From the NCBI GenBank assembly GCA_017303905.1, contig JAFLBH010000002.1, forward strand, positions 620,001 to 684,000: a stretch of 64,000 nucleotides of DNA, read 5' to 3'. The notes under the pieces are model-generated. The model ran no database searches. It worked only from the letters and a program-made list of their open reading frames with translations, and had not been told where the DNA came from. Below, piece after piece: positions 1 through 64,000 of this stretch. The DNA is from Bacteroidota bacterium (GTDB taxonomy: Bacteria > Bacteroidota > Bacteroidia > B-17B0 > Aurantibacillaceae). Positions within the stretch are counted from its first letter, which is position 1; every line of letters starts with the position of its first letter. A program made the position numbers and the translations under genes.

Positions 1-70
1 ATAGGCTTTAAACGATACACCCGCTACTACCAACATCAATGCTAATCCTATAAATCCACCGTAGGTATAT
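1..70. repeat. 70-bp perfect direct repeat, copy 1 (TM-helix coding segment)
   Basis: Positions 1-70 match 2274-2343 base for base; the next base (71 vs 2344) differs. The segment encodes the membrane helix GGFIGLALMLVVAGVSFKAY in both tandem TPR genes. The match may extend left of the window. Confidence 0.97.
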
Positions 71-1368
71 AACTTCTGTTGTCCGATAGCTTGCTCATGA
101 CGGAATTTTTCTTCAATTAGTTTATTGGCATTGCTTACACTATCTTTTACTGCTTGTGATTTATATTCATACTCAAATTGCTTCTTAATGTTTTCCTTTC
201 TGGTGTTTATGTTGTTGACACTATCGCGCATTTGAACAAATAAAATCCGCATGTCAAGCGCTTTGTCAAATAATCCGCTTTTTTTATAGTATGCACTTAA
301 TTCTTCTGATGAATTCTCTATTAATTCCGGAAAACCTAATTCCAAGGCTAAACTGTGCGATTTTTGCGCAAAATCTATCGCAGCCTTCATGTCACCTTTT
401 CTTGCGTAATAGGAAGAAAGCGCCGAATAGGATTGAGCCAAACCTGGTTTATCTCCCATTTTCTCTCGTATACTAAGTGCTTCCAGATACAACTCATACG
501 CGCGCTTTTTAGAATGTATCGTACACTTCAATGAATCATCTTTGCATTGGGGATCACCATACGCTTCTATTAAGCTTGCCAACACATTTAAAGTCCCGGA
601 TAATTTTTCGGTATCATTAATTTCTGTTTGTAATTGACGGGCTTTTTCCAACAAGCTAATTCCAACAACGACACCTTCTTTTAACCCTCCTTTTAATTTA
701 ATATTACCCGAATAATATAACTTAGCTTTGTTTGCCAAATAATTTCCAAGACTGCTTTTGTCATTCAATTTTTCAACAATAGCAATCGCCTTATCATATA
801 ATCCCTCGGCTTTTAAATACTCGCCTTGGGATACATTTACATAGGCAATATTATTGTAGCAAGCTGCCATATTATTTTGATCACCTGCCTTCTCGAACAT
901 TTTTAAAGCCTCATAATAATGATTTAATGCCATTGGTATATTACCTTGCATCCGATAGATATAACCAATGTTATTGAGTGTACCCCCCGCGCCCTCATAG
1001 TTTTCTAATCCCTTCTGAAATTTTTGAGCGAAATTATAATACTTCAATGCGTTTTGGTAGTCACCTCTTATATTGTATAGATAACCAACATTTGAAATGT
1101 AGATAGAATAATAAAAAAGATAATACGACCTGATATGCCCTTTTTGTTTTCTGAAATTTTCTAATGCAAGGGCGCCTAACTTATCATTGTATGGCGACCA
1201 AACAGCAGGATCATAATCACTTTCCATCAAATAATACAAAATCTGACACTTCAGAGAATCATCATGAGTTGAATTAAACGCGCGATTAAGTGAATCAGCC
1301 ATCCGATTTTGGCCATTCACAATAACAGAATGCAAGCTTAGTATGATAAACAAATAGAGAAGTCTCAT
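1..1368 (-). CDS. TPR-repeat signalling protein with membrane anchor (C-terminus beyond window)
   Basis: The minus-strand frame is open from an ATG at 1368 to the window edge (456 codons), so only the N-terminal part is present. It starts with a signal peptide (MRLLYLFIILSLHSVIVNGQ). A series of tetratricopeptide repeats follows, recognisable as repeated A..YYN.A/NNIGYIY-type helices, then a charged region and a transmembrane helix at the window edge. The ATG overlaps the TGA of the upstream gene (ATGA), so the two are translationally coupled. The neighbour has the same architecture and ends in a PP2C/SpoIIE domain, so this protein probably does too, but that part is outside the window. The last 70 bases are identical to the equivalent part of the neighbour. 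Confidence 0.85.
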   Translation of the reverse strand, partial: MRLLYLFIILSLHSVIVNGQNRMADSLNRAFNSTHDDSLKCQILYYLMESDYDPAVWSPYNDKLGALALENFRKQKGHIRSYYLFYYSIYISNVGYLYNIRGDYQNALKYYNFAQKFQKGLENYEGAGGTLNNIGYIYRMQGNIPMALNHYYEALKMFEKAGDQNNMAACYNNIAYVNVSQGEYLKAEGLYDKAIAIVEKLNDKSSLGNYLANKAKLYYSGNIKLKGGLKEGVVVGISLLEKARQLQTEINDTEKLSGTLNVLASLIEAYGDPQCKDDSLKCTIHSKKRAYELYLEALSIREKMGDKPGLAQSYSALSSYYARKGDMKAAIDFAQKSHSLALELGFPELIENSSEELSAYYKKSGLFDKALDMRILFVQMRDSVNNINTRKENIKKQFEYEYKSQAVKDSVSNANKLIEEKFRHEQAIGQQKLYTYGGFIGLALMLVVAGVSFKAY

Positions 1369-3569
1369 ATCCGAATTCCAATTATTGTTACATCATCCAC
1401 TTGCTCTAAATTAGCCTTCCAATTATTAAAAACACTCGCTAAATGTTGCTTTTGCTCTAATAATGGTAATGTGGATGATTGAAGCAATACTTCTTCTAAT
1501 TGCTTATACTTAAACTTCTTTCCTTTCGTACCACCAAACTGATCGGCAAAACCATCTGTAAACAAAAACAATTCATCACCTTTTATTAATTCAAACGAAT
1601 GAGTCGGAAAAGATGTGGGTTGTTCTGTCTTCCCGATAGGTTGTTTGTGCGCTTTTATTTCGTGTATTTGTCCTTCTGAATAATACCAAAGCGGATTATT
1701 CGCTCCTGCCCACTCAATTTTATATTTAGTTTGAGAACTCATCACATCTTTCAATGTCTGTCCTTTTGGTATCACTAATCTTCCGGGAATATCTTTCTCG
1801 GCAGGTAATTCCGTTATTTTCACTAAACTGATATCCATTCCGTCCTTCACATCTTTATCACTCTTGGCAAATGTTTCCAATACCAATTCACGTGTCTTAT
1901 CCAATATTTCGCCGGGAACTCTTAACCCAAATTCATGCACTGCACGATTCAACGCGTTACTGCACACCACACTCACCATCGCGCCCGGTACGCCATGACC
2001 GGTACTGTCAGCCGCCGCAATATATGAACCGTTATCTAAATGCTCGAACCAATAAAAATCACCTGCTACAATATCCTTCGGCAGATACAAAATAAAATTA
2101 TCAGGTAAATATTTAGTTACTATGTTTTGAGGAGGCAATATGGCTTCCTGCAATCGTTTGGCATAAGCAATGGAATCTAAAATCTCTTTTTGCTTTTCTT
2201 CTACTAAATGCTTTTGTGTTTCTACAATTTGCTTTTGTTCGGTAATAAGAACATTCGCCTTTTGCTTATCCTTATAGGCTTTAAACGATACACCCGCTAC
2301 TACCAACATCAATGCTAATCCTATAAATCCACCGTAGGTATATGTCCTTTGCGTTTTAATTTCTTGCTGATGACGCATGTTTTCCTTTTCAATATTCGCT
2401 ACGTGTGAGAGACTATCTTCAAGCACTTTCTTATCAAAATTGTATTTTATCTCGGCCTCTATTGCCGCCTTTTGATTTTCAGTACTCATTAAACTATCAC
2501 GCATGCTTATGTAAAGCACGTAAGCATTGAAGGCCTTCTCCGAATTCCCCGTTAATTGGTACAGTTTATACAACTGATTTGAACCTGACTCTATCAGTCT
2601 TGGATTTTCTAATTCCTTTGCCAACGCTAAACATTCTTCCCCAATTAAAATAGCCTTCTTATAATCTTTTTTTTTGGCATACGCCATTACTAAATTCAAC
2701 ATGGCGTTTACCTTGGGCTCTTTGTTTTTTATTTCTTTCGAAATTTCAATGGATTGGTTCAAATATTTTATCGCGCTATCCGGTTGTCCGATGGTATTCC
2801 ATAATTTCCCAATTCCATTTAAAGTATTGGCAATATAATGTCCATTTCCTAATTGCAATCTGATTTCGTAACACTTTTTGAAATATTCCATTGAGCTTTC
2901 GAAGTCCTTCATCGCTAAATGACTCGTAGCTATATTATAGTATGAGTTTGCCACACCTTTCATATCATGTATAGCCTCCCGCAAATTCAAAGCTTTGGTA
3001 TAAATTTCAATGGCTTTTTTCCGATCGTTTTGTTGAGCGTATACTAAGGCAAGGTTATTCCAGGCATTCGCCAATTCTACTGTATCTCTTATTTTCTCTG
3101 AAATTTTAATCGATTTCAAATAATAATCGATTGTCTTCGGATAGTCGGCTCGTGAAAAATAAACTGTACCAATATTTAACAGCGTGCTGGCTTTCTGAGC
3201 CAACCATTCATCGCTATCACTAAACTCTAAACTTTTTTTGTAATAAATGAGCGCGTTGTAATCATCGCCATTATGCTGAAGCGCTAATGCTTTATTATTG
3301 TAAGCGGTGGCGATATAACCGCGATACTTAATCGCCTTCTTCTCATCAAGCTTTGTATTCAGTAAGCGTTTCGCGCATAATTCTAACTCGTCGGAATACT
3401 TTTCCAATTCCTCTTCGGGCACTAAATCCCCCAACTGATAAAGCAATTCACATTTAACCGTATCATGTTTGACGTTCTTATATAGCGCCAATAAAGAATC
3501 CAGTTCCGCATCCTGAGAGAATACAATCAATCCAAACAAACAAAATATGAACGTGATTTTAAATCTCAA
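1365..3569 (-). CDS. TPR sensor protein with PP2C/SpoIIE-type serine phosphatase domain
   Basis: The 734-residue protein has a signal peptide (MRFKITFIFCLFGLIVFSQ) and about seven tetratricopeptide repeats over roughly residues 90-370. A transmembrane helix (GGFIGLALMLVVAGVSFKAY) and a coiled linker (Q/E/K rich) come next. The last about 260 residues are a PP2C-like SpoIIE domain with the metal-binding signatures DIVAGDFYW, AADSTGHGVPGAMVS, LFTDGFADQ and DDVTIIGIRI. By family knowledge it dephosphorylates Ser/Thr on a partner, often an anti-sigma-antagonist type protein; the TPR part would be periplasmic and the phosphatase cytoplasmic. It lies 2 bp after purC and overlaps the next TPR gene by 4 bp. 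The partner is not identifiable here. Confidence 0.93.
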   Translation of the reverse strand: MRFKITFIFCLFGLIVFSQDAELDSLLALYKNVKHDTVKCELLYQLGDLVPEEELEKYSDELELCAKRLLNTKLDEKKAIKYRGYIATAYNNKALALQHNGDDYNALIYYKKSLEFSDSDEWLAQKASTLLNIGTVYFSRADYPKTIDYYLKSIKISEKIRDTVELANAWNNLALVYAQQNDRKKAIEIYTKALNLREAIHDMKGVANSYYNIATSHLAMKDFESSMEYFKKCYEIRLQLGNGHYIANTLNGIGKLWNTIGQPDSAIKYLNQSIEISKEIKNKEPKVNAMLNLVMAYAKKKDYKKAILIGEECLALAKELENPRLIESGSNQLYKLYQLTGNSEKAFNAYVLYISMRDSLMSTENQKAAIEAEIKYNFDKKVLEDSLSHVANIEKENMRHQQEIKTQRTYTYGGFIGLALMLVVAGVSFKAYKDKQKANVLITEQKQIVETQKHLVEEKQKEILDSIAYAKRLQEAILPPQNIVTKYLPDNFILYLPKDIVAGDFYWFEHLDNGSYIAAADSTGHGVPGAMVSVVCSNALNRAVHEFGLRVPGEILDKTRELVLETFAKSDKDVKDGMDISLVKITELPAEKDIPGRLVIPKGQTLKDVMSSQTKYKIEWAGANNPLWYYSEGQIHEIKAHKQPIGKTEQPTSFPTHSFELIKGDELFLFTDGFADQFGGTKGKKFKYKQLEEVLLQSSTLPLLEQKQHLASVFNNWKANLEQVDDVTIIGIRI
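2274..2343. repeat. 70-bp perfect direct repeat, copy 2
   Basis: This is identical to 1-70. It sits in the membrane-helix coding part of the PP2C-type gene, while the TPR-coding parts of the two genes are clearly diverged. Confidence 0.97.
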
Positions 3570-3571
3570 GC

Positions 3572-4519
3572 TTACGATAATTTGTTTAAATAATCAGTAA
3601 CACTTTTTTCAATATCACTCGTAAAATTATCCGTTGAATGGCGCGGGAATTTTTCACCGGTTACTTTCTCAAACAATTCAATATATCGTTCTGATATTTC
3701 ATTCACCCAAGCTTCATTCATTTCCGGAACTTTCTGTCCGTCCTTCCCTTGAAATCCATTTTCGATTAACCAACGACGTACAAACTCTTTACTCAACTGC
3801 TTTTGTTCCTCACCTTTCTTCTGACGGTCATCATACCCCTCCAAATAAAAATAACGTGATGAATCCGGCGTGTGAATTTCATCCATTAATGTTACTTCAC
3901 CATTATACAAACCAAACTCATATTTCGTATCCACCAAAATCAATCCCATCTTATTCGCAATTTCTTGTCCGCGCTGATACAAGGCACGCGTATATTTTTC
4001 CAATTGCACATAATACTTCTCTTCCACAATACCTTGTTTTAAAATTTCTTCGCGACTGATATCTTCATCATGTCCTTCAGAAGCTTTTGTAGTTGGCGTA
4101 ATAATTGGCTCCGGTAATTTATCGTTCTCTTTCAATCCTTCCGGTAAAGTTACACCGCATAAAACGCGTTTACCAGAATTGTAAGTACGCGCTGCATGAC
4201 CGGCTAAATAACCGCGGATAACCATTTCTACTTTAAAAGGCTCACACATTTTACCAACGCTAACGTTTGGATGCGGCGTTCCCATTAACCAATTCGGCAC
4301 AATATCCTTAGTCGCATTCAAAAATTTAGAAGCGATTAAATTTAAAACTTGTCCTTTATACGGAATACCTTTTGGTAATACCACATCAAAAGCACTGATA
4401 CGATCGCTCGCCACCATTACTAAATATTTACCGTCGATGTTATACACATCACGTACTTTACCTTTGTAAACACTCTTTTGCTTAGGAAAATTAAAATTGG
4501 TACTGGTTATTGTTTGCAT
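3572..4519 (-). CDS. purC: Phosphoribosylaminoimidazole-succinocarboxamide synthase (SAICAR synthetase)
   Basis: This 315-residue cytoplasmic enzyme joins CAIR and aspartate with ATP in de novo purine synthesis. Visible family motifs are YKGKVRDVY near residue 18, [13 protein letters not shown] near 37, the [14 protein letters not shown] block, and [13 protein letters not shown] for substrate binding. Length fits the longer PurC form (about 300 residues) rather than the 240-residue form. It begins at an ATG after a T-rich spacer with repeated GTTTNATGTTT-like words. The PP2C gene follows after 2 bp, so the two are probably cotranscribed. Confidence 0.97.
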
Positions 4520-4566
4520 TTTTAGATGTTTTATTGTTTGATGTTTAATGTTTGGTGTTTAGTGTT

Positions 4567-5595
4567 TTAATAATCAATGGTCCATGTAGTAAGACCTTCG
4601 GTTGTAAATTTAAATGGTTGAACGCGTCCGCCTTTTTGTTCAATGGCGTGCGCCACTTTTATTTTGGTGACCTTCGGACAAAAGAAAAACATAAATCCGC
4701 CTCCACCCGCGCCTGAAATTTTTCCGCCGGTAGAACCGTTATTAAGGGCGGTTTCATAAATCGAATCAATTAAAGGATTGGAAATGGATTGCGCCATTTG
4801 TTTTTTGTTTTGCCACCCAAAATGTAAAATCTCACCTATTTTATTGAGTTCACCTCGCAGTAAACTCTCTTTCATCTGATGCGCCTGCTCTTTTAAATTA
4901 TGCATGGCATCCACCGACTTTTCATTCTTATCGTTCACGTTCTTTACTTGTTCATTAATGATGGCAGCCGATAAACGTTGTGTTGCCGTAAAGTATAAAA
5001 GCAAATTCACTTCCAGTTCATTCATCACCTCACGCTTTAACTGAAGGGGATTTACAATCACTCGGTCATTCGCTAAAAACTCGATGTAATTGATACCGCC
5101 AAAAGTAGCCGCGTATTGATCTTGCTTTCCGCCTGCCATATTTAAATCGATGCGTTCAATCTCGTACGCGAGATGCGCGATATCATATTTCCCTAAGGGC
5201 AACTTCAACCATTCGATAAACGCACCTAAGATGGAAACAACAATAGTAGAAGATGTTCCTAAACCTGAACCTTGCGGTGCTTCTATGAATGAAGTTAAAC
5301 GAAAGGATAAAGGTTTTAAGTTAAATTGTTTAATAACGCGGTTATAAACTCCAATGAATAATTCGAATCCCTCTATTAATTCCAATTGCGCTTTCGAATC
5401 CAACACCAAACATTTATCGGTACCATCGATGCAAAATTCAATTTTACCATTATTCAACGGTTCGAGCGAAGCATACGCGTATAAGTCGATGGTGGCATTT
5501 AAAATTGCTCCTCCATAAATATCACTGTAAGGCGACACATCTGTTCCGCCGCCGGCTAAACCAATTCGTAATGGAGCTTTACTTCTTATGATCAT
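4567..5595 (-). CDS. GHMP-family sugar kinase (D-glycero-D-manno-heptose 7-phosphate kinase-like)
   Basis: The 342-residue protein carries the three GHMP kinase motifs: PLRIGLAGGGTDVSPY at the N-terminus, the ATP loop APQGSGLGTSSTIVVS near residue 108, and GKISGAGGGGFMFFF near the C-terminus. The GGGTD signature with the SGAGGGG end is typical of the HddA/heptose-7-phosphate kinase branch, which supplies activated heptose for surface glycans. The substrate is inferred from this branch resemblance only; a fucose- or mannose-type sugar kinase remains possible. No heptose pathway neighbours are in the window. Confidence 0.87.
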   Translation of the reverse strand: MIIRSKAPLRIGLAGGGTDVSPYSDIYGGAILNATIDLYAYASLEPLNNGKIEFCIDGTDKCLVLDSKAQLELIEGFELFIGVYNRVIKQFNLKPLSFRLTSFIEAPQGSGLGTSSTIVVSILGAFIEWLKLPLGKYDIAHLAYEIERIDLNMAGGKQDQYAATFGGINYIEFLANDRVIVNPLQLKREVMNELEVNLLLYFTATQRLSAAIINEQVKNVNDKNEKSVDAMHNLKEQAHQMKESLLRGELNKIGEILHFGWQNKKQMAQSISNPLIDSIYETALNNGSTGGKISGAGGGGFMFFFCPKVTKIKVAHAIEQKGGRVQPFKFTTEGLTTWTIDY

Positions 5596-5637
5596 GTGAG
5601 TTCGTAGTTTGTTTTGGTTGGCAATGAAAACTGATAT

Positions 5638-6126
5638 TTATTTCATATTCACAAATTGCAAAGGAACTTCGTAATTGTTCTTACGACACAACGCAATCAC
5701 AGCTTGCAAATCATTAATGCTTTTGCTCGACACACGAATGATATCATCCATTTTCTGTGCCGTTACTTTTATTTTGCTCTCTTTAATATCCTTCATGATT
5801 TTACGTGAAGCTTCTGCATCAATCCCTTGTCGCGCCGTAATATCTTTTTTTATCATGGGTCCACTCGGATAATGTTCTTTCTTCTCATCCAAAGAACGCG
5901 GATCTAAACCTTGCTTTATCATGCGACTGTGAATGGCATCTAAAATCGCATCCAAACGCATGTCGTTTTCAGTAGTAATATTAATCACCAAATCCTTTTT
6001 GTTTAATTCAATGGTACTCTTGCTGTCTTTAAAATCCCAACGGTTTAATATTTCCTTCTTAGCCACATTAATGGCGTTATCCAATAATTGCGGATCTACT
6101 TTACTGCTTATGTCAAAAGATGGCAT
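5638..6126 (-). CDS. YajQ family nucleotide-binding protein
   Basis: The 162-residue protein matches the length and pattern of YajQ: MPSFDISSKVDPQLLDNAIN at the start, RWDFKDSKSTIELN, KQGLDPRSLD, and IKESKIKVTAQKMDDIIRVS near the end. Some family members bind cyclic di-GMP or tRNA; the function here is not shown by sequence. It is transcribed divergently from the VanX-like gene across 95 bp. Confidence 0.92.
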   Translation of the reverse strand: MPSFDISSKVDPQLLDNAINVAKKEILNRWDFKDSKSTIELNKKDLVINITTENDMRLDAILDAIHSRMIKQGLDPRSLDEKKEHYPSGPMIKKDITARQGIDAEASRKIMKDIKESKIKVTAQKMDDIIRVSSKSINDLQAVIALCRKNNYEVPLQFVNMK

Positions 6127-6177
6127 ATTATTTCTAATTTTAAGCTGTTATTTTAGTGAAGGTAAATTTAACAAAAA

Positions 6178-6195
6178 GCCCCTTGGTAAAAGGGC
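6178..6195 (-). promoter_or_regulatory. GC-rich hairpin in the yajQ leader, possible attenuator
   Basis: On the minus strand GCCCTTTT-ACC-AAGGGGC folds into a short hairpin followed at once by TTTTTG, which looks like an intrinsic terminator. It lies between divergent genes and about 50 bp upstream of yajQ, so it could only stop a transcript that begins upstream of yajQ. The stem is short. Confidence 0.3.
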
Positions 6196-6221
6196 ATTGT
6201 TTGCACAATTAATTAACCATT

Positions 6222-6974
6222 TTGAGAGCTTTTTTCTATACTTTTTTCATTCTTATCCTGTTTAATGCCTGTATCGACAAAAACAGCGGCGCATCCTTCT
6301 TGAAATCCAATAAAAAAAGCAACACTTCCGACACCCAAAAAAACACTGTTCTTCGTAGCGATTCTTCGATTTATGAAAAGCTATTCGTAAAAAACGGGCT
6401 GGTCAATATCTGTGAAATGGACAGTGATATCAGAGTGGTATTGATGTATAACTCCGATAAGAATTTTTTAGGAAAAAGCTTTTACAAAGGACTCAATCAA
6501 TGTTACCTGAACTGTGATGCCGCTACCAAACTTAATAACGCTCAAAAATTATTAAAACAACAATTTCCTTTCTATAATCTCATTGTGTTTGATGCTACCC
6601 GACCGGCGCACATTCAAAAACTCATGTGGGATTCATTAAAGCTCCAACCCATTGTGAAATACGATTATTTGGCGCGACCGGATGAGCTTTCTTTACACAA
6701 TTACGGAGCCGCGGTTGACGTGAGCATCATCAATGAAAATGGTGTTTTATTGGACATGGGAACTCCCTATGATTTTTTCGGTGATTTAGCCCGCCCCAGT
6801 ATGGAAAATGAATTTTATACATCCGGGGCTTTAAGCAAAAAAGCCTATTGCAACCGCTTATTATTACGTAAGATTATGATACAAAGCGGCTTCTATCCAA
6901 TAACTTCCGAATGGTGGCATTTTAACGCCTGCAATAAAGCGTATGCGGCCGCTAATTACAAGCTCATAGAATGA
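6222..6974 (+). CDS. D-Ala-D-Ala dipeptidase-like M15D zinc peptidase (VanX family lipoprotein)
   Basis: The 250-residue protein starts with MRAFFYTFFILILFNAC, a signal peptide with lipobox (LFNAC), so it is likely a periplasmic lipoprotein. M15 peptidase zinc ligands are visible: SLHNYGAAVDVSI (His and Asp) and SEWWHFNAC (catalytic Glu and His). FDATRPAHIQKLMWDSL matches the VanX arginine motif region. The expected role is cleavage of D-Ala-D-Ala dipeptides in cell-wall turnover. No vanHAS genes accompany it, so glycopeptide resistance is not implied. Confidence 0.88.
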   Translation: MRAFFYTFFILILFNACIDKNSGASFLKSNKKSNTSDTQKNTVLRSDSSIYEKLFVKNGLVNICEMDSDIRVVLMYNSDKNFLGKSFYKGLNQCYLNCDAATKLNNAQKLLKQQFPFYNLIVFDATRPAHIQKLMWDSLKLQPIVKYDYLARPDELSLHNYGAAVDVSIINENGVLLDMGTPYDFFGDLARPSMENEFYTSGALSKKAYCNRLLLRKIMIQSGFYPITSEWWHFNACNKAYAAANYKLIE

Positions 6975-7023
6975 GATAAAAAAGATTTTCTCCTTTGATA
7001 TTTTCGTAATTTTACATCGCAAA

Positions 7024-8256
7024 ATGAAACGTATTGTTATCATAGGAGGAGGTTTCGCCGGACTAAAATTAGCCCGCGAATTAAAAAACCAACCCTTTGA
7101 AATATGGTTGATTGATAAAAATAATTTTCATCAATTTCAGCCCTTGTTTTATCAAGTTGCTACAGCGGGTTTAGAACCAAGTTCCATTTCATTTCCACTA
7201 CGCAAAGTTTTTCAAAACCATAAAAACATTCACATTCGCGTCACAGAGGTTACCAAAATTGATGCGCCGAAAAATGTTGTGCATACGCTCATTGGTGAAA
7301 TTCCATACGATACGCTTATCATTGCTACCGGTGCTTCTACTAATTTCTTCGGCAATCAACTCATCGAGAGCAATGCCATTCCAATGAAGTCGGTGAACGA
7401 AGCGCTTTATTTACGTAATCGCATTTTACAAAATTTTGAAGATGCTCTCTCGGCGAACGATATTCAACGTCAGTCGTACATGAATGTGGTGGTAGTGGGT
7501 GGCGGACCAACAGGCGTTGAAGTATCAGGCGCTTTAGCAGAAATGAAAAAATTCATTCTCCCGAAGGATTACCCCGAACTCGACTTCTCAAAAATGAATA
7601 TTTACCTCGTAGAAGCCGGTCCTAAAACACTTGGTGCCATGTCGGAGAATGCCTCTCAAAAATCAAAAGAATATTTGCAAAAATTGGGCGTGAATGTTTT
7701 AACTTCTACACAGGTAAAAAGTTTTGATGGCGAAAAAGTAGAATTAGATAACGGTAACACCATTGCTACTAAAACAGTGGTTTGGAGCGCCGGCATTAAG
7801 GGAAATTTGATTGATGGTGTAGAAAAAGATTCCATCGCCCGCGGTAATCGCTTATTGGTGGATCGTAACAATAAAGTGAACGGTCATTCAAACATTTATG
7901 CTATTGGCGACATAGCGCTGATGAAAACCGAAAAATTCCCTAACGGACATCCACAAGTGGCAACGGTGGCTATTGAACAAGCCAAACATTTGGCAAATAA
8001 TTTAAAAAACAACAGCGCTACACCTTACGAATACAGCGATAAAGGTTCCATGGCCACTGTAGGAAGACATTTAGCGGTGGTAGATTTGCCTAAATTTAAA
8101 TTTCAGGGATTTTTTGCCTGGTTATTCTGGATGTTTCTCCATTTAATGCTTATACTTGGAGTAAAAAATAAATTAATCATATTTGTAAACTGGATGTGGA
8201 AATACTTTACGTTTGACCAATCCTTACGCTTAATCATAAAACCGTTTAAAAAATAA
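7024..8256 (+). CDS. Type II NADH dehydrogenase-like FAD oxidoreductase
   Basis: The 410-residue protein has an N-terminal FAD Rossmann motif (IIGGGFAGLKLAREL), the NDH-2 signature around NNFHQFQPLFYQVATAGLEP, an NAD-binding motif (VVVVGGGPTGVEVSGAL) near residue 155, and a C-terminal FAD motif (IYAIGDIALM). The end is hydrophobic and amphipathic (FFAWLFWMFLHLMLILG and FVNWMWKYF), as in membrane-attached NDH-2 enzymes, which pass electrons from NADH to quinone without pumping protons. The fumarylacetoacetase gene starts 4 bp later. Confidence 0.92.
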   Translation: MKRIVIIGGGFAGLKLARELKNQPFEIWLIDKNNFHQFQPLFYQVATAGLEPSSISFPLRKVFQNHKNIHIRVTEVTKIDAPKNVVHTLIGEIPYDTLIIATGASTNFFGNQLIESNAIPMKSVNEALYLRNRILQNFEDALSANDIQRQSYMNVVVVGGGPTGVEVSGALAEMKKFILPKDYPELDFSKMNIYLVEAGPKTLGAMSENASQKSKEYLQKLGVNVLTSTQVKSFDGEKVELDNGNTIATKTVVWSAGIKGNLIDGVEKDSIARGNRLLVDRNNKVNGHSNIYAIGDIALMKTEKFPNGHPQVATVAIEQAKHLANNLKNNSATPYEYSDKGSMATVGRHLAVVDLPKFKFQGFFAWLFWMFLHLMLILGVKNKLIIFVNWMWKYFTFDQSLRLIIKPFKK

Positions 8257-8259
8257 TGT

Positions 8260-9534
8260 ATGAGTTCTAAAGCCAACAATCCCCTCTTAAAAAGCTGGAT
8301 GCCTGTAAGCGAAAATTCAGATTTCCCTATACAAAACATTCCTTTTGGCGTTTATTCCGATAACAAAGTAGCACATCATGCCTGTACTGCCATTGGTGAA
8401 CATATTGTGGATTTATACGAACTCTCTCGTAACGGTTATTTTGATGCCTTAAATATTCCGCAAGAATATTTTAAATCGCCGGTATTAAACGATTTGATTG
8501 CGATGGGAAAAACAACCACCAATCATTTACGTGAACGCATCTCCGAATTATTACGCGACACGAACACAGAATTACAAAATCATAAAGAATTACATTTTCT
8601 TGTTTTCAAAAAACAAAGTGAAGTAAAAATGTTATTGCCTGTGCATGTTGGTGATTACACCGATTTCTACAGCAGTATTGATCATGCTACTAACGTTGGT
8701 ACTATGTTCCGCGATCCGGCGAATGCCCTGCTGCCTAACTGGAAACATTTACCGGTGGGCTATCATGGCAGAGCATCGAGTATTTGTGTAAGCGGACATT
8801 CCTTCCACCGTCCGAAAGGACAAACAAAACCGGCGGATGCGGAATTACCTGTGTTTGGTCCGAGTAAATTATTGGATATTGAATTAGAAACCGCTTTCAT
8901 CATTGGTAAATCAACCAACATGGGAGAAAGCGTGAGCACCGAAAAAGCCGATGATTATATTTTCGGAATGGTGTTGTTTAACGATTGGAGCGCGCGTGAT
9001 ATTCAAACATGGGAATATGTTCCATTAGGTCCGTTCTTAGCGAAGAATTTCGCGTCAACAGTTTCTCCTTGGATTGTTACTCTAGAAGCATTGGAACCAT
9101 TCCGCACAAAAGGCTACACACAAGTACCAAAAGTATTACCGTATTTGGAATACAGCGGCGACAGAAATTTAGACATCAATCTCGAAGTGTATTTACAACC
9201 CGAAGGTGGCGATGAAAATAAAATCATTACCAGCAATTATAAATACATGTACTGGACGATGGAGCAACAATTAGCGCATCACACCGTGAATGGTTGTAAC
9301 ATTAATGTGGGGGATATGATGGCCAGCGGAACGATTAGTGGTCCGCAACCGCATGAGTTTGGTTCTTTATTAGAATTAACCTGGAGAGGCACTAAGCCTA
9401 TTAAATTAAGTGATGGCACCGAAAGAAAATTCGTAAATGATAATGACAGCATTATTATCAGAGGATTTTGCAAGAATGAAAAATTAAGAATTGGATTTGG
9501 CGAGTGCCGCGCTAAGTTGTTACCCGCGAAATAA
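8260..9534 (+). CDS. fahA: Fumarylacetoacetase
   Basis: The 424-residue protein matches full-length fumarylacetoacetase, the last enzyme of tyrosine and homogentisate breakdown, which yields fumarate and acetoacetate. Visible features are the N-terminal SH3-like region (IPFGVYSD), the active-site segment DYTDFYSSIDHATNVG with the metal and catalytic residues, LPVGYHGRASSI, and the core FNDWSARDIQTWEYVPLGPF with SPWIVTLEAL. No other tyrosine-degradation genes lie nearby. It probably shares a transcript with the upstream dehydrogenase. Confidence 0.96.
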   Translation: MSSKANNPLLKSWMPVSENSDFPIQNIPFGVYSDNKVAHHACTAIGEHIVDLYELSRNGYFDALNIPQEYFKSPVLNDLIAMGKTTTNHLRERISELLRDTNTELQNHKELHFLVFKKQSEVKMLLPVHVGDYTDFYSSIDHATNVGTMFRDPANALLPNWKHLPVGYHGRASSICVSGHSFHRPKGQTKPADAELPVFGPSKLLDIELETAFIIGKSTNMGESVSTEKADDYIFGMVLFNDWSARDIQTWEYVPLGPFLAKNFASTVSPWIVTLEALEPFRTKGYTQVPKVLPYLEYSGDRNLDINLEVYLQPEGGDENKIITSNYKYMYWTMEQQLAHHTVNGCNINVGDMMASGTISGPQPHEFGSLLELTWRGTKPIKLSDGTERKFVNDNDSIIIRGFCKNEKLRIGFGECRAKLLPAK

Positions 9535-9592
9535 TTTTTTTCTTTTTTCTTTTACTTTTTTCCTTGATGAAAAAAGTAAACAAAAAAATCAA

Positions 9593-9707
9593 GACGCCAG
9601 AAGGCATTGCGGCGGTAGCCGCACCGTTCCAAAAAGCAGGCCCCAACTCGGCTGTGCCGAGCCGGGAGACCCCACCCTGCTTTTTGTTCACTATGCTGCC
9701 TGGCGTC
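9593..9707. repeat. Multibranch inverted-repeat structure inside the palindromic element
   Basis: The outer stem GACGCCAG (9593-9600) pairs with CTGGCGTC (9700-9707). Inside are GCGGC/GCCGC (9609-9613/9618-9622, loop GGTA) and AAAAAGCAGG/CCTGCTTTTT (9631-9640/9676-9685). The latter encloses CTCGGC/GCCGAG (9647-9652/9656-9661). Confidence 0.85.
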
Positions 9708-9808
9708 GGCTCCTCCGATTAACATTTTACTCGATTGTATCTAAACGTTCCCAATATTCTAACGTACTCCATTCGGAGAGATCATCGAAGACGATACAAC
9801 CGTAATCC

Positions 9809-9957
9809 GGCCTCATTTTATCCGGTTTTTTATGCGCAACAAATTGCGTTAAACCAAATGGGAAGCTCCGCAGGTGGACCAAGGAGATCACCCATTTGGT
9901 AGCAATTTGTAAGCATAAAAAATTACGACCGTAGGGAGTAAAGGATAAAATGAAGCC
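9809..9957. repeat. Long imperfect palindrome (about 150 bp)
   Basis: Arms match outside-in: GGCCTCATTTTATCC (9809-9823) with GGATAAAATGAAGCC (9943-9957, one mismatch); then TTTTTTATGC with GCATAAAAAA; AAATTGC (9841-9847) with GCAATTT (9902-9908); and ACCAAATGGG (9853-9862) with CCCATTTGGT (9891-9900). Confidence 0.85.
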
Positions 9958-10063
9958 TTGATTTCTTTTGTTTCTTTTCTGCATCAAGGCAGAAAAGAAA
10001 GGAGATAATCATTTGATGGCAGCAAAAAAGAAAACCCAAACTAACTGCATCAAGGAAAAAAGT

Positions 10064-10097
10064 AAAAAGCCCCATTCCATTCCGGAACAGGGCCTTT
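10064..10097 (-). terminator. Intrinsic terminator of the T9SS gene
   Basis: Read on the minus strand, GGCCCTGTTCC and GGAATGGAATGGGGC form an imperfect hairpin followed by TTTTTACTTTTTT. It lies about 20 bp after the stop codon of the gene at 10119-11663. Its U-tract is part of the terminal inverted repeat of the adjacent palindromic element. Confidence 0.75.
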
Positions 10098-10118
10098 CAT
10101 TCACACAAAATACTTATC

Positions 10119-11663
10119 TTAATTCTTAATCAGCTTAAATACTTTTTGCTGATTGCCATGCCCTACTCTTGCTAAATAAATTCCGGATGGTAATGAAGAA
10201 GTTTCAAAACGATACTCATTCGTTTTTAAATTTGCTTCATCGCTGATTAATTTTCCGTTGATGTCATAAATCTGCACCGCATTAATTGTTTCCATTACTG
10301 AACTGAATACATAGGCTTCATTCAAGGTTAATAATTTTACTTCCGCTAAATTTTCACTCAATGAATTTAAACCTGTGCTTAAGCAAGTAGTAATAGGATT
10401 TGTTGGAACAACAACCGGAGAAGGATTTACCGGCGTAATACTTCCTGAGGTAAATACACCTATTTGCGCCATAGCAGTAGTTACGGTAAGTACAGAGTAA
10501 GTTGGATTAATCATCATGGCACATGAAGTTAAACCTGTAGAATCTCCTTTGTATAAGTATAAATTTCCGGCCGTGAAATAAGTACCGGTAGTTAAATACG
10601 TTTTGCTGTTATAATACTGCAAACTGTGATTCATAGAACCTGTGCTTCCGTAAGAATATCCACTTACAAAGTTTAGCGCTGAATTAAAAAAGGCCAATGA
10701 GTTTCCGCTTCCCGATAATCCGGCAACCAAGGTTAGTGAACCTCTTTGATAAAGATAAGTAGGCAAATAACTATTCATTGTAAATCTGTTTAAAATATAA
10801 GGTGGTGTAGAGCTCATGTTTACATTCGAATCGATGCGTGCTATAAAATCGTTCTGACCCGTTCCGCTACTTGATCCCATCACCACTAAATTATTTCCGG
10901 CTTTAATAATTTGATTAAAGCTTGAGGAAACCGGCATGGCTCCCGCGTTAATGGTATAAGAACCTACAGGCGACAAACCGGAATTATTATTCAACTTCGC
11001 GATGAAAGGGTAAGAACCTCTGCGTCCAACCACAAAAATGGAACTGTTACTAAACTGACATACACTAAAAGCTTCCTGATCGGTGTAAAAAGTACTCATG
11101 CCATTATTAACGATTGTTCCCGTAGTGCCAACAACACGTAAAGCATAAAAGAAACGATTAAGACCACTAATAATTCTTCCCACCGCCATGATATCTCCAT
11201 TGTTTAAAACAGTGAGATCGTTAATCATAATATCACTGCTGGTAAACGACGACGTGTATTTATTAAAATAATTCACGTTACCGTTAGTTGTATCAATACT
11301 GGTGATGAAAGGATAATTTCCTGCCGACTCAAATAAATTTCCGCCGATGTATAAATTAGCGCCGCCTGCTAAAATCTTTTTTGGAGCCGCAGTGGCGGTA
11401 TACGTTCCGTTAATGCGGTAATGACGTTTCCAAATTAAATTACCATTCGCGTCATTCTTCAACACCGTTAAACATAATTTATTACTTGGCATCATGGTTG
11501 TATCTTCCACGTAAGCGATGTAATATCTTCCGCCATGCAATAAAGTAGATTGATGACAATATCCAGTACCGCAATAATTAATGGGATATTGTTTGTGTAA
11601 TGTTTGCGCCTTCATGAAATTGAAAGCCGCCATCAATAAAAGAAACGTAAATAATTTTTTCAT
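10119..11663 (-). CDS. Secreted protein with T9SS C-terminal sorting domain
   Basis: The 514-residue protein has a signal peptide (MKKLFTFLLLMAAFNFMKAQ) and a body rich in Gly, Ser, Thr and Asn with repeated short motifs (GGANLYIGGNLF, AVGRIISG, VVGRRGSYPFIAKL, VVMGSSSGTG) suggesting a beta-propeller. The last about 75 residues form a Por-type sorting domain (VQIYDINGKLISDE, LPSGIYLARVGHGNQQKVFK). Such proteins are exported by Sec, then the type IX system, and anchored or released at the cell surface. The ligand or activity of the body is not recognisable. Confidence 0.88.
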   Translation of the reverse strand: MKKLFTFLLLMAAFNFMKAQTLHKQYPINYCGTGYCHQSTLLHGGRYYIAYVEDTTMMPSNKLCLTVLKNDANGNLIWKRHYRINGTYTATAAPKKILAGGANLYIGGNLFESAGNYPFITSIDTTNGNVNYFNKYTSSFTSSDIMINDLTVLNNGDIMAVGRIISGLNRFFYALRVVGTTGTIVNNGMSTFYTDQEAFSVCQFSNSSIFVVGRRGSYPFIAKLNNNSGLSPVGSYTINAGAMPVSSSFNQIIKAGNNLVVMGSSSGTGQNDFIARIDSNVNMSSTPPYILNRFTMNSYLPTYLYQRGSLTLVAGLSGSGNSLAFFNSALNFVSGYSYGSTGSMNHSLQYYNSKTYLTTGTYFTAGNLYLYKGDSTGLTSCAMMINPTYSVLTVTTAMAQIGVFTSGSITPVNPSPVVVPTNPITTCLSTGLNSLSENLAEVKLLTLNEAYVFSSVMETINAVQIYDINGKLISDEANLKTNEYRFETSSLPSGIYLARVGHGNQQKVFKLIKN

Positions 11664-11764
11664 GTTTTAAATTTTGAACGAATGTATTTCAATTTCTAAA
11701 ACATAAACGAGCAAATTAGTAAAGCAGAAGATTTAATGAGTAAGAAAAAAGTGACTGAGTGAAC

Positions 11765-12003
11765 GAAAAAAATAAAGCCCCACATTTCTGTGAGGCTTCA
11801 AACAAACATTCTTTTATTCTACAAACAAACAACGAGTCACTAGTAAAGGTACTCAAGTATCTTGTACTCCCTTGTGCTATTTAGCCACACCTAGGTAATA
11901 CTGAGCCAAACGTCGATTTAAATGAGCCATTGCCTATTTATAGCGGGCGAAAAAATAGTCCAAAATGGGCCTGTTAACATCGTAAAACTACTGAAAATCA
12001 GGT
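11765..12003 (-). ncRNA. Candidate non-coding RNA divergent from recA
   Basis: The 557 bp between the T9SS gene and recA hold no convincing ORF on either strand. On the minus strand there is a Bacteroidota-type -7 element TAATTTTG (12016-12009), followed about 230 nt later by a strong hairpin AAGCCTCACA/TGTGGGGCTT and a T-rich run. Between them are local hairpins, such as GTAC-AAG/CTT-GA-GTAC at about 11848-11874 and GCTA/TAGC at 11877-11886. This looks like a free-standing transcript of about 240 nt. 6S RNA or a regulatory sRNA are possibilities; no conserved family was recognised. Confidence 0.5.
11775..11798 (-). terminator. Intrinsic terminator of the candidate ncRNA
   Basis: The stem is 11775-11784 with 11789-11798 and the loop is 4 nt. 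On the minus strand the stem is followed by TATTTTTTTCG. On the plus strand the following sequence is not T-rich, so the direction is minus. No protein gene ends here. Confidence 0.75.
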
Positions 12004-12008
12004 ATTTT

Positions 12009-12029
12009 CAAAATTACTACAATTTGTAG
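12009..12029 (-). promoter_or_regulatory. -7 element and adjacent palindrome for the candidate ncRNA
   Basis: TAATTTTG (12016 to 12009 on the minus strand) fits TAnnTTTG exactly. Directly upstream is the perfect palindrome CTACAATTTGTAG (12017-12029), a possible operator. A TTG lies upstream, but only 13 bp away, shorter than the usual spacing. Confidence 0.45.
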
Positions 12030-12053
12030 CAACAGCTTGCTATAAAACGTGCA

Positions 12054-12061
12054 TACCTTTG
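12054..12061 (+). promoter_or_regulatory. Possible recA -7 element
   Basis: TACCTTTG matches TAnnTTTG. The nearest upstream TTG (12037-12039) is 14 bp away, which is short. It would give a leader of about 155 nt before recA. No LexA-type palindrome was noticed. Confidence 0.4.
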
Positions 12062-12220
12062 TTTTGTTGAATGAAGGGAAAGCGTGAATAACTCAAACAA
12101 GAAGTGAATAAGTAAAAAAAAGAATAAAAGATAAGAGCGGTAAATTTAGAATATAGTAGTAGTATAAAGCGTAATTAATTGTAAAAAGCAAAAAGTATAA
12201 CCTCAAAAAAATCAGAAATC

Positions 12221-13279
12221 ATGGCACGTAAATCATCAGACGAAGTTTTAGAAATGGCAGATAACAAAAAACAAGTAAGCGGCGAAAAGCTGAAAGCTTT
12301 GCAACTTACACTCGATAAATTAGAAAAAACATATGGCAAAGGCGCCATCATGAAATTAGGCGACAATGTAGTTGAACCTATTGAAGCCATCTCAACCGGC
12401 TCTTTAGGATTAGACATCGCTTTAGGCATTGGCGGTTTACCAAAAGGACGTATCGTAGAAATTTACGGTCCGGAGTCTTCAGGTAAAACTACTTTAGCGA
12501 TTCACGCGATTGCTAACGTACAAAAACAAGGCGGCATTGCAGCTATTATTGACGCGGAGCACGCTTTCGATCGTTTTTATGCCGAGAAATTAGGTGTAGA
12601 CACACAAAGTTTATTAATCTCTCAGCCAGATAACGGTGAGCAGGCACTGGAAATTGCCGATAATTTAATTCGCTCGGGCGCGATTGATTTAATTGTGATT
12701 GACTCGGTAGCGGCATTAACGCCAAAAGCGGAGATTGAAGGAGAAATGGGCGACAGCCGCATGGGATTACAAGCACGTTTAATGAGCCAGGCTTTACGTA
12801 AGTTAACCGGTACCATTAATAAAACAGGATGCTGCTGTATTTTCATTAACCAGTTACGTGAAAAGATTGGTATCATGTTTGGAAATCCGGAGACAACAAC
12901 CGGCGGTAACGCGTTAAAGTTTTATGCATCGGTGCGTTTGGATATCCGCAGAATTAGTCAGTTGAAAGACGGAGAAACCGTGAGTGGAAACCGTGCACGT
13001 GTGAAAGTAATTAAGAATAAAGTTGCGCCTCCATTCCGTCAGGCGGAGTTTGACATCATTTTTGGAGAAGGTATTAGCCGTGTTGGAGAGATATTAGATA
13101 TTGGTGTGGAGAAAGGGATTATTAAGAAGAGCGGATCATGGTTTAGTTATGACGACACCAAATTAGGACAAGGACGTGATGCGGTGAAACAATTGTTTAG
13201 TGATAATCCTGAATTAGCAGGAGAGATAGAGTACAAAATTAAGGAAGCCTTAAAAGAAGACTCTGCCCCTACTGAATAA
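12221..13279 (+). CDS. recA: Recombinase RecA
   Basis: The protein is 352 residues from this ATG. It contains the Walker A motif GPESSGKTT (residues 83-91), the [10 protein letters not shown] Walker B strand, [25 protein letters not shown] and the loop [17 protein letters not shown]. It forms the ATP-dependent filament on single-stranded DNA for recombination and SOS induction. The first 11 residues ([11 protein letters not shown]) are an extra tail: a second ATG at 12254 gives [17 protein letters not shown], closer to the usual RecA start, so the true start may be 12254. It is followed by a strong terminator. Confidence 0.98.
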
Positions 13280-13362
13280 GCCATTGGTTTGGTTTTATGA
13301 GTTTTGTTTGCGGGGTGGTACCCGCGGTGGCGAATAAGGGACGCCACATTGTTTTGGTAAAG

Positions 13363-13395
13363 AAAACCATCGTTGTGAAAACAGCGATGGTTTTT
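13363..13395 (+). terminator. Terminator after recA
   Basis: AAAACCATCG (13363-13372) pairs with CGATGGTTTT (13385-13394), with a TTGTGAAAACAG loop region and a T run. It lies 84 bp after the recA stop. Confidence 0.85.
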
Positions 13396-13497
13396 GAGTA
13401 TATGAAGAATAAATAATTTTAGAATAATTTGCGATTGAATTACGGATATAAATTAGTTAACTGCAATTGCAACGCGGACAAATAAAAATTAATAATA

Positions 13498-13773
13498 ATG
13501 GAGTTATCAGACAACGTTTTTAAACTGGTTTACGGAGCCGATGTGGACATTCCTCAAATCAAAAAACTAAAGAACACTAAGGAAATTTGGAATGACATTA
13601 TGCTTTTTCTAGCTGACAATGACATTACAAAACTTGATGATATCAAGAAGATGAACCTTATTGACTTTTTGGAAATATTAAATTCGAAAGTAAAAGGCGT
13701 TCCAAGAATAAAACATAAGCCGACTCCTATTGGATATGACATACCAGGCAGCGAACCGAAATATAAAAAATAA
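13498..13773 (+). CDS. Small protein of unknown function, first gene of the accessory island
   Basis: This 91-residue, charged, soluble protein (MELSDNVFKLVYGADVDIPQ start) is probably helical in the middle (KKLKNTKEIWNDIMLFLAD) and ends in a basic, proline-containing tail. No family was recognised. Codon use is AT-rich, like the rest of the 13.5-17.7 kb stretch. Its TAA overlaps the ATG of a 38-residue membrane peptide (TAATG), so the two are translationally coupled. Confidence 0.7.
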   Translation: MELSDNVFKLVYGADVDIPQIKKLKNTKEIWNDIMLFLADNDITKLDDIKKMNLIDFLEILNSKVKGVPRIKHKPTPIGYDIPGSEPKYKK

Positions 13774-13889
13774 TGTTCAAAAGAAGAAAGATTTTGATTA
13801 CTGTCTTGGTGACAATTTTACTTCTTGTGGTTTATTTTCTTTGGCTCGACAGGCACGTTGAACAAATCTTCAGTTTTGAAAACAACTAA
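13773..13889 (+). CDS. 38-residue single-pass membrane peptide
   Basis: An ATG overlapping the previous stop (TAATG) opens a 38-codon frame. It has a basic start (MFKRRK), one hydrophobic helix (ILITVLVTILLLVVYFLWL) and a short charged tail (DRHVEQIFSFENN). The shape is that of small membrane toxins or small regulators. The coupling to the 91-residue gene suggests a two-component unit, but the function is unknown. Confidence 0.55.
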   Translation: MFKRRKILITVLVTILLLVVYFLWLDRHVEQIFSFENN

Positions 13890-14213
13890 CAGAATCTGTT
13901 TATCTCATAACCACAGCTAACAGCACCTAATGGCTATTAGACAGAAGTATCGCATCGCCATGCGCTATTAAAAGGTTACTTCATGAATTTTTATTTGCAG
14001 CGACTAATTATCTTGGGCATACTTAAATAAACATCTGAAGTTATAGTATGTTGGTGGTTCAAAATCCTAATAACGAGTAGCCACCAAATATTAATCGCAA
14101 GGCGTGGAAAGATCTCAAAAAACGCGTTCTAACTTTATCAACATAATAAATTAACTTTATGTTAATTTATTTCTCCTAAATTACTGAGGCATTTATGTTA
14201 TCTTTATATTATG
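13890..14213. other. Non-coding leader of the RT locus
   Basis: No ORF was found. It holds the inverted repeat ATAAATTAAC/GTTAATTTAT (14146-14155/14161-14170, loop TTTAT) and a weak -7-like TATCTTTA (14199-14206) just before the first copy of the 99-bp repeat. A transcript from here would carry both repeats ahead of the RT gene. Confidence 0.4.
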
Positions 14214-14322
14214 GTTACCCATTCAACTTTTGTTGACTGTTTAACCAATGCGATGGAGCTATTGCCGTTCAATAGGACAAAGACAATTTTGTTCATTTGG
14301 GTATTAGGCTCACTACTCTGTG
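14214..14322 (+). repeat. Direct repeat copy 1 upstream of reverse transcriptase
   Basis: Positions 14214-14312 are identical over 99 bases to 14562-14660. The match continues to 14322 with two mismatches, both C here and A in copy 2. The offset is 348 bp. An 89-residue frame (14211-14480) begins in it, but its second half lacks protein-like features. Confidence 0.97.
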
Positions 14323-14528
14323 CTCCTTTAACCACTAAAACCAGCGGGCTTCCCGTTTCCAATTTGGTGGATGAAGGAATTTTAAAGTGCAGCGGTGGGA
14401 CGCAAGCCAAAGAAAATTGCAAAAAAGTTGCAAAAGTCGAAAAAAGCCGGACATTTACCGCAAATCGACCTTACAACTAAAATACAATTTAATATGGTGA
14501 AAAAACGCTTAAGGTTAAGCTCAGTTTT

Positions 14529-14729
14529 GTGGCGGATTTCGCGCGCAAGTCTGGCGGAAATGTTACCCATTCAACTTTTGTTGACTGTTTAACCAATGCG
14601 ATGGAGCTATTGCCGTTCAATAGGACAAAGACAATTTTGTTCATTTGGGTATTAGGCTCAATACTATGTGTCTTTAGCTTTGTGTCTGCTGGTTCATCAC
14701 AGATGAAAATGGAAACGACAAAGAAATGA
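14529..14729 (+). CDS. 66-residue hydrophobic peptide coupled to the RT gene
   Basis: The frame crosses repeat copy 2 and ends in TGA overlapping the RT start (ATGA). The peptide contains a helix that resembles a membrane span or signal (RTKTILFIWVLGSILCVFSF followed by VSAGSSQ) and a short basic end (MKMETTKK). The same first part is encoded in copy 1. Whether it is translated, or the repeat is an RNA element with an accidental frame, cannot be decided from sequence. Confidence 0.4.
   Translation: MADFARKSGGNVTHSTFVDCLTNAMELLPFNRTKTILFIWVLGSILCVFSFVSAGSSQMKMETTKK
14562..14670 (+). repeat. Direct repeat copy 2 upstream of reverse transcriptase
   Basis: This is the second copy of the 99-bp perfect repeat (109 bp with two mismatches), ending 55 bp before the RT start codon. 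The 239-bp spacer between copies is A-rich with short GC-rich hairpins (CGGG-CTT-CCCG). Confidence 0.97.
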
Positions 14730-16006
14730 AAAGCGAAAAAAAGACAATCGACCTACTATCGGAAATTTCCGAACCTAGCTTTCTTAGAAAAGCATGGAGC
14801 TCACTAAACAAAGCCAATAAAGATTCAAAAGGTTTAAATAATGAAACTATAAAAGAGTTTCAGGATACTCTTGAAACGAGGATCCAAGATATTTCAAAAC
14901 AACTTCGTAAAAAAACTTATACTTTTCAACCTTATCGTGGAGTTTTAATCCCTAAAAAAGAAAAAGGTAAATACAGACCGCTAAGAATAGCCGACATTGG
15001 TGATAGATTAGTTTGCAAAGCAATCGCTATTAAACTTGATGAGCTATTGACACCCGTATTTAATTTAAACAACGAGGCAAGCTTTGCTTACAGAAAAAAT
15101 ACTGGCATAGCCGATGCTATAAAACAAATTGTAAAGCACTATAACAACGGTAACAAAATAATATTGGAGGCAGATATTATTAAGTTTTTTGACAATGTTA
15201 ATAGAGAGATTCTTTTAGAGAAAATTTTCAAAAATATTCCAGACAACAGTTTAAACGACTTAATAAAAAGCGGACTAAGTCAGGAAGTTGGAAACATGAA
15301 TGAACATACCATCAATGCACATTACTTTGAAGATTCAGTTAATGGTATTCCACAAGGGAACGCACTATCTCCTCTATTTGCAAACATTTATTTATCAGAC
15401 TTTGATGCAGAAGTTTTAAATTCCGGATATAAACTAGTTCGGTATGCTGACGATTTTGTTATACTATGTAAATCTCATGATGAAGCAAAAAAAGCTTACC
15501 AATTAACCAAATCAATTCTTGAAGAGAAACTAAAATTAAAAATTCATGAATTGAATACTGCAGAAGACGCCAAAACTAAAATTGTAAATCCTTCATTTGA
15601 CAAATTTCAATTTCTTTCAATTAGATTCGATGGAAAAACCTTGTGGGTTGACAAGAAAAAAATTCAATCATTAAAAGAGAAAATAAGAGATGTTACTGAT
15701 ACCAATTCAAACAAAAATCTTATTACAGTTCTAACTAAGACAAGAAATCTACTTGAAGGTTGGCTAGCTGCCTTTAAATTTGTTGACCTTGAACGAGATA
15801 TTCCGTTAATCGACGATTACGTAGACATTCAACTTTATAACGTTTTTAGAAATTTTGATTTCGGTATTAAGACAAAATATTTACGTGAAATAAAATACAA
15901 AAACGCAAACACGTATGGCTTAACTAAAGTCCAAAGACGAAAAACTGGTGTAAAAAATTGCATTGATTTTTTAAGCACTATGGACAGAGATAAAATATTT
16001 CCATAG
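14726..16006 (+). CDS. Group-II-intron-like reverse transcriptase without endonuclease domain
   Basis: The 426-residue protein has the RT blocks in order: KYRPLRIADIGDRLVCKAI (residues 82-100), ASFAYRKNTGIADAI, motif A EADIIKFFDN with D150, IPQGNALSPLFANIYLSDFD (208-227), and motif D/C RYADDFVILCKS with catalytic YADD (240-243). The C-terminal segment (KTRNLLEGWLAAFKF onward) resembles a thumb/maturase domain X; no HNH or zinc domain follows. QGxxLSP matches group-II-type RTs and excludes the SQ signature of diversity-generating retroelements. No intron domain V was found downstream. It lies behind a pair of direct repeats, so it may be an RNA-templated defence or mobile RT, or an orphaned maturase. 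Confidence 0.88.
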   Translation: MKSEKKTIDLLSEISEPSFLRKAWSSLNKANKDSKGLNNETIKEFQDTLETRIQDISKQLRKKTYTFQPYRGVLIPKKEKGKYRPLRIADIGDRLVCKAIAIKLDELLTPVFNLNNEASFAYRKNTGIADAIKQIVKHYNNGNKIILEADIIKFFDNVNREILLEKIFKNIPDNSLNDLIKSGLSQEVGNMNEHTINAHYFEDSVNGIPQGNALSPLFANIYLSDFDAEVLNSGYKLVRYADDFVILCKSHDEAKKAYQLTKSILEEKLKLKIHELNTAEDAKTKIVNPSFDKFQFLSIRFDGKTLWVDKKKIQSLKEKIRDVTDTNSNKNLITVLTKTRNLLEGWLAAFKFVDLERDIPLIDDYVDIQLYNVFRNFDFGIKTKYLREIKYKNANTYGLTKVQRRKTGVKNCIDFLSTMDRDKIFP

Positions 16007-16212
16007 TAATACGTACCCGTACGGATAACTACACTTACCATAAATTAGCACAGACATAGTAATCGAAAAGCTATTTATTACTCGCTTTACAGACCTTCAA
16101 TTTGTTTTGGCTTTGCTAATAATCATTTGTATCTTTAAATTAACATTGTGCGTGAGACAAAGGAAGCTTTAAAACCCGCCTTCGTCTATTTGCAAAACGT
16201 TAGCACTTATTT
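16007..16212. other. Gap after the RT gene
   Basis: This is 206 bp without a gene. It contains a small palindrome CGTAC-CC-GTACG (16012-16023) just after the RT stop, and TATCTTTA about 75 bp before the next gene. It lacks the GAGC...GTTC paired ends expected of a group II domain V. Confidence 0.4.
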
Positions 16213-17145
16213 ATGAAGACACTAATAATATCCCTAACCTTAATTCTATCTATATCCTCATTTGGACAAAGGAGCAATATCGACTGTAGTAAGACAATTA
16301 ATAAAGTCCCTTATTTCGCAAGACAAAACTCATCTCCATCAAAAGACTCAATACTTTTAGATTTAGAGATTATAAAAACTTGCGGTAATCTTGACTCAAT
16401 TGACGTTGATATTTTAAATGGTCCTATGGTTGCCCAAATTACAATCCAATTAACAAACGACAAGAAAAAAGTCACTTATAAAGCAATAATAGACAGTTTT
16501 AATGAATTTAAAAAAACAACGACTTATTTAACCAATCGTGAAATATTTATTGTTTCAAAAACTCTTGAGAAAAAAATTGTAACAATTGAAGAGTTTGAAA
16601 ACGATCGTTTACTACTTCAAAAAATTGGAATGCCTAATTCGGAACTTGATAATTTTAAAAAATTCATTGAAGCTAATCCATCGCAAAAGTTAACATATAA
16701 AGAAGCCTTCAGCCTATACACCACATCAAAAGAAAATAAAACCTCAGGCATTCCCTCTAAAATCGAGTTTAGCAAACTTACAGAAATTGAAACCGCAATT
16801 AAGGCAGGTAAAGAAAATGGAAAAAAAATATTGTTATATTTCTCATGCTATGGTTGCATTAACGCTAGAAAAATAGAAGACAGAATTTTGATTGACGATA
16901 AAATTAAAACTTTAATTGTACAAAACTTTAACTACTTTATTGCATACACAGATGACAATAGTGAAGACGAAATAACAAAAACTACTATGGGTAAAAAATT
17001 CATTAAAATGCAAACAGACAATTTTAAAACAAACTACCAACCATATTTTTGCATTATAGACGACTCTGGAAAAGTTTTATCTGAAATTGGTTATACTAAC
17101 AATAAAGAAGAGTTTATTGAATTTCTGAACAAAGGCCTTAAATAA
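16213..17145 (+). CDS. Exported thioredoxin-fold protein with C-terminal CxxC domain
   Basis: The 310-residue protein has a signal peptide (MKTLIISLTLILSISSFGQ), a middle region without recognised domain, and a C-terminal thioredoxin-like domain (about residues 185-310). The domain includes ILLYFSCYGCINARKIED, with C212 and C215 in a CYGC site, and the YQPYFCIIDDSGKVL strand. The pattern resembles the DsbD C-terminal/Thioredoxin_7 group. It probably acts on disulfides in the periplasm. It belongs to the AT-rich island and stands alone. Confidence 0.75.
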   Translation: MKTLIISLTLILSISSFGQRSNIDCSKTINKVPYFARQNSSPSKDSILLDLEIIKTCGNLDSIDVDILNGPMVAQITIQLTNDKKKVTYKAIIDSFNEFKKTTTYLTNREIFIVSKTLEKKIVTIEEFENDRLLLQKIGMPNSELDNFKKFIEANPSQKLTYKEAFSLYTTSKENKTSGIPSKIEFSKLTEIETAIKAGKENGKKILLYFSCYGCINARKIEDRILIDDKIKTLIVQNFNYFIAYTDDNSEDEITKTTMGKKFIKMQTDNFKTNYQPYFCIIDDSGKVLSEIGYTNNKEEFIEFLNKGLK

Positions 17146-17308
17146 AAGAGAGCTAACATTTGCCTAAAACAATCCCTCACTTTGAACTTCGACTTTTACT
17201 AACTCCATTTATAAAAAGACAATTAAAATGGAGCCGGCAACCATTCCATAAACGGGGCGACACCGAAAAGCCATACGAGTAGGATTTATTTTTTATGATC
17301 AGTAACTC

Positions 17309-17515
17309 ATGAAAACAGAAATTAGTCAAAAACTAAAATGGGGGAAAATACTCTCCATTGTAACCATCCTTTTAGGAATTATATTATTGATTTTTATGAT
17401 TACTGTAGAGGATGAACCCGGGGCTTTACCTTTGTTCTTAATACTTTCCGGAACTGTATTCTTCTTCATCAATCGCTATCAATTTAAAAAGAATCAAAAT
17501 AACAAACACCTGTAA
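17309..17515 (+). CDS. Small two-helix membrane protein
   Basis: The 68-residue protein has two hydrophobic helices (ILSIVTILLGIILLIFMI and ALPLFLILSGTVFFFI) and basic ends, consistent with an inner-membrane hairpin. No family was recognised. It has its own start 163 bp after the thioredoxin-fold gene. Confidence 0.6.
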   Translation: MKTEISQKLKWGKILSIVTILLGIILLIFMITVEDEPGALPLFLILSGTVFFFINRYQFKKNQNNKHL

Positions 17516-17577
17516 CATTAACAATAATCAGCCCTACTTTATCGCTTAAAACGACACTGAATTATAGGAAATAAAAA

Positions 17578-17670
17578 ATGAAAAAAATCCTTGCTTTTAT
17601 TTTTATAGTCCTTTTTGCAGGATGCATTTCAAAAAGGTTTGTGAAGCGTATCAAATGCGGGGAATATTAA
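17578..17670 (+). CDS. 30-residue mini-lipoprotein
   Basis: The frame MKKILAFIFIVLFAGC followed by 14 residues has a complete lipoprotein signal: basic start, hydrophobic core and lipobox LFAGC. The mature peptide would be only about 15 residues, basic (KRFVKRIK) and with a second Cys. It is shorter than typical gene-calling limits. It resembles entericidin-like mini-lipoproteins in shape only, and could also be a remnant of a longer gene. Confidence 0.5.
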   Translation: MKKILAFIFIVLFAGCISKRFVKRIKCGEY

Positions 17671-17693
17671 TAAATACTTCTTACCTTTAATTT

Positions 17694-18524
17694 ATGACAC
17701 GGTGCTTATTTATACTTTTCTTTATTGGTCTTGCTTTTACTTTCAACGCGCAAAGCTACGACATATACGCTCTCAAATTCGGTGAGCGAAAAAATTATGT
17801 CCATATGTCGGATCAAGTCGTGGGTTACAATGGCGGTGATAGCACAAAAGTTTTCTTTATGTATTGGGTTCTGAGAAATAAAGATAAAATCATCTTGGTT
17901 GACGCGGGCTTTACCTCGGATGCAGACATTGATACGAACACCATTAGTTTCATTCAACCCGATAAATTACTTGCTTCCATTCAGATAAAACCTGAGGAGG
18001 TTACCGACATTATTATCACGCATCCGCATTGGGACCATATCGGTGGCATTCATCTTTACCCAAACGCCATGGTGTGGCTGCAGGAAGAAGATTACAATGA
18101 GTTGCTTTCGAAAAAGAAAAATCCCGAAGCCTTTGGTTTCAATAAAAAAGATATTCAAAAAGTCATCGACTTAAAAGCTAAAGGTCGTCTCACGCTTTTA
18201 AAGCCTCTTCATGATCACGTGATTCTTCCCAACGTTACTGTATTAATTTCCGGTTCCAAACACACCCCCGGATCACAATATGTAATGGCACATAATGGCA
18301 ATCAAAATGTGATTATTGCTTCCGACAATTGTAAATATTACCGCAATATCACCAACATGCTGTCGAGTCCGGCTACCAGCGATCAAAAAGCCTATATCCG
18401 TAACTTAAGAAACATGAAACTATATTCCGGGGGAGATACAGATCTTATTATTCCGGGACATGACCCTTTGGTGTTTAGCAAATTCAAAACGGTAGCCAAA
18501 GATGTAGTAGAAATTAAGAAGTGA
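17694..18524 (+). CDS. Secreted metallo-beta-lactamase-fold hydrolase
   Basis: The 276-residue protein has a signal peptide (MTRCLFILFFIGLAFTFNAQ) and the zinc motif THPHWDHIGG (His110, His112, Asp114, His115). Further ligands are in KHTPGSQ, IASDN and IIPGHDP. The pattern is that of the MBL superfamily, near N-acyl-homoserine lactonase-like proteins (VDAGF, YNELL and GSKHTPGSQYV segments). The substrate is unknown; a lactonase or other ester hydrolase outside the cytoplasm is plausible. Confidence 0.85.
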   Translation: MTRCLFILFFIGLAFTFNAQSYDIYALKFGERKNYVHMSDQVVGYNGGDSTKVFFMYWVLRNKDKIILVDAGFTSDADIDTNTISFIQPDKLLASIQIKPEEVTDIIITHPHWDHIGGIHLYPNAMVWLQEEDYNELLSKKKNPEAFGFNKKDIQKVIDLKAKGRLTLLKPLHDHVILPNVTVLISGSKHTPGSQYVMAHNGNQNVIIASDNCKYYRNITNMLSSPATSDQKAYIRNLRNMKLYSGGDTDLIIPGHDPLVFSKFKTVAKDVVEIKK

Positions 18525-18602
18525 GAAATATTTTATTCTTAATTAACCCTCCACCTGTAACTTTTTCCCCTACTTCATCGTCGTATTATAAAAACCCTTA
18601 AA

Positions 18603-19571
18603 ATGCGTGCGATTTATATTTTTAGTTTCCTGCTCTGCTCTCTTGCTTCCTATACTCAATCTGCCGTATCAAAATTGCAGAGAGACAGCTTAATTATCAT
18701 TCCAAAAAATCCGACAAAAGGATTTTATAACGATTATATTTTATTTATTCCTAAAGGCACACCACTTAACAAAACTATTTTCCTGCTTGTTGAACCTAAT
18801 AATACCGGTAAACTTTCGGATAGTATCGAATTCCATAAAAAATACGCCATTGATTTGGCTTCGGTGAGTTCGGTGGGCAATAACATTTCTACAGAACTTA
18901 AAATTCCTTTGTTGGTGCCTGTTTTTTCTCGTCCCGCCTCACAACCACTTATGTACACGCATGCATTAGACCGGGATGTGATTATGGAAAAATCACAGGA
19001 ATTTAAACGTCTCGATTTACAATTACTGGAAATGATTAAAGATGCTAAAACAGTATTGAAGTCGATGGGTATTTCGGTTAACGAGAAAATTTTCATGAAT
19101 GGTTTTTCCGCTTCCGCTACTTTTACCAATCGTTTTTCGTTTATACATCCCAACATAATTCAAGCCTTAGCCATCGGCGGATTTAACGGAGAATTGATGT
19201 TACCGCAAAAACAAATAAACAACACCGCGCTTAATTATCCGCTCGGAATAAATGATTTCAATAAATTATTCGGGAAAAATTTTGATAAAGCAACTTATGC
19301 AACGATTCCTCAGTTTATTTACATGGGAAAATTAGATGATAATGATGCGGTTCAATTTGATGATGCGTATAATGAAGAAGAACGTGCTATCATTAACCGT
19401 CACCTCGCGAAAACAGTGCAAGAACGTTATGTAGCCTGCCAAAAACTTTATCAGGCGAATGGTATTTCACCCGTATTTAAAACATTTGAAAACGTTGGGC
19501 ATTGGACCACTTCTGATGTAAATCTCGCGGTGATTCTTTTCTTCCTCGACAGAATAAAAGAAAAACAATGA
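18603..19571 (+). CDS. Exported alpha/beta-hydrolase-like protein
   Basis: The 322-residue protein has a signal peptide (MRAIYIFSFLLCSLASYTQS). FMNGFSASATFTNRFSFIHP contains a G-F-S-A-S nucleophile elbow as in alpha/beta hydrolases. Asp is plausible in GKLDDNDAV, and the catalytic His could be in FENVGHWTTSD. The arrangement recalls PHB-depolymerase/esterase-like secreted enzymes. The substrate is unknown. Confidence 0.65.
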   Translation: MRAIYIFSFLLCSLASYTQSAVSKLQRDSLIIIPKNPTKGFYNDYILFIPKGTPLNKTIFLLVEPNNTGKLSDSIEFHKKYAIDLASVSSVGNNISTELKIPLLVPVFSRPASQPLMYTHALDRDVIMEKSQEFKRLDLQLLEMIKDAKTVLKSMGISVNEKIFMNGFSASATFTNRFSFIHPNIIQALAIGGFNGELMLPQKQINNTALNYPLGINDFNKLFGKNFDKATYATIPQFIYMGKLDDNDAVQFDDAYNEEERAIINRHLAKTVQERYVACQKLYQANGISPVFKTFENVGHWTTSDVNLAVILFFLDRIKEKQ

Positions 19572-19635
19572 GATAATATTGTGCGTTAACATTATTTTGA
19601 ACGCATCGAAACAAAAAATCTCTACTTTAGTTGCC

Positions 19636-20022
19636 ATGAAAGTGTTTAATTCTTTAGTAGTGTGTTTGATTTCCCTCCTTTTTATTTTTTGTGAAAGTCA
19701 GGAATCCTATGAAGACACCAAACTTTCATTTGAGTTAGATCCCGTTACAAACGATACCATTAATGTAACAACACCAAAAGGTAAACAAGGACGCTGGTTT
19801 ATTAAAACCGATTGCGCGGCGGGTTTACCTAAAATTCCGAAAGATTCCATTAAGGGAATTGACAGCACATTAAAAGCGGAGATTGTTTTTCAACCTGCAG
19901 TTTTGAGTGTAGGCAGATATATGGATGATAAAAAACACGGGACCTGGACCTATTACAACGAAGATGGTTCGGTTAATAAAATGGAAGTTTATCAGGATGG
20001 AAAATTAATCGGGAATCAATAA
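19636..20022 (+). CDS. Putative lipoprotein with MORN-like C-terminal repeat
   Basis: The protein is 128 residues from the ATG at 19636; the frame is open from 19579, but its N-terminal extension has no signal sequence. From 19636 it has a lipoprotein signal (MKVFNSLVVCLISLLFIFC). The C-terminus DDKKHGTWTYYNEDGSVNKM is like one MORN/YwqK repeat. It converges with the kinase relic 2 bp further on. Function is unknown. Confidence 0.65.
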   Translation: MKVFNSLVVCLISLLFIFCESQESYEDTKLSFELDPVTNDTINVTTPKGKQGRWFIKTDCAAGLPKIPKDSIKGIDSTLKAEIVFQPAVLSVGRYMDDKKHGTWTYYNEDGSVNKMEVYQDGKLIGNQ

Positions 20023-20024
20023 TT

Positions 20025-20663
20025 TCATTCCTTCTCGAAAAATGAGGGCATCAAAAAGAAAACAGTATCGATGAATTGTAACGACCCTTCTTCAGTCAAT
20101 ACATTTTCGTCATGCAAATCTTCTAATATGATACCTAAATCAGGATGATAGTAATCATTGTCCTTTTTGTTAATGAAACCATTTTCAGCAAGGAATTCCT
20201 TCACATTATTAAGATTAGTGATTTCGGTTGATTTAACAAAAGGCTGCTTAACAACGGCACACAGATTATCGTCTGAATGATAAAATCCTAATAGTTCATA
20301 CGCCAAATGAGGAAAGAAAAAATTATGAATAAGGAGACTATTAAAATAATCCTCCCAGAATTCATAAAAAATGGAATCGTTTAATTTAAGTACAAATTGA
20401 GGATTTGAAAACTCGAAAATTTTTTGCTCTGCCCCTTCTCCGATATATTTTGTTTTATCGATTTCCTTAACCCAAAGACCTTGAGCATCGATAAATTCAA
20501 TTAAGATTTTCGCTTCTTGCTTCTTGAGGAGCTTTGTTTATTCAGATTCTGAAATTGCCTTCTTTTTTCCTCTAAGGTGGTGGTTGATTGCTTGGATAAT
20601 TTCTCCATTCCTAACCGATCCATTTCCTGAAATGATATTCTGTAATTCATGTTTAATAGACAT
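20025..20663 (-). pseudogene. Polyvalent-protein-type Ser/Thr/Tyr kinase interrupted by one in-frame stop
   Basis: Starting at the ATG at 20663, the frame encodes 41 residues (MSIKHELQNIISGNGSVRNG...), meets TAA at 20540-20538, then stays open in the same frame to TGA at 20025. The later part has kinase-like blocks: YIGEGAEQKIFEF, FVLKLNDSIFYEFW, LLIHNFFFPHLAYELLGFYH, AVVKQPFV, and LGIILEDLHDENVL with FIDTVFFL. This matches the family of kinase domains found in phage-associated polyvalent proteins. The total of 212 codons equals a plausible complete protein with the N-terminal piece. A downstream TTG (20306) could start only a C-terminal fragment. The promoter is intact. Confidence 0.8.
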
Positions 20664-20668
20664 TTATA

Positions 20669-20699
20669 CAAAGTTACAATACTTTTACGACTATGTCAA
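20669..20699 (-). promoter_or_regulatory. Promoter of the interrupted kinase gene (near leaderless)
   Basis: The minus strand has TTG (20699-20697), a 20-bp spacer and TAACTTTG (20676-20669), an exact TTG/TAnnTTTG pair. The ATG starts only 5 bp after it, so the mRNA is likely leaderless. Confidence 0.7.
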
Positions 20700-20741
20700 T
20701 AAGCAAGATAGCGCATATGAAAGTGCGTTTTTATACCATAT

Positions 20742-20775
20742 AAAAAAAAGGAGAGCGTTTGCTCTCCTTTTTTTT
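20742..20775. terminator. Bidirectional terminator
   Basis: A 15-bp stem, A8-GGAGAGC (20742-20756) with GCTCTCC-T8 (20761-20775) and loop GTTT, is flanked by A and T runs so it works on both strands. It overlaps the stop codon of the lipoprotein gene at 20774-21172. Confidence 0.92.
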
Positions 20776-21172
20776 ATTCTTGAAAAATATATTTCTTTAC
20801 TACTTTCCCTTCGGTTTCATCAAAGTGTACAACTTTCCATAATAATTGATTTGCGGCTTCGTCGTGCAAAATTTGTATCCAGTATTCAGGCTGACGTAAA
20901 CGCAGCATTTTTTCATCTTTCAAAAAATTAAATGAGAATTCGGTTTTACCATCATTCACCACGCAGTTATGCGTTTTATCGAAATCAGGGGCCTTCGCGA
21001 TGTTGATTGTTTCGGTTGGCGCATTTTCGGCATGCCATTTACCGATGAATTTATCAGCCGCTTCAAATCCTGCTTGCTCAGTGGCAGCTCCACTTTCTTC
21101 TCCGTTAGCGGCATCTTTATTTCCGCAGGCGCTCATAACGAGCACAGTAGCCAAAACATAAAATAATCTCAT
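20774..21172 (-). CDS. Small lipoprotein of unknown function
   Basis: The 132-residue protein has a lipoprotein signal (MRLFYVLATVLVMSAC) followed by an acidic, Gly/Ala-rich linker (GNKDAANGEESGAATEQ). The folded part contains FIGKWHAENAPTETINI and ILHDEAANQLLWKVVHFDE, like a small beta-barrel or lipocalin-type domain. No specific family was recognised. Confidence 0.8.
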   Translation of the reverse strand: MRLFYVLATVLVMSACGNKDAANGEESGAATEQAGFEAADKFIGKWHAENAPTETINIAKAPDFDKTHNCVVNDGKTEFSFNFLKDEKMLRLRQPEYWIQILHDEAANQLLWKVVHFDETEGKVVKKYIFQE

Positions 21173-21244
21173 AAAAAGGGTTTAATAATTTATTATGAAA
21201 TTAATAAAAGAAAGTGTTACAACAAGTAAATCCTGTAAAAAGAT

Positions 21245-21751
21245 TTAATTTTTCTTCATAAACACCGCGCTGATAAAGGCGGTACTTACGGTAATGAATA
21301 AGAAGCTAAATAATTTAGCTGTTATCGCTTTAAAAGCCGATAAAGCCGCGATGTTTTCTTCGATGATTTTTGGATACATCTCCGCCTTTATTTTCGGATT
21401 CTTCTTTAAAAACTCTAAATACTCTGCGCCGTTATAATACTGAATGGATAAGTCTTTTAATTTCCATTCAAACTCTATGTATTGATACACACTTAAAATC
21501 ACCATGGCGATGGCTGCTACAGTCATGCCTACGGCCATGGCATTTCTGCCTGCAATAAATCCACCCAAATCTTTATCTCTCACCTGCTTTATGGCTAATA
21601 CCATAAAAGGAATAATAGCAAACACCGATAGGATGTGCGAATAATAAAATCCGAATTTAGTTAGCTGATAACCTCCTAATACAATAATGAGCTTGTAAAT
21701 AATAACAAGAATACTGTAAGTTAATCCTATATAAAGTACGCGTTTGTTCAT
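21245..21751 (-). CDS. DUF4199 family membrane protein
   Basis: The 168-residue protein has four hydrophobic segments: YIGLTYSILVIIYKLIIVLG, ILSVFAIIPFMVLAI, AVGMTVAAIAMVILSVYQYI and the C-terminal LFSFLFITVSTAFISAVF. The order, and the KQVRDKDLGGFIAGRNA loop, match Bacteroidota DUF4199 proteins. Function is unknown. It lies upstream of the small lipoprotein gene in the same direction. Confidence 0.8.
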   Translation of the reverse strand: MNKRVLYIGLTYSILVIIYKLIIVLGGYQLTKFGFYYSHILSVFAIIPFMVLAIKQVRDKDLGGFIAGRNAMAVGMTVAAIAMVILSVYQYIEFEWKLKDLSIQYYNGAEYLEFLKKNPKIKAEMYPKIIEENIAALSAFKAITAKLFSFLFITVSTAFISAVFMKKN

Positions 21752-21846
21752 GTTGTTTAGTTCGGAGTTTGTACTTGGGAGAGAATAGTTAGTTGTTTAG
21801 AGTTGAAAGGAAGTTTCTACGAACTCTCAACTACCAACTAAATCCC

Positions 21847-23376
21847 CTATCCATTCATACTAATTAAAAATTCTTCGTTAGTTTGCGTTCTGCGTAAGCG
21901 GTCTTGTAAAAATTCCATCGCTTCCTGCGGTGTCATGTCGCCCAAATGTTTTCTTAACACCCATAAACGACTTAACATGTCTTTCTCTAATAATAAATCA
22001 TCGCGACGTGTTGAGCTGGCCAATAAATCTACCGCCGGATAAATACGACGATTCGCTAACTTACGGTCGAGCTGCAACTCCATGTTACCGGTTCCTTTAA
22101 ATTCTTCAAAGATAACTTCATCCATTTTAGAACCGGTTTCAGTTAACGCGGTTGCAATAATGGTTAAGGAACCTCCGTTTTCAATTTTACGGGCAGCACC
22201 AAAGAAACGTTTTGGTTTGTGTAAGGCGTTTGCATCCACACCACCGGTTAATACTTTACCACTGGCAGGAGAAACGGTATTATAAGCACGCGCTAAACGT
22301 GTAATACTGTCTAATAAAATAACTACGTCATGTCCGCACTCTACCAATCGTTTTGATTTCTCCAATACAATGTTGGCAATCTTCACATGCTTTTCTGCCG
22401 GCTCATCAAATGTAGAAGAAACTACTTCCGCTTTTACACTGCGTGCCATATCGGTTACCTCTTCCGGACGTTCATCAATTAATAAAATAATTAAATAAAC
22501 TTCAGGATGGTTATATGCAATCGCATTAGCTACTTCTTTTAATAAAACCGTTTTACCGGTTTTTGGTTGCGCTACAATTAATCCACGCTGACCTTTACCA
22601 ATAGGTGCAAACATATCAATGATACGTGTGCTCATGGTTTCTTGAGGATGTCCGGTTAATTTTAATTTTTCGTTCGGGAATAATGGTGTTAAATAATCAA
22701 ACACTACACGATCACGCACGTAGGCCGGCTCGCGACCGTTAATTTTATCTACTTTAATTAAAGGGAAATATTTTTCACCCTCACGTGGCGGACGAATTCC
22801 ACCGCGGATTACATCACCCGTTTTTAATCCGAATAATTTTATCTGCGATTGAGAAACATATACGTCATCCGGTGAGTTTAAATAATTGTAATCCGAACTA
22901 CGCATGAAACCATAACCATCTGGCATAATTTCAAGTACACCTTCTGCAAACACAATATTATCCCAGTTGTAATGTACCTTCTCTGCTTTCTTATGTTCAA
23001 CAGGCTCCTCATGAACTTCCGGCATTCCGGATGATTCAGCTTGCTGTACAGGTTCTGTAACGGCAGGCTCTTCCACTTTTGCTTCCACAACGGGAATAAC
23101 TTCTTCTTCCGCAATAGGCTCCACTGTATCGTCAACAATAGGCTCTAATTTCACCGATTTACGCGGACGTTTCCCATCGGGGTCTCTGCGTTCGGTTTTA
23201 ACCTCTCCTTTTTTGCCGCTTAATTTAGCAGCCAAATCAGGATTAGCGTTTTGAGCATCAATAATTTTTAAAACAATGTCGCCTTTATTCATGCCTTTGG
23301 TATCAATACCAAACTTTTTAGCGATGTCTTTTAGGTCTGACAATAAGCGATTGCTTAAATCCATTACTTGAAACAT
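21847..23376 (-). CDS. rho: Transcription termination factor Rho
   Basis: The 509-residue protein (E. coli Rho has 419) has an N-terminal Rho_N helix region (1-50) and an inserted low-complexity acidic/basic linker (about 55-135, rich in Glu, Pro, Val and Lys). The cold-shock RNA-binding domain (about 140-215, [15 protein letters not shown]) and the ATPase domain (QPKTGKT Walker A near 270, [24 protein letters not shown]-loop region) follow. It is a hexameric RNA helicase that ends transcription. M5 (MDLSNRLL) is an alternative start. Linker-extended Rho is common in Bacteroidota. Confidence 0.97.
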
Positions 23377-23521
23377 AGGATTAAGTAGATTAAATTAAGA
23401 GATTAATTATGTGATAATTTTTTTATACTAAAATGGGTTCTGATTTTTATGCCTCAAGAATATAAGGCATTCAGATATCGTAGTACAAGTATAAGGGATT
23501 TTTCTGAAATCCAAAAATATT

Positions 23522-23998
23522 TCAATAAAAAATAAAAGTATCCACAAGATCACGATTTCCGGTCTGTTGATGACAATTAATACATAATGCAGGGTCTTTT
23601 TCTACACTATAAATAACCTCTCCGTTTGGCTTGACTTCTCCCCAAATCCAGGCACCTTTATACTTATACATAAATGCATAAAAATTCAAACTGGTTCCCG
23701 ACATCACTTCCTTTACTACCATGGATCGCTCAGGGAATTTTGTGTTTAATGGAAGTTTACCGTTATCTGTTAATGCGGCAAATGCGGTTTTATTAAATTT
23801 TAATTTAAAACTGCCGTGTGCTCCGTTATTGCCGGGATAAATAATGTTTGGATCGTTTTTATAATAATTAAAGGCTGCCTCGTTTTTACAACTATCCAAT
23901 AAAGAATAATCCTTGTAAGCTAAGTCAGGGTTAATTCCCTTATCCTTCCTACATGCAATTAAAAAAACTGCAGATAATATTATTACATACTTAAACAT
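23522..23998 (-). CDS. Cytochrome P460-like lipoprotein
   Basis: The 158-residue protein has a lipoprotein signal (MFKYVIILSAVFLIAC). The C-terminal haem-attachment site CINCHQQTGNRDLVDTFIF is typical of the P460 domain end, in which a c-type haem binds CxxCH and N-R-D follows. GAWIWGEVKPNGEVIY fits the same fold. It is probably a periplasmic or outer-membrane c-type cytochrome; the substrate is unknown. It overlaps the upstream gene by 8 bp in a purB-led operon. Confidence 0.78.
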   Translation of the reverse strand: MFKYVIILSAVFLIACRKDKGINPDLAYKDYSLLDSCKNEAAFNYYKNDPNIIYPGNNGAHGSFKLKFNKTAFAALTDNGKLPLNTKFPERSMVVKEVMSGTSLNFYAFMYKYKGAWIWGEVKPNGEVIYSVEKDPALCINCHQQTGNRDLVDTFIFY

Positions 23999-24452
23999 TC
24001 ACTACATATTTAGCGAGCCATGTATTTTTAAGAGGCTTCTTCCACTCTGCCCATTGTAAGGAAGAGCTGATGGTATTGTCGTAAATAAGCGTATCGCCGG
24101 TAATTTCACCCGATTGTAACAGCTCTGTAATTTTAGATGAATGAATGACAATAGGCTCTTCGTTTTTATCGTATACAACCAATAAACGGTTTAACAACTC
24201 AATATTGAAATGAATTTCTTGCTCTTTAACAAAACGTTGTAATTTATCAATGCTGCATCCGCTGGCGTTATAAGCGCTTTCATCCACTTTAAAAATCAAC
24301 AAACGCTTTTTAAATATTTCAAATGAAGCTGCCAACTTAATTTCGTGTGCAGTCCAACCCGCTACGAAGTTCTTGCAATTCTCACTTAGCATTTGTAATT
24401 GTTCGTTGCTAAGTTCTTTGCTGATAACGTATATCCAAACTCTTTCTGTCAT
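23991..24452 (-). CDS. Conserved Bacteroidota protein of unknown function
   Basis: This 153-residue soluble protein has the blocks ERVWIYVISKELS, FVAGWTAHEIKLAASFEIF, YNASGCSIDKLQRFV and a C-terminal W-rich end (WAEWKKPLKNTWLAKYV). I recognise this family as one often labelled 'ABC transporter ATPase' in Bacteroidota genomes, but no Walker motifs are present, so that label is not supported. It starts 1 bp after purB and overlaps the P460-like gene. Confidence 0.75.
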   Translation of the reverse strand: MTERVWIYVISKELSNEQLQMLSENCKNFVAGWTAHEIKLAASFEIFKKRLLIFKVDESAYNASGCSIDKLQRFVKEQEIHFNIELLNRLLVVYDKNEEPIVIHSSKITELLQSGEITGDTLIYDNTISSSLQWAEWKKPLKNTWLAKYVVNV

Positions 24453-24453
24453 G

Positions 24454-25809
24454 TTAATATTTAGGATTAATACCGGTGTAATTATGAGGTGTAATCTTCT
24501 TTAATTCTTCTTTTATGGTCGCACTTACATTTAATGTATCGATAAACGCGTGCATAGAATCTTTCGTTACATGTGTATTGGTACGTGTTAAATCTTTTAA
24601 TGCTTCGTATGGCTTAGGATAGCCTTCGCGACGTAAAATCGTTTGTACCGCTTCCGCCACAACAGCCCAGTTATCTTCCAAGTCTAATTCAAAAGCCTTT
24701 TCGTTTAAAATCAATTTATCCAATCCTTTTAAAATACTTCTGAATGAAATCAACATATGCGACATCGGCACACCAATGTTTCTTAAAACAGTGCTGTCGG
24801 TTAAATCGCGTTGTAAACGTGATACAGGAAGTTTAGCAGCAAGGTGCTCCAACAAGGCGTTCGCCACACCTAAGTTTCCTTCCGCGTTTTCAAAATCAAT
24901 CGGATTTACTTTATGTGGCATGGCTGATGATCCTACTTCACCCGCTTTTAATTTTTGTTTGAAATATTCCACACTGATGTACGACCATATATCGCGACAC
25001 AAATCGATTAAGATTGTATTGATGCGCTTGCAGGCATCACAATAAGCCGCTAAATTATCGTAATGTTCGATTTGTGTGGTGAATTGCGAGCGTGATAGAC
25101 CTAATGTCCCATTCACGAAATTATTTCCGAATTCAACCCAATTATATTTTGGATAAGCTACTTGATGCGCATTGAAATTACCGGTTGCGCCGCCAAACTT
25201 TGCTGAATAAGGAACGGCTTTTAATTGATTGATTTGCTTTTCCAGTCTTTCTACAAACACATAAATTTCCTTTCCTAATTTTGTAGGAGAGGCGGGTTGT
25301 CCGTGAGTGCGCGCCAACATCGGAACTGCTTCCCAGGTTTTCGCTAAATCTTTGAGTTTGGATATTAAAGCATCGGTTTGCCTGAATAATACGTTGTGAG
25401 TAGCATCCTTTAAGGATAAAGGAATGGCAGTGTTATTAATATCCTGAGAAGTTAATCCGAAGTGTACAAACTCCAAATATTTTTCCAAACCAACTGCGGT
25501 TAATTTTTCTTTAACGAAATATTCCACCGCTTTCACATCATGATTGGTTGTTTTTTCTGTGTCTTTAATTTTTTGCGCATCCGCCAAAGAAAATTCACTC
25601 ACCACTTTACGTAAGCTTTCTTTTTGCGCCGCGCTTAACAAATTGAGCTGTGGAAGCTTGTTCTCAGTTAACGCGATGAAATATTCAATTTCAATTAATA
25701 CGCGGTATTTAATTAAGCCATACTCCGAAAAGTAGGCCGCTAAATCTTCTGTTGCTTTTCTGTATCTGCCGTCAACCGGCGATATGGCTGTAAGAGCACT
25801 TAATTCCAT
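24454..25809 (-). CDS. purB: Adenylosuccinate lyase
   Basis: The 451-residue protein has SPVDGRYRKATEDLAAYFSE at the start, TTNHDVKAVEYFVKEKL, FGLTSQDINNTA (catalytic region), ARTHGQPASPTKLGKE and the fumarase-superfamily signature GSSAMPHKVNPIDFENAEGN. It acts twice in purine synthesis, splitting SAICAR and adenylosuccinate to release fumarate. It leads a three-gene operon and lies divergently from the thiamine locus. Confidence 0.97.
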   Translation of the reverse strand: MELSALTAISPVDGRYRKATEDLAAYFSEYGLIKYRVLIEIEYFIALTENKLPQLNLLSAAQKESLRKVVSEFSLADAQKIKDTEKTTNHDVKAVEYFVKEKLTAVGLEKYLEFVHFGLTSQDINNTAIPLSLKDATHNVLFRQTDALISKLKDLAKTWEAVPMLARTHGQPASPTKLGKEIYVFVERLEKQINQLKAVPYSAKFGGATGNFNAHQVAYPKYNWVEFGNNFVNGTLGLSRSQFTTQIEHYDNLAAYCDACKRINTILIDLCRDIWSYISVEYFKQKLKAGEVGSSAMPHKVNPIDFENAEGNLGVANALLEHLAAKLPVSRLQRDLTDSTVLRNIGVPMSHMLISFRSILKGLDKLILNEKAFELDLEDNWAVVAEAVQTILRREGYPKPYEALKDLTRTNTHVTKDSMHAFIDTLNVSATIKEELKKITPHNYTGINPKY

Positions 25810-25880
25810 AAAAATGTAAAAAGCAAAGATACGGTTTTTTTATATCTGTAATCTCACATTAAAAACTTACCTTTAGGGCA

Positions 25881-26023
25881 CTTTAGGGGTGCTGACTATT
25901 AGGTTATTTGAGGTTTCTGGTTTCTAGTTAATAACTAACAAGAAACATTAAACAAGAAATAATCAATAGTAAGCTGAGAAAACACCCTTACTACCTGATG
26001 CGGGTAATGCCGACGAAGGGAAA
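25881..26023 (+). promoter_or_regulatory. TPP riboswitch 1, upstream of pnuT-like gene
   Basis: Core THI-box elements are in order: AGGGGTGC (25885-25892), GCTGAGA (25973-25979), a CACCCTT strand, then ACCTGATGCGGGTAATGCCG and CGAAGGGAA. The GGGGTGC to GCTGAGA distance is about 80 nt, far above the usual minimum, and this insertion folds into its own stems. A -7-like TACCTTTA (25868-25875) sits just upstream. CTCCCC lies 16 bp before the ATG at 26057 and can partly pair with AGGGG of the aptamer. Confidence 0.88.
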
Positions 26024-26056
26024 AGTAATTCTGTTTTCGCGCTCCCCTTTTAAATT

Positions 26057-26602
26057 ATGACATTACTTGGTATCATAGCTTTAATTAGCGGTGTAGCGGG
26101 CGTTATCCTCACTATCAAACAAAGTATTTGGTGCTGGCCAATGGCCTTAATTTCGGTGCTTACTTCCGGTATTGAATTTTATGAATCGCGTTTGTATGGC
26201 GACATGGCCTTACAAGTGTTTTATTTTATCAGCGGTGTTTACGGCTGGGTATATTGGAATAAAAAAAAGAAAGATGATTTTAAAGTTACATCGCTACCTA
26301 TAAAACTTATTTTACCGCTCAGCGCATTCACGGTTGCTCAATTTTTTATTTATTACTATTTGCTCGTTGTATTTAAAGGTGATAAAGTTTTTATGGACGC
26401 TTTGCTCACAGCATGTAGTTTAACGGCCACTTATATGATGACGAAGAAATGGGTTCAGAACTGGGCGTTTTGGGTGCTGATTGATTTCGCTTACATTGGT
26501 CTCTATTTTTCAAAAGATCTTTATTTGTATGCTCTTTTATATTTATTCTTTACCATCATTGCTTTATATAGCTACTTAAATTGGAAAAAAACAGTATCAT
26601 AA
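26057..26602 (+). CDS. PnuC/PnuT family transporter, probably thiamine
   Basis: This 181-residue inner-membrane protein has about seven helices and the PnuC-type aromatic signatures IWCWPMALISV and SGVYGWVYWNKKK. PnuC-family carriers move vitamins such as nicotinamide riboside or thiamine by facilitated diffusion, with trapping by a kinase. The TPP riboswitch directly upstream and the TPP-controlled receptor downstream favour thiamine (PnuT). The kinase gene overlaps its end by 22 bp. Confidence 0.88.
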   Translation: MTLLGIIALISGVAGVILTIKQSIWCWPMALISVLTSGIEFYESRLYGDMALQVFYFISGVYGWVYWNKKKKDDFKVTSLPIKLILPLSAFTVAQFFIYYYLLVVFKGDKVFMDALLTACSLTATYMMTKKWVQNWAFWVLIDFAYIGLYFSKDLYLYALLYLFFTIIALYSYLNWKKTVS

Positions 26603-27117
26603 AAATTGCCGTCATCGGCGCCGAAAGTACCGGTAAGTCTACTCTTGTAAAAGAATTGGCTCAGTATTTCCATACCGAATATGTGGAGGAATATGCCCGC
26701 GAATATTTTAACACACACAACATCGATGATTATTCGATTGATGTGTTTGATAAAATATACAGCAAACAATTGGAGAATGAAGAATTAAAATCTGTACATG
26801 CTACAAGATTTTTATTTTGTGATACAACCTTAATAACAGGTAAGATTTGGAGCGAAGAGGTTTTCGGAAAAACCGCTCCTTTTATAAACGAAAGAATTTT
26901 CAAACATCATTACGATTTTTACTTGGTCACTGATAATGATGTGCCTTGGGTGGCCGACGGACAAAGAAAAAATCCGCATAACCGCGGCGAATTACTCAAC
27001 AAAAACATTGAACTACTAAAGGAACTTAAGGCAAGTTACGAAATAGTGAAAGGTTTGCAAGAACAACGCTTAACGAATGCTGTCAGTATTATTAAAAAGC
27101 ATTTTGCGCTGACTTAA
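26581..27117 (+). CDS. NadR-like P-loop kinase, candidate thiamine-trapping kinase
   Basis: The 178-residue protein has the Walker A motif GAESTGKST near residue 11, then EYVEEYAREYF, FCDTTLITGKIWSEEVFG and the lid-like DNDVPWVADGQRKNPHNR. This set matches the C-terminal kinase half of NadR (AAA_28-like), which phosphorylates nicotinamide riboside. Here it is alone, begins with a TTG codon inside the last codons of the pnuT-like gene, and is under a TPP riboswitch. By analogy with PnuC and NadR, a thiamine kinase role is plausible but unproven; nicotinamide riboside kinase remains the alternative. Confidence 0.8.
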   Translation: MEKNSIIKIAVIGAESTGKSTLVKELAQYFHTEYVEEYAREYFNTHNIDDYSIDVFDKIYSKQLENEELKSVHATRFLFCDTTLITGKIWSEEVFGKTAPFINERIFKHHYDFYLVTDNDVPWVADGQRKNPHNRGELLNKNIELLKELKASYEIVKGLQEQRLTNAVSIIKKHFALT

Positions 27118-27131
27118 TTTTCGTATATTTG
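27104..27131 (+). promoter_or_regulatory. Promoter of the second TPP riboswitch transcript
   Basis: TTG (27104-27106), a 17-bp spacer and TATATTTG (27124-27131) match the Bacteroidota consensus exactly. The promoter lies in the end of the kinase gene and would start transcription just before the aptamer. Confidence 0.75.
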
Positions 27132-27139
27132 CCTCGGTC

Positions 27140-27250
27140 TTAAGGGGTGCTTATAGTTTACTATAGGCTGAGATTATACCCAATAACAATAAGTGTCCAA
27201 CCACTGTTGTTATGCACCTGAACAGGATAATGCCTGCGTAGGGAACAGTT
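27140..27250 (+). promoter_or_regulatory. TPP riboswitch 2, upstream of TonB receptor
   Basis: This is a compact THI-box: AAGGGGTGC (27142-27150), GCTGAGATTATACC (27167-27180), ACCTGAACAGGATAATGCCT (27216-27235), GCGTAGGGAACAG. All conserved pieces of the aptamer are present in order. It controls the receptor gene starting at 27307. Confidence 0.95.
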
Positions 27251-27256
27251 AAAAAG

Positions 27257-27279
27257 CAAATGCAACCCCTTTGCATTTG
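27257..27279 (+). promoter_or_regulatory. Hairpin between TPP aptamer 2 and the start codon
   Basis: A perfect 9-bp stem CAAATGCAA/TTGCATTTG with loop CCCCT has no U-run after it, so it is not a terminator. ACCCCTT (27265-27271) is complementary to AAGGGGT of the aptamer (27142-27148), so it may switch between its own fold and pairing with the aptamer. Confidence 0.55.
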
Positions 27280-27306
27280 ATGGTTTAACATAAAAAAGAA
27301 ACAAAA

Positions 27307-29739
27307 ATGAAACTAAAAAAAGCGGCTCGTTTGTGCAGCCTTGCCTTCGGTGTATTGTATATGCCCATGGTGAAAGCGCAATTTTCTATCAATGGTACTG
27401 TCACCGCTCCGGATAAAAATGCCATACCCTATTCGGTCATTGGCGTTAAAAACACCTTTATTTCGTCGCAAGCAAATGCTTTTGGCGAATATAAAATCAC
27501 CAACCTGAAAGCCGGAACATATGTTCTGATAACGAATTGCATTGGTTATAAAATGCGTTATGATACGGTTCAATTGAACGAAAACCTAAAACTGGATATT
27601 ACACTAACGGTCGACGACATACGGCTGGATGAAATTCCCGTAAGTTCAACGCGCGCTACCAAACAAAGCGCCATGGCTTATACGGAAATAGGTAAAGAGG
27701 AAATAGCCAAATTGAATTTAGGGCAAGACATTCCAATGATTTTAAGTCAGGCGCCCAGCGTTGTCAGTAATAGTGATGCCGGCAATGGTGTTGGTTATAC
27801 CGGATTAAGAATTAGAGGTACCGATGGAACACGTATTAATGTAACCATTAACGGCATTCCGGTTAACGATGCCGAAAGTCAGGGTGTGTTTTATGTTAAT
27901 ATGCCTGATTTGCTTTCGTCTGTTAATTCGGTGCAAATACAACGCGGCGTTGGTGCTTCCAGTAATGGCGCCGGTGCATTTGGTGCCAGCATTAATATGC
28001 AAACTAACACACTGAATGAAAAACCATACGCCGAGCTCATTCATTCGGCAGGATCCTATAGAACCATGCGCAACACCTTGAATGTAGGGAGCGGATTGAT
28101 AGGCGGCCATTTTGCAGTAGATGCCCGCTTAAGTAATATTAAAAGTGATGGCTACATAGATAGAGCCAAATCCAATTTATCGTCGTATTATTTAGCGGGC
28201 GGTTATTACGGACAAAAAACAATTGTGAAAGCCATTATGTTTTCCGGAAAGGAAAAAACCTATCAAGCTTGGTATTATGTACCGGAAGATTCCATTAAAA
28301 ACGGAAACAGAACCTATAATCCGGCAGGAGAATACTGGGATGGAAATGGTAACGTAAAATATTATGATAACGAAACCGATAATTACGTTCAGGATAATTA
28401 TCAGATTCACTGGATTCAAACCATTAATAATAAATTAAATTTTACCATTGCCGGACATTATACCGAAGGAAAAGGTTATTATGAACAATACCGCGGCAAC
28501 GATGATTTTGCCAATTACGGCATGGAAGATATTGTGATTGGAACAAATACTATTACTTCGACCGATTTAATCAGAAGACGATGGCTCGACAATGATTTTG
28601 CCGGCGTTGTTTACAGTTTAAATTACAACCCAAATTCCAAATTAAAATTTAACATCGGTGGAGGCAACAATGGTTATTATGGTAGACATATGGGTGAAGT
28701 CATCTGGGCACGTTATGCAAGCACAAGTGATATGGGTAAACGCTATTATCAAAACCAGGCATTTAAAAATGACAATAACATTTATTTTAAATCAACAGTT
28801 ACCCTCACAAAAGGATTGACTGTGTTTTTAGATGTGCAATACCGCAATGTATTTTATTCCTTTTTAGGATTTGATACAACATTGGCACAAGTGCAACAAA
28901 GCGTAACGTATGATTTTTTTAATCCGAAAATCGGCTTGAACTATAACGTAAATGATAAAATTCGCGTGTATGCTTCCTATGCCATGACAAACAAAGAACC
29001 AAACCGTGATGATTTTGTTAATAGCAGCGGGAAAAGTCGTCCGAAATATGAATCATTAAATGATTTGGAAATTGGCGCTACTTATGCTTCCAAAGATGTG
29101 TTTGGTGAAATTAATTTCTACAACATGGATTATACCAACCAATTAGTATTAAACGGTGAAGTAAATGATGTGGGGGCTTATAATCGCGTTAACGTTGACA
29201 GAAGTTACAGAAGAGGAATTGAAATACAGGCCGGTGTTAACCTTAGTAAATATTTTACTTTGAGCGGGAATTTAACTTTATCACGCAATAAAATAAAAAC
29301 ATTTACGGAATATCTGGATAGCGCCAATGCCGACTGGAGTGTTTATACCCAATATAAAATCAATTATGTGGAGACAGATATTTCTTTCTCCCCAAATGTG
29401 ATTGCAGGTGGTGTATTAACGGCTAAACCAATTAAAGGCTTGGAGATTTCCTTAATTAATAAATATGTAGGTCGTCAGTATTTAGATAATACGACCAATG
29501 TAAACAGAAGTATCAATCCGTATTACGTTGCAGATGCGCGCGTTTATTACAGTATCAAAACTAAATACCATACCGAATTAGGTTTGAACTTGACCGTGAA
29601 TAATGTATTTAATACACGATATGAAACCAATGGCTATACATTCAGTTATTACACTGATCAAACCTTGAACACCTTTAATTATTTGGCGCCGGCTGCACCT
29701 ATCAACTTTTTAGCCGGTATTAGTTTGAAGTTTCAATAA
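27307..29739 (+). CDS. TonB-dependent outer-membrane receptor for thiamine (predicted)
   Basis: The 810-residue protein has a signal peptide (to about residue 25), a carboxypeptidase-regulatory-like domain (about 27-103), a plug domain (about 115-235, PMILSQAPSVVSNSDAGNG and LRIRGTDGTRINVTINGIPV) and a beta-barrel ending in ...GISLKFQ. It would import a scarce compound across the outer membrane using TonB energy. The TPP riboswitch upstream makes thiamine or a precursor the likely ligand, as for known TPP-regulated receptors of Bacteroidota. Its end overlaps the convergent SDR gene by 20 bp. Confidence 0.92.
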   Translation: MKLKKAARLCSLAFGVLYMPMVKAQFSINGTVTAPDKNAIPYSVIGVKNTFISSQANAFGEYKITNLKAGTYVLITNCIGYKMRYDTVQLNENLKLDITLTVDDIRLDEIPVSSTRATKQSAMAYTEIGKEEIAKLNLGQDIPMILSQAPSVVSNSDAGNGVGYTGLRIRGTDGTRINVTINGIPVNDAESQGVFYVNMPDLLSSVNSVQIQRGVGASSNGAGAFGASINMQTNTLNEKPYAELIHSAGSYRTMRNTLNVGSGLIGGHFAVDARLSNIKSDGYIDRAKSNLSSYYLAGGYYGQKTIVKAIMFSGKEKTYQAWYYVPEDSIKNGNRTYNPAGEYWDGNGNVKYYDNETDNYVQDNYQIHWIQTINNKLNFTIAGHYTEGKGYYEQYRGNDDFANYGMEDIVIGTNTITSTDLIRRRWLDNDFAGVVYSLNYNPNSKLKFNIGGGNNGYYGRHMGEVIWARYASTSDMGKRYYQNQAFKNDNNIYFKSTVTLTKGLTVFLDVQYRNVFYSFLGFDTTLAQVQQSVTYDFFNPKIGLNYNVNDKIRVYASYAMTNKEPNRDDFVNSSGKSRPKYESLNDLEIGATYASKDVFGEINFYNMDYTNQLVLNGEVNDVGAYNRVNVDRSYRRGIEIQAGVNLSKYFTLSGNLTLSRNKIKTFTEYLDSANADWSVYTQYKINYVETDISFSPNVIAGGVLTAKPIKGLEISLINKYVGRQYLDNTTNVNRSINPYYVADARVYYSIKTKYHTELGLNLTVNNVFNTRYETNGYTFSYYTDQTLNTFNYLAPAAPINFLAGISLKFQ

Positions 29740-30640
29740 GGTTACAAAGAGCTTTCTCTATTTCAGGAAACTCAAATACAAATCCCCCGGAGAGTGATTT
29801 TCGGGGGATTATATTTACAGAATCTAATACTAAAGACGCTTCTGTTCCCATGAACAAAGCGCCAAGTTTAACTGCCGGTGTTGGTGCAGGAAAACCAATC
29901 GGCATTTTACAAGCTTTTCTAAATGCTTTCATCATGTCGGAATTAGTTACCGGATTTTGTGAAGCCGCATGGTACACACCGTTAGCTTCCGGAGTGTTTA
30001 TCAACCATTCGGTTAAACGACATACATCTTTTTCGTGAATCCAGCTTACCATTTGTTTGCCACTACCTGCAGCACCTCCTAACCCTAATTTCACCAATGG
30101 CAAAAGTGTCGGCACCACGCCTCCACTCTTCCCTAATACCATGGAAATTCTTAAAATAATCTGACGCGTTTGAGGAAGTTGAAACGACTTGACAGCCTGC
30201 TCCCATTGCTTACACACCTCAAACATAAATCCCGAACCTTCACTTTGACTCGACTCATCGTGTGGTCCGCCTACCGCATTTTGATAAACCGCGGCGGCCG
30301 AAAAATTAATCCACACCTTTGGCGGCAGATTGAGTTTTTGTATGGCTTCTCCAATAGCTTGGGTAGACTTCACTCTGGATTCTAAAATTTCCTTTTTATT
30401 CGTTTCGTTAAAACGACAATTAATACTTCTTCCACTTAAATTAATAATCGCTTCGGCTCCATTGAGTTCTTTTGTCCACTCGCCCTGTTGAACACCATCC
30501 CATTTCATAAATTTGATTTTCCCTTCTGAAGTTTTTGCATATCTGCTTAACACCACTATTTCATCGAAAGAATTAAGAAAATGTTGTGACAACACTTTCC
30601 CTAAATATCCTGTACCTCCTGCTAAAACTATTTTACGCAT
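29720..30640 (-). CDS. TIGR01777-type NAD-dependent epimerase/SDR protein
   Basis: The 306-residue protein has an N-terminal Rossmann motif (LAGGTGYLGKVLSQHF), AIINLSGRSINCRFNE, NFSAAAVYQN, and the C-terminal DUF1731-like part (AVKLGALFMGTEASLVLDS, FPEIEKALCNL). These mark the TIGR01777/SDR39U1 group, whose biochemical role is uncertain although some relatives act in cell division or nucleotide-sugar metabolism. It is translationally coupled to the preceding gene by an 8-bp overlap. Confidence 0.88.
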   Translation of the reverse strand: MRKIVLAGGTGYLGKVLSQHFLNSFDEIVVLSRYAKTSEGKIKFMKWDGVQQGEWTKELNGAEAIINLSGRSINCRFNETNKKEILESRVKSTQAIGEAIQKLNLPPKVWINFSAAAVYQNAVGGPHDESSQSEGSGFMFEVCKQWEQAVKSFQLPQTRQIILRISMVLGKSGGVVPTLLPLVKLGLGGAAGSGKQMVSWIHEKDVCRLTEWLINTPEANGVYHAASQNPVTNSDMMKAFRKACKMPIGFPAPTPAVKLGALFMGTEASLVLDSVNIIPRKSLSGGFVFEFPEIEKALCNLIETSN

Positions 30641-31070
30641 TTGTCTTTTGCTGTTTATATTCGAGCCAATCCTTAATCGTAATTACAAAATAAAAAATGG
30701 CAATGCCCCATGCACTCACAAACCAATACGCATAAATTCGTTCGGCTTTATTATTTGGAATGCTTCCATGTGCCACCTCTTCAATCAAAAAAGCCAATAA
30801 TCCACCAATTACAAAATAACTCAATACCGCTAACCAATATATTTTTAAGTAATCGTTCATTTGTTTTTTAGCCACTTTACGTATAGTAACAATGATGGCG
30901 TTAATAAGTTGATATAAACCCACAAAAAATTGCACAAGGGCTGTCCAAATTAAAACCTCCTTCCATTTTATACCTCCTTCATAAGATGGATTATTGATAA
31001 TGGCCAAGAAGATGGTGATGAACGAAACACCTAATAAGATGCCTTGAGTGATGATATTGGTTAATTTCAT
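30633..31070 (-). CDS. Four-helix membrane protein of unknown function
   Basis: The protein has 145 residues when started at MKLTNIITQ (31070); the frame is open from 31106 but the added residues are not hydrophobic. Four membrane helices are visible: ILLGVSFITIFLAII, VLIWTALVQFFVGLYQLI, IYWLAVLSYFVIGGLLAFLI and YWFVSAWGIAIFYFVITI. No motif indicates a function. It overlaps the SDR gene by 8 bp, suggesting a joint operon. Confidence 0.75.
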   Translation of the reverse strand: MKLTNIITQGILLGVSFITIFLAIINNPSYEGGIKWKEVLIWTALVQFFVGLYQLINAIIVTIRKVAKKQMNDYLKIYWLAVLSYFVIGGLLAFLIEEVAHGSIPNNKAERIYAYWFVSAWGIAIFYFVITIKDWLEYKQQKTNA

Positions 31071-31183
31071 AGTATAAATGTAACCAAAGCAATTCTTCAT
31101 GATCATTAAATTGGTATTATTTAGTGCTTTTTAACAGACTAAAAAAGCTTATAAAACCAAGAGTATTTGATTATCTTTGCGCC

Positions 31184-32530
31184 ATGAATTTTGAGGGCAA
31201 AACCGTTGGGTTTCATACACTGGGATGTAAGCTGAATTTTTCAGAAACATCTACCATTGCCCGTTTAATGCTGGAGAAAGGTTTTAAGAAAGTAGATTTT
31301 GGGAGTCCGGCTGATGTGTATGTGATTAATACCTGTTCGGTTACCGAAAATGCCGATAAAGAATGTAAGCAAATTGTAAAATCGGCCTTGCAAAAAAATC
31401 CGGAAGCTTTTGTGGCTATTGTAGGTTGTTACGCGCAATTAAAGCCGGAACAAATCGCGCAAATTGAAGGAGTGGATGTTGTATTAGGCGCTACAGAAAA
31501 ATTCAAACTCTTAAACTACATTAACCTCAGCAGTAAAAACGAATCAACTCAAATTCAGAGTTGCGAAATTAACGATGCTGATTTCTTTGTAGATGCTTAT
31601 TCGGTTGGCGACAGAACCCGTTCGTTTTTAAAAGTGCAAGATGGCTGTGATTACAGTTGTACTTTTTGCACCATACCTCTCGCACGAGGCAAAAGCAGAA
31701 GCGATACTATTGAGAATGTAGTGGAGAATGCTAAAAAGATTGCAGCCAGCGGCGTGAAAGAAGTGGTGTTAACAGGAGTTAACATTGGTGATTTTGGTTA
31801 CGGAAGAGATATTGATGGGGATGTAAAGAAGAGAAAGAACTATACGTTTTTAGATTTAATCAAGGCATTGGATGAAGTGGAAGGTATTGAGCGATTCCGC
31901 ATCTCTTCTATTGAACCCAATTTATTAAAAGACGAAATCATTGAATTTGTGGCGCAATCCAAACGTTTTATGCCGCACTTTCACATTCCACTTCAAAGCG
32001 GTAACAACGAATTATTAAAGCGCATGAAGCGCCGTTATTTAAGAGAGCTGTATTCCGACAGAGTAGCGAAAATAAAAATTTTAATGCCGCATTGCTGTAT
32101 TGGTGTGGATGTAATTGTAGGTTTTCCGGGAGAAACGGAAGAACAATTTTTAGACACGTATAATTTTATTAATGGATTAGACGTTTCGTACTTGCATGTG
32201 TTTACATATAGCGAACGCGATAATACCGAGGCCATTGAAATGCCAAATCCGATTCCTGTTTCTGAAAGAAAAAGACGCAATAAGATGTTACGAATTTTAT
32301 CGGCGAAAAAACTGCGCGCTTTTTATGAGCAAAACATTGGTAAAACCTCAACGGTTATTTTCGAGAACGAATCAAAAGGTGATTTCATGTTTGGTTTTAC
32401 GGAGAATTACGTAAAGGTGAAGCACACTTACAATGCCGACTTAGTAAATACAGCCGTAAAAGTTACACTGAACGACTTCGATGAAGAAGGAAATGTAATC
32501 TGTAAAATTTCAGAGGAGATTCCTGCTTAA
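31184..32530 (+). CDS. mtaB: tRNA (N6-threonylcarbamoyladenosine 37-C2)-methylthiotransferase
   Basis: The start is taken as the ATG at 31184 (448 residues) because TATCTTTG, a perfect -7 element, ends 4 bp before it (31172-31179); the upstream start at 31124 would be before the promoter. The protein has the MTTase N-terminal domain (TLGCKLNFSETS, VINTCSVTENADKECK, VGCYAQ cysteines), the radical SAM CxxxCxxC (DGCDYSCTFCTIP) and a C-terminal TRAM region. It adds a methylthio group to t6A37 of tRNA using iron-sulfur clusters. Confidence 0.93.
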   Translation: MNFEGKTVGFHTLGCKLNFSETSTIARLMLEKGFKKVDFGSPADVYVINTCSVTENADKECKQIVKSALQKNPEAFVAIVGCYAQLKPEQIAQIEGVDVVLGATEKFKLLNYINLSSKNESTQIQSCEINDADFFVDAYSVGDRTRSFLKVQDGCDYSCTFCTIPLARGKSRSDTIENVVENAKKIAASGVKEVVLTGVNIGDFGYGRDIDGDVKKRKNYTFLDLIKALDEVEGIERFRISSIEPNLLKDEIIEFVAQSKRFMPHFHIPLQSGNNELLKRMKRRYLRELYSDRVAKIKILMPHCCIGVDVIVGFPGETEEQFLDTYNFINGLDVSYLHVFTYSERDNTEAIEMPNPIPVSERKRRNKMLRILSAKKLRAFYEQNIGKTSTVIFENESKGDFMFGFTENYVKVKHTYNADLVNTAVKVTLNDFDEEGNVICKISEEIPA

Positions 32531-32533
32531 AAA

Positions 32534-32746
32534 TCACACCACAAACTTTTCAGAAAAAAAACGACTTTCTTTATCGGTTACGCAAACCGTATAGGTTCCT
32601 TTAGGTAAATGTGAAAAATTATAGGTGTTCTTTTCAAAGTTGCTTTCTACAAGAAATCCATCCTGATTAAATAATTTAAACGAATGGATATCGGAATCAT
32701 GTTGAACCGTTAAGGTGCGTTGTTCGGTATCAATGATTAAGTTCAT
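32534..32746 (-). CDS. Small protein resembling an isolated T9SS sorting-domain fold
   Basis: The 70-residue beta-rich protein has the alternating strand pattern seen in Por secretion C-terminal domains (SFKLFNQDGFLVESN, FSHLPKGTYTVCVTD, EKFVV end), but no signal peptide and no cargo. It converges with mtaB, 3 bp away. It may be a cytoplasmic small protein sharing the fold, or a remnant of a larger gene. Confidence 0.55.
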   Translation of the reverse strand: MNLIIDTEQRTLTVQHDSDIHSFKLFNQDGFLVESNFEKNTYNFSHLPKGTYTVCVTDKESRFFSEKFVV

Positions 32747-32930
32747 AGTACAAGGGATCTGTTTTAGCCAAATTATGAATTGTACTTTCTTTTATAAATA
32801 CCCGCCTGTGGGTATATCTAAAGAAATCAATGGGTGCGTTTAAATGTAATCCTGAACTTTTACCTAAACAAGATTTACAGTGTGGATACCCGGTTTGGGT
32901 TTATAAGTGGTTGTTTTTTTAATGTGGAAA

Positions 32931-33737
32931 CTAAGTCCACATTGATTTATATGTATCCGGAAATGTGATGGTTTGTTTATCTTTAAAAATCCCAAACACT
33001 GCGCTTCCGCTTCCGCTCATTGATGCATAAACGGCACCGGCTTCATAGAGTTGGTTTTTTAATTTCTCCACTTCGGGATACTTTTTAAAAATGCTTTTTT
33101 CAAAATCGTTAACCAAGCAATTTTTCCAATTGGAAATGGGTTCATTTTCTACAATTTCCTTAACCGAACGTAATGGTTTGTTGGGAATAACGCCATCGTA
33201 AGCTTCCTTGGTATTACTATTAATGCCCGGATGTACCACTAAAATACGATAGTCCTTTAAGTTTACCTTAACCGAACTGAACTCATCCCCTTTGCCCACC
33301 GCAAAAACGGGGGTATTTTCTATAAAAAAAGCGCAATCAGACCCTAATTTGCGGGCAATATTGGTTAACTGCTCTTGACTCAATCCTAAACTAAACTTTT
33401 GATTGATAATTTTCAGAAAAAAAGCCGCATCGGAACTGCCCCCGCCGAGTCCGGCTCCCATTGGCAAAACCTTACGTAAATTGACTTTTAAATGGGGTAA
33501 TTTAACCTCAGCGCTCAAGGCCTTCCAGGCTTTATAAATGATGTTTTCTTCAATGGGTCCGGCTACTGTTAAACCGCTTGTTTCCAAATCAAAAGGCTGA
33601 GAGCCTCCATCCAAAACTTCGAGGGCATCACACCAATTAATGGGATAAAAAACCGTCTCGATGTTATGAAAACCGTCCGGTCTTTTCTCTATCACGTTCA
33701 GTCCCAGGTTAATCTTAGCATTTGGAAAAAGTATCAT
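32931..33737 (-). CDS. ispE: 4-diphosphocytidyl-2-C-methyl-D-erythritol kinase
   Basis: The 268-residue protein has the IspE/GHMP motifs: FPNAKINLGLNVIEKRPDGF at the start, VLPMGAGLGGGSSDAAFFL (ATP loop), SDCAFF and SMSGSGSAVFGIF near the end. It phosphorylates CDP-methylerythritol in the MEP isoprenoid pathway. It has no other MEP genes as neighbours. Confidence 0.95.
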   Translation of the reverse strand: MILFPNAKINLGLNVIEKRPDGFHNIETVFYPINWCDALEVLDGGSQPFDLETSGLTVAGPIEENIIYKAWKALSAEVKLPHLKVNLRKVLPMGAGLGGGSSDAAFFLKIINQKFSLGLSQEQLTNIARKLGSDCAFFIENTPVFAVGKGDEFSSVKVNLKDYRILVVHPGINSNTKEAYDGVIPNKPLRSVKEIVENEPISNWKNCLVNDFEKSIFKKYPEVEKLKNQLYEAGAVYASMSGSGSAVFGIFKDKQTITFPDTYKSMWT

Positions 33738-33807
33738 TTTTTGGGCTTTTTTGGCTTTGTTAAATATTTTTTACTAAATTGCACTAAAATTTTATAAAAA
33801 CACAACC

Positions 33808-34854
33808 ATGAAAAATAAAAAATCTACTATTGGTTTAATGTTATTAATGGCTGGTTCGTTAGTTTTAACTAATTGTACCAAAGACAAAACGAATCCTCAG
33901 CCTGAACCGGATAAAGATATGACCACTACTACTGAGGCCGTAAACACTCAAATGATTGTTAACGATATCCAGGAGTTATGCGGACAAGTATGTGAATCGA
34001 ATGCATTTTTATTGAACGATCATGATGCAACTCCGGTTACCATTATGCAAGGAACAAACACTATTAATAGTAGTAATGCATTGGTTAATGTTGGGTCAAA
34101 CTCATACACTTTAACATTCAACAATACTGTAGGTCGTGATGGTCGCGTTCGTAATGGTGTTTTAGTATTTGATTATACTGCAACTCCTGCTACTGTACCT
34201 AATAAATTTTATCGTATTCCCGGCTTTATTGTGGATGTAACTTCTGTTGGTTATTCAGTAGATAACTACACTATCAGCATCAACAACATGCGTATTTCAA
34301 ATACCACTCCAATTGGTTTCCCTGGTACTGCTCCTTTTTTACCTAGCGCTACCAAAATGAGCTGGAAACAAACAGCTGATGTTAGCGTAATGTGGGCAAA
34401 TGGAACAAGCACTTCTACCACTACATTTAACGGTACTATCAATAAAACATTAGAAAACACCAATAACACTTCAATTCCAATGCCTCCGGGCCCATCTGCT
34501 ACAACTTATACCGTATTTGGATATAGTGGTGTAAACAATAACTTCTTAAAGTTAAACTTACAATACTCTTCTTATACTGTTGAAGGTACAGGAACTTTAG
34601 CTAACGGAACTGCTTATACACTTGCTACTTCAAATCCGTTAACACGTAATTTTGTTAGCTCTCCTGAATTATTCGTAGTTGTAGGTAGCGAAGTAATTAC
34701 AGTTCAACGTCACCCATTCTTAACGGGAGTTTTAAACTTTAAACCAACAGGTAAGTCTGACAGAGTTATTGACTTTGGTGAGTCTGGAACTATCGTAGAT
34801 TACAATGCCAAAGTAACTATTGAAGGTATTACTTACTCTCACGATATCCGCTAA
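33808..34854 (+). CDS. Cell-surface type lipoprotein of unknown function (paralogue of 61059-62015)
   Basis: The 348-residue protein has a lipoprotein signal (MLLMAGSLVLTNC), an acidic and Pro-rich linker, then a beta-rich domain with many Thr, Ser, Asn and Gly. It shares with the protein at 61059 the blocks RIPGFIVDVTSVGYSVDNYT (here)/YRTPGFKMSVTSNNYVVDNY, ISNTTPI/IENTTPM and the C-terminal VTIEGITYS/VTIKGITYS. The family was not recognised. It is followed by a strong terminator. Confidence 0.75.
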   Translation: MKNKKSTIGLMLLMAGSLVLTNCTKDKTNPQPEPDKDMTTTTEAVNTQMIVNDIQELCGQVCESNAFLLNDHDATPVTIMQGTNTINSSNALVNVGSNSYTLTFNNTVGRDGRVRNGVLVFDYTATPATVPNKFYRIPGFIVDVTSVGYSVDNYTISINNMRISNTTPIGFPGTAPFLPSATKMSWKQTADVSVMWANGTSTSTTTFNGTINKTLENTNNTSIPMPPGPSATTYTVFGYSGVNNNFLKLNLQYSSYTVEGTGTLANGTAYTLATSNPLTRNFVSSPELFVVVGSEVITVQRHPFLTGVLNFKPTGKSDRVIDFGESGTIVDYNAKVTIEGITYSHDIR

Positions 34855-34874
34855 TAAAAGCATTATCATAAAAC

Positions 34875-34907
34875 AAAAAGCCCCGAGCGCAAACCTCGGG
34901 GCTTTTT
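34875..34907. terminator. Terminator after lipoprotein, bidirectional with dnaJ end
   Basis: A 13-bp perfect stem AAAAAGCCCCGAG/CTCGGGGCTTTTT with a 7-nt loop lies 20 bp after the lipoprotein stop. A and T runs flank both sides, so it can also serve the dnaJ transcript. Confidence 0.92.
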
Positions 34908-34935
34908 TATTGGCATTTATTTCTCTTTATGACAT

Positions 34936-36084
34936 TTATTCAAAATACTCTTTCATGCGATCAAAGAAGCTCTTCTCCTTTTTATTTGGATTAGGCTTGA
35001 AGTTTTTAGAATCCTGTAATTGCTCCATCATTTTCTTTTCATCAGCACTCAAATTGGTTGGCACATGAATGTTCACATCCACCAATAAATCGCCTTTTCC
35101 ATAAGAGTTTATATCAGGAATACCTTTGCCCTTTAAACGAAGGATTTTTCCACTTGGTGTACCCGGATCAATCTTAATTTTTACTTTACCATCAATTGTT
35201 GGAATTTCGACCTGAGTTCCGAGAGCTGCCTCAGGGAAACTAATAAATGAATGGTATATAAGGTTGTTTCCATCGCGTTTTAACTCCGGATGCTCTTCCT
35301 CTTCTACTAATATTAATAAGTCACCGTTAATGCCACCCCTTGGTGCTGCATTCCCTTTTCCGTTCATAGAAAGTTGCATCCCTTCTGCAACACCGGCCGG
35401 AATATTTACAGAGATAACCTCTTCACCTCTTACAACACCATCGCCATGACAGGTCCCGCATTTCTCCTTAATAATTTTTCCTTCGCCATGGCAAGAGCTA
35501 CAAGTTGTTTGCGTTCTCATAGCACCCAATATGGTTTGCTGAACACGGGTTTGTACTCCTGAACCATTACAAATCTTACAGGTATCGTAATTATTATTTT
35601 TAGCGCCGCTTCCTTTACAGGTTCCGCAGGCGACTTGTTTATTCACCTTTATTTTTTTCTCTACGCCATGAGCAATTTCGTTCAGGTTTAATTTAACCTT
35701 AACGCGTAAGTTGGAGCCACGGTTTACACGACGGCCACCGCCATTTCCTCCGCCTCCGCCACCAAATCCAAATGCACCGCCAAAAATATCTCCGAACTGA
35801 GAGAAAATATCATCCATGTTCATTCCACCGCCACCATAGCCGCCGCCACCTGCTGCACCACTCATGCCCGCATGTCCGAACTGATCGTATCGTTGTTTTT
35901 TCTCTGCATTACTTAAAACTTCATACGCCTCTGCGGCCTCTTTAAATTTTTCTTCAGCAGCTTTATCATCCGGATTTTTATCAGGATGGTATTTAATAGC
36001 CAGCTTACGATACGCCTTTTTTATTTCGTCATCGCTTGCGTTTTTAGCTACGCCCAGTACTTCGTAATAATCTCTCTTTGCCAT
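34936..36084 (-). CDS. dnaJ: Chaperone DnaJ
   Basis: The 382-residue protein has an N-terminal J domain with YHPDKNP (HPD loop), a Gly/Phe-rich segment ([20 protein letters not shown]), four CxxCxGxG zinc-finger repeats ([32 protein letters not shown]) and the C-terminal substrate-binding domain. It stimulates DnaK ATPase and delivers unfolded clients. It follows grpE by 3 bp, forming a grpE-dnaJ operon without dnaK here. Confidence 0.98.
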
Positions 36085-36087
36085 AGT

Positions 36088-36627
36088 TTAATTTGCTACC
36101 ACTACCTTTGCGTAGCGAATTACTTTATCACCTAATTTATAACCTTTCTCCACCTCATCCACTACTTTCCCCTTTTGATTCTCATCGCTGGCAGGAATGT
36201 GTGTAATCGCCTCCATGGTATCTTCACTAAAAGCTAAACCAACACTCTCAAATGCCGTTAAACCTTTTTGTTGGGTATTATGCTTCATTTTATTACTAAT
36301 CAAAACAATACCTTCCTTAATGGAAGCAGGATCGTTATTGTTCTCATTCGCCTTTATTGCTCTTTCCAAATCATCAATGACAGGCAAAATGGCTTTAAAA
36401 ACATCTTCAGATGCAGTTTTTATCAGCTCACTTTTTTCCTTCATGGTACGCTTTCTGTAATTATCAAACTCTGAATATAAACGAAGGTATTTATCGTTTA
36501 ATTCCGCTACTTGCTGCTTTAATTGATCTACCTCAGAAACTGACGTATTTTCAGCATTAGTGGCAGTATTTTCTTCTTGCCCCTCGGTATTATTCTCGGT
36601 ATTATTTACATTATCCTGTTCTTTCAT
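36088..36627 (-). CDS. grpE: Nucleotide exchange factor GrpE
   Basis: The 179-residue protein has an acidic, disordered N-terminus, then the GrpE dimer helix (VDQLKQQVAELNDKYLRLYS, EFDNYRKRTMKEK) and the beta domain (ITHIPASDENQKGKVVDEVE, YKLGDKVIRYAKVVVAN). It releases ADP from DnaK. It lies directly upstream of dnaJ. Confidence 0.97.
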   Translation of the reverse strand: MKEQDNVNNTENNTEGQEENTATNAENTSVSEVDQLKQQVAELNDKYLRLYSEFDNYRKRTMKEKSELIKTASEDVFKAILPVIDDLERAIKANENNNDPASIKEGIVLISNKMKHNTQQKGLTAFESVGLAFSEDTMEAITHIPASDENQKGKVVDEVEKGYKLGDKVIRYAKVVVAN

Positions 36628-36705
36628 AGTATCAAATCAATATAAGTTCGTGATTGCTTAATTGTCAATCAATAATTTTGCCAATAAAAATAAGTGGAAA
36701 TTCTG

Positions 36706-38010
36706 TCAGTTTTTAAGGAAATTAAACTCTGTTCGCCGGTTTAATTCATGTTCTTTGTCAGAGCACTCAACCCCATTTAAACAGCGGTTTTTGATTTGTG
36801 CTTCACCCTTTCCGGTTGGTGTTAATCTGAAATTATCAATCCCTTTGGAGGCCAGATAATCAACTACGGCCTTGGAACGTTTTTCGGATAAGGCAAGGTT
36901 CGAAGCATCATCACCTCTACTATCGGTATGTGAGATTACCTCCAATTTCACGCCCGGATTGGCTTCAAGAATTGTGATCACCTGATCTAAAATCAATTCC
37001 CCTTCAAAAGTGATATTGAACTTCCCTGATTCGTAATAGATGTTTTCGGTAACCGATAAAGTTTTTTCTCCGGATTTATCAAACTTCTTATACTTCATGG
37101 TGATATCATCTTCCTCTTCAATAGGCGCTAAAGTCACCACATCGGCCTTAAGTAATTTATATTCAAAAAAACCTTTACTTGATTTGGTTAATTCACCAAC
37201 CATCTCGCCATTTTGCTTGGCCAAGTATACTTTTGGTCCGCCTTTAACTTTGTCGTTTTGCTCAATGCGAATCGACAAAGTTTGAGTGGTATCTATTTTT
37301 GTAAAAAGAAAATCACCGTAGCCATCTGTTTTAGCAGTTTTCAAAGTATCCTGTAATTGATTCACCAAATAAACATTGTGATCAGTCAATGGCTTTTTAA
37401 CGGCTTCACCAATCAACAGTTTACCCGAAATATCCGCTGTTGAATAAGCCGCATTGGTGCGACAAATATTTACAAATGCTCTTTCCAATACTTTAGCACT
37501 ATCGGTTTCCATCCATAAACGACCTTTAGGATTCACAACGAAAAAAGATGGGAATTTATCGGCACCAAATACCTGAACAGCCTTATCCTGAATTCCGCCT
37601 TTTGCCAAGTAATTTGTTTTTTTACCCTTGAATTTAGAATTAACCAAATTACCATCTTTGAGATAGGTTTGCCATTTAGCGTCATCTTCCTCGGCACAAA
37701 CAGTTACGTATTCAATTTCTGAAGCGCCCTTGCAAGCATTATTTTGAAAACGATTCAAGATAAATTCGATGCGTTGATTAATATCTACAATTTGCTTAAG
37801 GGGTTGTTGTGTGGTGAAAAACAAAACTAACACAAAGCGATCGGGACTCCCCGGTTTTCCTGTAGGTAAATCGATGGAAGTTTTCTGATTGTCTTTATTA
37901 TAAACCTCAACTTTAGCAAAAGGAATTTTCTCACCGACTCTTAATTTTTTTTGTGCGAACACAACGTTGCAGACAAAAAACAGACAAACTATGACGGCGA
38001 TTTTTTTCAT
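36706..38010 (-). CDS. OmpA-family protein with degenerate thioredoxin-like N-terminal domain (B)
   Basis: The 434-residue protein has a signal peptide (MKKIAVIVCLFFVCNVVFAQ) and a thioredoxin-like domain (FVLVLFFTTQQPLKQIVD) in which the CxxC positions are replaced. A carboxypeptidase-regulatory-like middle domain (VYLVNQLQDTLKTAKTDGYG) and an OmpA peptidoglycan-binding domain (VISHTDSRGDDASNLALSEK and LTPTGKGEAQI) follow. It probably sits in the periplasm or outer membrane, bound to peptidoglycan. It is the last gene of a five-gene operon and starts at a TAATG junction. Confidence 0.85.
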   Translation of the reverse strand: MKKIAVIVCLFFVCNVVFAQKKLRVGEKIPFAKVEVYNKDNQKTSIDLPTGKPGSPDRFVLVLFFTTQQPLKQIVDINQRIEFILNRFQNNACKGASEIEYVTVCAEEDDAKWQTYLKDGNLVNSKFKGKKTNYLAKGGIQDKAVQVFGADKFPSFFVVNPKGRLWMETDSAKVLERAFVNICRTNAAYSTADISGKLLIGEAVKKPLTDHNVYLVNQLQDTLKTAKTDGYGDFLFTKIDTTQTLSIRIEQNDKVKGGPKVYLAKQNGEMVGELTKSSKGFFEYKLLKADVVTLAPIEEEDDITMKYKKFDKSGEKTLSVTENIYYESGKFNITFEGELILDQVITILEANPGVKLEVISHTDSRGDDASNLALSEKRSKAVVDYLASKGIDNFRLTPTGKGEAQIKNRCLNGVECSDKEHELNRRTEFNFLKN

Positions 38011-39248
38011 TAAGGTTTAATGAATTTTAATTCAACACGATTGTTTTCGAGGTGCTCTGCTTCAGTACAATTCACATTGTTTTTGCATTTATTCAGAAGC
38101 ATGGTTTCACCCTTCCCTATGGTTCGTATTTTAGTCGCAACGATACCATTCGACACTAAATACGTTTTTACTGCGCTTGCGCGTTTTTTTGAAAGCTCAA
38201 GGTTTGCGGCATCATCTCCACGGCTATCTGTATGCACAATAATTTCCAAAGTATATTCCTTATTTTTTGTCATCATGGTAACTACCTTATCCAATTCAGG
38301 AGTAGTTCCTTCATCAATTTGTGCTGTACCGGCCTTAAATGTAACATTAGGATTCACTGTCAGTGCATTTTTCTGAGCCATTGTTTCCTTGTCGGAAGCA
38401 TTCATTTTATTAATCTCGTTTAGTGTTAAAGGCAATTCAAATCCTACCTCAGTTTTGTTAATCATACCAAATACAGCACCGGCTGAAGTGCTTAAATAAG
38501 CTTTAGAAACGTTTTGCAAACTACCCGATGTATCTAATTTGATAATATAATCTTTTAAAAACTTAACGCCGTAAAAAGTAAATACACCTGAGTTATCAGT
38601 GGTTGTACGACTTAAAGTATCACCAAATTTATTCTTCAAAACCATTTTTTGATTCTTCACTGCGTCGGTTGGCGCTTCTGAAAACAATAAGCGGGCTTTT
38701 AAATCTTTTGTATTCACCGGTGAGTTTTTCTTTCCGTCTAACACATCTTCTATTTCCAATTGAGTTGGATTCACCATAAGTACTTGTCCGGTTTCGCTGA
38801 TTAATAACGTGAGTGGCAATTGAGTGATTTTAAAATTACGTATAGTTAAATCATTGTATCCACGAGGAGCAATTAAATTACTGACACCCTCCATTTTCAT
38901 ATTCACGATATCCTCATTCCATGCAGTTTTATCACTTTGCACAGCTATAGTAAAAGCTTCGAATCCGTCGGCATTACGATAAACCGCGTTACTGTAACGT
39001 TCATGAATATCCAATAAACGAGGTATAAATGGTTTCGATTTACTTACACTTGATGACCAAAAATGAAGTAATACAACTTTATTAATATAAGGGAATGAAA
39101 TACTTTGCTGCGTGTTTTGATTATTATAAAGAATAAGAGCCGGGGTGGGATCACCTTGTTTTAATACAGTATTCGGTGTTTGCGCGCTTAATTTAAAAGC
39201 AAACAAAACGTTCAGAACAACAACTATTTTTAACAAGCGTTTTATCAT
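38010..39248 (-). CDS. OmpA-family protein with degenerate thioredoxin-like N-terminal domain (A)
   Basis: The 412-residue protein has the same three-domain order as its downstream neighbour. The thioredoxin-like part KVVLLHFWSSSVSKSKPFIP aligns with the WCRPC site of the adjacent TlpA but has V and S in place of both cysteines. The cis-Pro loop (TQLPLT) is kept. The OmpA domain (EIIVHTDSRGDDAANLELSK) is intact. Its ATG overlaps the TGA of the upstream tlpA-like gene (ATGA), so expression is coupled. Confidence 0.85.
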   Translation of the reverse strand: MIKRLLKIVVVLNVLFAFKLSAQTPNTVLKQGDPTPALILYNNQNTQQSISFPYINKVVLLHFWSSSVSKSKPFIPRLLDIHERYSNAVYRNADGFEAFTIAVQSDKTAWNEDIVNMKMEGVSNLIAPRGYNDLTIRNFKITQLPLTLLISETGQVLMVNPTQLEIEDVLDGKKNSPVNTKDLKARLLFSEAPTDAVKNQKMVLKNKFGDTLSRTTTDNSGVFTFYGVKFLKDYIIKLDTSGSLQNVSKAYLSTSAGAVFGMINKTEVGFELPLTLNEINKMNASDKETMAQKNALTVNPNVTFKAGTAQIDEGTTPELDKVVTMMTKNKEYTLEIIVHTDSRGDDAANLELSKKRASAVKTYLVSNGIVATKIRTIGKGETMLLNKCKNNVNCTEAEHLENNRVELKFIKP

Positions 39249-39829
39249 TCTTTAATTCTGAGTTCCTCTAACTTTTTATGCAAATCATCACCTCTTAATG
39301 CTTTTGCTACAATAATGCCGTTACCATCAATTAAAAAATTGGTTGGAATTGAATACACGCCATATTTTACAGCTGCCGAATTATTCCAACCGCCTAAATC
39401 ACCTACATGATTGTTCCAAACCAAACCATCATTTAAAATAGCTTGTTGCCATGCGTCTTTATTATTATCTAATGAAACGCTGTATATTGTAAATCCTTTA
39501 CCGCCTTTAAATTTCTGATCTTTGAAAACATTATAAGCTACAACGAGCGATGGGTTTTCAATTCGGCACGGACGGCACCAACTGGCCCAAAAATCAATCA
39601 GTACTAACTGTCCTTTTAATGAAGATAATTTAACCGGTTTTCCTTGCGGAGAGTTCAATTCAATTTCCGGTGCTTTGTTTCCCAGATTCAACCCTACAGG
39701 AGCTTCTACTGTTGTAGTCGCTACTATCGTTTCTTTTTTTGAATCGGTACTTGTTTCCTTCTTAGATTTACATGCAAAAGCAAACGTCAAAAAAATGCTT
39801 AATACTAAATATATTCTTTTAAGTTCCAT
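39245..39829 (-). CDS. TlpA/ResA-like thiol-disulfide lipoprotein
   Basis: Started at the ATG at 39829 (MELKRIYL), 1 bp after the murA stop, it has 194 residues; the frame is open to 39862. It has a lipoprotein signal (IFLTFAFAC), a Thr/Glu/Lys linker and a thioredoxin fold with LVLIDFWASWCRPCRIENPS (active CxxC WCRPC) and the cis-Pro loop SIPTNFLID. It likely reduces or forms disulfides outside the cytoplasm. It is followed by two OmpA proteins with inactive thioredoxin domains. Confidence 0.9.
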   Translation of the reverse strand: MELKRIYLVLSIFLTFAFACKSKKETSTDSKKETIVATTTVEAPVGLNLGNKAPEIELNSPQGKPVKLSSLKGQLVLIDFWASWCRPCRIENPSLVVAYNVFKDQKFKGGKGFTIYSVSLDNNKDAWQQAILNDGLVWNNHVGDLGGWNNSAAVKYGVYSIPTNFLIDGNGIIVAKALRGDDLHKKLEELRIKE

Positions 39830-39830
39830 T

Positions 39831-41135
39831 TTACTTTCTGATAATTTCAGCACCAATAGCATTTAACCTTCCATCTATATTCTGATAGCCTCTATCAATT
39901 TGATTAATGTTAAAGATGGTGCTCTTGCCTTTTGCACTCATAGCTGCAATTAATAACGATACACCCGCACGAATATCCGGCGATGCCATTTGAATTGCTT
40001 TCAACTGAACTTTTTTATCTAAACCAATCACAGTAGCACGGTGCGGATCACATAAAATAATTTGGGCACCCATGTCGATTAGTTTATCTACGAAAAATAA
40101 ACGGCTCTCAAACATTTTCTGATGAATGAGAACATTTCCGCGTGCTTGGGTTGCAGTAACTAAAACAATACTTAATAAATCAGGCGTGAATCCAGGCCAA
40201 ATAGCATCTGCAATGGTTAAGATTGAACCATCGATGAAAGTATCGATTTCGTAATGACTTTGGCTTGGAATGTAAATATCATCACCCCTACGTTCCATTT
40301 GAATTCCTAAACGAGAAAACACACGAGGAATACAACCTAGATTATCATACGAAACATTCTTAATGGTAATTTCAGATTGAGTCATGGCTGCTAGGCCAAT
40401 GAATGAACCAATTTCAATCATGTCAGGTAACAAACGATGTTTTGTTCCTTTCAATGATGTTACACCTTCAATGTTTAACAAATTAGAACCAATACCGCTA
40501 ATTTTCGCACCCATGCTCACCAGCATTTTACATAATTGCTGAATGTAAGGTTCGCAAGCCGCATTGTAGATGGTGGTTGTGCCTTCTGCTAAAACAGCTG
40601 CCATAATGATATTGGCAGTTCCTGTAACAGAAGCTTCATCCAACAACATGTAAGTGCCTTTTAATTTATCGGCATGCACTTTAAACATTTCATCATGTCC
40701 GTCGTAATCAAATTGCGCTCCTAAATTTTGGAAGCCCAAGAAATGAGTATCCATACGACGACGGCCAATTTTATCACCTCCCGGTTTCGGCATGTAAGCT
40801 CTTCCAAATCGTGCTAACATCGGACCAATTATCATTACTGAGCCTCGTAAACCTCCGCCCTTCTTTTTAAACTCAGGCGATACGAGATAATCAACCTTCA
40901 CTTCATCGGCCTGAAAAGTATATTCTTCATGGCCGGTTTTTTCAATTTTTACACCCAAATCACGTAATAAATCAATAAGCTTATTGATGTCAACGATATC
41001 AGGAATATTACTGATGGTAACTTTTTCGTTGGTAAGTAAAACGGCGCAAATGATTTGCAGCGCTTCGTTTTTAGCTCCTTGCGGAATGATATCTCCTTTT
41101 AATTGTTTGCCTCCGGTAACTTCAAAAATGGCCAT
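39831..41135 (-). CDS. murA: UDP-N-acetylglucosamine 1-carboxyvinyltransferase (MurA, Cys-to-Asp type)
   Basis: The 434-residue protein catalyses the first committed step of peptidoglycan synthesis, adding enolpyruvate from PEP to UDP-GlcNAc. Visible are IPQGAKNEALQIICAVLL, GGGLRGSVMIIGPMLARFG, and the active-site loop PKPGGDKIGRRRMDTHFLGF. The position that is Cys115 in E. coli is Asp (D121). This substitution is the known basis of natural fosfomycin insensitivity in other bacteria such as Mycobacterium. It lies 17 bp after the DUF4290 gene and leads into the tlpA-ompA genes. Confidence 0.97.
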   Translation of the reverse strand: MAIFEVTGGKQLKGDIIPQGAKNEALQIICAVLLTNEKVTISNIPDIVDINKLIDLLRDLGVKIEKTGHEEYTFQADEVKVDYLVSPEFKKKGGGLRGSVMIIGPMLARFGRAYMPKPGGDKIGRRRMDTHFLGFQNLGAQFDYDGHDEMFKVHADKLKGTYMLLDEASVTGTANIIMAAVLAEGTTTIYNAACEPYIQQLCKMLVSMGAKISGIGSNLLNIEGVTSLKGTKHRLLPDMIEIGSFIGLAAMTQSEITIKNVSYDNLGCIPRVFSRLGIQMERRGDDIYIPSQSHYEIDTFIDGSILTIADAIWPGFTPDLLSIVLVTATQARGNVLIHQKMFESRLFFVDKLIDMGAQIILCDPHRATVIGLDKKVQLKAIQMASPDIRAGVSLLIAAMSAKGKSTIFNINQIDRGYQNIDGRLNAIGAEIIRK

Positions 41136-41152
41136 AGTATAGGGAAATGAGA

Positions 41153-41788
41153 TTAATGTTTGCGATGGTGTTTATTATGTTTATGCTTATGCTTGTTATT
41201 TTGGAACTTGTGGCGAGGTTTGTTATTGTTATTATTCCCTCTCAATTCCTGATGAGAACTCAATACCGCTGATTCATCCATTTTTAACTCACCTCCCGAT
41301 AATTCCTGAAGATTTTTAAAAATGACATCATCAGTTATCGAATCTTTATTCCAGTTGAGGTAAGACTTTTTTAGATGATTGGCTATGTGACGAGTTAATT
41401 CATCCTTCTCCGGACCATCCTTCAATTTTTTAGCTTGCTCAATGATTTTTTCGATGGATTTTCCATAATGTTTATAACGGATTTTTCCGCTAGGATAGGT
41501 TAACCGTTCCGGCTTTTCTTTAAAGGTTTCAGGTGATGGTTTCGGATAAGGCGAGTCCACATCCAATTTAAATTCTGAAATAATAAAAAGATGATCCCAT
41601 AATTTGTGCGTAAAGTCCGCTACATCACGCAAATGCGGATTTAACTGCCCCATTACCTGAATAATTGCGCGAGCACACAAATTTCTTTCATCACGGTCTT
41701 TAAGGGTACAGCAATATTCTATCATTCCCTGAATATTTCTACCATATTCGGGGATAATCATTTTGGGCTGTTGGGTGTTGTATTCCAT
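41153..41788 (-). CDS. DUF4290 family protein
   Basis: This 211-residue soluble protein has the family-like N-terminus (IPEYGRNIQGMIEYCCTLKD, RDERNLCARAIIQVMGQLNP), a central acidic/helical part and a histidine- and lysine-rich tail (KHKHKHNKHHRKH). It is known only as a conserved Bacteroidota protein. It is the first gene of the murA-tlpA-ompA operon, which may link it to cell-wall growth. Confidence 0.88.
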   Translation of the reverse strand: MEYNTQQPKMIIPEYGRNIQGMIEYCCTLKDRDERNLCARAIIQVMGQLNPHLRDVADFTHKLWDHLFIISEFKLDVDSPYPKPSPETFKEKPERLTYPSGKIRYKHYGKSIEKIIEQAKKLKDGPEKDELTRHIANHLKKSYLNWNKDSITDDVIFKNLQELSGGELKMDESAVLSSHQELRGNNNNNKPRHKFQNNKHKHKHNKHHRKH

Positions 41789-41918
41789 AGTAGTTTCAAA
41801 GTATAAATATAGCTAAAATAAGGGTAGGATTTAAAGTTTTAAACTATTTATTAACCAATCGCATGTTTATTACCTGATTTTTTATTTTTACGTCATAAAC
41901 CATTAAAAAATTACAATT

Positions 41919-42359
41919 ATGTTTGATTTAAAAGTAGCGGTGACGAATATTGCAGCGCGTTGGAACTACAAAGTAGACGAAGTTTCTCCTGGGGTATACA
42001 GAATGGATGTAGCCATTAAAATGAAAGATGGAACTTTCCGTTACCAGTTTGTGTACGTTTGGATAATTCAAGGACGTTATTTCGGTAAGGACGTAGTGTA
42101 TATGAACAGCCGCTGCGGTGAATTCACGCAAAATTTAAATTTATACAAATTATTAAAAGAAGGTGGTTATGGTACTTATTCTGCTGTAACTGTAACAACA
42201 GATAAGCGTGCCGATGGCTCTCCGTGTGAGACAGTTATCGTTCAAGCTGTTCAGCCGATTGAGTTTACCAATGAAGCGATTCTAAATGAGGTAATTTATG
42301 ACGTGGCGTTTAACGCGGATGCGATTGAATCACTTTATTTTGGCGGCGACAAAAACTAA
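41919..42359 (+). CDS. Conserved small protein, YbjN-like type III secretion chaperone-like fold possible
   Basis: The 146-residue soluble alpha/beta protein includes MDVAIKMKDGTFRYQFVYVW, VVYMNSRCGEF and NEAILNEVIYDVAFNADAIE. The pattern of paired strands with a long C-terminal helix resembles YbjN-like folds, but no firm family was assigned. It stands 49 bp upstream of sucD in the same direction. Confidence 0.7.
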   Translation: MFDLKVAVTNIAARWNYKVDEVSPGVYRMDVAIKMKDGTFRYQFVYVWIIQGRYFGKDVVYMNSRCGEFTQNLNLYKLLKEGGYGTYSAVTVTTDKRADGSPCETVIVQAVQPIEFTNEAILNEVIYDVAFNADAIESLYFGGDKN

Positions 42360-42407
42360 GAATCAAAAAATAAATCTTATATTTAGCCCTCTTTAAAAAC
42401 ATACTTT

Positions 42408-43292
42408 ATGTCAGTTCTCGTAAATAAAAATTCTAAAATCATTGTTCAAGGTTTTACCGGTGGCGAAGGAACTTTCCACGCTACACAAATGATTGAATAT
42501 GGTACTAACGTTGTGGGCGGAGTAACGCCGGGCAAAGGCGGTACTAAACATTTGGATCGCCCGGTATTTAACACAGTTGCCGATGCGGTAAAAAACACCG
42601 GTGCGGATGTATCTATCATTTTTGTTCCTGCGGCATTTGCTGCTGATGCAATTATGGAGGCTGCTGATGCCGGTATCAAAGTAATTATTTGTATTACTGA
42701 AGGTATTCCTGTGAAGGACATGATTTACACGAAAGAATATTTGAAAGGTAAAGATTGCCGTTTAATTGGCCCTAACTGTCCCGGTGTTATCACTGCAGGA
42801 GAAGCGAAGGTTGGAATTATGCCGGGCTTTGTTTTCAAAAAAGGCAAAATCGGAATTGTTTCTAAATCAGGTACTTTAACTTACGAAGCTGCTGATCAAG
42901 TGGCAAAAGCAGGCTTAGGCGTAACAACAGCTATTGGAATTGGTGGCGACCCTATCATTGGAACTACCACAAAAGAAGCGGTTGAATTATTAATGAATGA
43001 CCCTGAAACAGAAGGTATCATTATGATTGGAGAAATCGGTGGTACTTATGAAGCGGATGCGGCACGTTGGATTAAAGCCAATGGCAATAAAAAACCTGTT
43101 GTAGGTTTTATTGCCGGACAAACTGCGCCTAAAGGTCGTACTATGGGACATGCCGGTGCAATTGTAGGTGGTAAAGATGATACAGCACAAGCTAAAATGG
43201 CCATCATGAAAGAGTGTGGATTACACGTTTGTGAATCACCTGCCGAAATTGGTAAAACAATGGCAAAAGTGTTAGGTAAAGTAGTCGCTTAA
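42408..43292 (+). CDS. sucD: Succinyl-CoA ligase alpha subunit
   Basis: The 294-residue protein has the CoA-binding Rossmann domain (VQGFTGGEGTFHATQMIEYG), GGVTPGKGGTKHLDRPVF, and the ligase domain with the phospho-His region GRTMGHAGAIVGGKDDTAQ. It makes ATP or GTP from succinyl-CoA in the TCA cycle with the beta subunit, which is not in this window. A strong terminator follows. Confidence 0.97.
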   Translation: MSVLVNKNSKIIVQGFTGGEGTFHATQMIEYGTNVVGGVTPGKGGTKHLDRPVFNTVADAVKNTGADVSIIFVPAAFAADAIMEAADAGIKVIICITEGIPVKDMIYTKEYLKGKDCRLIGPNCPGVITAGEAKVGIMPGFVFKKGKIGIVSKSGTLTYEAADQVAKAGLGVTTAIGIGGDPIIGTTTKEAVELLMNDPETEGIIMIGEIGGTYEADAARWIKANGNKKPVVGFIAGQTAPKGRTMGHAGAIVGGKDDTAQAKMAIMKECGLHVCESPAEIGKTMAKVLGKVVA

Positions 43293-43312
43293 TTCTTTTA
43301 CATAAAAAATAT

Positions 43313-43344
43313 AAAAAGTCGCAAGAAAAAACTTGCGACTTTTT
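43313..43344. terminator. Bidirectional terminator after sucD
   Basis: A 13-bp perfect stem AAAAAGTCGCAAG/CTTGCGACTTTTT with a loop of six A has A and T runs on either side. It separates sucD from the convergent patatin gene. Confidence 0.93.
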
Positions 43345-43359
43345 TATTTCCATTCAATT

Positions 43360-45657
43360 CTAATCAATTGATTTTTTATTGAAGATAATGTATCCGAAAT
43401 GGAAGAAAAACGAGAAGCTGTTTTCGTTTTTATCGTAGTAGTTCACACCAACACTAAGTGGGCCAACCGGTGTGTTGTATACCAATGCAAACGTACCAAT
43501 GAAATTACGATACAATAATGGTAAGGAATATTGCGCGGTTTGCTTCGGTGTTGAAGTAATGGTATTAATTGGTTGAAACAAATAACCCTCCAGCCTGATA
43601 TCGAAATTTTTAATCGGAGTAGTAACGGTTTTAAGCCCTCCGGCAACGTATTGATGCGCGCGATAAGCAGGAATGAATAAAGTTTGACTTTCCAATGTTG
43701 GGTTAAAAGCAGGAGCCGATAAAATACTGGAAGTGTAATTTGTAAAAAAGGTTTGGGTTGAATAAACACCCTCCGCAAACACGCCAATTTTAAAGCGTTT
43801 AATAGTTCTGATATAACTATCAAAAGTTAATTTTAGCGTTAACCATTGATGATGCGGATAGTTAATCGATTTTAATGAATCGATGGATGTAGTACCCGGA
43901 TAATAACTCTCAGAACCGCTTACATATTTCGCTTTAAAACACAAACGAGTTCCATCCGTTGCGTATTGTTTTCTATTCAGTGTATTGAGTTCGTATGAGA
44001 ATTGTCCGAATGCAAAACCGAAATACGAAGCATCTGCGGTATCCAATTTGGTGAAATTTTCGGTTTGGTAATATTTTGTTCCCCATTCGGCAACCCCTCC
44101 TGAAATAATAGCGGTTGACATATTTCCGAGCGGAAAACCAACATTCAGCTCACCAAAAACATCTTCCTGTAACAAATACGCCGGTTTCAAAAAATCATAA
44201 AACAAAGCACTGCTTCGATAATAATCCCAACGCGAATAAGTAACGGTAGGCTCGATGTAAAAAGGAACTTTACCCGGAAAATCAAAACGTAATTTTCCGT
44301 GTCCGCTACTGTGAAGTTTTCCGTAATAGCCATTCGCATAGGCTGTAAAACCAATATTACCCAAATAATTGTACTGAGCTGCTAAAAAAGCCTCGCTTAT
44401 CGGACGGTTAGAAACATTTCCACCTATATCCAGGTAAAAACTTTTCTCTCGTTTTGCCAGTAATTTTAACTTATAATAGCCGCTTGGTAAATCTTTTTCC
44501 GCAATGGGATAAACTGATTTGATTTTATCATCACTTGTTAGCCTGAAGTACTGTTTCTTCAGCTGTGATAATGAAAAGGGTCTGTTTTTATGAATAATAC
44601 TTTTACGGATGAAATTTTGCGCTGGCTTCTTAACTCCTGAAATTTCTACCTGATTAAAAATTATATCGTCGGGTACAGATGCTGCTTTAAAGCGCTTTCT
44701 ATTCCTCTCCAATTCTTCCGCATTAATCGTTCTTTCTACATGTTGTTTAATTTGAGGAAGCATGCGTAAAGTACTCACGTATCCGCTATCAATTAAACGG
44801 TCAATCTCATCAAAACTAAATGTATTGACATTACTCCAGGGTTCAATTAAAATTCCATTTTCACAAATAGGATCAAAATTGGTTTGCTTCATCAATAGGT
44901 GTCGTAGTTGAAGATATAGATTATCATCATCCGGATGCGCTGTTCGCTCTGCCACCGAAGAACCAATGATAAAATCAGGATAGAATTCGTCGTACATCAC
45001 ATCCGTCGGAAAATTATTATACAATCCTCCATCAAACAACAATTTTCCGTCGAGTTCAATAGGACGCAAATAAAAAGGATAACTCATGCTGGCTCTCACA
45101 GAGCTTGATAAATCTCCATCTTTAAACACAATTGTTTTCTTATTCTCAACGTCTGAGGCAATACATCGAAAAGGCACCAATAAGCTGTCAAAATTATTTT
45201 TTGCTAAGGCATTTGCTCCAGAAAAAGCTTCCATCAAATAAAAATCAATGGGCACTGAATTAATGACATTCGTTGGAAGGTTGTTAATCAAATTCGTATT
45301 CAAAGAAAGTTTTAACCTAATCCATGAAGCATTTTCACCATTTTTCTTGAAATGATAATTGTATTTGGCCGGCATTTCGCCCTGCGTGACTTGTGAAAAA
45401 AATTCACTTTTAACTAATTGCTCCATTTCGGCCGGACTATAACCCGCCGCATAATAAGCTCCAATTAAACTACCAATAGAAGTACCTGTAATATAATCAA
45501 TCGGAATATTATTCTCTTCAAGAGCCTTAATTACACCAATATGAGCAATTCCACTTGATCCACCACCACTTAACACCAAGCCCACTTTTTGTGGAAACAT
45601 TTTGGAGAATAGAATCAATGCCAGAAAAAAGCAGAAATATTTAGGATTTTTAGTCAA
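43360..45657 (-). CDS. Patatin-like phospholipase fused to outer-membrane beta-barrel (type Vd-like)
   Basis: The 765-residue protein has a signal sequence followed by a patatin domain: GGGSSGIAHIG oxyanion loop, TGTSIGSLIGA with catalytic Ser60, and FDGGLYNNFP with catalytic Asp209. A POTRA-like linker (FNQVEISGVKKPAQNFIRKS) and a C-terminal surface-antigen/BamA-type beta-barrel (about 370-765) follow. This is the layout of patatin-like PlpD-family autotransporters. It likely hydrolyses phospholipids at or outside the outer membrane. Confidence 0.9.
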   Translation of the reverse strand: MTKNPKYFCFFLALILFSKMFPQKVGLVLSGGGSSGIAHIGVIKALEENNIPIDYITGTSIGSLIGAYYAAGYSPAEMEQLVKSEFFSQVTQGEMPAKYNYHFKKNGENASWIRLKLSLNTNLINNLPTNVINSVPIDFYLMEAFSGANALAKNNFDSLLVPFRCIASDVENKKTIVFKDGDLSSSVRASMSYPFYLRPIELDGKLLFDGGLYNNFPTDVMYDEFYPDFIIGSSVAERTAHPDDDNLYLQLRHLLMKQTNFDPICENGILIEPWSNVNTFSFDEIDRLIDSGYVSTLRMLPQIKQHVERTINAEELERNRKRFKAASVPDDIIFNQVEISGVKKPAQNFIRKSIIHKNRPFSLSQLKKQYFRLTSDDKIKSVYPIAEKDLPSGYYKLKLLAKREKSFYLDIGGNVSNRPISEAFLAAQYNYLGNIGFTAYANGYYGKLHSSGHGKLRFDFPGKVPFYIEPTVTYSRWDYYRSSALFYDFLKPAYLLQEDVFGELNVGFPLGNMSTAIISGGVAEWGTKYYQTENFTKLDTADASYFGFAFGQFSYELNTLNRKQYATDGTRLCFKAKYVSGSESYYPGTTSIDSLKSINYPHHQWLTLKLTFDSYIRTIKRFKIGVFAEGVYSTQTFFTNYTSSILSAPAFNPTLESQTLFIPAYRAHQYVAGGLKTVTTPIKNFDIRLEGYLFQPINTITSTPKQTAQYSLPLLYRNFIGTFALVYNTPVGPLSVGVNYYDKNENSFSFFFHFGYIIFNKKSID

Positions 45658-45751
45658 AAACTAGTTTGCTCAAAGTTAAACTTTATCTAAAAACAGTTTT
45701 AAATCATAAATATATTTATTTATTTAGCAGTTTGTTCTAAAACAGGAATTT

Positions 45752-46828
45752 GTGTTAAAATTTATAGCCAAGAAGGTATTTTACGGTATAGTGGTTCTTT
45801 TAGGGGTAATTACCACCGTTTTCTTCTTGTTTAATGTTTTGCCCGGCGACCCAGCTTCCATTATGTTAGGGCAGCGTGCGAATAAAGAAGCGGTTGAAGC
45901 CATTCACCGTGATTTAGGGACCAACCTGCCTATTATGGAGCAATATGCCCTGTACCTTAACGACTTATTCGTAGTTTCTTTCCACGATTTCAAGGATACA
46001 GAAAGTCATTGGTACCTTAATCCTCAAAAATACAGTTGGATTCCTCTGTTTCAGGTAAGTGAATCGAAAGTAATAGTTCTTAAAATCCCTTTTTTACGTC
46101 GTTCATACATCACTAAAAGACCTGTCTCGGATATTATCATTGAGACCTTACCTGAAACTGCCGTTTTAGCTTTTACATCCATTGTCATTGCATCTATCAT
46201 TGGGGTGTTTTTAGGTATTGTAGCCGCCGTAAAACGTAATACTTTTTACGATAAGCTATCCTTGGTTTTATCTGTTTTAGGAATGGCCGCACCTTCCTTC
46301 TTTGTAGGATTAATTATTGCCTGGTTATTTGGTTACGTTTTAACGGAATATACAGGTTTATCCCCTACCGGAAGTTTATATGATATAGATGTTTGGAACG
46401 GTGAAGTGCTTGAATTAAAAAACTTAATCCTGCCTTCTATCACCTTAGGTATTCGTCCGCTTGCCATTGTTGTTCAATTAATGCGCAGCTCCTTATTGGA
46501 TGTTATGTCGCAAGATTACATTCGTACAGCTAAAGCTAAAGGTTTGAGTTTTTACGCTATAATTCTCAAACATGCGCTAAAGAATGCATTGAACCCTGTA
46601 GTAACAGCTATTTCAGGTTGGTTTGCAGGATTAATGGCAGGTGCGGTGTTTGTTGAATTTATTTTCAGTTGGAAAGGTATCGGCTACGAAGTTTTTGAAG
46701 CTCTAACTAAAAATGATTTACCGGTTGTGATGGGTGCCACTTTAATTTTTGCAACCATATTCGTATTCATAAATATTTTAGTGGATATCGCTTATGGCAT
46801 CCTCGACCCACGTGTAAGATTTAAATAA
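45752..46828 (+). CDS. ABC transporter permease, DppB/OppB type, without partners
   Basis: The 358-residue protein starts at GTG. The N-terminal helix is followed by NVLPGDPASIMLGQRAN (family signature), and a core of five to six helices with the EAA-like loop (GLSFYAIILKHALKNALNPV) and DPRVRF end. It is longer than typical DppB because of an insert between helices 1 and 2 (about residues 65-130, LFVVSFHDFKDTESHWYL and LKIPFLRRSYITKR). No DppC, ATPase or binding protein is adjacent; tpiA starts 4 bp later. Confidence 0.85.
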   Translation: MLKFIAKKVFYGIVVLLGVITTVFFLFNVLPGDPASIMLGQRANKEAVEAIHRDLGTNLPIMEQYALYLNDLFVVSFHDFKDTESHWYLNPQKYSWIPLFQVSESKVIVLKIPFLRRSYITKRPVSDIIIETLPETAVLAFTSIVIASIIGVFLGIVAAVKRNTFYDKLSLVLSVLGMAAPSFFVGLIIAWLFGYVLTEYTGLSPTGSLYDIDVWNGEVLELKNLILPSITLGIRPLAIVVQLMRSSLLDVMSQDYIRTAKAKGLSFYAIILKHALKNALNPVVTAISGWFAGLMAGAVFVEFIFSWKGIGYEVFEALTKNDLPVVMGATLIFATIFVFINILVDIAYGILDPRVRFK

Positions 46829-46832
46829 ACTC

Positions 46833-47588
46833 ATGGGCAGAAACAAAATTATTGCTGGGAATTGGAAAATGAATAAAAACCTGAGTGAAGCCGTATCGCT
46901 CGCACAGGAAATAATTCATTCTTCTCCTGAAAACAATAGCCTAAAAATTATCTTCCCGCCTTTCCCGTTTATACAATCTGTCAATGAAATTTTAAAAAAC
47001 AAAAAAGGATTTTTTGTCGGTGCACAAAATTGCAGTGAACACAATGCCGGAGCATATACCGGGGAAGTGTCCGCCTCTATGCTTAATTCTTTAGGTTGCT
47101 CTTACGTATTAATTGGTCATTCAGAGAGAAGACAATATTATAACGAAACAAATGTCTTGTGCTCTAAAAAAATAGTGCAGGCACTCAACAATAATATTAA
47201 ACCGGTTTATTGCGTAGGTGAAACACTTCAACAACGAAAAAGCAACACTCACTTCGAAATTGTAAAGTCGCAAATTACTGAAGCTTTAAGTAGTTTAAAT
47301 TCCGATCAAATTAAACAAGTAGTTATCGCTTATGAACCTGTTTGGGCTATTGGAACCGGCGAAACCGCCACACCACAACAAGCCCAGGAAATGCACGCTT
47401 TTATTCGTACGTGTATGAAGGATTTATTTGATTCGTCTGTTTCCGATAACTCCATCCTACTTTATGGCGGCAGTTGCAACGCAAGCAATGCAAAGGATTT
47501 ATTCTCTTGTGAAGATATTGATGGTGGTTTAATTGGCGGTGCTTCCCTTAAGGCTGAAGATTTCTGCAAAATTATCGCGTCTGCTTAA
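46833..47588 (+). CDS. tpiA: Triosephosphate isomerase
   Basis: The 251-residue protein has GNWKMNKNLSEAVS near the start (Asn and Lys of the active site), IGHSERRQYYNET (catalytic His) and VIAYEPVWAIGTGETATPQQ (catalytic Glu), with the C-terminal GGSCNASNAKDLF phosphate loop. It interconverts DHAP and glyceraldehyde 3-phosphate. Its stop overlaps the prmA start by one base (TAATG). Confidence 0.97.
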   Translation: MGRNKIIAGNWKMNKNLSEAVSLAQEIIHSSPENNSLKIIFPPFPFIQSVNEILKNKKGFFVGAQNCSEHNAGAYTGEVSASMLNSLGCSYVLIGHSERRQYYNETNVLCSKKIVQALNNNIKPVYCVGETLQQRKSNTHFEIVKSQITEALSSLNSDQIKQVVIAYEPVWAIGTGETATPQQAQEMHAFIRTCMKDLFDSSVSDNSILLYGGSCNASNAKDLFSCEDIDGGLIGGASLKAEDFCKIIASA

Positions 47589-48415
47589 TGCATTATTTTC
47601 AATATAATTTTACTGTTACGCCTCCTGAACCCGGATCCGATATTCTCATTGCTTTATTAGCGGATTACGGCTTTGAAAGTTTTGAAACCAATGAAAGCGG
47701 ATTTGTCGCTTATATACCTGAAGCAGAAAACGCGACTCTCGATTTATCGGATTTAGCTTTCGATGATTTTTCCTATTCTTTCGAATCAAAAAAAATAGAG
47801 CAAGTGAACTGGAATGAAGAATGGGAAAAAAATTTCAATCCGGTTATTGTCACCGAAGACTGTGTTATTCGTGCTCCTTTTCATCACTTAGAAAATCAAC
47901 CAAAATACGATATCATTATTATGCCAAAGATGAGTTTTGGCACAGGTCATCACGATACCACCTGGTTAATGAGTAAAAACATGCTGGATTTCGATTTTAA
48001 AAACAAGTACGTGTTTGATATGGGTTGTGGTACAGGTGTGTTGGCGATTCTTGCTCAAAAACTTGGTGCCACTCAAATTGTGGGGAATGATATCGATGAT
48101 TGGTCGGTTGAAAACGCGCTCGAAAATTGCAGCAACAATAATTGCAAAGACATTAAGATAGTTAAAGGCGATAATGATTTGTTTTCGAAGCACAACGCTT
48201 ACGACATTGTTCTAGCCAATATCAATAAAAATGTACTTAAATCTTATATTCCTAAAATTGCGCTTACCATAAAATCCGGTGGATTTCTTTTTCTAAGCGG
48301 CTTTTTCAAAACCGATTGCGACGAATTAATAGCCTTAGCCTCAAACCATTTGTTAAGCTTACACAAACAAGAACATAAAAACGAGTGGGCTGTTGTGATT
48401 CTAAAGAAACAATAA
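47588..48415 (+). CDS. prmA: Ribosomal protein L11 methyltransferase
   Basis: The 275-residue protein has an N-terminal beta domain (NWNEEWEKNFNPVIVTEDCV), then MPKMSFGTGHHDTTWLMSKN and the SAM-binding motif VFDMGCGTGVLAILAQKLGA, with VLANINKNVL as motif for the target Asn/Pro loop. It trimethylates L11. It is translationally coupled to tpiA. Confidence 0.95.
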   Translation: MHYFQYNFTVTPPEPGSDILIALLADYGFESFETNESGFVAYIPEAENATLDLSDLAFDDFSYSFESKKIEQVNWNEEWEKNFNPVIVTEDCVIRAPFHHLENQPKYDIIIMPKMSFGTGHHDTTWLMSKNMLDFDFKNKYVFDMGCGTGVLAILAQKLGATQIVGNDIDDWSVENALENCSNNNCKDIKIVKGDNDLFSKHNAYDIVLANINKNVLKSYIPKIALTIKSGGFLFLSGFFKTDCDELIALASNHLLSLHKQEHKNEWAVVILKKQ

Positions 48416-48461
48416 TCGTTCTTAACAACCTGCCTTCATTGTTTGATAAAAAAGATTAAAA

Positions 48462-48495
48462 TTGTGTGTCACGAACAAATCTTACTGTAAATTTG
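48462..48495 (+). promoter_or_regulatory. trxB promoter
   Basis: TTG (48462-48464), a 23-bp spacer and TAAATTTG (48488-48495) fit the consensus. The predicted start gives a leader of about 30 nt to the ATG at 48530. Confidence 0.7.
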
Positions 48496-48529
48496 TTCTT
48501 TATTCTAATCATTAATTGCCCCATTTCTT

Positions 48530-49471
48530 ATGTCAGATTCTAACATTTTAAGATGCCTTATTATAGGTTCAGGTCCTGCAGGCTATACTGCCGGAATTTA
48601 CGCTGCCCGTGCTGATTTAAAACCGGTAATGTACACCGGCATGCAACCGGGTGGACAATTAACAACAACTACAGAAGTAGAAAACTTTCCGGGCTATCCT
48701 AACGGAACACATGGTCCGGAAATGATGGAAGATTTTAAAAAGCAAGCTGAGCGTTTTGGTACAGACATTCGCTTTGGCTATGTAAATAAAGTTGATTTTA
48801 GCGGTCCGGTGCACAAAGTATGGGTGGATGAAACAACCGAATTGCAAGCTCACACTGTAATCATTGCTACAGGTGCATCCGCAAAATGGTTAGGCCTGCC
48901 AAACGAACAACGCTTAAACGGATTTGGTGTTTCTGCATGTGCGGTGTGCGACGGATTTTTCTTTAAAGGACAAGACGTAGCCATTGTTGGTGCCGGAGAT
49001 ACTGCTGCTGAAGAGGCAACTTATTTAGCAAAGCTCTGTAAAAAAGTATACATGATTGTTCGTAAAGGAGAAATGCGCGCTAGTAAAGCCATGCAAGCAC
49101 GTGTACTTAACACACCAAACATTGAAGTGTTATTTAACTCTGAAACGGAAGATATTTTAGGCGAAAAAGGTGTAAGCGGAGCACGTATTAAAAACACCAA
49201 AACCGGTGAAACACGCCAGTTAGATGTAACAGGTTTCTTTGTGGCTATTGGTCATCATCCGAACACCGACATTTTTAAAGAGTGGTTAGACTTAGATGAG
49301 CAAGGTTATATTAAAACAATTCCGGGTACAAGTAAAACGAATATAAAAGGTGTATTCGCTGTTGGTGATGCTCAAGATAAAGTATATCGTCAGGCGGTTA
49401 CGGCTGCCGGAAGCGGTTGCATGGGTGCGCTGGATGCGGAAAGATATTTAGCAGACATGGGCATTCACTAA
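48530..49471 (+). CDS. trxB: Thioredoxin-disulfide reductase
   Basis: The 313-residue flavoprotein has a FAD motif (IIGSGPAGYTAGIYAARAD), the redox site CAVCDG (VSACAVCDGFFF), an NADPH motif (VAIVGAGDTAAEEATYLAK) and the C-terminal FAVGDAQDKVYRQAVTAAGS. It reduces thioredoxin with NADPH in the cytoplasm. A terminator hairpin follows. Confidence 0.97.
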   Translation: MSDSNILRCLIIGSGPAGYTAGIYAARADLKPVMYTGMQPGGQLTTTTEVENFPGYPNGTHGPEMMEDFKKQAERFGTDIRFGYVNKVDFSGPVHKVWVDETTELQAHTVIIATGASAKWLGLPNEQRLNGFGVSACAVCDGFFFKGQDVAIVGAGDTAAEEATYLAKLCKKVYMIVRKGEMRASKAMQARVLNTPNIEVLFNSETEDILGEKGVSGARIKNTKTGETRQLDVTGFFVAIGHHPNTDIFKEWLDLDEQGYIKTIPGTSKTNIKGVFAVGDAQDKVYRQAVTAAGSGCMGALDAERYLADMGIH

Positions 49472-49488
49472 AAACCAGCATGGTTTTT
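49470..49488 (+). terminator. Terminator after trxB
   Basis: AAAAACCA/TGGTTTTT stem with a 3-nt loop ends in a T run. It overlaps the trxB stop codon region. Confidence 0.75.
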
Positions 49489-49503
49489 GCTGATACAAAG
49501 TAA

Positions 49504-50232
49504 ATGAGGCATATTATTATCATATCAAGTTTGATTTTAAGCAGTGTTTGCTCTGCTCAACGTTTTGCTGATCAGGTGCCTCAATTAAAACGCTACACCC
49601 AGGATGACGCATTTGATCCAAATGGCGGAATTAAAATGTATAATCGCTTAATTCCAACAATTGGCGGTGATTCTATTCGCTACAACAAAGCAGGCTATAA
49701 TTTACAAGGCTGGCAGGAAGATTATTATTCGAGTGGAAAAATATTACACAAAGGATTTTATGTGGACGGGCAAATAAAAGTTTTTAAAAATTTCTATGAA
49801 GACGGACAAATTGAACGTAGTTTTATTAATTCCGATCCGGCCCGTTCCTCCTTTGACATTTATTATCCTAACGGAAAAGTTCAGAAACAAATTCTTTATT
49901 ATAACGGACAACCGCAAAACGAATACACGTATTTTCAAAACGGAAGTCCGGAAAGTATTGTAGAAAAAGACAAGGAAGTTCAATATATTTTTAAGCGAAA
50001 ATATTATTATGAGAATGGATTTCCTGCCAGTGAACTTACACTCATTGATAAGAAAATTAAGAAGTACGAAGCCAAAGAATATTACGAAAACGGAAAGTTA
50101 AAAGAAGAAGGTTTTTTATTGTACAAACCAGACACCAAACAATACATCAAAGAAGGTGAATGGACTTATTACGATGAAAAAGGCGAAGCGGTGAAGAAGG
50201 AAAGCTTCAAAAACACGCTCACAAAACCTTAA
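49504..50232 (+). CDS. Exported YwqK/MORN-repeat protein
   Basis: The 242-residue protein has a signal peptide (IISSLILSSVCSAQ) and about five MORN/YwqK-type repeats, for example YYSSGKILHKGFYVDGQIKV, FYEDGQIERSFI and YYENGKLKEEGF. The family is often labelled a toxin-antitoxin YwqK antitoxin, but no toxin gene is next to it and the protein is exported. It may be a structural or surface repeat protein. Confidence 0.75.
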   Translation: MRHIIIISSLILSSVCSAQRFADQVPQLKRYTQDDAFDPNGGIKMYNRLIPTIGGDSIRYNKAGYNLQGWQEDYYSSGKILHKGFYVDGQIKVFKNFYEDGQIERSFINSDPARSSFDIYYPNGKVQKQILYYNGQPQNEYTYFQNGSPESIVEKDKEVQYIFKRKYYYENGFPASELTLIDKKIKKYEAKEYYENGKLKEEGFLLYKPDTKQYIKEGEWTYYDEKGEAVKKESFKNTLTKP

Positions 50233-50346
50233 CCATTCTTTTCCTTCATCGATTTAGTTACTGTAAACATAAATATTCTCAGAAGTATTTTCCCTTTAGC
50301 CTTGCTTTCCTTGATTCTTACACTATATTAGTGGTGAGTAATCACG

Positions 50347-51540
50347 ATGAAAGTTTTCTCCAACAATATTTCACTTATTACAATCTATTTTAGTTGTCTT
50401 CTAAACTCATCTTTAATTGCTCAGAATCTTATTCCAAATCCGAGTTTTGAAACAGCAGGTTGGGCACAAGCTAACAGCGGTAGTGCCGATTGGCTAACCG
50501 GACCCACCAATGTTTTTGGCGCGGAAAATGCAAGAACGGGCACACGTTATATGGGAGAATCCATGGGACGATCTCCTGCCGGTGGCGCAACCGATTTCAG
50601 AGAGTACATCAAGAACTCCTTAACAACACCACTAATTCCGGGAAACACATACGAATGCTCTATTTGGGTTTCCTTATCTGAAAATTATGGTTCTTATGCT
50701 TGCAATCAAATTGGTTTTGTTACCACAGTTGCTAATCCTTACTATGCATTTAGCAATGCACCTATTCCACTTACTCCCGTATACGCAACACCAAGTGTTA
50801 TGACTAATAAAACAGGATGGTCGCAGGTATTCGGAACATTTGTGGCTACTTCAGCTGATGCCTGGGTAATTATTGGCAACTTCAATACACAAGCTACAAC
50901 CACCTGGCAATATGTTGGTCCAGCATCAAGTTTTTACTATGGATATTATTTTATGGACGATGCGTGTTTAGGTCCGCCGGGCGCATGCGGAATTGTTTTA
51001 CCCGTAGAATTATTATCGTTTTCAGGAAAAGCTGAAAACAGAAAAGTGGAATTGGATTGGAAAACAGCGGCTGAACTTCAATGTAAACACTTTGTAATTG
51101 AGAGAAGCACGGACGGAAAAACGTTTGAAGAATTAGGTCGCGTTAACGGAAATGGCACCACTCAAACAGAACATACTTATTCCTTTACAGATAATTTCCC
51201 TGTTTACGGGAAAACAAGTTACTACCGCTTACATCAATTTGATAATAATGGTAAATCGCATTATTCAACCATGGTTGCCATAGAACCAAAAGGAGAAATG
51301 AATGTTTATATCAATGTATATCCGGTGCCTGCCAATAATGAATTAAACATTGAATTCAATTCAGATAATAAAGTTTGCAATTTAATTATCATGAATTCTG
51401 CCGGAATTGTAGTTTACAATCAAAACTTCGACTGTTACCAAAATATTAAATTAAACAATCTCGCAGCAGGAAATTACATTGCTGTGTTAAATACATCTGA
51501 AGGAAAAACGATTAGCCGAAAATTCATAGTATTCGAATAA
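50347..51540 (+). CDS. Secreted protein with T9SS sorting domain
   Basis: The 397-residue protein has a signal peptide (ISLITIYFSCLLNSSLIAQN), a lectin-like beta-sandwich N-terminal domain (LIPNPSFETAGWAQANS to FMDDACLG), a fibronectin-like linker (VELLSFSGKAENRKVELDWK) and a C-terminal sorting domain (INVYPVPANNELNIEFN, LAAGNYIAVLNTSEGKTISR). It would be exported by T9SS. The DUF/PEP-type N-terminal domain (NPSFE) may bind carbohydrate; the ligand is unknown. Confidence 0.87.
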   Translation: MKVFSNNISLITIYFSCLLNSSLIAQNLIPNPSFETAGWAQANSGSADWLTGPTNVFGAENARTGTRYMGESMGRSPAGGATDFREYIKNSLTTPLIPGNTYECSIWVSLSENYGSYACNQIGFVTTVANPYYAFSNAPIPLTPVYATPSVMTNKTGWSQVFGTFVATSADAWVIIGNFNTQATTTWQYVGPASSFYYGYYFMDDACLGPPGACGIVLPVELLSFSGKAENRKVELDWKTAAELQCKHFVIERSTDGKTFEELGRVNGNGTTQTEHTYSFTDNFPVYGKTSYYRLHQFDNNGKSHYSTMVAIEPKGEMNVYINVYPVPANNELNIEFNSDNKVCNLIIMNSAGIVVYNQNFDCYQNIKLNNLAAGNYIAVLNTSEGKTISRKFIVFE

Positions 51541-51556
51541 AGAATTTATTTCAATT

Positions 51557-51931
51557 CTATTTTACTTCGTCGGCCTTTTTAATCTTGAAACAACACTCTG
51601 ACGTACTTGTCTCGGTGAGTGCGTAGTATTGAACTTTATACTTCTTTCCAACCAATTCGGTCTTGGTTAAATTAAGATTATTGGTGTTAATTGGATAAGC
51701 CGGTTTATTAAAAAATGACTCTTCCAATTTTAAACTATCCTGTTTGTTATAATAAAAAATGCGCTTACCATTACTTGCATTAACAAAATGTATTTGCGTT
51801 TCTTCACTGGCAGGATCAAAAATAGCCGACACGTATTCCAGCTCTTCTGTTTTCGGACTTTGCAAGCTTTGAGCCGACAAATTTTTGTTGCCTAGAACAA
51901 CAAGAATTGATAGTGTAAGAATTTTTTTCAT
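51557..51931 (-). CDS. Small exported protein of unknown function
   Basis: From the ATG at 51931 it has 124 residues and a signal peptide (MKKILTLSILVVLGNKNLSAQ). The longer frame from 51994 adds a hydrophobic stretch and is less likely. The mature part (SPKTEELEYVSAIFDPASEE, KRIFYYNKQDSLKLEESFF) is beta-rich without recognised family. It converges with the T9SS gene. Confidence 0.7.
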   Translation of the reverse strand: MKKILTLSILVVLGNKNLSAQSLQSPKTEELEYVSAIFDPASEETQIHFVNASNGKRIFYYNKQDSLKLEESFFNKPAYPINTNNLNLTKTELVGKKYKVQYYALTETSTSECCFKIKKADEVK

Positions 51932-52063
51932 TGAATAAGCTATAATCAAATATATGAAAAATAACGAATGATTGATAGAAAATAAACGGAGCAAATATTT
52001 TTAACATGTTATTAAATACACTCAGCATATCAATAATAATTTTTGAACTTTGCGCCGCCAACC

Positions 52064-53503
52064 ATGCTGCGTACATTTACCATAATCTTTTTTTTGTTTA
52101 CGAAATTAATCGCGCAAACCGGCCTCGACGATGTAATTTCATCTTGGAAGACCGACAAAGCCTTAATTAATGGCACACATTCCTTCTGCGTCATGGATGC
52201 AAAAGAAGGAACAGTTTTAAAAGAATTAAACGCTCATACATCTGTCATTCCCGCGAGCACATTAAAAGTAATAACCACCTCAGCTGCGCTGGGTATTTTA
52301 GGGAAATATTACCGCTACGAAACAAAAATATATTTCACCGGAAGTTTTGATAAAAACACAGGAATATTAAATGGTGATATCATCATTAAAGGTTCCGGCG
52401 ATCCTACCTTAAACTCCGAACATTTTAAATCAAAAAAAGACAGTAACGAAATCACCGATAAATGGGTTGAAGTTCTTATTAAAAAAGGATTGAAGGAACT
52501 GAATGGTAAAATCATTGCTGATGCTTCCTGTTTCGAACAACACATTCCGGCTAATTGGATTTGGGGCGACATTACCAATTATTTTGGAGCAGCACCATGC
52601 GGACTCTCCTTCAACGATAACTTATATGGAATAATATTCAAAAGTGGAGAAGCAGGAACCAAAGCAAGCATTAAAGAAATCAAACCCAATTACACCACCA
52701 TTCAATTAGAACACATTGCCAATGTCAAAGCTGCAGGTAAAGAAGATGAAGCTTATGTTACCGGTGACCCTTTCGGAAATAAACGCATTATCAGTGGAAC
52801 CATTCCTCCTAACAAAGCGGCGTTAGAAGTGCGCGCCACTCTCCCCGACCCTGCTCTTTTATGCGCCGAGTTTTTACAACAATCACTTAACAAAGCAGGC
52901 ATTAAAACACCGACACTTTGCGCCTACAGTAATTACGATGCGGAAAATGAAGTTTTGAAGAAAGAAAAAAATCTCATGCACACCCATTATTCTTCAGCGC
53001 TTGAAAAAATCGTTTTTTACACAAATCTCTATAGTAATAATTTGTTCTGCGAAACCCTTTTGAAAACCATTGGCAAAGGAAGCTCCTATACAGGTATTGA
53101 GAAAACAAAAGAATATTGGAAACAAAAAGGTTTGAATGTGGATGAGTTATTTATGGTAGACGGCAACGGACTTTCACGCGCAAATACGGTAACAACCCAT
53201 CTTGAAACAAGCTTACTACAAAAAATGTATTCGGACAGTATCAATTTCAAACCCTTTTACAACTCACTTCCGCAAGCCGGATTTAGCGGCAGTATGCGAC
53301 AAGTTGGTAAAGGAACATTCATAGAAAAGAACATGCGTGCCAAAACGGGTTATATTAACCGTGCCCGCGGTTATTGCGGCTATGTGAAGACCAAAGCAGG
53401 CAAAGACCTTTGTTTTTCAGTCCTCTTCAACAATTACAATTGCAGTCCAAAGGATATGAAGCTCAAAATTGAGCAGTTTTTAATTGCGTTGGCTGAGCTA
53501 TAA
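52064..53503 (+). CDS. dacB: D-alanyl-D-alanine carboxypeptidase/endopeptidase, PBP4 class
   Basis: The start is set to the ATG at 52064 (479 residues; a TTG-initiated extension from 52043 is possible). It has a signal peptide (TFTIIFFLFTKLIAQT), SxxK motif in PASTLKVITTSAALG, SxN in LYSNNLFCETLL and KTG in RAKTGYINRARGY. This class-C-type (S13) penicillin-binding protein trims D-Ala from or cleaves cross-links in peptidoglycan. The yihY-like gene begins 18 bp after its stop. Confidence 0.95.
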   Translation: MLRTFTIIFFLFTKLIAQTGLDDVISSWKTDKALINGTHSFCVMDAKEGTVLKELNAHTSVIPASTLKVITTSAALGILGKYYRYETKIYFTGSFDKNTGILNGDIIIKGSGDPTLNSEHFKSKKDSNEITDKWVEVLIKKGLKELNGKIIADASCFEQHIPANWIWGDITNYFGAAPCGLSFNDNLYGIIFKSGEAGTKASIKEIKPNYTTIQLEHIANVKAAGKEDEAYVTGDPFGNKRIISGTIPPNKAALEVRATLPDPALLCAEFLQQSLNKAGIKTPTLCAYSNYDAENEVLKKEKNLMHTHYSSALEKIVFYTNLYSNNLFCETLLKTIGKGSSYTGIEKTKEYWKQKGLNVDELFMVDGNGLSRANTVTTHLETSLLQKMYSDSINFKPFYNSLPQAGFSGSMRQVGKGTFIEKNMRAKTGYINRARGYCGYVKTKAGKDLCFSVLFNNYNCSPKDMKLKIEQFLIALAEL

Positions 53504-53515
53504 TTGCTATTTTTG
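53484..53515 (+). promoter_or_regulatory. Promoter for yihY-like gene, inside end of dacB
   Basis: TTG (53484-53486), a 21-bp spacer and TATTTTTG (53508-53515) match the consensus. The ATG at 53522 is 6 bp after it, so the mRNA is near leaderless. Confidence 0.6.
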
Positions 53516-53521
53516 TATAGC

Positions 53522-54838
53522 ATGGCAAATGTTGTCACCATTATTAAAAAAGGCTGGAGTTTTTTAACCGAAAAACTTTGGATCATCCGTTTAGATAAAT
53601 TAAGTAAGCGTCAGGGCTTTTTAGTAAAACAACTCCGTATTTTTTCCTTATCTATTCAAGGCTTTAACGAAGACAAATGTTTAATTAAAGCCACCGCGCT
53701 TACTTTCTATACATTATTTTCCATTGTACCAATTGTAGCGCTTATTTTCGCCATTGGTAAAGGCTTTGGTTTTGATCAAACACTAAAGCAGCAAATGTTG
53801 CAAGATTATAACGAGTACTCCACCATTTTAAATAATGTGTTTGTTTATGCAGATTCGCTTTTGCAAACTACCAGTGGTGGAATCATCGCGGGATTTGGAA
53901 CTGTATTGTTATTGTGGAGTATCATTTCGCTTTTAATGAATATTGAAAACAGCTTCAATGATATTTGGGAAATTCAAACAGGCAGAACCTGGTACCGTAA
54001 GATCACCGATTACTTAACAATCATGTTGGTTTCTCCAATTTTTTTAATTCTCTCCGGAAGTTTAACAGTAATGATTCAAAGCAATGCTGATACATTACTT
54101 TTTTCCGGCGCAACCGCCATCGTATTAAAGCTCGTAGCGTTTTTAATGTTAGCCGGCGTATTTACCTTTATTTACATGGTGCTTCCAAATACGCGCGTTA
54201 CATTTAAGTCAGCTTTTTCTGCAGCCTTAATTGCCACTGTTTTATTTGAACTATTAGAATGGGCTTACATTACTTTTCAGATCGGCGCTTCTAACTACAA
54301 CAAAATTTATGGAAGTTTCGCTGCTTTACCTTTATTTTTAATTTGGGTACAGTATAGTTGGTACATTGTTTTATTTGGAGCTGAAATCGCTTTCGCGAAT
54401 CAAAATGTGGACCATTATGAGTTGGAAAATGAAATTAAAAACATAAGTGTGCGCTATAAACGCGTAATGGCTTTAATTATTTGCAACAGAGTGGTGAAAA
54501 ATTTCGCAGAAGGAAATCAACCTTACACATCGATACAAATTGCAAATGACTTGGATTTACCGGTAAGATTAGCCAGAAATGTAATTAATGAATTGGTTGA
54601 AACAAAAGTTTTGGCAGAAGTAAAAACCGAGAACGATAAAGAAATCGCTTATCAACCGGCTATTTCAGATTCTAAACTCACCATAAAATTCATTATGGAT
54701 CGTTTGGATGAAAAGGGTGTTAACTCCTTACCAATAACTGACCAAAAAGAATTAGAAATAATTAACCGTTTGTTGGTTGATTTAGATAATGTAATGGATA
54801 ATCCTAAGGGAAATTTACCGGTGAAAGACATTGTGTAA
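53522..54838 (+). CDS. YihY/BrkB family inner-membrane protein
   Basis: The protein is 438 residues from the ATG at 53522 (the TTG at 53504 lies before the promoter). Six hydrophobic segments are seen in the first about 300 residues, with the family signature YTLFSIVPIVALIFAIGKGF and FNDIWEIQTGRTWYRKITDY. The C-terminal about 130 residues are soluble and look like a winged-helix domain (YTSIQIANDLDLPVRLARN). YihY proteins are of uncertain function, linked to envelope biology. It overlaps the next gene by one base. Confidence 0.88.
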   Translation: MANVVTIIKKGWSFLTEKLWIIRLDKLSKRQGFLVKQLRIFSLSIQGFNEDKCLIKATALTFYTLFSIVPIVALIFAIGKGFGFDQTLKQQMLQDYNEYSTILNNVFVYADSLLQTTSGGIIAGFGTVLLLWSIISLLMNIENSFNDIWEIQTGRTWYRKITDYLTIMLVSPIFLILSGSLTVMIQSNADTLLFSGATAIVLKLVAFLMLAGVFTFIYMVLPNTRVTFKSAFSAALIATVLFELLEWAYITFQIGASNYNKIYGSFAALPLFLIWVQYSWYIVLFGAEIAFANQNVDHYELENEIKNISVRYKRVMALIICNRVVKNFAEGNQPYTSIQIANDLDLPVRLARNVINELVETKVLAEVKTENDKEIAYQPAISDSKLTIKFIMDRLDEKGVNSLPITDQKELEIINRLLVDLDNVMDNPKGNLPVKDIV

Positions 54839-55404
54839 TGAAGTCGGTTAAAGCAATAATTATTTTATCTCTCTTAATTTTCTTCAGCGGAAAAAATCTT
54901 GCGCAAACAGATACCGTAAAAGTGGAAAAGAAAAAAACGGTTTCTACATACCGCCGTGCTCGAACCGCTTCCATCATGAGTGCTGTTTTACCCGGTGCCG
55001 GACAAGTTTACAATAAAAAGTATTGGAAAGTTCCTATCATCTATGCCGGACTCGGCGGTTTTGGTTATTTATTTTATGTCAATCAGGAAAGATTTTCTTA
55101 CTACAGCAAAAATTTAAAAGCAGAATACGACGATGATGCTTCAACTATTAATGAAACCGGTTACAGCGGAACGCAATTACAAACTTTAAAGGCAGATTAT
55201 CGCAAAACGCGTGATTTGGGACTAATTGGTTGTGCTGTATTTTATGCTTTAAATATTTTAGACGCGAACGTGGACGCGCACTTAACCACTTTTGATGTAA
55301 GCGATGATTTGAGTTTGCAAATTAAACCTTACAGCAATTTTTATTCATTCAATAACAACAGCGGTATCCAAAACGGAATCGCCATACATTTAAACTTCAA
55401 GTAA
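54838..55404 (+). CDS. DUF5683 family exported protein
   Basis: The 188-residue protein has a signal peptide (IIILSLLIFFSGKNLAQT), then ASIMSAVLPGAGQVYNKKYW and VPIIYAGLGGFGYLFYV, matching DUF5683 proteins, and two more helix-like parts. It is known only as a Bacteroidota family of uncertain envelope function. It is coupled to the yihY-like gene (TAATG) and sits 1 bp before dapB. Confidence 0.85.
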   Translation: MKSVKAIIILSLLIFFSGKNLAQTDTVKVEKKKTVSTYRRARTASIMSAVLPGAGQVYNKKYWKVPIIYAGLGGFGYLFYVNQERFSYYSKNLKAEYDDDASTINETGYSGTQLQTLKADYRKTRDLGLIGCAVFYALNILDANVDAHLTTFDVSDDLSLQIKPYSNFYSFNNNSGIQNGIAIHLNFK

Positions 55405-55405
55405 T

Positions 55406-56116
55406 ATGCGTATTGTTTTATTAGGCTATGGAAAAATGGGCAAAGAGATAGAAAAAATTGCCCTCGACAGAAAACATGAAATCGTTTTAAAAGTTGACGA
55501 AACGAATGCCAATACCATTACCAAAGAAGATTTAAAAAAGGGAGATGTTGCCATTGAATTTAGCACACCTCACACCGTAGTCAATAATATTTATAAATGT
55601 TTAGATGCACAATTACCCATCGTAGTTGGAACAACAGGGTGGTACGAGCAATTTGAAAAAATAAAAAGTGATTGCGCTACTAAAAAAAGTTCTCTGTTTT
55701 ACGCCACTAACTTTAGTATCGGAGTTAACTTATTTTTTAAAGTGAATAAATACTTAGCGGAGCTGATGAACAACTACCCTGACTATAATGTGAGCATGGA
55801 AGAAATTCATCATATCCACAAATTAGATAAACCTAGCGGAACTGCTATCACCTTAGCAGAGCAAATCATTCAGAAGATTGACCGCAAAACAGGATGGAGC
55901 ATCGACCAACAAAATCCGGATACTTTATTTATTAAAGACATCCGCGAAGGTGAGGTTCCGGGAACGCACATCATTAAATATTCCTCAGTAATTGATGATA
56001 TTGAAATCATGCATAAGGCACATAACCGCAAAGGCTTTGCCTTAGGCGCCGTACTAGCTGCCGAATTTATGCACAATAAGAAAGAAGGGATTTACACGAT
56101 GAGTGATTTGATTTAG
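55406..56116 (+). CDS. dapB: 4-hydroxy-tetrahydrodipicolinate reductase
   Basis: The 236-residue protein has the Rossmann NAD(P) motif (IVLLGYGKMGKEIEKIAL), ATNFSIGVNLFFKVN, the MEEIHHIHKLDKPSGTAITL catalytic segment with His and Lys, and SLIN-like substrate site at DIEIMHKAHNRKGFALGAVLAA. It acts in lysine/diaminopimelate synthesis. It is the last gene of a brkB-DUF5683-dapB unit. Confidence 0.96.
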   Translation: MRIVLLGYGKMGKEIEKIALDRKHEIVLKVDETNANTITKEDLKKGDVAIEFSTPHTVVNNIYKCLDAQLPIVVGTTGWYEQFEKIKSDCATKKSSLFYATNFSIGVNLFFKVNKYLAELMNNYPDYNVSMEEIHHIHKLDKPSGTAITLAEQIIQKIDRKTGWSIDQQNPDTLFIKDIREGEVPGTHIIKYSSVIDDIEIMHKAHNRKGFALGAVLAAEFMHNKKEGIYTMSDLI

Positions 56117-56127
56117 GATTCTTTTCC

Positions 56128-56154
56128 CCGCTGATGACGCGGATTTACGCAGAG
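56128..56154. repeat. Short intergenic repeat-like motif
   Basis: CCGCTGATGACGCGG (hairpin CCGC/GCGG) followed by ATTTACGCAGAG sits between dapB and the convergent methyltransferase gene. It resembles a word often scattered in intergenic DNA of several bacteria; other copies cannot be seen here. Confidence 0.4.
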
Positions 56155-56160
56155 AGCAAC

Positions 56161-56925
56161 CTAACTCTTCCTACACAAATAAATCATTTCTCCAGCCGGT
56201 AAGCGATAACGATCTACTAAATCGGCGCCGATTGTATTCACAAAATCATCCACCGTTACATTAAATCCGGCTGCAGCCAATTTATCTTTATAATCCAATC
56301 CGAATAAACGCACGTGATCTTTTTGCCAGTAATGCAATTCGCGATCAGCTTCACTGGTAATACTTTTATCTTCGTAAGTGGTTGCTCTGGTCGTATCCAA
56401 AGGAACCTGAAAAATACCCCATCCTCCCGGCTTCATGATGCGGTGTAGCTCACGCATACAACGATCCGCATCCTCTACATGTTCCAAAACATGATTACAA
56501 AAAATAACATCAAAAGTGTTATCCTGAAAAGGCGCATTGTGTAAATCGAAATGTATGTCTGCTATTGGTGAGTTATAATCACCGGTTGTATAATCCAAAT
56601 TCGGCATGGCGCGGAATAACTTATAAAAACATTGCTCCGGCGCAATATGAAGGACTTTGTGTTTAGAAGTAAAGAAATCAGTCTTTTGTTTTAGATACAA
56701 CCATAATAAGCGGTGACGCTCTAAAGACAAACTACCCGGACAAAGTACGTTTTTACGTTTGGCACGACCCGAATAACCATAAGGTAAAAATTTACGATAG
56801 GTCTTACCGCTAATAGGATCTTCGTAACGTGTTCCATAATATAACAATGGCGCTATTTTACTAAACAGCAAGCTAAATTGAATTAATATGGGGCGTGGAA
56901 TAACCCTTAATAAAAAGTGAAACAT
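56161..56925 (-). CDS. SAM-dependent methyltransferase
   Basis: The 254-residue class-I methyltransferase has VLHIAPEQCFYKLFRAMPNL, then DYTTGDYNSPIADIHFDLHN (SAM motif I region), FDVIFCNHVLEHVEDADRC (motif with D/N and H) and LHRIMKPGGWGIFQVPLD. The conserved LEHVED/PGGWG pattern is typical of Methyltransf_11 proteins. The N-terminus (residues 1-75) is conserved-looking with cysteine NVLCPGSLSLERHRLLWLYL. The substrate is unknown. Confidence 0.87.
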   Translation of the reverse strand: MFHFLLRVIPRPILIQFSLLFSKIAPLLYYGTRYEDPISGKTYRKFLPYGYSGRAKRKNVLCPGSLSLERHRLLWLYLKQKTDFFTSKHKVLHIAPEQCFYKLFRAMPNLDYTTGDYNSPIADIHFDLHNAPFQDNTFDVIFCNHVLEHVEDADRCMRELHRIMKPGGWGIFQVPLDTTRATTYEDKSITSEADRELHYWQKDHVRLFGLDYKDKLAAAGFNVTVDDFVNTIGADLVDRYRLPAGEMIYLCRKS

Positions 56926-56983
56926 ACAGGTGCAAAAATAGGGTTTATTCGGCTTAAATAACCAAAAAAACAGCCTAAATTGT

Positions 56984-56991
56984 TACATTTG
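56984..56991 (+). promoter_or_regulatory. -7 element of GT39-like gene
   Basis: TACATTTG matches TAnnTTTG and ends 7 bp before the ATG at 56999, so the transcript would be nearly leaderless. No good -33 TTG was found at the usual spacing. Confidence 0.5.
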
Positions 56992-56998
56992 CAGAGTT

Positions 56999-58678
56999 AT
57001 GAGCAAAGTACAAGCTAAAGCAAAAACAACAGTAAAAAAGCCGAGCGACACTATCAGTAAGTTGGAAAACTGGTTTACCGTAAACAGCAAGAAAACTTTT
57101 TACACCTTAAGTTCCTTATGTTTATTGTTCTCCCTCATGTTTTTTAATGCCCGCATCAGCGAGGCGCATGACGATGCTTTGTATCTTGAAGCCGGCTGGC
57201 GTTTTGTGAATGAATTCCCAAATTATTTTTACACGCAAAATGCCCCGCTCTATCCTTTGTTCCTTGCCTTACTCACTAAGTTATTCGGATTAAAACTTAT
57301 TCTCTTTAAACTTTTTTCAGTTGCCTTTAACTTCTTCGGATTTGTTTTCTTCTATAAAGCCTTTGAAAAACGTTTGCCATACGCGGTGTTTATTCCGGTT
57401 GCTGTATTCGTAGCCATCAACCATTTAATCATGTATTACGCCAGCATGACTTTTACGGAGGCGTTTTACTTTTTCTTACAAGGCTTGTTTTTCTTTTATG
57501 CAACTAAAACCGTAGAAACCGTTCAGAAAGAAAACGTAAACATGAATACCCAATGGAAACTTTGGTTAATGTTGGGCTTAAGTATGTTTTTAATGAGTAC
57601 CGCGAAAAGTGCGGCGGTAGTTGTTGTTCCTGCTATCGTTTTATATTTCTTCCTGGAGAAAAACTACAAAGCCTTAGGTTTCTCTATTGCATCATATCTT
57701 ATTTTCAAAATTGCTTACGAAGGCATTGTAAGAATTATCTGGGGTGCGCAAAATCAATTTAAAGGACAAAGCCGCATCTTAATGCAGAAAGATCCCTATG
57801 ATAAATCATTAGGTGATGAAGATGTTTCAGGATTTATTCAGCGCTTTTTTGACAACAGTGAATTATACTTATCAAAACGTTTCTTTCAAATTATCGGATG
57901 GCGTGATGAAGCATCATTGGAAGTTTATGGTCTATTAGCTTTTCTAGTGATTACAGTTACTTTACTGGGTTTGTGGATGGTGTTTAAACAAAAGAATAAA
58001 CCTTTGTTTCTGTTTGGTTTATTTACAGGCGCGCAATTAGTTCTCTCTTTTGTGATATTACAAGCCAGATGGGATCAACCACGTATTGTATTAGTGTGTA
58101 TGCCTATCATGTTATTACTCATCTTTAACTTATTCTACAATTACACCCACAAAATGAGCATGGGCAAATTAATTTACATTGCCATTACTGTTTTAATTAT
58201 TGGTTCTGTGTTTTTATCAAGCGTAAAACGTGGTATGCCAAATATTCCGATTGTACAGAAGAATTTAAAAGGCGATAAATATTTTGGTTATTCACCTGAT
58301 TGGGTAAACTATTTACGTTGCAGCGAATGGTGTGCCGACAGTTTAAAGAAAGAAGACCTGGTAGCTTGCCGTAAAGCGCCAATGAGTTTCGTGTATGGAA
58401 AGGGTAAGAAGTTCTTCCCTATTTACAGTGTCATTAAAAAAGATTCTTTAACACAGCAATCGCATCCTGACAGCGCCTTGGCTTATTTTGCGTCACAAAA
58501 TGTAACGCATATTATGGTGGCAAGCTTGCGAATTGATCCGAGCAAAAATACCGGACAAATCATTAATACGGTTCACAACATTGTACAGCCTATCATGCAA
58601 AAATATCCGGATAAGCTTAGACTTATTCATACAGAAGGTGTAGCAGAACAATGCTATTTGTTTGAGATAAAGAAGTAA
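56999..58678 (+). CDS. GT39/ArnT-like membrane glycosyltransferase
   Basis: The 559-residue protein has at least nine hydrophobic segments, a short N-terminal basic tail and a loop ISEAHDDALYLEAGWRF carrying an acidic pair at the position of the GT39 catalytic D/E motif. The C-terminal about 150 residues (from GDKYFGYSPDWVNYLRCSEW) are soluble and likely periplasmic. The family transfers sugar from lipid-linked donors to proteins or lipids. The acceptor is unknown. Confidence 0.8.
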   Translation: MSKVQAKAKTTVKKPSDTISKLENWFTVNSKKTFYTLSSLCLLFSLMFFNARISEAHDDALYLEAGWRFVNEFPNYFYTQNAPLYPLFLALLTKLFGLKLILFKLFSVAFNFFGFVFFYKAFEKRLPYAVFIPVAVFVAINHLIMYYASMTFTEAFYFFLQGLFFFYATKTVETVQKENVNMNTQWKLWLMLGLSMFLMSTAKSAAVVVVPAIVLYFFLEKNYKALGFSIASYLIFKIAYEGIVRIIWGAQNQFKGQSRILMQKDPYDKSLGDEDVSGFIQRFFDNSELYLSKRFFQIIGWRDEASLEVYGLLAFLVITVTLLGLWMVFKQKNKPLFLFGLFTGAQLVLSFVILQARWDQPRIVLVCMPIMLLLIFNLFYNYTHKMSMGKLIYIAITVLIIGSVFLSSVKRGMPNIPIVQKNLKGDKYFGYSPDWVNYLRCSEWCADSLKKEDLVACRKAPMSFVYGKGKKFFPIYSVIKKDSLTQQSHPDSALAYFASQNVTHIMVASLRIDPSKNTGQIINTVHNIVQPIMQKYPDKLRLIHTEGVAEQCYLFEIKK

Positions 58679-58696
58679 TTAATTCAATAAATCTCG

Positions 58697-58704
58697 TATT
58701 TTTG
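58697..58704 (+). promoter_or_regulatory. -7 element upstream of tRNA-Ser
   Basis: TATTTTTG lies 13 bp before the tRNA 5' end and matches TAnnTTTG. Confidence 0.55.
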
Positions 58705-58717
58705 TAGCCCTTAATCA

Positions 58718-58805
58718 GGAGACTTGTCCGAGTGGTTGAAGGAGCACGCCTGGAAAGTGTGTATACGCCAAAAGCGTATCGAGAGTTCGAATCTCTCAGT
58801 CTCCG
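58718..58805 (+). tRNA. tRNA-Ser (GGA anticodon)
   Basis: The 88-nt molecule has acceptor GGAGACT/AGTCTCC with discriminator G, D-arm start TCCGAGTGGTTGAAGGA, anticodon loop CTGGAAA with GGA, a long type-II variable arm (TATACGCCAAAAGCGTAT region) and T-loop GTTCGAAT. The long variable arm and GGA anticodon identify serine. No CCA is encoded (GCTGAA follows). Confidence 0.98.
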
Positions 58806-58823
58806 CTGAATAAATCAAATTAT

Positions 58824-58846
58824 GTCCCGCCAAAGCGGGACTTTTT
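58824..58846 (+). terminator. Terminator after tRNA-Ser
   Basis: GTCCCGC (58824-58830)/GCGGGAC (58835-58841) with loop CAAA is followed by TTTTTG, 18 bp after the tRNA. Confidence 0.9.
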
Positions 58847-58931
58847 GTTTTCCGGAAAGACCGTAAAGCTTGCTTTTAAGGTCTTGTAGGAAAATAAAAA
58901 TCAGCGTAGCGGATAATTTGATTTTGACTTC

Positions 58932-58977
58932 CGGTGAATAAGAGATCATTTTAATAATCTCTTATTCACCGCTGATA
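58932..58977 (+). repeat. 15-bp hairpin followed by a copy of the tRNA 3'-flank
   Basis: CGGTGAATAAGAGAT pairs with ATCTCTTATTCACCG (58957-58971) around a 10-nt loop. The sequence CACCGCTGATAAAT after it resembles the end of the tRNA and its flank (TCTCCGCTGAATAAAT at 58801-58815). Confidence 0.55.
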
Positions 58978-58981
58978 AATG

Positions 58982-59006
58982 AAAACCCGCTTTTAGCGGG
59001 TTTTTT
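58982..59006 (+). terminator. Second terminator in the tRNA-Ser downstream region
   Basis: AAAACCCGCT (58982-58991)/AGCGGGTTTT (58995-59004) with a T run has the same general design as the first. It lies 140 bp after it, with no gene in between. Confidence 0.8.
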
Positions 59007-59183
59007 AGTTTGAATGCGTTGCAAATTCATTTGCATTAGCATGAGAACTAAAAAACCTGATTTGCGTAGCAAATATGGTTTTCATTATGACTCTCGGTTA
59101 TGAGAGATCAACGAAGTTAATCTGATCGTGACAATAAATTATTCTTATTAAATTGCACTTATAATATTTCCTTGATTCAAAAT

Positions 59184-59708
59184 ATGTCAGAAATCAAAAT
59201 CATAAAAGCGTTAACTAATGATGTAATGCAATTACAAAAAATCGGACGTGAAACTTTTATAGAAACATTCTCAGAAGAAAATACCGAAGAGAATATGAAA
59301 AAATATTTGGAGGAAGGTTTTTCTGCAGAAAAAATGCAGACTGAACTTCAAAACATCCATTCTGAATTTTATTTCGCGGAACAAGACAAACAAATAATCG
59401 GCTATCTGAAAATAAATTTTGGTTCCTCACAAACAGAATTGAAAGACACCAATGCTTTAGAGATTGAACGCATTTATGTTCTAAAAGAATTTCATGGTAA
59501 AAAGATTGGTCAACTACTCTACCAAAAGGCACTTGATATAGCACATCAAAAAAAGATGAAGTATGTTTGGTTAGGGGTATGGGAAAAGAACCTGAGAGCC
59601 ATTAGTTTTTATAAGAAAAACGGGTTTTTTGAGTTCGATAAACATATTTTCGTTCTCGGTAACGACAAACAAACCGATATTATGATGAAACTGGAATTAA
59701 ATTATTAA
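59184..59708 (+). CDS. GNAT family N-acetyltransferase
   Basis: From the ATG at 59184 it has 174 residues (a TTG at 59172 gives four more). The acetyl-CoA fold is visible: IERIYVLKEFHGKKIGQLLY (motif A with R/Q-x-x-G-x-G/A variant GKKIGQ) and WLGVWEKNLRAISFYKKNGF (motif B). The N-terminal IIKALTNDVMQLQKIGRETF is typical of PaiA/spermidine-type acetyltransferases. The substrate (polyamine or other amine) is unknown. Confidence 0.88.
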   Translation: MSEIKIIKALTNDVMQLQKIGRETFIETFSEENTEENMKKYLEEGFSAEKMQTELQNIHSEFYFAEQDKQIIGYLKINFGSSQTELKDTNALEIERIYVLKEFHGKKIGQLLYQKALDIAHQKKMKYVWLGVWEKNLRAISFYKKNGFFEFDKHIFVLGNDKQTDIMMKLELNY

Positions 59709-59723
59709 AAGAAAAATTTCAGG

Positions 59724-60296
59724 CTATTTCTCGCCCCATCTATAGGTTTTCTGCTCAATGCCTGCCAAATCCAGAACTCTGTCGACTACCGTTGCAGCCA
59801 GCTCTTCAAAATTGGTAGGATTTGAATAAAACGATGGTGAAGCCGGACAAATAATTCCGCCTGCTTCGGTAACGGTTTTCATGTTACTGATATGAATAAG
59901 ACTTAAAGGTGTATCGCGCATTACCAAAATTAATTTTCGTCGCTCCTTTAATACAACATCTGCGGCGCGTGTGATTAAATCGTTACTGATTCCTGAAGCA
60001 ATACGCGCCATCGTTCCCATGCTGCAAGGCACTACAATCATTACCGTATATTTTGCCGAACCGGATGCGAAAGGCGCGTTAAAATCATTCTTTGAATAAA
60101 AAGTAAATGGATACTTGTCAAAATCATTTTGCTTTAACTCATGTTTCCAAACTTCCTTCGCGTTATCACTCATTACCACGCCAACAGCTTCTAATTGCTC
60201 TTTGTGTTTAGCTAATTTATCTAACAACACTTTGGCATAAATACTACCGCTAGCGCCGGTAATGGCGACTACTATTTTAATTTTGGGCTGACTCAC
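59724..60296 (-). CDS. ubiX: Flavin prenyltransferase UbiX
   Basis: The 190-residue protein has KIVVAITGASGSIYAKVLL (FMN loop), MIVVPCSMGTMARIASGISN, and RDTPLSLIHISNMKTVTEAG with the catalytic region. It makes prenylated FMN, the cofactor for UbiD-type decarboxylases, in quinone or aromatic metabolism. No ubiD gene is in the window. Its start overlaps the end of the upstream gene by 20 bp. Confidence 0.95.
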   Translation of the reverse strand: MSQPKIKIVVAITGASGSIYAKVLLDKLAKHKEQLEAVGVVMSDNAKEVWKHELKQNDFDKYPFTFYSKNDFNAPFASGSAKYTVMIVVPCSMGTMARIASGISNDLITRAADVVLKERRKLILVMRDTPLSLIHISNMKTVTEAGGIICPASPSFYSNPTNFEELAATVVDRVLDLAGIEQKTYRWGEK

Positions 60297-60957
60297 TTTT
60301 CTTCTTTGGCGTTATTTTATAAGTAAACAACATTTGTAACACATTGTTGTAATATCCCTTATTGAAAGTTCTTGCTAATATATTATTGTAATAAGGCGCG
60401 AAGTTTCCTCCAAACGGACGTGTCGTCATAAAGGAGTTACTGCATCTTAACTCAAAGGCGAGCTTGGGCATTATATTCATACCCATCCCAACATTGACAC
60501 TGTAATCATATTTTTGAAAAGGAAACATACCAGTTAGGCTACCTATTTCACTTTCTTCAACATAATTAATAAGATAGGCAAAAGCTCCTCCGATGGTTAA
60601 AAAAACTCTTTTGGTATTGTACTTTAACATCAATGGAACTTCTACATAATTTAAGTTCACATAATAAAAACGATAATCAAATTTTTCAGGGTTTTGGTTC
60701 CTGCGTGAGCCTTTTTGAATAAATGTAATTCCAAAATCGGCATCCAATACTTTATTTAATTTGGCTTCAATCAGCAAACCACCCATAAATCCCAATTTAT
60801 TATAGCCCGCGTAATTATCGCCATGAATTTGGCTGGCCGTTAAGCCCAAAGCCGGCATCAAAGCAAATTTTTGCTCCTGCGCCTTTAAGGCTGAAAAGGC
60901 TATACAAAGGAAAAATATGAGGGTTCTGGCTTTCAAAAAAATCTGATAATCACTCAA
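60277..60957 (-). CDS. PorT-family-like outer-membrane beta-barrel protein
   Basis: The 226-residue protein starts with SDYQIFLKARTLIFFLCIAF, a signal sequence ending before QEQKFALMPALGLTASQIHG. Alternating short strands with Gly/Tyr (YNKLGFMGGLLIEAKLNKVL, ADFGITFIQKGSRRN, VEVPLMLKY, VNVGMGMNIMPKLAFELRCS) are typical of the outer-membrane beta-barrel superfamily that includes PorT. A T9SS assembly role is possible but not shown. Confidence 0.78.
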   Translation of the reverse strand: MSDYQIFLKARTLIFFLCIAFSALKAQEQKFALMPALGLTASQIHGDNYAGYNKLGFMGGLLIEAKLNKVLDADFGITFIQKGSRRNQNPEKFDYRFYYVNLNYVEVPLMLKYNTKRVFLTIGGAFAYLINYVEESEIGSLTGMFPFQKYDYSVNVGMGMNIMPKLAFELRCSNSFMTTRPFGGNFAPYYNNILARTFNKGYYNNVLQMLFTYKITPKKKSESAQN

Positions 60958-61058
60958 ATTTACGACTTTTTAAACTTTTTTTTTAAATTAGATTAAACCT
61001 TCAACAGTTCCTATCGTCAAAAGTTCAAATTCGTTAAAACACAAATAAAATATACGTT

Positions 61059-62015
61059 ATGAAAACAAGAAAATTAGTATTTGGATTAACAGCCTTTATT
61101 TTAGCAGGATCGCTAACATTAACGAGCTGTAAGAAAAAACAAAAAGAGGAAGAAGAAGAACCAGATACCGAACAAGGTACCATTAGCGACAATAACTTAG
61201 CTGAAAGCTTCATGAATGATGTGGCAGCTATGGGTTCTCAGGCTTCTGAAAACACTACCCTTACTACCTACAAACAAGGCTTTAATGGCGTTGTTTCTGT
61301 TCCGATGGAGCTAAACAGTTTAATGGCTGCAGCTTGCGCTACTTTGAGCTTTAACACAGGAGCAAAGACATTTACTGTTGATTTTGGTTCAGGATGTTTA
61401 TGTGCTGATAACAGAACGCGTTCAGGTCAATTGTATTTTGATTATTCAATGTCTACAAATACTATAACGCCGATTTACTACCGCACACCGGGCTTTAAAA
61501 TGTCTGTTACCTCTAACAATTACGTGGTAGATAATTATACCGTTACCATTTCAAATAAAACCATTGAAAATACTACACCGATGAGTATTCCAACCGGTAC
61601 AAATCCGGGTACTAATTTAACCTGGAGCGTTAGTGCAAATGTGAGTATTGCTAAACCTAGCAACGGAGGTACTGTAACCTGGAATTGTTCACGTACAAAG
61701 GAATTATTAAATACTAATGATCCAAATTGCTATAAAGGTCAGGCCTTCCCTATCGACTGGACAAAAGCTAAAGTTCGCTTAAATGGTAGTGCGAGCGGCA
61801 TGACTGCAGGTGGTGAAAATTACACAGCTACAATTACTAACCTGGTTCGTGATTTCGGTGGATGTAAAATTGGAAACATGTACCCTTTCATTTCAGGAAA
61901 TTTAGATTTCACGCCTGGAACCCGTCCTACCCGTTACATCAATTACGGTTCAGGAAGCTGTGATAGAAACGCTACAGTAACCATTAAAGGCATCACTTAC
62001 TCTTTCAATTTCTAA
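61059..62015 (+). CDS. Surface-type lipoprotein, paralogue of 33808-34854
   Basis: The 318-residue protein has a lipoprotein signal (LAGSLTLTSC) and a very acidic stretch right after the lipidated Cys (CKKKQKEEEEEPDTEQGT), like a surface lipoprotein export tag. The rest is beta-rich, with YRTPGFKMSVTSNNYVVDNY and the C-terminal VTIKGITYSFNF shared with the protein at 33808. Two CxC-type cysteines (CLCADN) are seen. Function is unknown. Confidence 0.75.
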   Translation: MKTRKLVFGLTAFILAGSLTLTSCKKKQKEEEEEPDTEQGTISDNNLAESFMNDVAAMGSQASENTTLTTYKQGFNGVVSVPMELNSLMAAACATLSFNTGAKTFTVDFGSGCLCADNRTRSGQLYFDYSMSTNTITPIYYRTPGFKMSVTSNNYVVDNYTVTISNKTIENTTPMSIPTGTNPGTNLTWSVSANVSIAKPSNGGTVTWNCSRTKELLNTNDPNCYKGQAFPIDWTKAKVRLNGSASGMTAGGENYTATITNLVRDFGGCKIGNMYPFISGNLDFTPGTRPTRYINYGSGSCDRNATVTIKGITYSFNF

Positions 62016-62037
62016 TTTTCATTATTAAATAAATAAT

Positions 62038-62069
62038 AAGCCCCGAGGTTTTTACTCGGGGCTTTTTTT
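62038..62069 (+). terminator. Terminator after the second lipoprotein
   Basis: AAGCCCCGAG (62038-62047)/CTCGGGGCTT (62055-62064) with a T run has nearly the same stem sequence as the terminator at 34875-34907 after the paralogue. On the minus strand it ends near the stop of the T9SS gene. Confidence 0.9.
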
Positions 62070-63894
62070 ATTGCTTCACTAATTTTTGAGAGCCGTAAAC
62101 CTCTTTATCCGAGAATATCTTCAAGAAATAAATCCCCGAAGGAAGTGGATTCAAGGTAAATGAAAAGCGTTGCTTGCCCGGTTTAATGTATTCACTTAAT
62201 AAAGTTTTCATTTCTTTACCCTGCACATCGAACAATTTGAAATGAATGGTCTCCGCATTTTTGTTTTCAAACTCAACGCTAATTAAATTCTCAAATGGAT
62301 TTGGAAATACAGACGCATTCTCGTTTTCTTTTACTTCATTTATTCCGGTGATGGCATTCAATCCAATCTCAGCAATCCAGGTAGCATGTCTTCTTGCAGA
62401 AGTACCAACTAATTGTCCGTAATAACCACTCATCCACACCTTCCCTGTTTCGTTATATTTTCTTTGTGAACCTGAATAATCGCCCCAGCGTTCAAGCGTG
62501 GCTGATAATACATCGACATACGTTGTGCCGTTTTTGATTCCAAATACGGCCGAATAATTTCCGGCAGCATCCGATTTCATGGCCGAACATCCTGCACTAA
62601 CGGTTGGCGCACAATGGTTGAAGCTAATAATGGATGTGTGATCGGTAGATGATGAACCTACATAAGAAATATTCGGGTAACCAAAATCCATTACCGGATG
62701 TCCCAGAATATTTCCTGTAACCGTTGGCGTAGTTGTTGCATAACCATCAATCACGCCATGATATACGGCACAAAAATTGGTAGCGGGGTCTTTTGTATTA
62801 TGTACATATTGAATTTTATTATTTTCGATAAACGCTCCTAACACCCTGGCATCATTGGTTGCAAATAAATGTGGAAGTGTTTGACGCGCATCCGGTGGCA
62901 TTGAATAAGGAACGCTCGCGTTTGTTAACTTAACCGTAAGTGTTTGACCGGGTGCATTAGCTGTATCTGAAATATCGATGACAAAAACAGAATCGCAGTT
63001 AACACCAAAATTCTTATTACTCAAAAAATATTGTTGCGGACCATATAAAGTACTTCCGCCTTTAACAGGACAAATATTTCGAATATTATTTCCGGCATAT
63101 TGAATGTTATTATGCAATTGTGTAGTTAAAGGTTGTCCGGCATAACCATTGGCTTTGTTTATTTGCCAAATAACGGTTTCATTGAAACTGGTTTGCCATG
63201 TACCACCCGGATTTAAAAGATTAATAGTTAGAAATAATTCCTTTTGCGAAAACGAAATCATAGGGTAATCCGACCATAAATTATTATTGAAAGGATTGCC
63301 CGGAATCATGTAAAAATTCCAGTTACCTTTTGGATCGTTTGTTTGAGAGAAAGCCACAACTATTGTACTCGTTGCAGGCGTGAAACCGTTTAAAAACACC
63401 AATGCAAATCTATCTGCAATTGGATCATAGGCTACTTTAGGATCGAAAGCTTGCGAAAAAGTTCCTAAGGGTGTTGAGAAAGCAGAAAGGGAAACTACCC
63501 CTTTTGAAGAATCTACCACACAATCGTGAAAATAAATAAGTGTATTAGAAACAGAAACGATTTTACAATTGTTAGAAACAGCGATATCATTGTCATTAGG
63601 CGTTGAATTACCAAAAGGATTTCCCAAGAAATTCTTTCCTAAAAAAATCGGACTCAAGGTACCGCTGGGTGAAGCAATTTTTGAATTCGATGGTGCATTT
63701 AAATTCATTTTCGATTTATCAGGAATACCTCCCGGCACAGGTTTTTCGATGCATTGAAGAGCCGTAAAATAATCTTCCTTTACATCAGAAAAATTGATGG
63801 TTGCCTTTTTAGGGATAATAAAATTAGTGCTATGACTTTGTGCTGATAATCCAACAGGAAATAAAAACAAAGCCAAATAGTAAATCGCTTTCAT
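62068..63894 (-). CDS. Secreted protein with T9SS sorting domain
   Basis: The 608-residue protein has a signal peptide (IYYLALFLFPVGLSAQ), a large beta-rich body with patterns such as GKNFLGNPFGNSTPNDNDIA, VAYDPIADRFALVFLNGF and VGSSSTDHTSIISFNH, and a Por-type sorting domain (ASVFPNPFENLISVEFENKN, FKLFDVQGKEMKTLLSE, LPSGIYFLKIFSDKEVYGSQ). It would be exported by T9SS. The ligand or enzyme activity is unknown. Confidence 0.87.
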   Translation of the reverse strand: MKAIYYLALFLFPVGLSAQSHSTNFIIPKKATINFSDVKEDYFTALQCIEKPVPGGIPDKSKMNLNAPSNSKIASPSGTLSPIFLGKNFLGNPFGNSTPNDNDIAVSNNCKIVSVSNTLIYFHDCVVDSSKGVVSLSAFSTPLGTFSQAFDPKVAYDPIADRFALVFLNGFTPATSTIVVAFSQTNDPKGNWNFYMIPGNPFNNNLWSDYPMISFSQKELFLTINLLNPGGTWQTSFNETVIWQINKANGYAGQPLTTQLHNNIQYAGNNIRNICPVKGGSTLYGPQQYFLSNKNFGVNCDSVFVIDISDTANAPGQTLTVKLTNASVPYSMPPDARQTLPHLFATNDARVLGAFIENNKIQYVHNTKDPATNFCAVYHGVIDGYATTTPTVTGNILGHPVMDFGYPNISYVGSSSTDHTSIISFNHCAPTVSAGCSAMKSDAAGNYSAVFGIKNGTTYVDVLSATLERWGDYSGSQRKYNETGKVWMSGYYGQLVGTSARRHATWIAEIGLNAITGINEVKENENASVFPNPFENLISVEFENKNAETIHFKLFDVQGKEMKTLLSEYIKPGKQRFSFTLNPLPSGIYFLKIFSDKEVYGSQKLVKQ

Positions 63895-63937
63895 GTGATA
63901 GGTTTTATGTAACTAAGATATAAAAAAGCAAGTAAAA

Positions 63938-64000
63938 TCAAAACTTCACTTCACAGCCGGGTAACATGGCGCGAATTTCTTCGATATATTCCTTACTCAT
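63938..64000 (-). CDS. C-terminal end of a gene running in from the right edge
   Basis: On the minus strand the frame is open from the window edge to TGA at 63938-63940, giving a tail SKEYIEEIRAMLPGCEVKF. The pattern is like the last segment of Bacteroidota leucine-rich repeat proteins (..EELRKLLPNCEIKF type), which is weak evidence. Its start lies outside the window unless the ATG at the edge is the start. Confidence 0.5.
   Translation of the reverse strand: MSKEYIEEIRAMLPGCEVKF

What the first reader, a model, noticed from the sequence alone, without database searches (positions are those of the whole stretch)
14146..16023. Reverse transcriptase behind a 99-bp perfect direct repeat: possible RNA-templated system
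Two copies, 348 bp apart, are identical over 99 bp and end 55 bp before an RT of group-II-like type without intron RNA or endonuclease. A 20-bp inverted repeat and a -7-like box precede the first copy, so one transcript would carry both repeats and the RT. Several known defence RTs use an upstream ncRNA as template; a repeated leader is a natural candidate for such a template, or for a template and its landing site. Alternatively it is 1.3 units of a degraded tandem array.
Basis: partly seen in the sequence, partly recalled or inferred. Interest (0 to 1): 0.7.

Follow-up and report, generated by a model that had tools for sequence, protein, structure and literature searches.

The report
Reverse transcriptase with paired upstream repeats
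A bacterial enzyme that copies RNA into DNA sits just behind two virtually identical 100-base repeats, and a very distant cousin in another bacterium has the same layout with a completely different repeat sequence, which suggests that the two copies must match each other for the system to work.

Summary
A 99-bp perfect (109 bp at 98%) direct repeat, 348 bp start to start, ends 55-65 bp before an intact 426-aa group II-type RT with no intron RNA and no endonuclease domain. The only full-length RT relative found in the Bacteroidota genomes searched (37% identity, locus L035) has the same layout: a 92-bp, 99% direct repeat, spacing 381, ending about 57 nt before the aligned start of its RT. The two loci's repeats show no detectable similarity to each other (z 0.2), whereas the spacer between them does (local z 5.5). 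So within-locus identity is conserved while the repeat sequence is not. Ordinary group II RT loci tested have no such repeat. The two RTs form their own clade (support 1.0) below the group II RT cut-off. The relative lies in a defence island (type I R-M, Zorya II). Not met: DGR signature, group II intron, YIDD/YVDD G2L motifs, never-ending ORF. My best reading is an RT plus a repeat-bracketed structured RNA, the repeats acting as a strand-transfer (R-like) pair for repetitive or circular cDNA, probably in phage defence. The architecture is well supported; the mechanism is inferred from two loci and untested.

The parts
14145..14171 (.). AT-rich inverted repeat (11-bp arms, 5-nt loop) upstream of copy 1; role unknown
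14214..14322 (+). Direct repeat, copy 1 (99 bp perfect to 14312, 109 bp at 98%)
14323..14561 (+). Spacer between the repeats; its sequence is detectably conserved in L035 (local z 5.5); includes an A-rich stretch and the motif GGTGAAAAAA...TAAGCT(C/G)AGT
14562..14670 (+). Direct repeat, copy 2 (perfect to 14660), RT-proximal
14671..14725 (+). Leader between copy 2 and the RT start codon
14726..16006 (+). Stand-alone group II-type reverse transcriptase, 426 aa, YADD, weak domain X, no endonuclease domain

Best explanation
The locus is a two-part retroelement-like module: a structured RNA bracketed by two near-identical ~100-nt direct repeats, and a domesticated group II-type RT directly downstream. 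Proposed mechanism: one transcript carries repeat, spacer and repeat. The RT copies the spacer and the 5' repeat into cDNA. The 3' end of that cDNA then anneals to the identical 3' repeat (a strand transfer like the R regions of retroviruses, or a much longer version of the 3-nt ACA jump of DRT2), giving repetitive or circular cDNA with a unit of 348 nt here (381 nt in the relative). The most likely purpose is phage defence. Shown: repeats, intact RT, conserved architecture in a diverged relative, conserved spacer, defence-island location of the relative. Inferred: transcript ends, RT-RNA binding, strand transfer, product, function.
For: (1) The only full-length RT relative (L006/L035, 37% identity, 286 bits; next hits 166 bits and below) has a 92-bp, 99% direct repeat at spacing 381 in the same position. 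(2) Repeats are 98-100% identical within each locus but show no detectable similarity between loci (global z 0.2), while the spacer does (local z 5.5, 0/300); expected if copy-to-copy identity is what is selected. (3) Of about 28 other RT loci fetched, none has a near-perfect paired repeat next to the RT; the exceptions are a genuine DGR (L036), a short-period array in L012 and an 88% repeat in L022. (4) The folding energy of the whole upstream region is low in both loci (z -3.0 and -2.7). (5) The RT model matches GsI-IIC RT over its full length, including its template-switching complex 7k9y (Z 33). (6) The relative lies beside type I R-M, Zorya II and an UzuA homologue. (7) DRT2 and DRT10, both RT+ncRNA defence systems, make repetitive cDNA; DRT2 is reported to jump between short matching sequences (PMC11100668; DRT10: PMC12632851).
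Against: Only two loci are known, so covariation cannot be tested and conservation rests on one independent observation. The window's tested neighbours are not defence genes. No promoter or terminator defines a transcript that ends inside copy 2. DRT2 and DRT10 jump without repeats this long or this identical. Gene conversion between close repeats could homogenise them without any RT.
Confidence: 0.38

Rival explanations
1. DGR-like template and landing site: one repeat is the RNA template, the other the DNA site that the cDNA replaces, with faithful rather than mutagenic copying. The repeats stay identical because the RT keeps rewriting one from the other.
For: Layout and spacing resemble the DGR fetched as L036 (repeats 364 apart, upstream of the RT); within-locus identity without between-locus conservation.
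Against: No adenine-specific differences (0 mismatches in 99 bp; DGR control 13/13 at A); the RT is not in the DGR clade; no variable protein gene or accessory gene seen; faithful self-rewriting has no obvious benefit.
Confidence: 0.15
2. Duplicated RT-binding element: copy 1 belongs to a functional RNA that binds the RT, copy 2 sits in the RT mRNA leader and lets the RT repress its own translation.
For: In both loci copy 2 ends about 55-75 nt before the RT start; each repeat can fold into stem-loops.
Against: A binding element should be conserved in sequence or structure between loci; the repeats are the least conserved part, and repeat folds are only mildly better than shuffles (z -1.3, -2.4).
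Confidence: 0.2
3. Non-functional tandem duplication, kept similar by ordinary recombination, that happens to lie upstream of the RT in both genomes.
For: Close direct repeats homogenise by unequal exchange without an RT; only two loci are known.
Against: Such pairs are rare in the DNA held (few in 233 kb), yet the single relative has one with matching size, spacing and distance to the RT; repeats this close are usually lost by deletion if not selected (general knowledge).
Confidence: 0.17
4. Small membrane-peptide gene: the repeat codes for a hydrophobic segment used twice, coupled to the RT, possibly assembled by template jumping as in DRT2 neo.
For: A hydrophobic frame crosses the repeat in both loci; both unit lengths are multiples of 3; the frame through copy 2 overlaps the RT start as ATGA in the window.
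Against: Long frames are only marginal against shuffles (72 and 38 of 1000), the predicted peptides of the two loci do not align convincingly, and stops occur in all frames.
Confidence: 0.06

Closest known systems
DRT2 (UG2 RT + ncRNA)
   Same: RT with a neighbouring structured RNA; concatemeric cDNA by template jumping between matching sequences (PMC11100668)
   Different: DRT2 uses a 3-nt match and a 120-bp stop-free unit; here the match would be ~100 nt and the unit 348/381 nt with stops in all frames. Drt2 HMM score 75-77 against a cut-off of 390
DRT10 (UG17 RT + SLATT + ncRNA)
   Same: RT + ncRNA making tandem-repeat cDNA, found in defence islands (PMC12632851)
   Different: No SLATT gene found here; UG17 score 149/141 lies within the range of ordinary group II RTs (126-176)
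Diversity-generating retroelements
   Same: Two ~100-nt direct repeats upstream of an RT, similar spacing
   Different: No adenine mutagenesis, no variable protein seen, different RT clade
Group II intron RTs (GsI-IIC) and G2L4
   Same: Full-length fold with thumb, no endonuclease
   Different: No intron RNA, below the group II RT cut-off, YADD rather than the YIDD of G2L4 (PMC4244168)

Membership tests
Group II intron | Intron RNA domains around the ORF | tested here: not met
   No Rfam group II match in 13280-17700 up to E 5; the same models hit many control loci
Group II intron | RT/maturase above the NCBIfam TIGR04416 cut-off (300 bits) | tested here: not met
   250 (window) and 196 (relative); full-length controls 379-416
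Group II-like RTs (G2L4; G2L3 = UG10) | YIDD (G2L4) or YVDD (UG10) active site | tested here: not met
   RT has YADD; motifs taken from PMC4244168
Diversity-generating retroelement | Template/variable repeats differing at template adenines | tested here: not met
   0 mismatches in 99 bp; 2 A/C differences only at the repeat edge; the relative's single mismatch is C/T; DGR control 13/13 at A
Diversity-generating retroelement | RT falls in the DGR clade | tested here: not met
   Window and relative RT form their own clade, support 1.0; the DGR RT groups elsewhere
DRT10 (UG17) | Adjacent SLATT protein | tested here: not met
   Neighbours 13498-13770 and 16213-17142 have no PADLOC hit; the relative's neighbours are HsdR, YgjP-like and Zorya
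DRT2 | Template unit without stops (never-ending ORF) | tested here: not met
   Stops in all six frames of both repeat-to-repeat units
Defence-associated RT in general | RT-bound ncRNA and RT-dependent anti-phage activity | not testable with these tools
   Only a structured upstream region and one defence-island location, that of the relative

The most novel reading that the evidence does not exclude
A new RT system in which two long, mutually identical but otherwise unconstrained repeats bracket an RNA template and act as a strand-transfer pair, a bacterial counterpart of retroviral R regions, giving concatemeric or circular cDNA for defence.
Probability: 0.3. Interest if true: 0.88.

Novelty: new variant of a known kind. 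Interest (0 to 1): 0.7.

Why it matters
DRT2 is reported to jump between matches of only a few nucleotides. A clade that instead keeps a ~100-nt repeat pair identical while letting its sequence drift would show that homology itself is the working part. That is directly testable with a small cloned locus (about 2 kb), and could give a programmable template-jumping or cDNA-circularising RT.

Tried and rejected
More relatives: 12 genome searches (1,995 genome look-ups with overlapping draws: own genome, family, order, class and phylum, plus orders or classes of four other genomes) gave only L006/L035. Viral-contig and genome-contig scans and phage and plasmid tblastn gave no closer relative. The upstream DNA has no match in phages or plasmids. 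Circularly permuted group II ribozymes were considered from the literature: intron-encoded protein genes are reported never to be near them (PMC8637638), and Rfam found nothing here. Coding hypothesis: tested, not supported. Hairpins of separate spacer parts are not significant. The first AlphaFold run with a 2-row alignment was useless (pLDDT 38); the 22-row run gave pLDDT 86. My literature searches found no paper describing an RT with such a repeat pair.

Full report
What is there. Copies 14214-14312 and 14562-14660 are identical over 99 bp (109 bp at 98%), 348 bp apart, with sharp edges and unrelated flanks. The RT gene follows at 14726-16006. The repeat is found nowhere else in this genome apart from a 19-bp chance match. 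No group II intron RNA surrounds the RT.

The RT. It is a complete group II-type polymerase: RVT_1, a weak domain X, YADD, no endonuclease domain. A 22-sequence AlphaFold model (pLDDT 86) matches GsI-IIC RT over its full length (Z 33, 26-28% identity), then G2L4 RT (Z 32), group II RNP RTs and the DGR RT; the alignment fed to AlphaFold was mostly group II and related RTs, so some bias to that fold is expected. It scores below the group II RT/maturase cut-off (250 of 300 bits; full-length group II controls 379-416). Its UG17 score lies within the range of ordinary group II RTs. In a FastTree tree of 33 RTs, the window RT and the G634 RT form a clade with support 1.0 on a long stem, apart from the intron RTs, from the group holding most of the long-ORF RTs, and from the DGR RT; deeper nodes are unresolved.

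The relative. Of 395 genomes drawn across the phylum, one encodes a full-length relative (37% identity, 286 bits; the next hits are 166 bits or less). At that locus (L035) a 92-bp repeat, 99% identical, spacing 381, lies immediately upstream of the RT: copies 10491-10582 and 10110-10201, RT on the minus strand with its aligned start at about 10053. Its start codon is uncertain (no ATG near the aligned start). The RT is flanked by HsdR and a YgjP-like metallopeptidase on one side and a complete ZorA/ZorB/ZorE set on the other, with an UzuA homologue nearby, that is, a defence island. The window neighbours I tested have no defence annotation.

What is conserved. The repeats of the two loci show no similarity above dinucleotide shuffles (global z 0.23, local z -0.3), while the spacer does (local score 71 against 35 +/- 6, 0 of 300 shuffles). 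The shared motif in the spacer's 3' part is GGTGAAAAAA followed by TAAGCT[C/G]AGT.T.GTGGC.G.TTTCG. Both upstream regions fold more stably than shuffles (z -3.0 and -2.7); separate pieces do not reach significance. So copy-to-copy identity, position and approximate spacing are kept, and repeat sequence is not. This is the central finding. It rests on two loci.

Controls. None of about 28 other RT loci shows a near-perfect pair next to its RT. L022 has an 88% repeat about 590 bp upstream and L012 a short-period array. L036, fetched as a distant RT hit, proved to be a DGR whose 13 repeat mismatches all fall on template adenines; the window pair lacks that signature. L042, a group II intron-type RT in a viral contig, has no repeats.

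Mechanism (inference). Within-locus identity with free sequence drift is what one expects if the two copies must anneal to, or replace, each other. The RT's nearest solved structures are group II RTs, one of them captured in a template-switching complex, and the RT+ncRNA defence systems DRT2 and DRT10 are reported to make repetitive cDNA, DRT2 by jumping between short matches (PMC11100668; DRT10: PMC12632851). I therefore favour strand transfer between the repeats, yielding concatemers or circles. A DGR-like template/landing-site pair without mutagenesis, a duplicated RT-binding element for autoregulation, and a non-functional duplication remain open. A Neo-like never-ending ORF over the repeat-to-repeat unit is excluded by stops in all frames.

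Limits. Two members, no RNA or cDNA data, no defined transcript ends, genome collections sampled rather than exhausted.

Noticed in passing
L036:1729-3449 (IMG/VR 3300037453_000231): Textbook diversity-generating retroelement in a viral contig: variable repeat at the end of a 545-aa ORF, template repeat, RT; all 13 mismatches at template adenines.
   Followed up: partly
L035:1985-14145: Defence island with type I R-M HsdR, UzuA homologue and a complete Zorya II (ZorA/ZorB/ZorE) around the related RT.
   Followed up: partly
window 1-70 and 2274-2343: 70-bp exact direct repeat 2273 bp apart at the window edge, unrelated to the RT locus.
   Followed up: no
window 17223-17289: DUF805 RNA element (RF03081, 68.6 bits) about 1.2 kb downstream of the RT gene.
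   Followed up: no
window 25875-26038: TPP riboswitch aptamer (RF00059).
   Followed up: no
window 14601-14728: Short hydrophobic frame through repeat copy 2 ends in an ATGA overlap with the RT start; in L035 the equivalent frame runs into the RT without a stop.
   Followed up: partly
L042:2395-4233: Group II intron-type RT in a viral contig, apparently interrupting a phage structural gene (my reading of the flanking ORFs, not tested).
   Followed up: no
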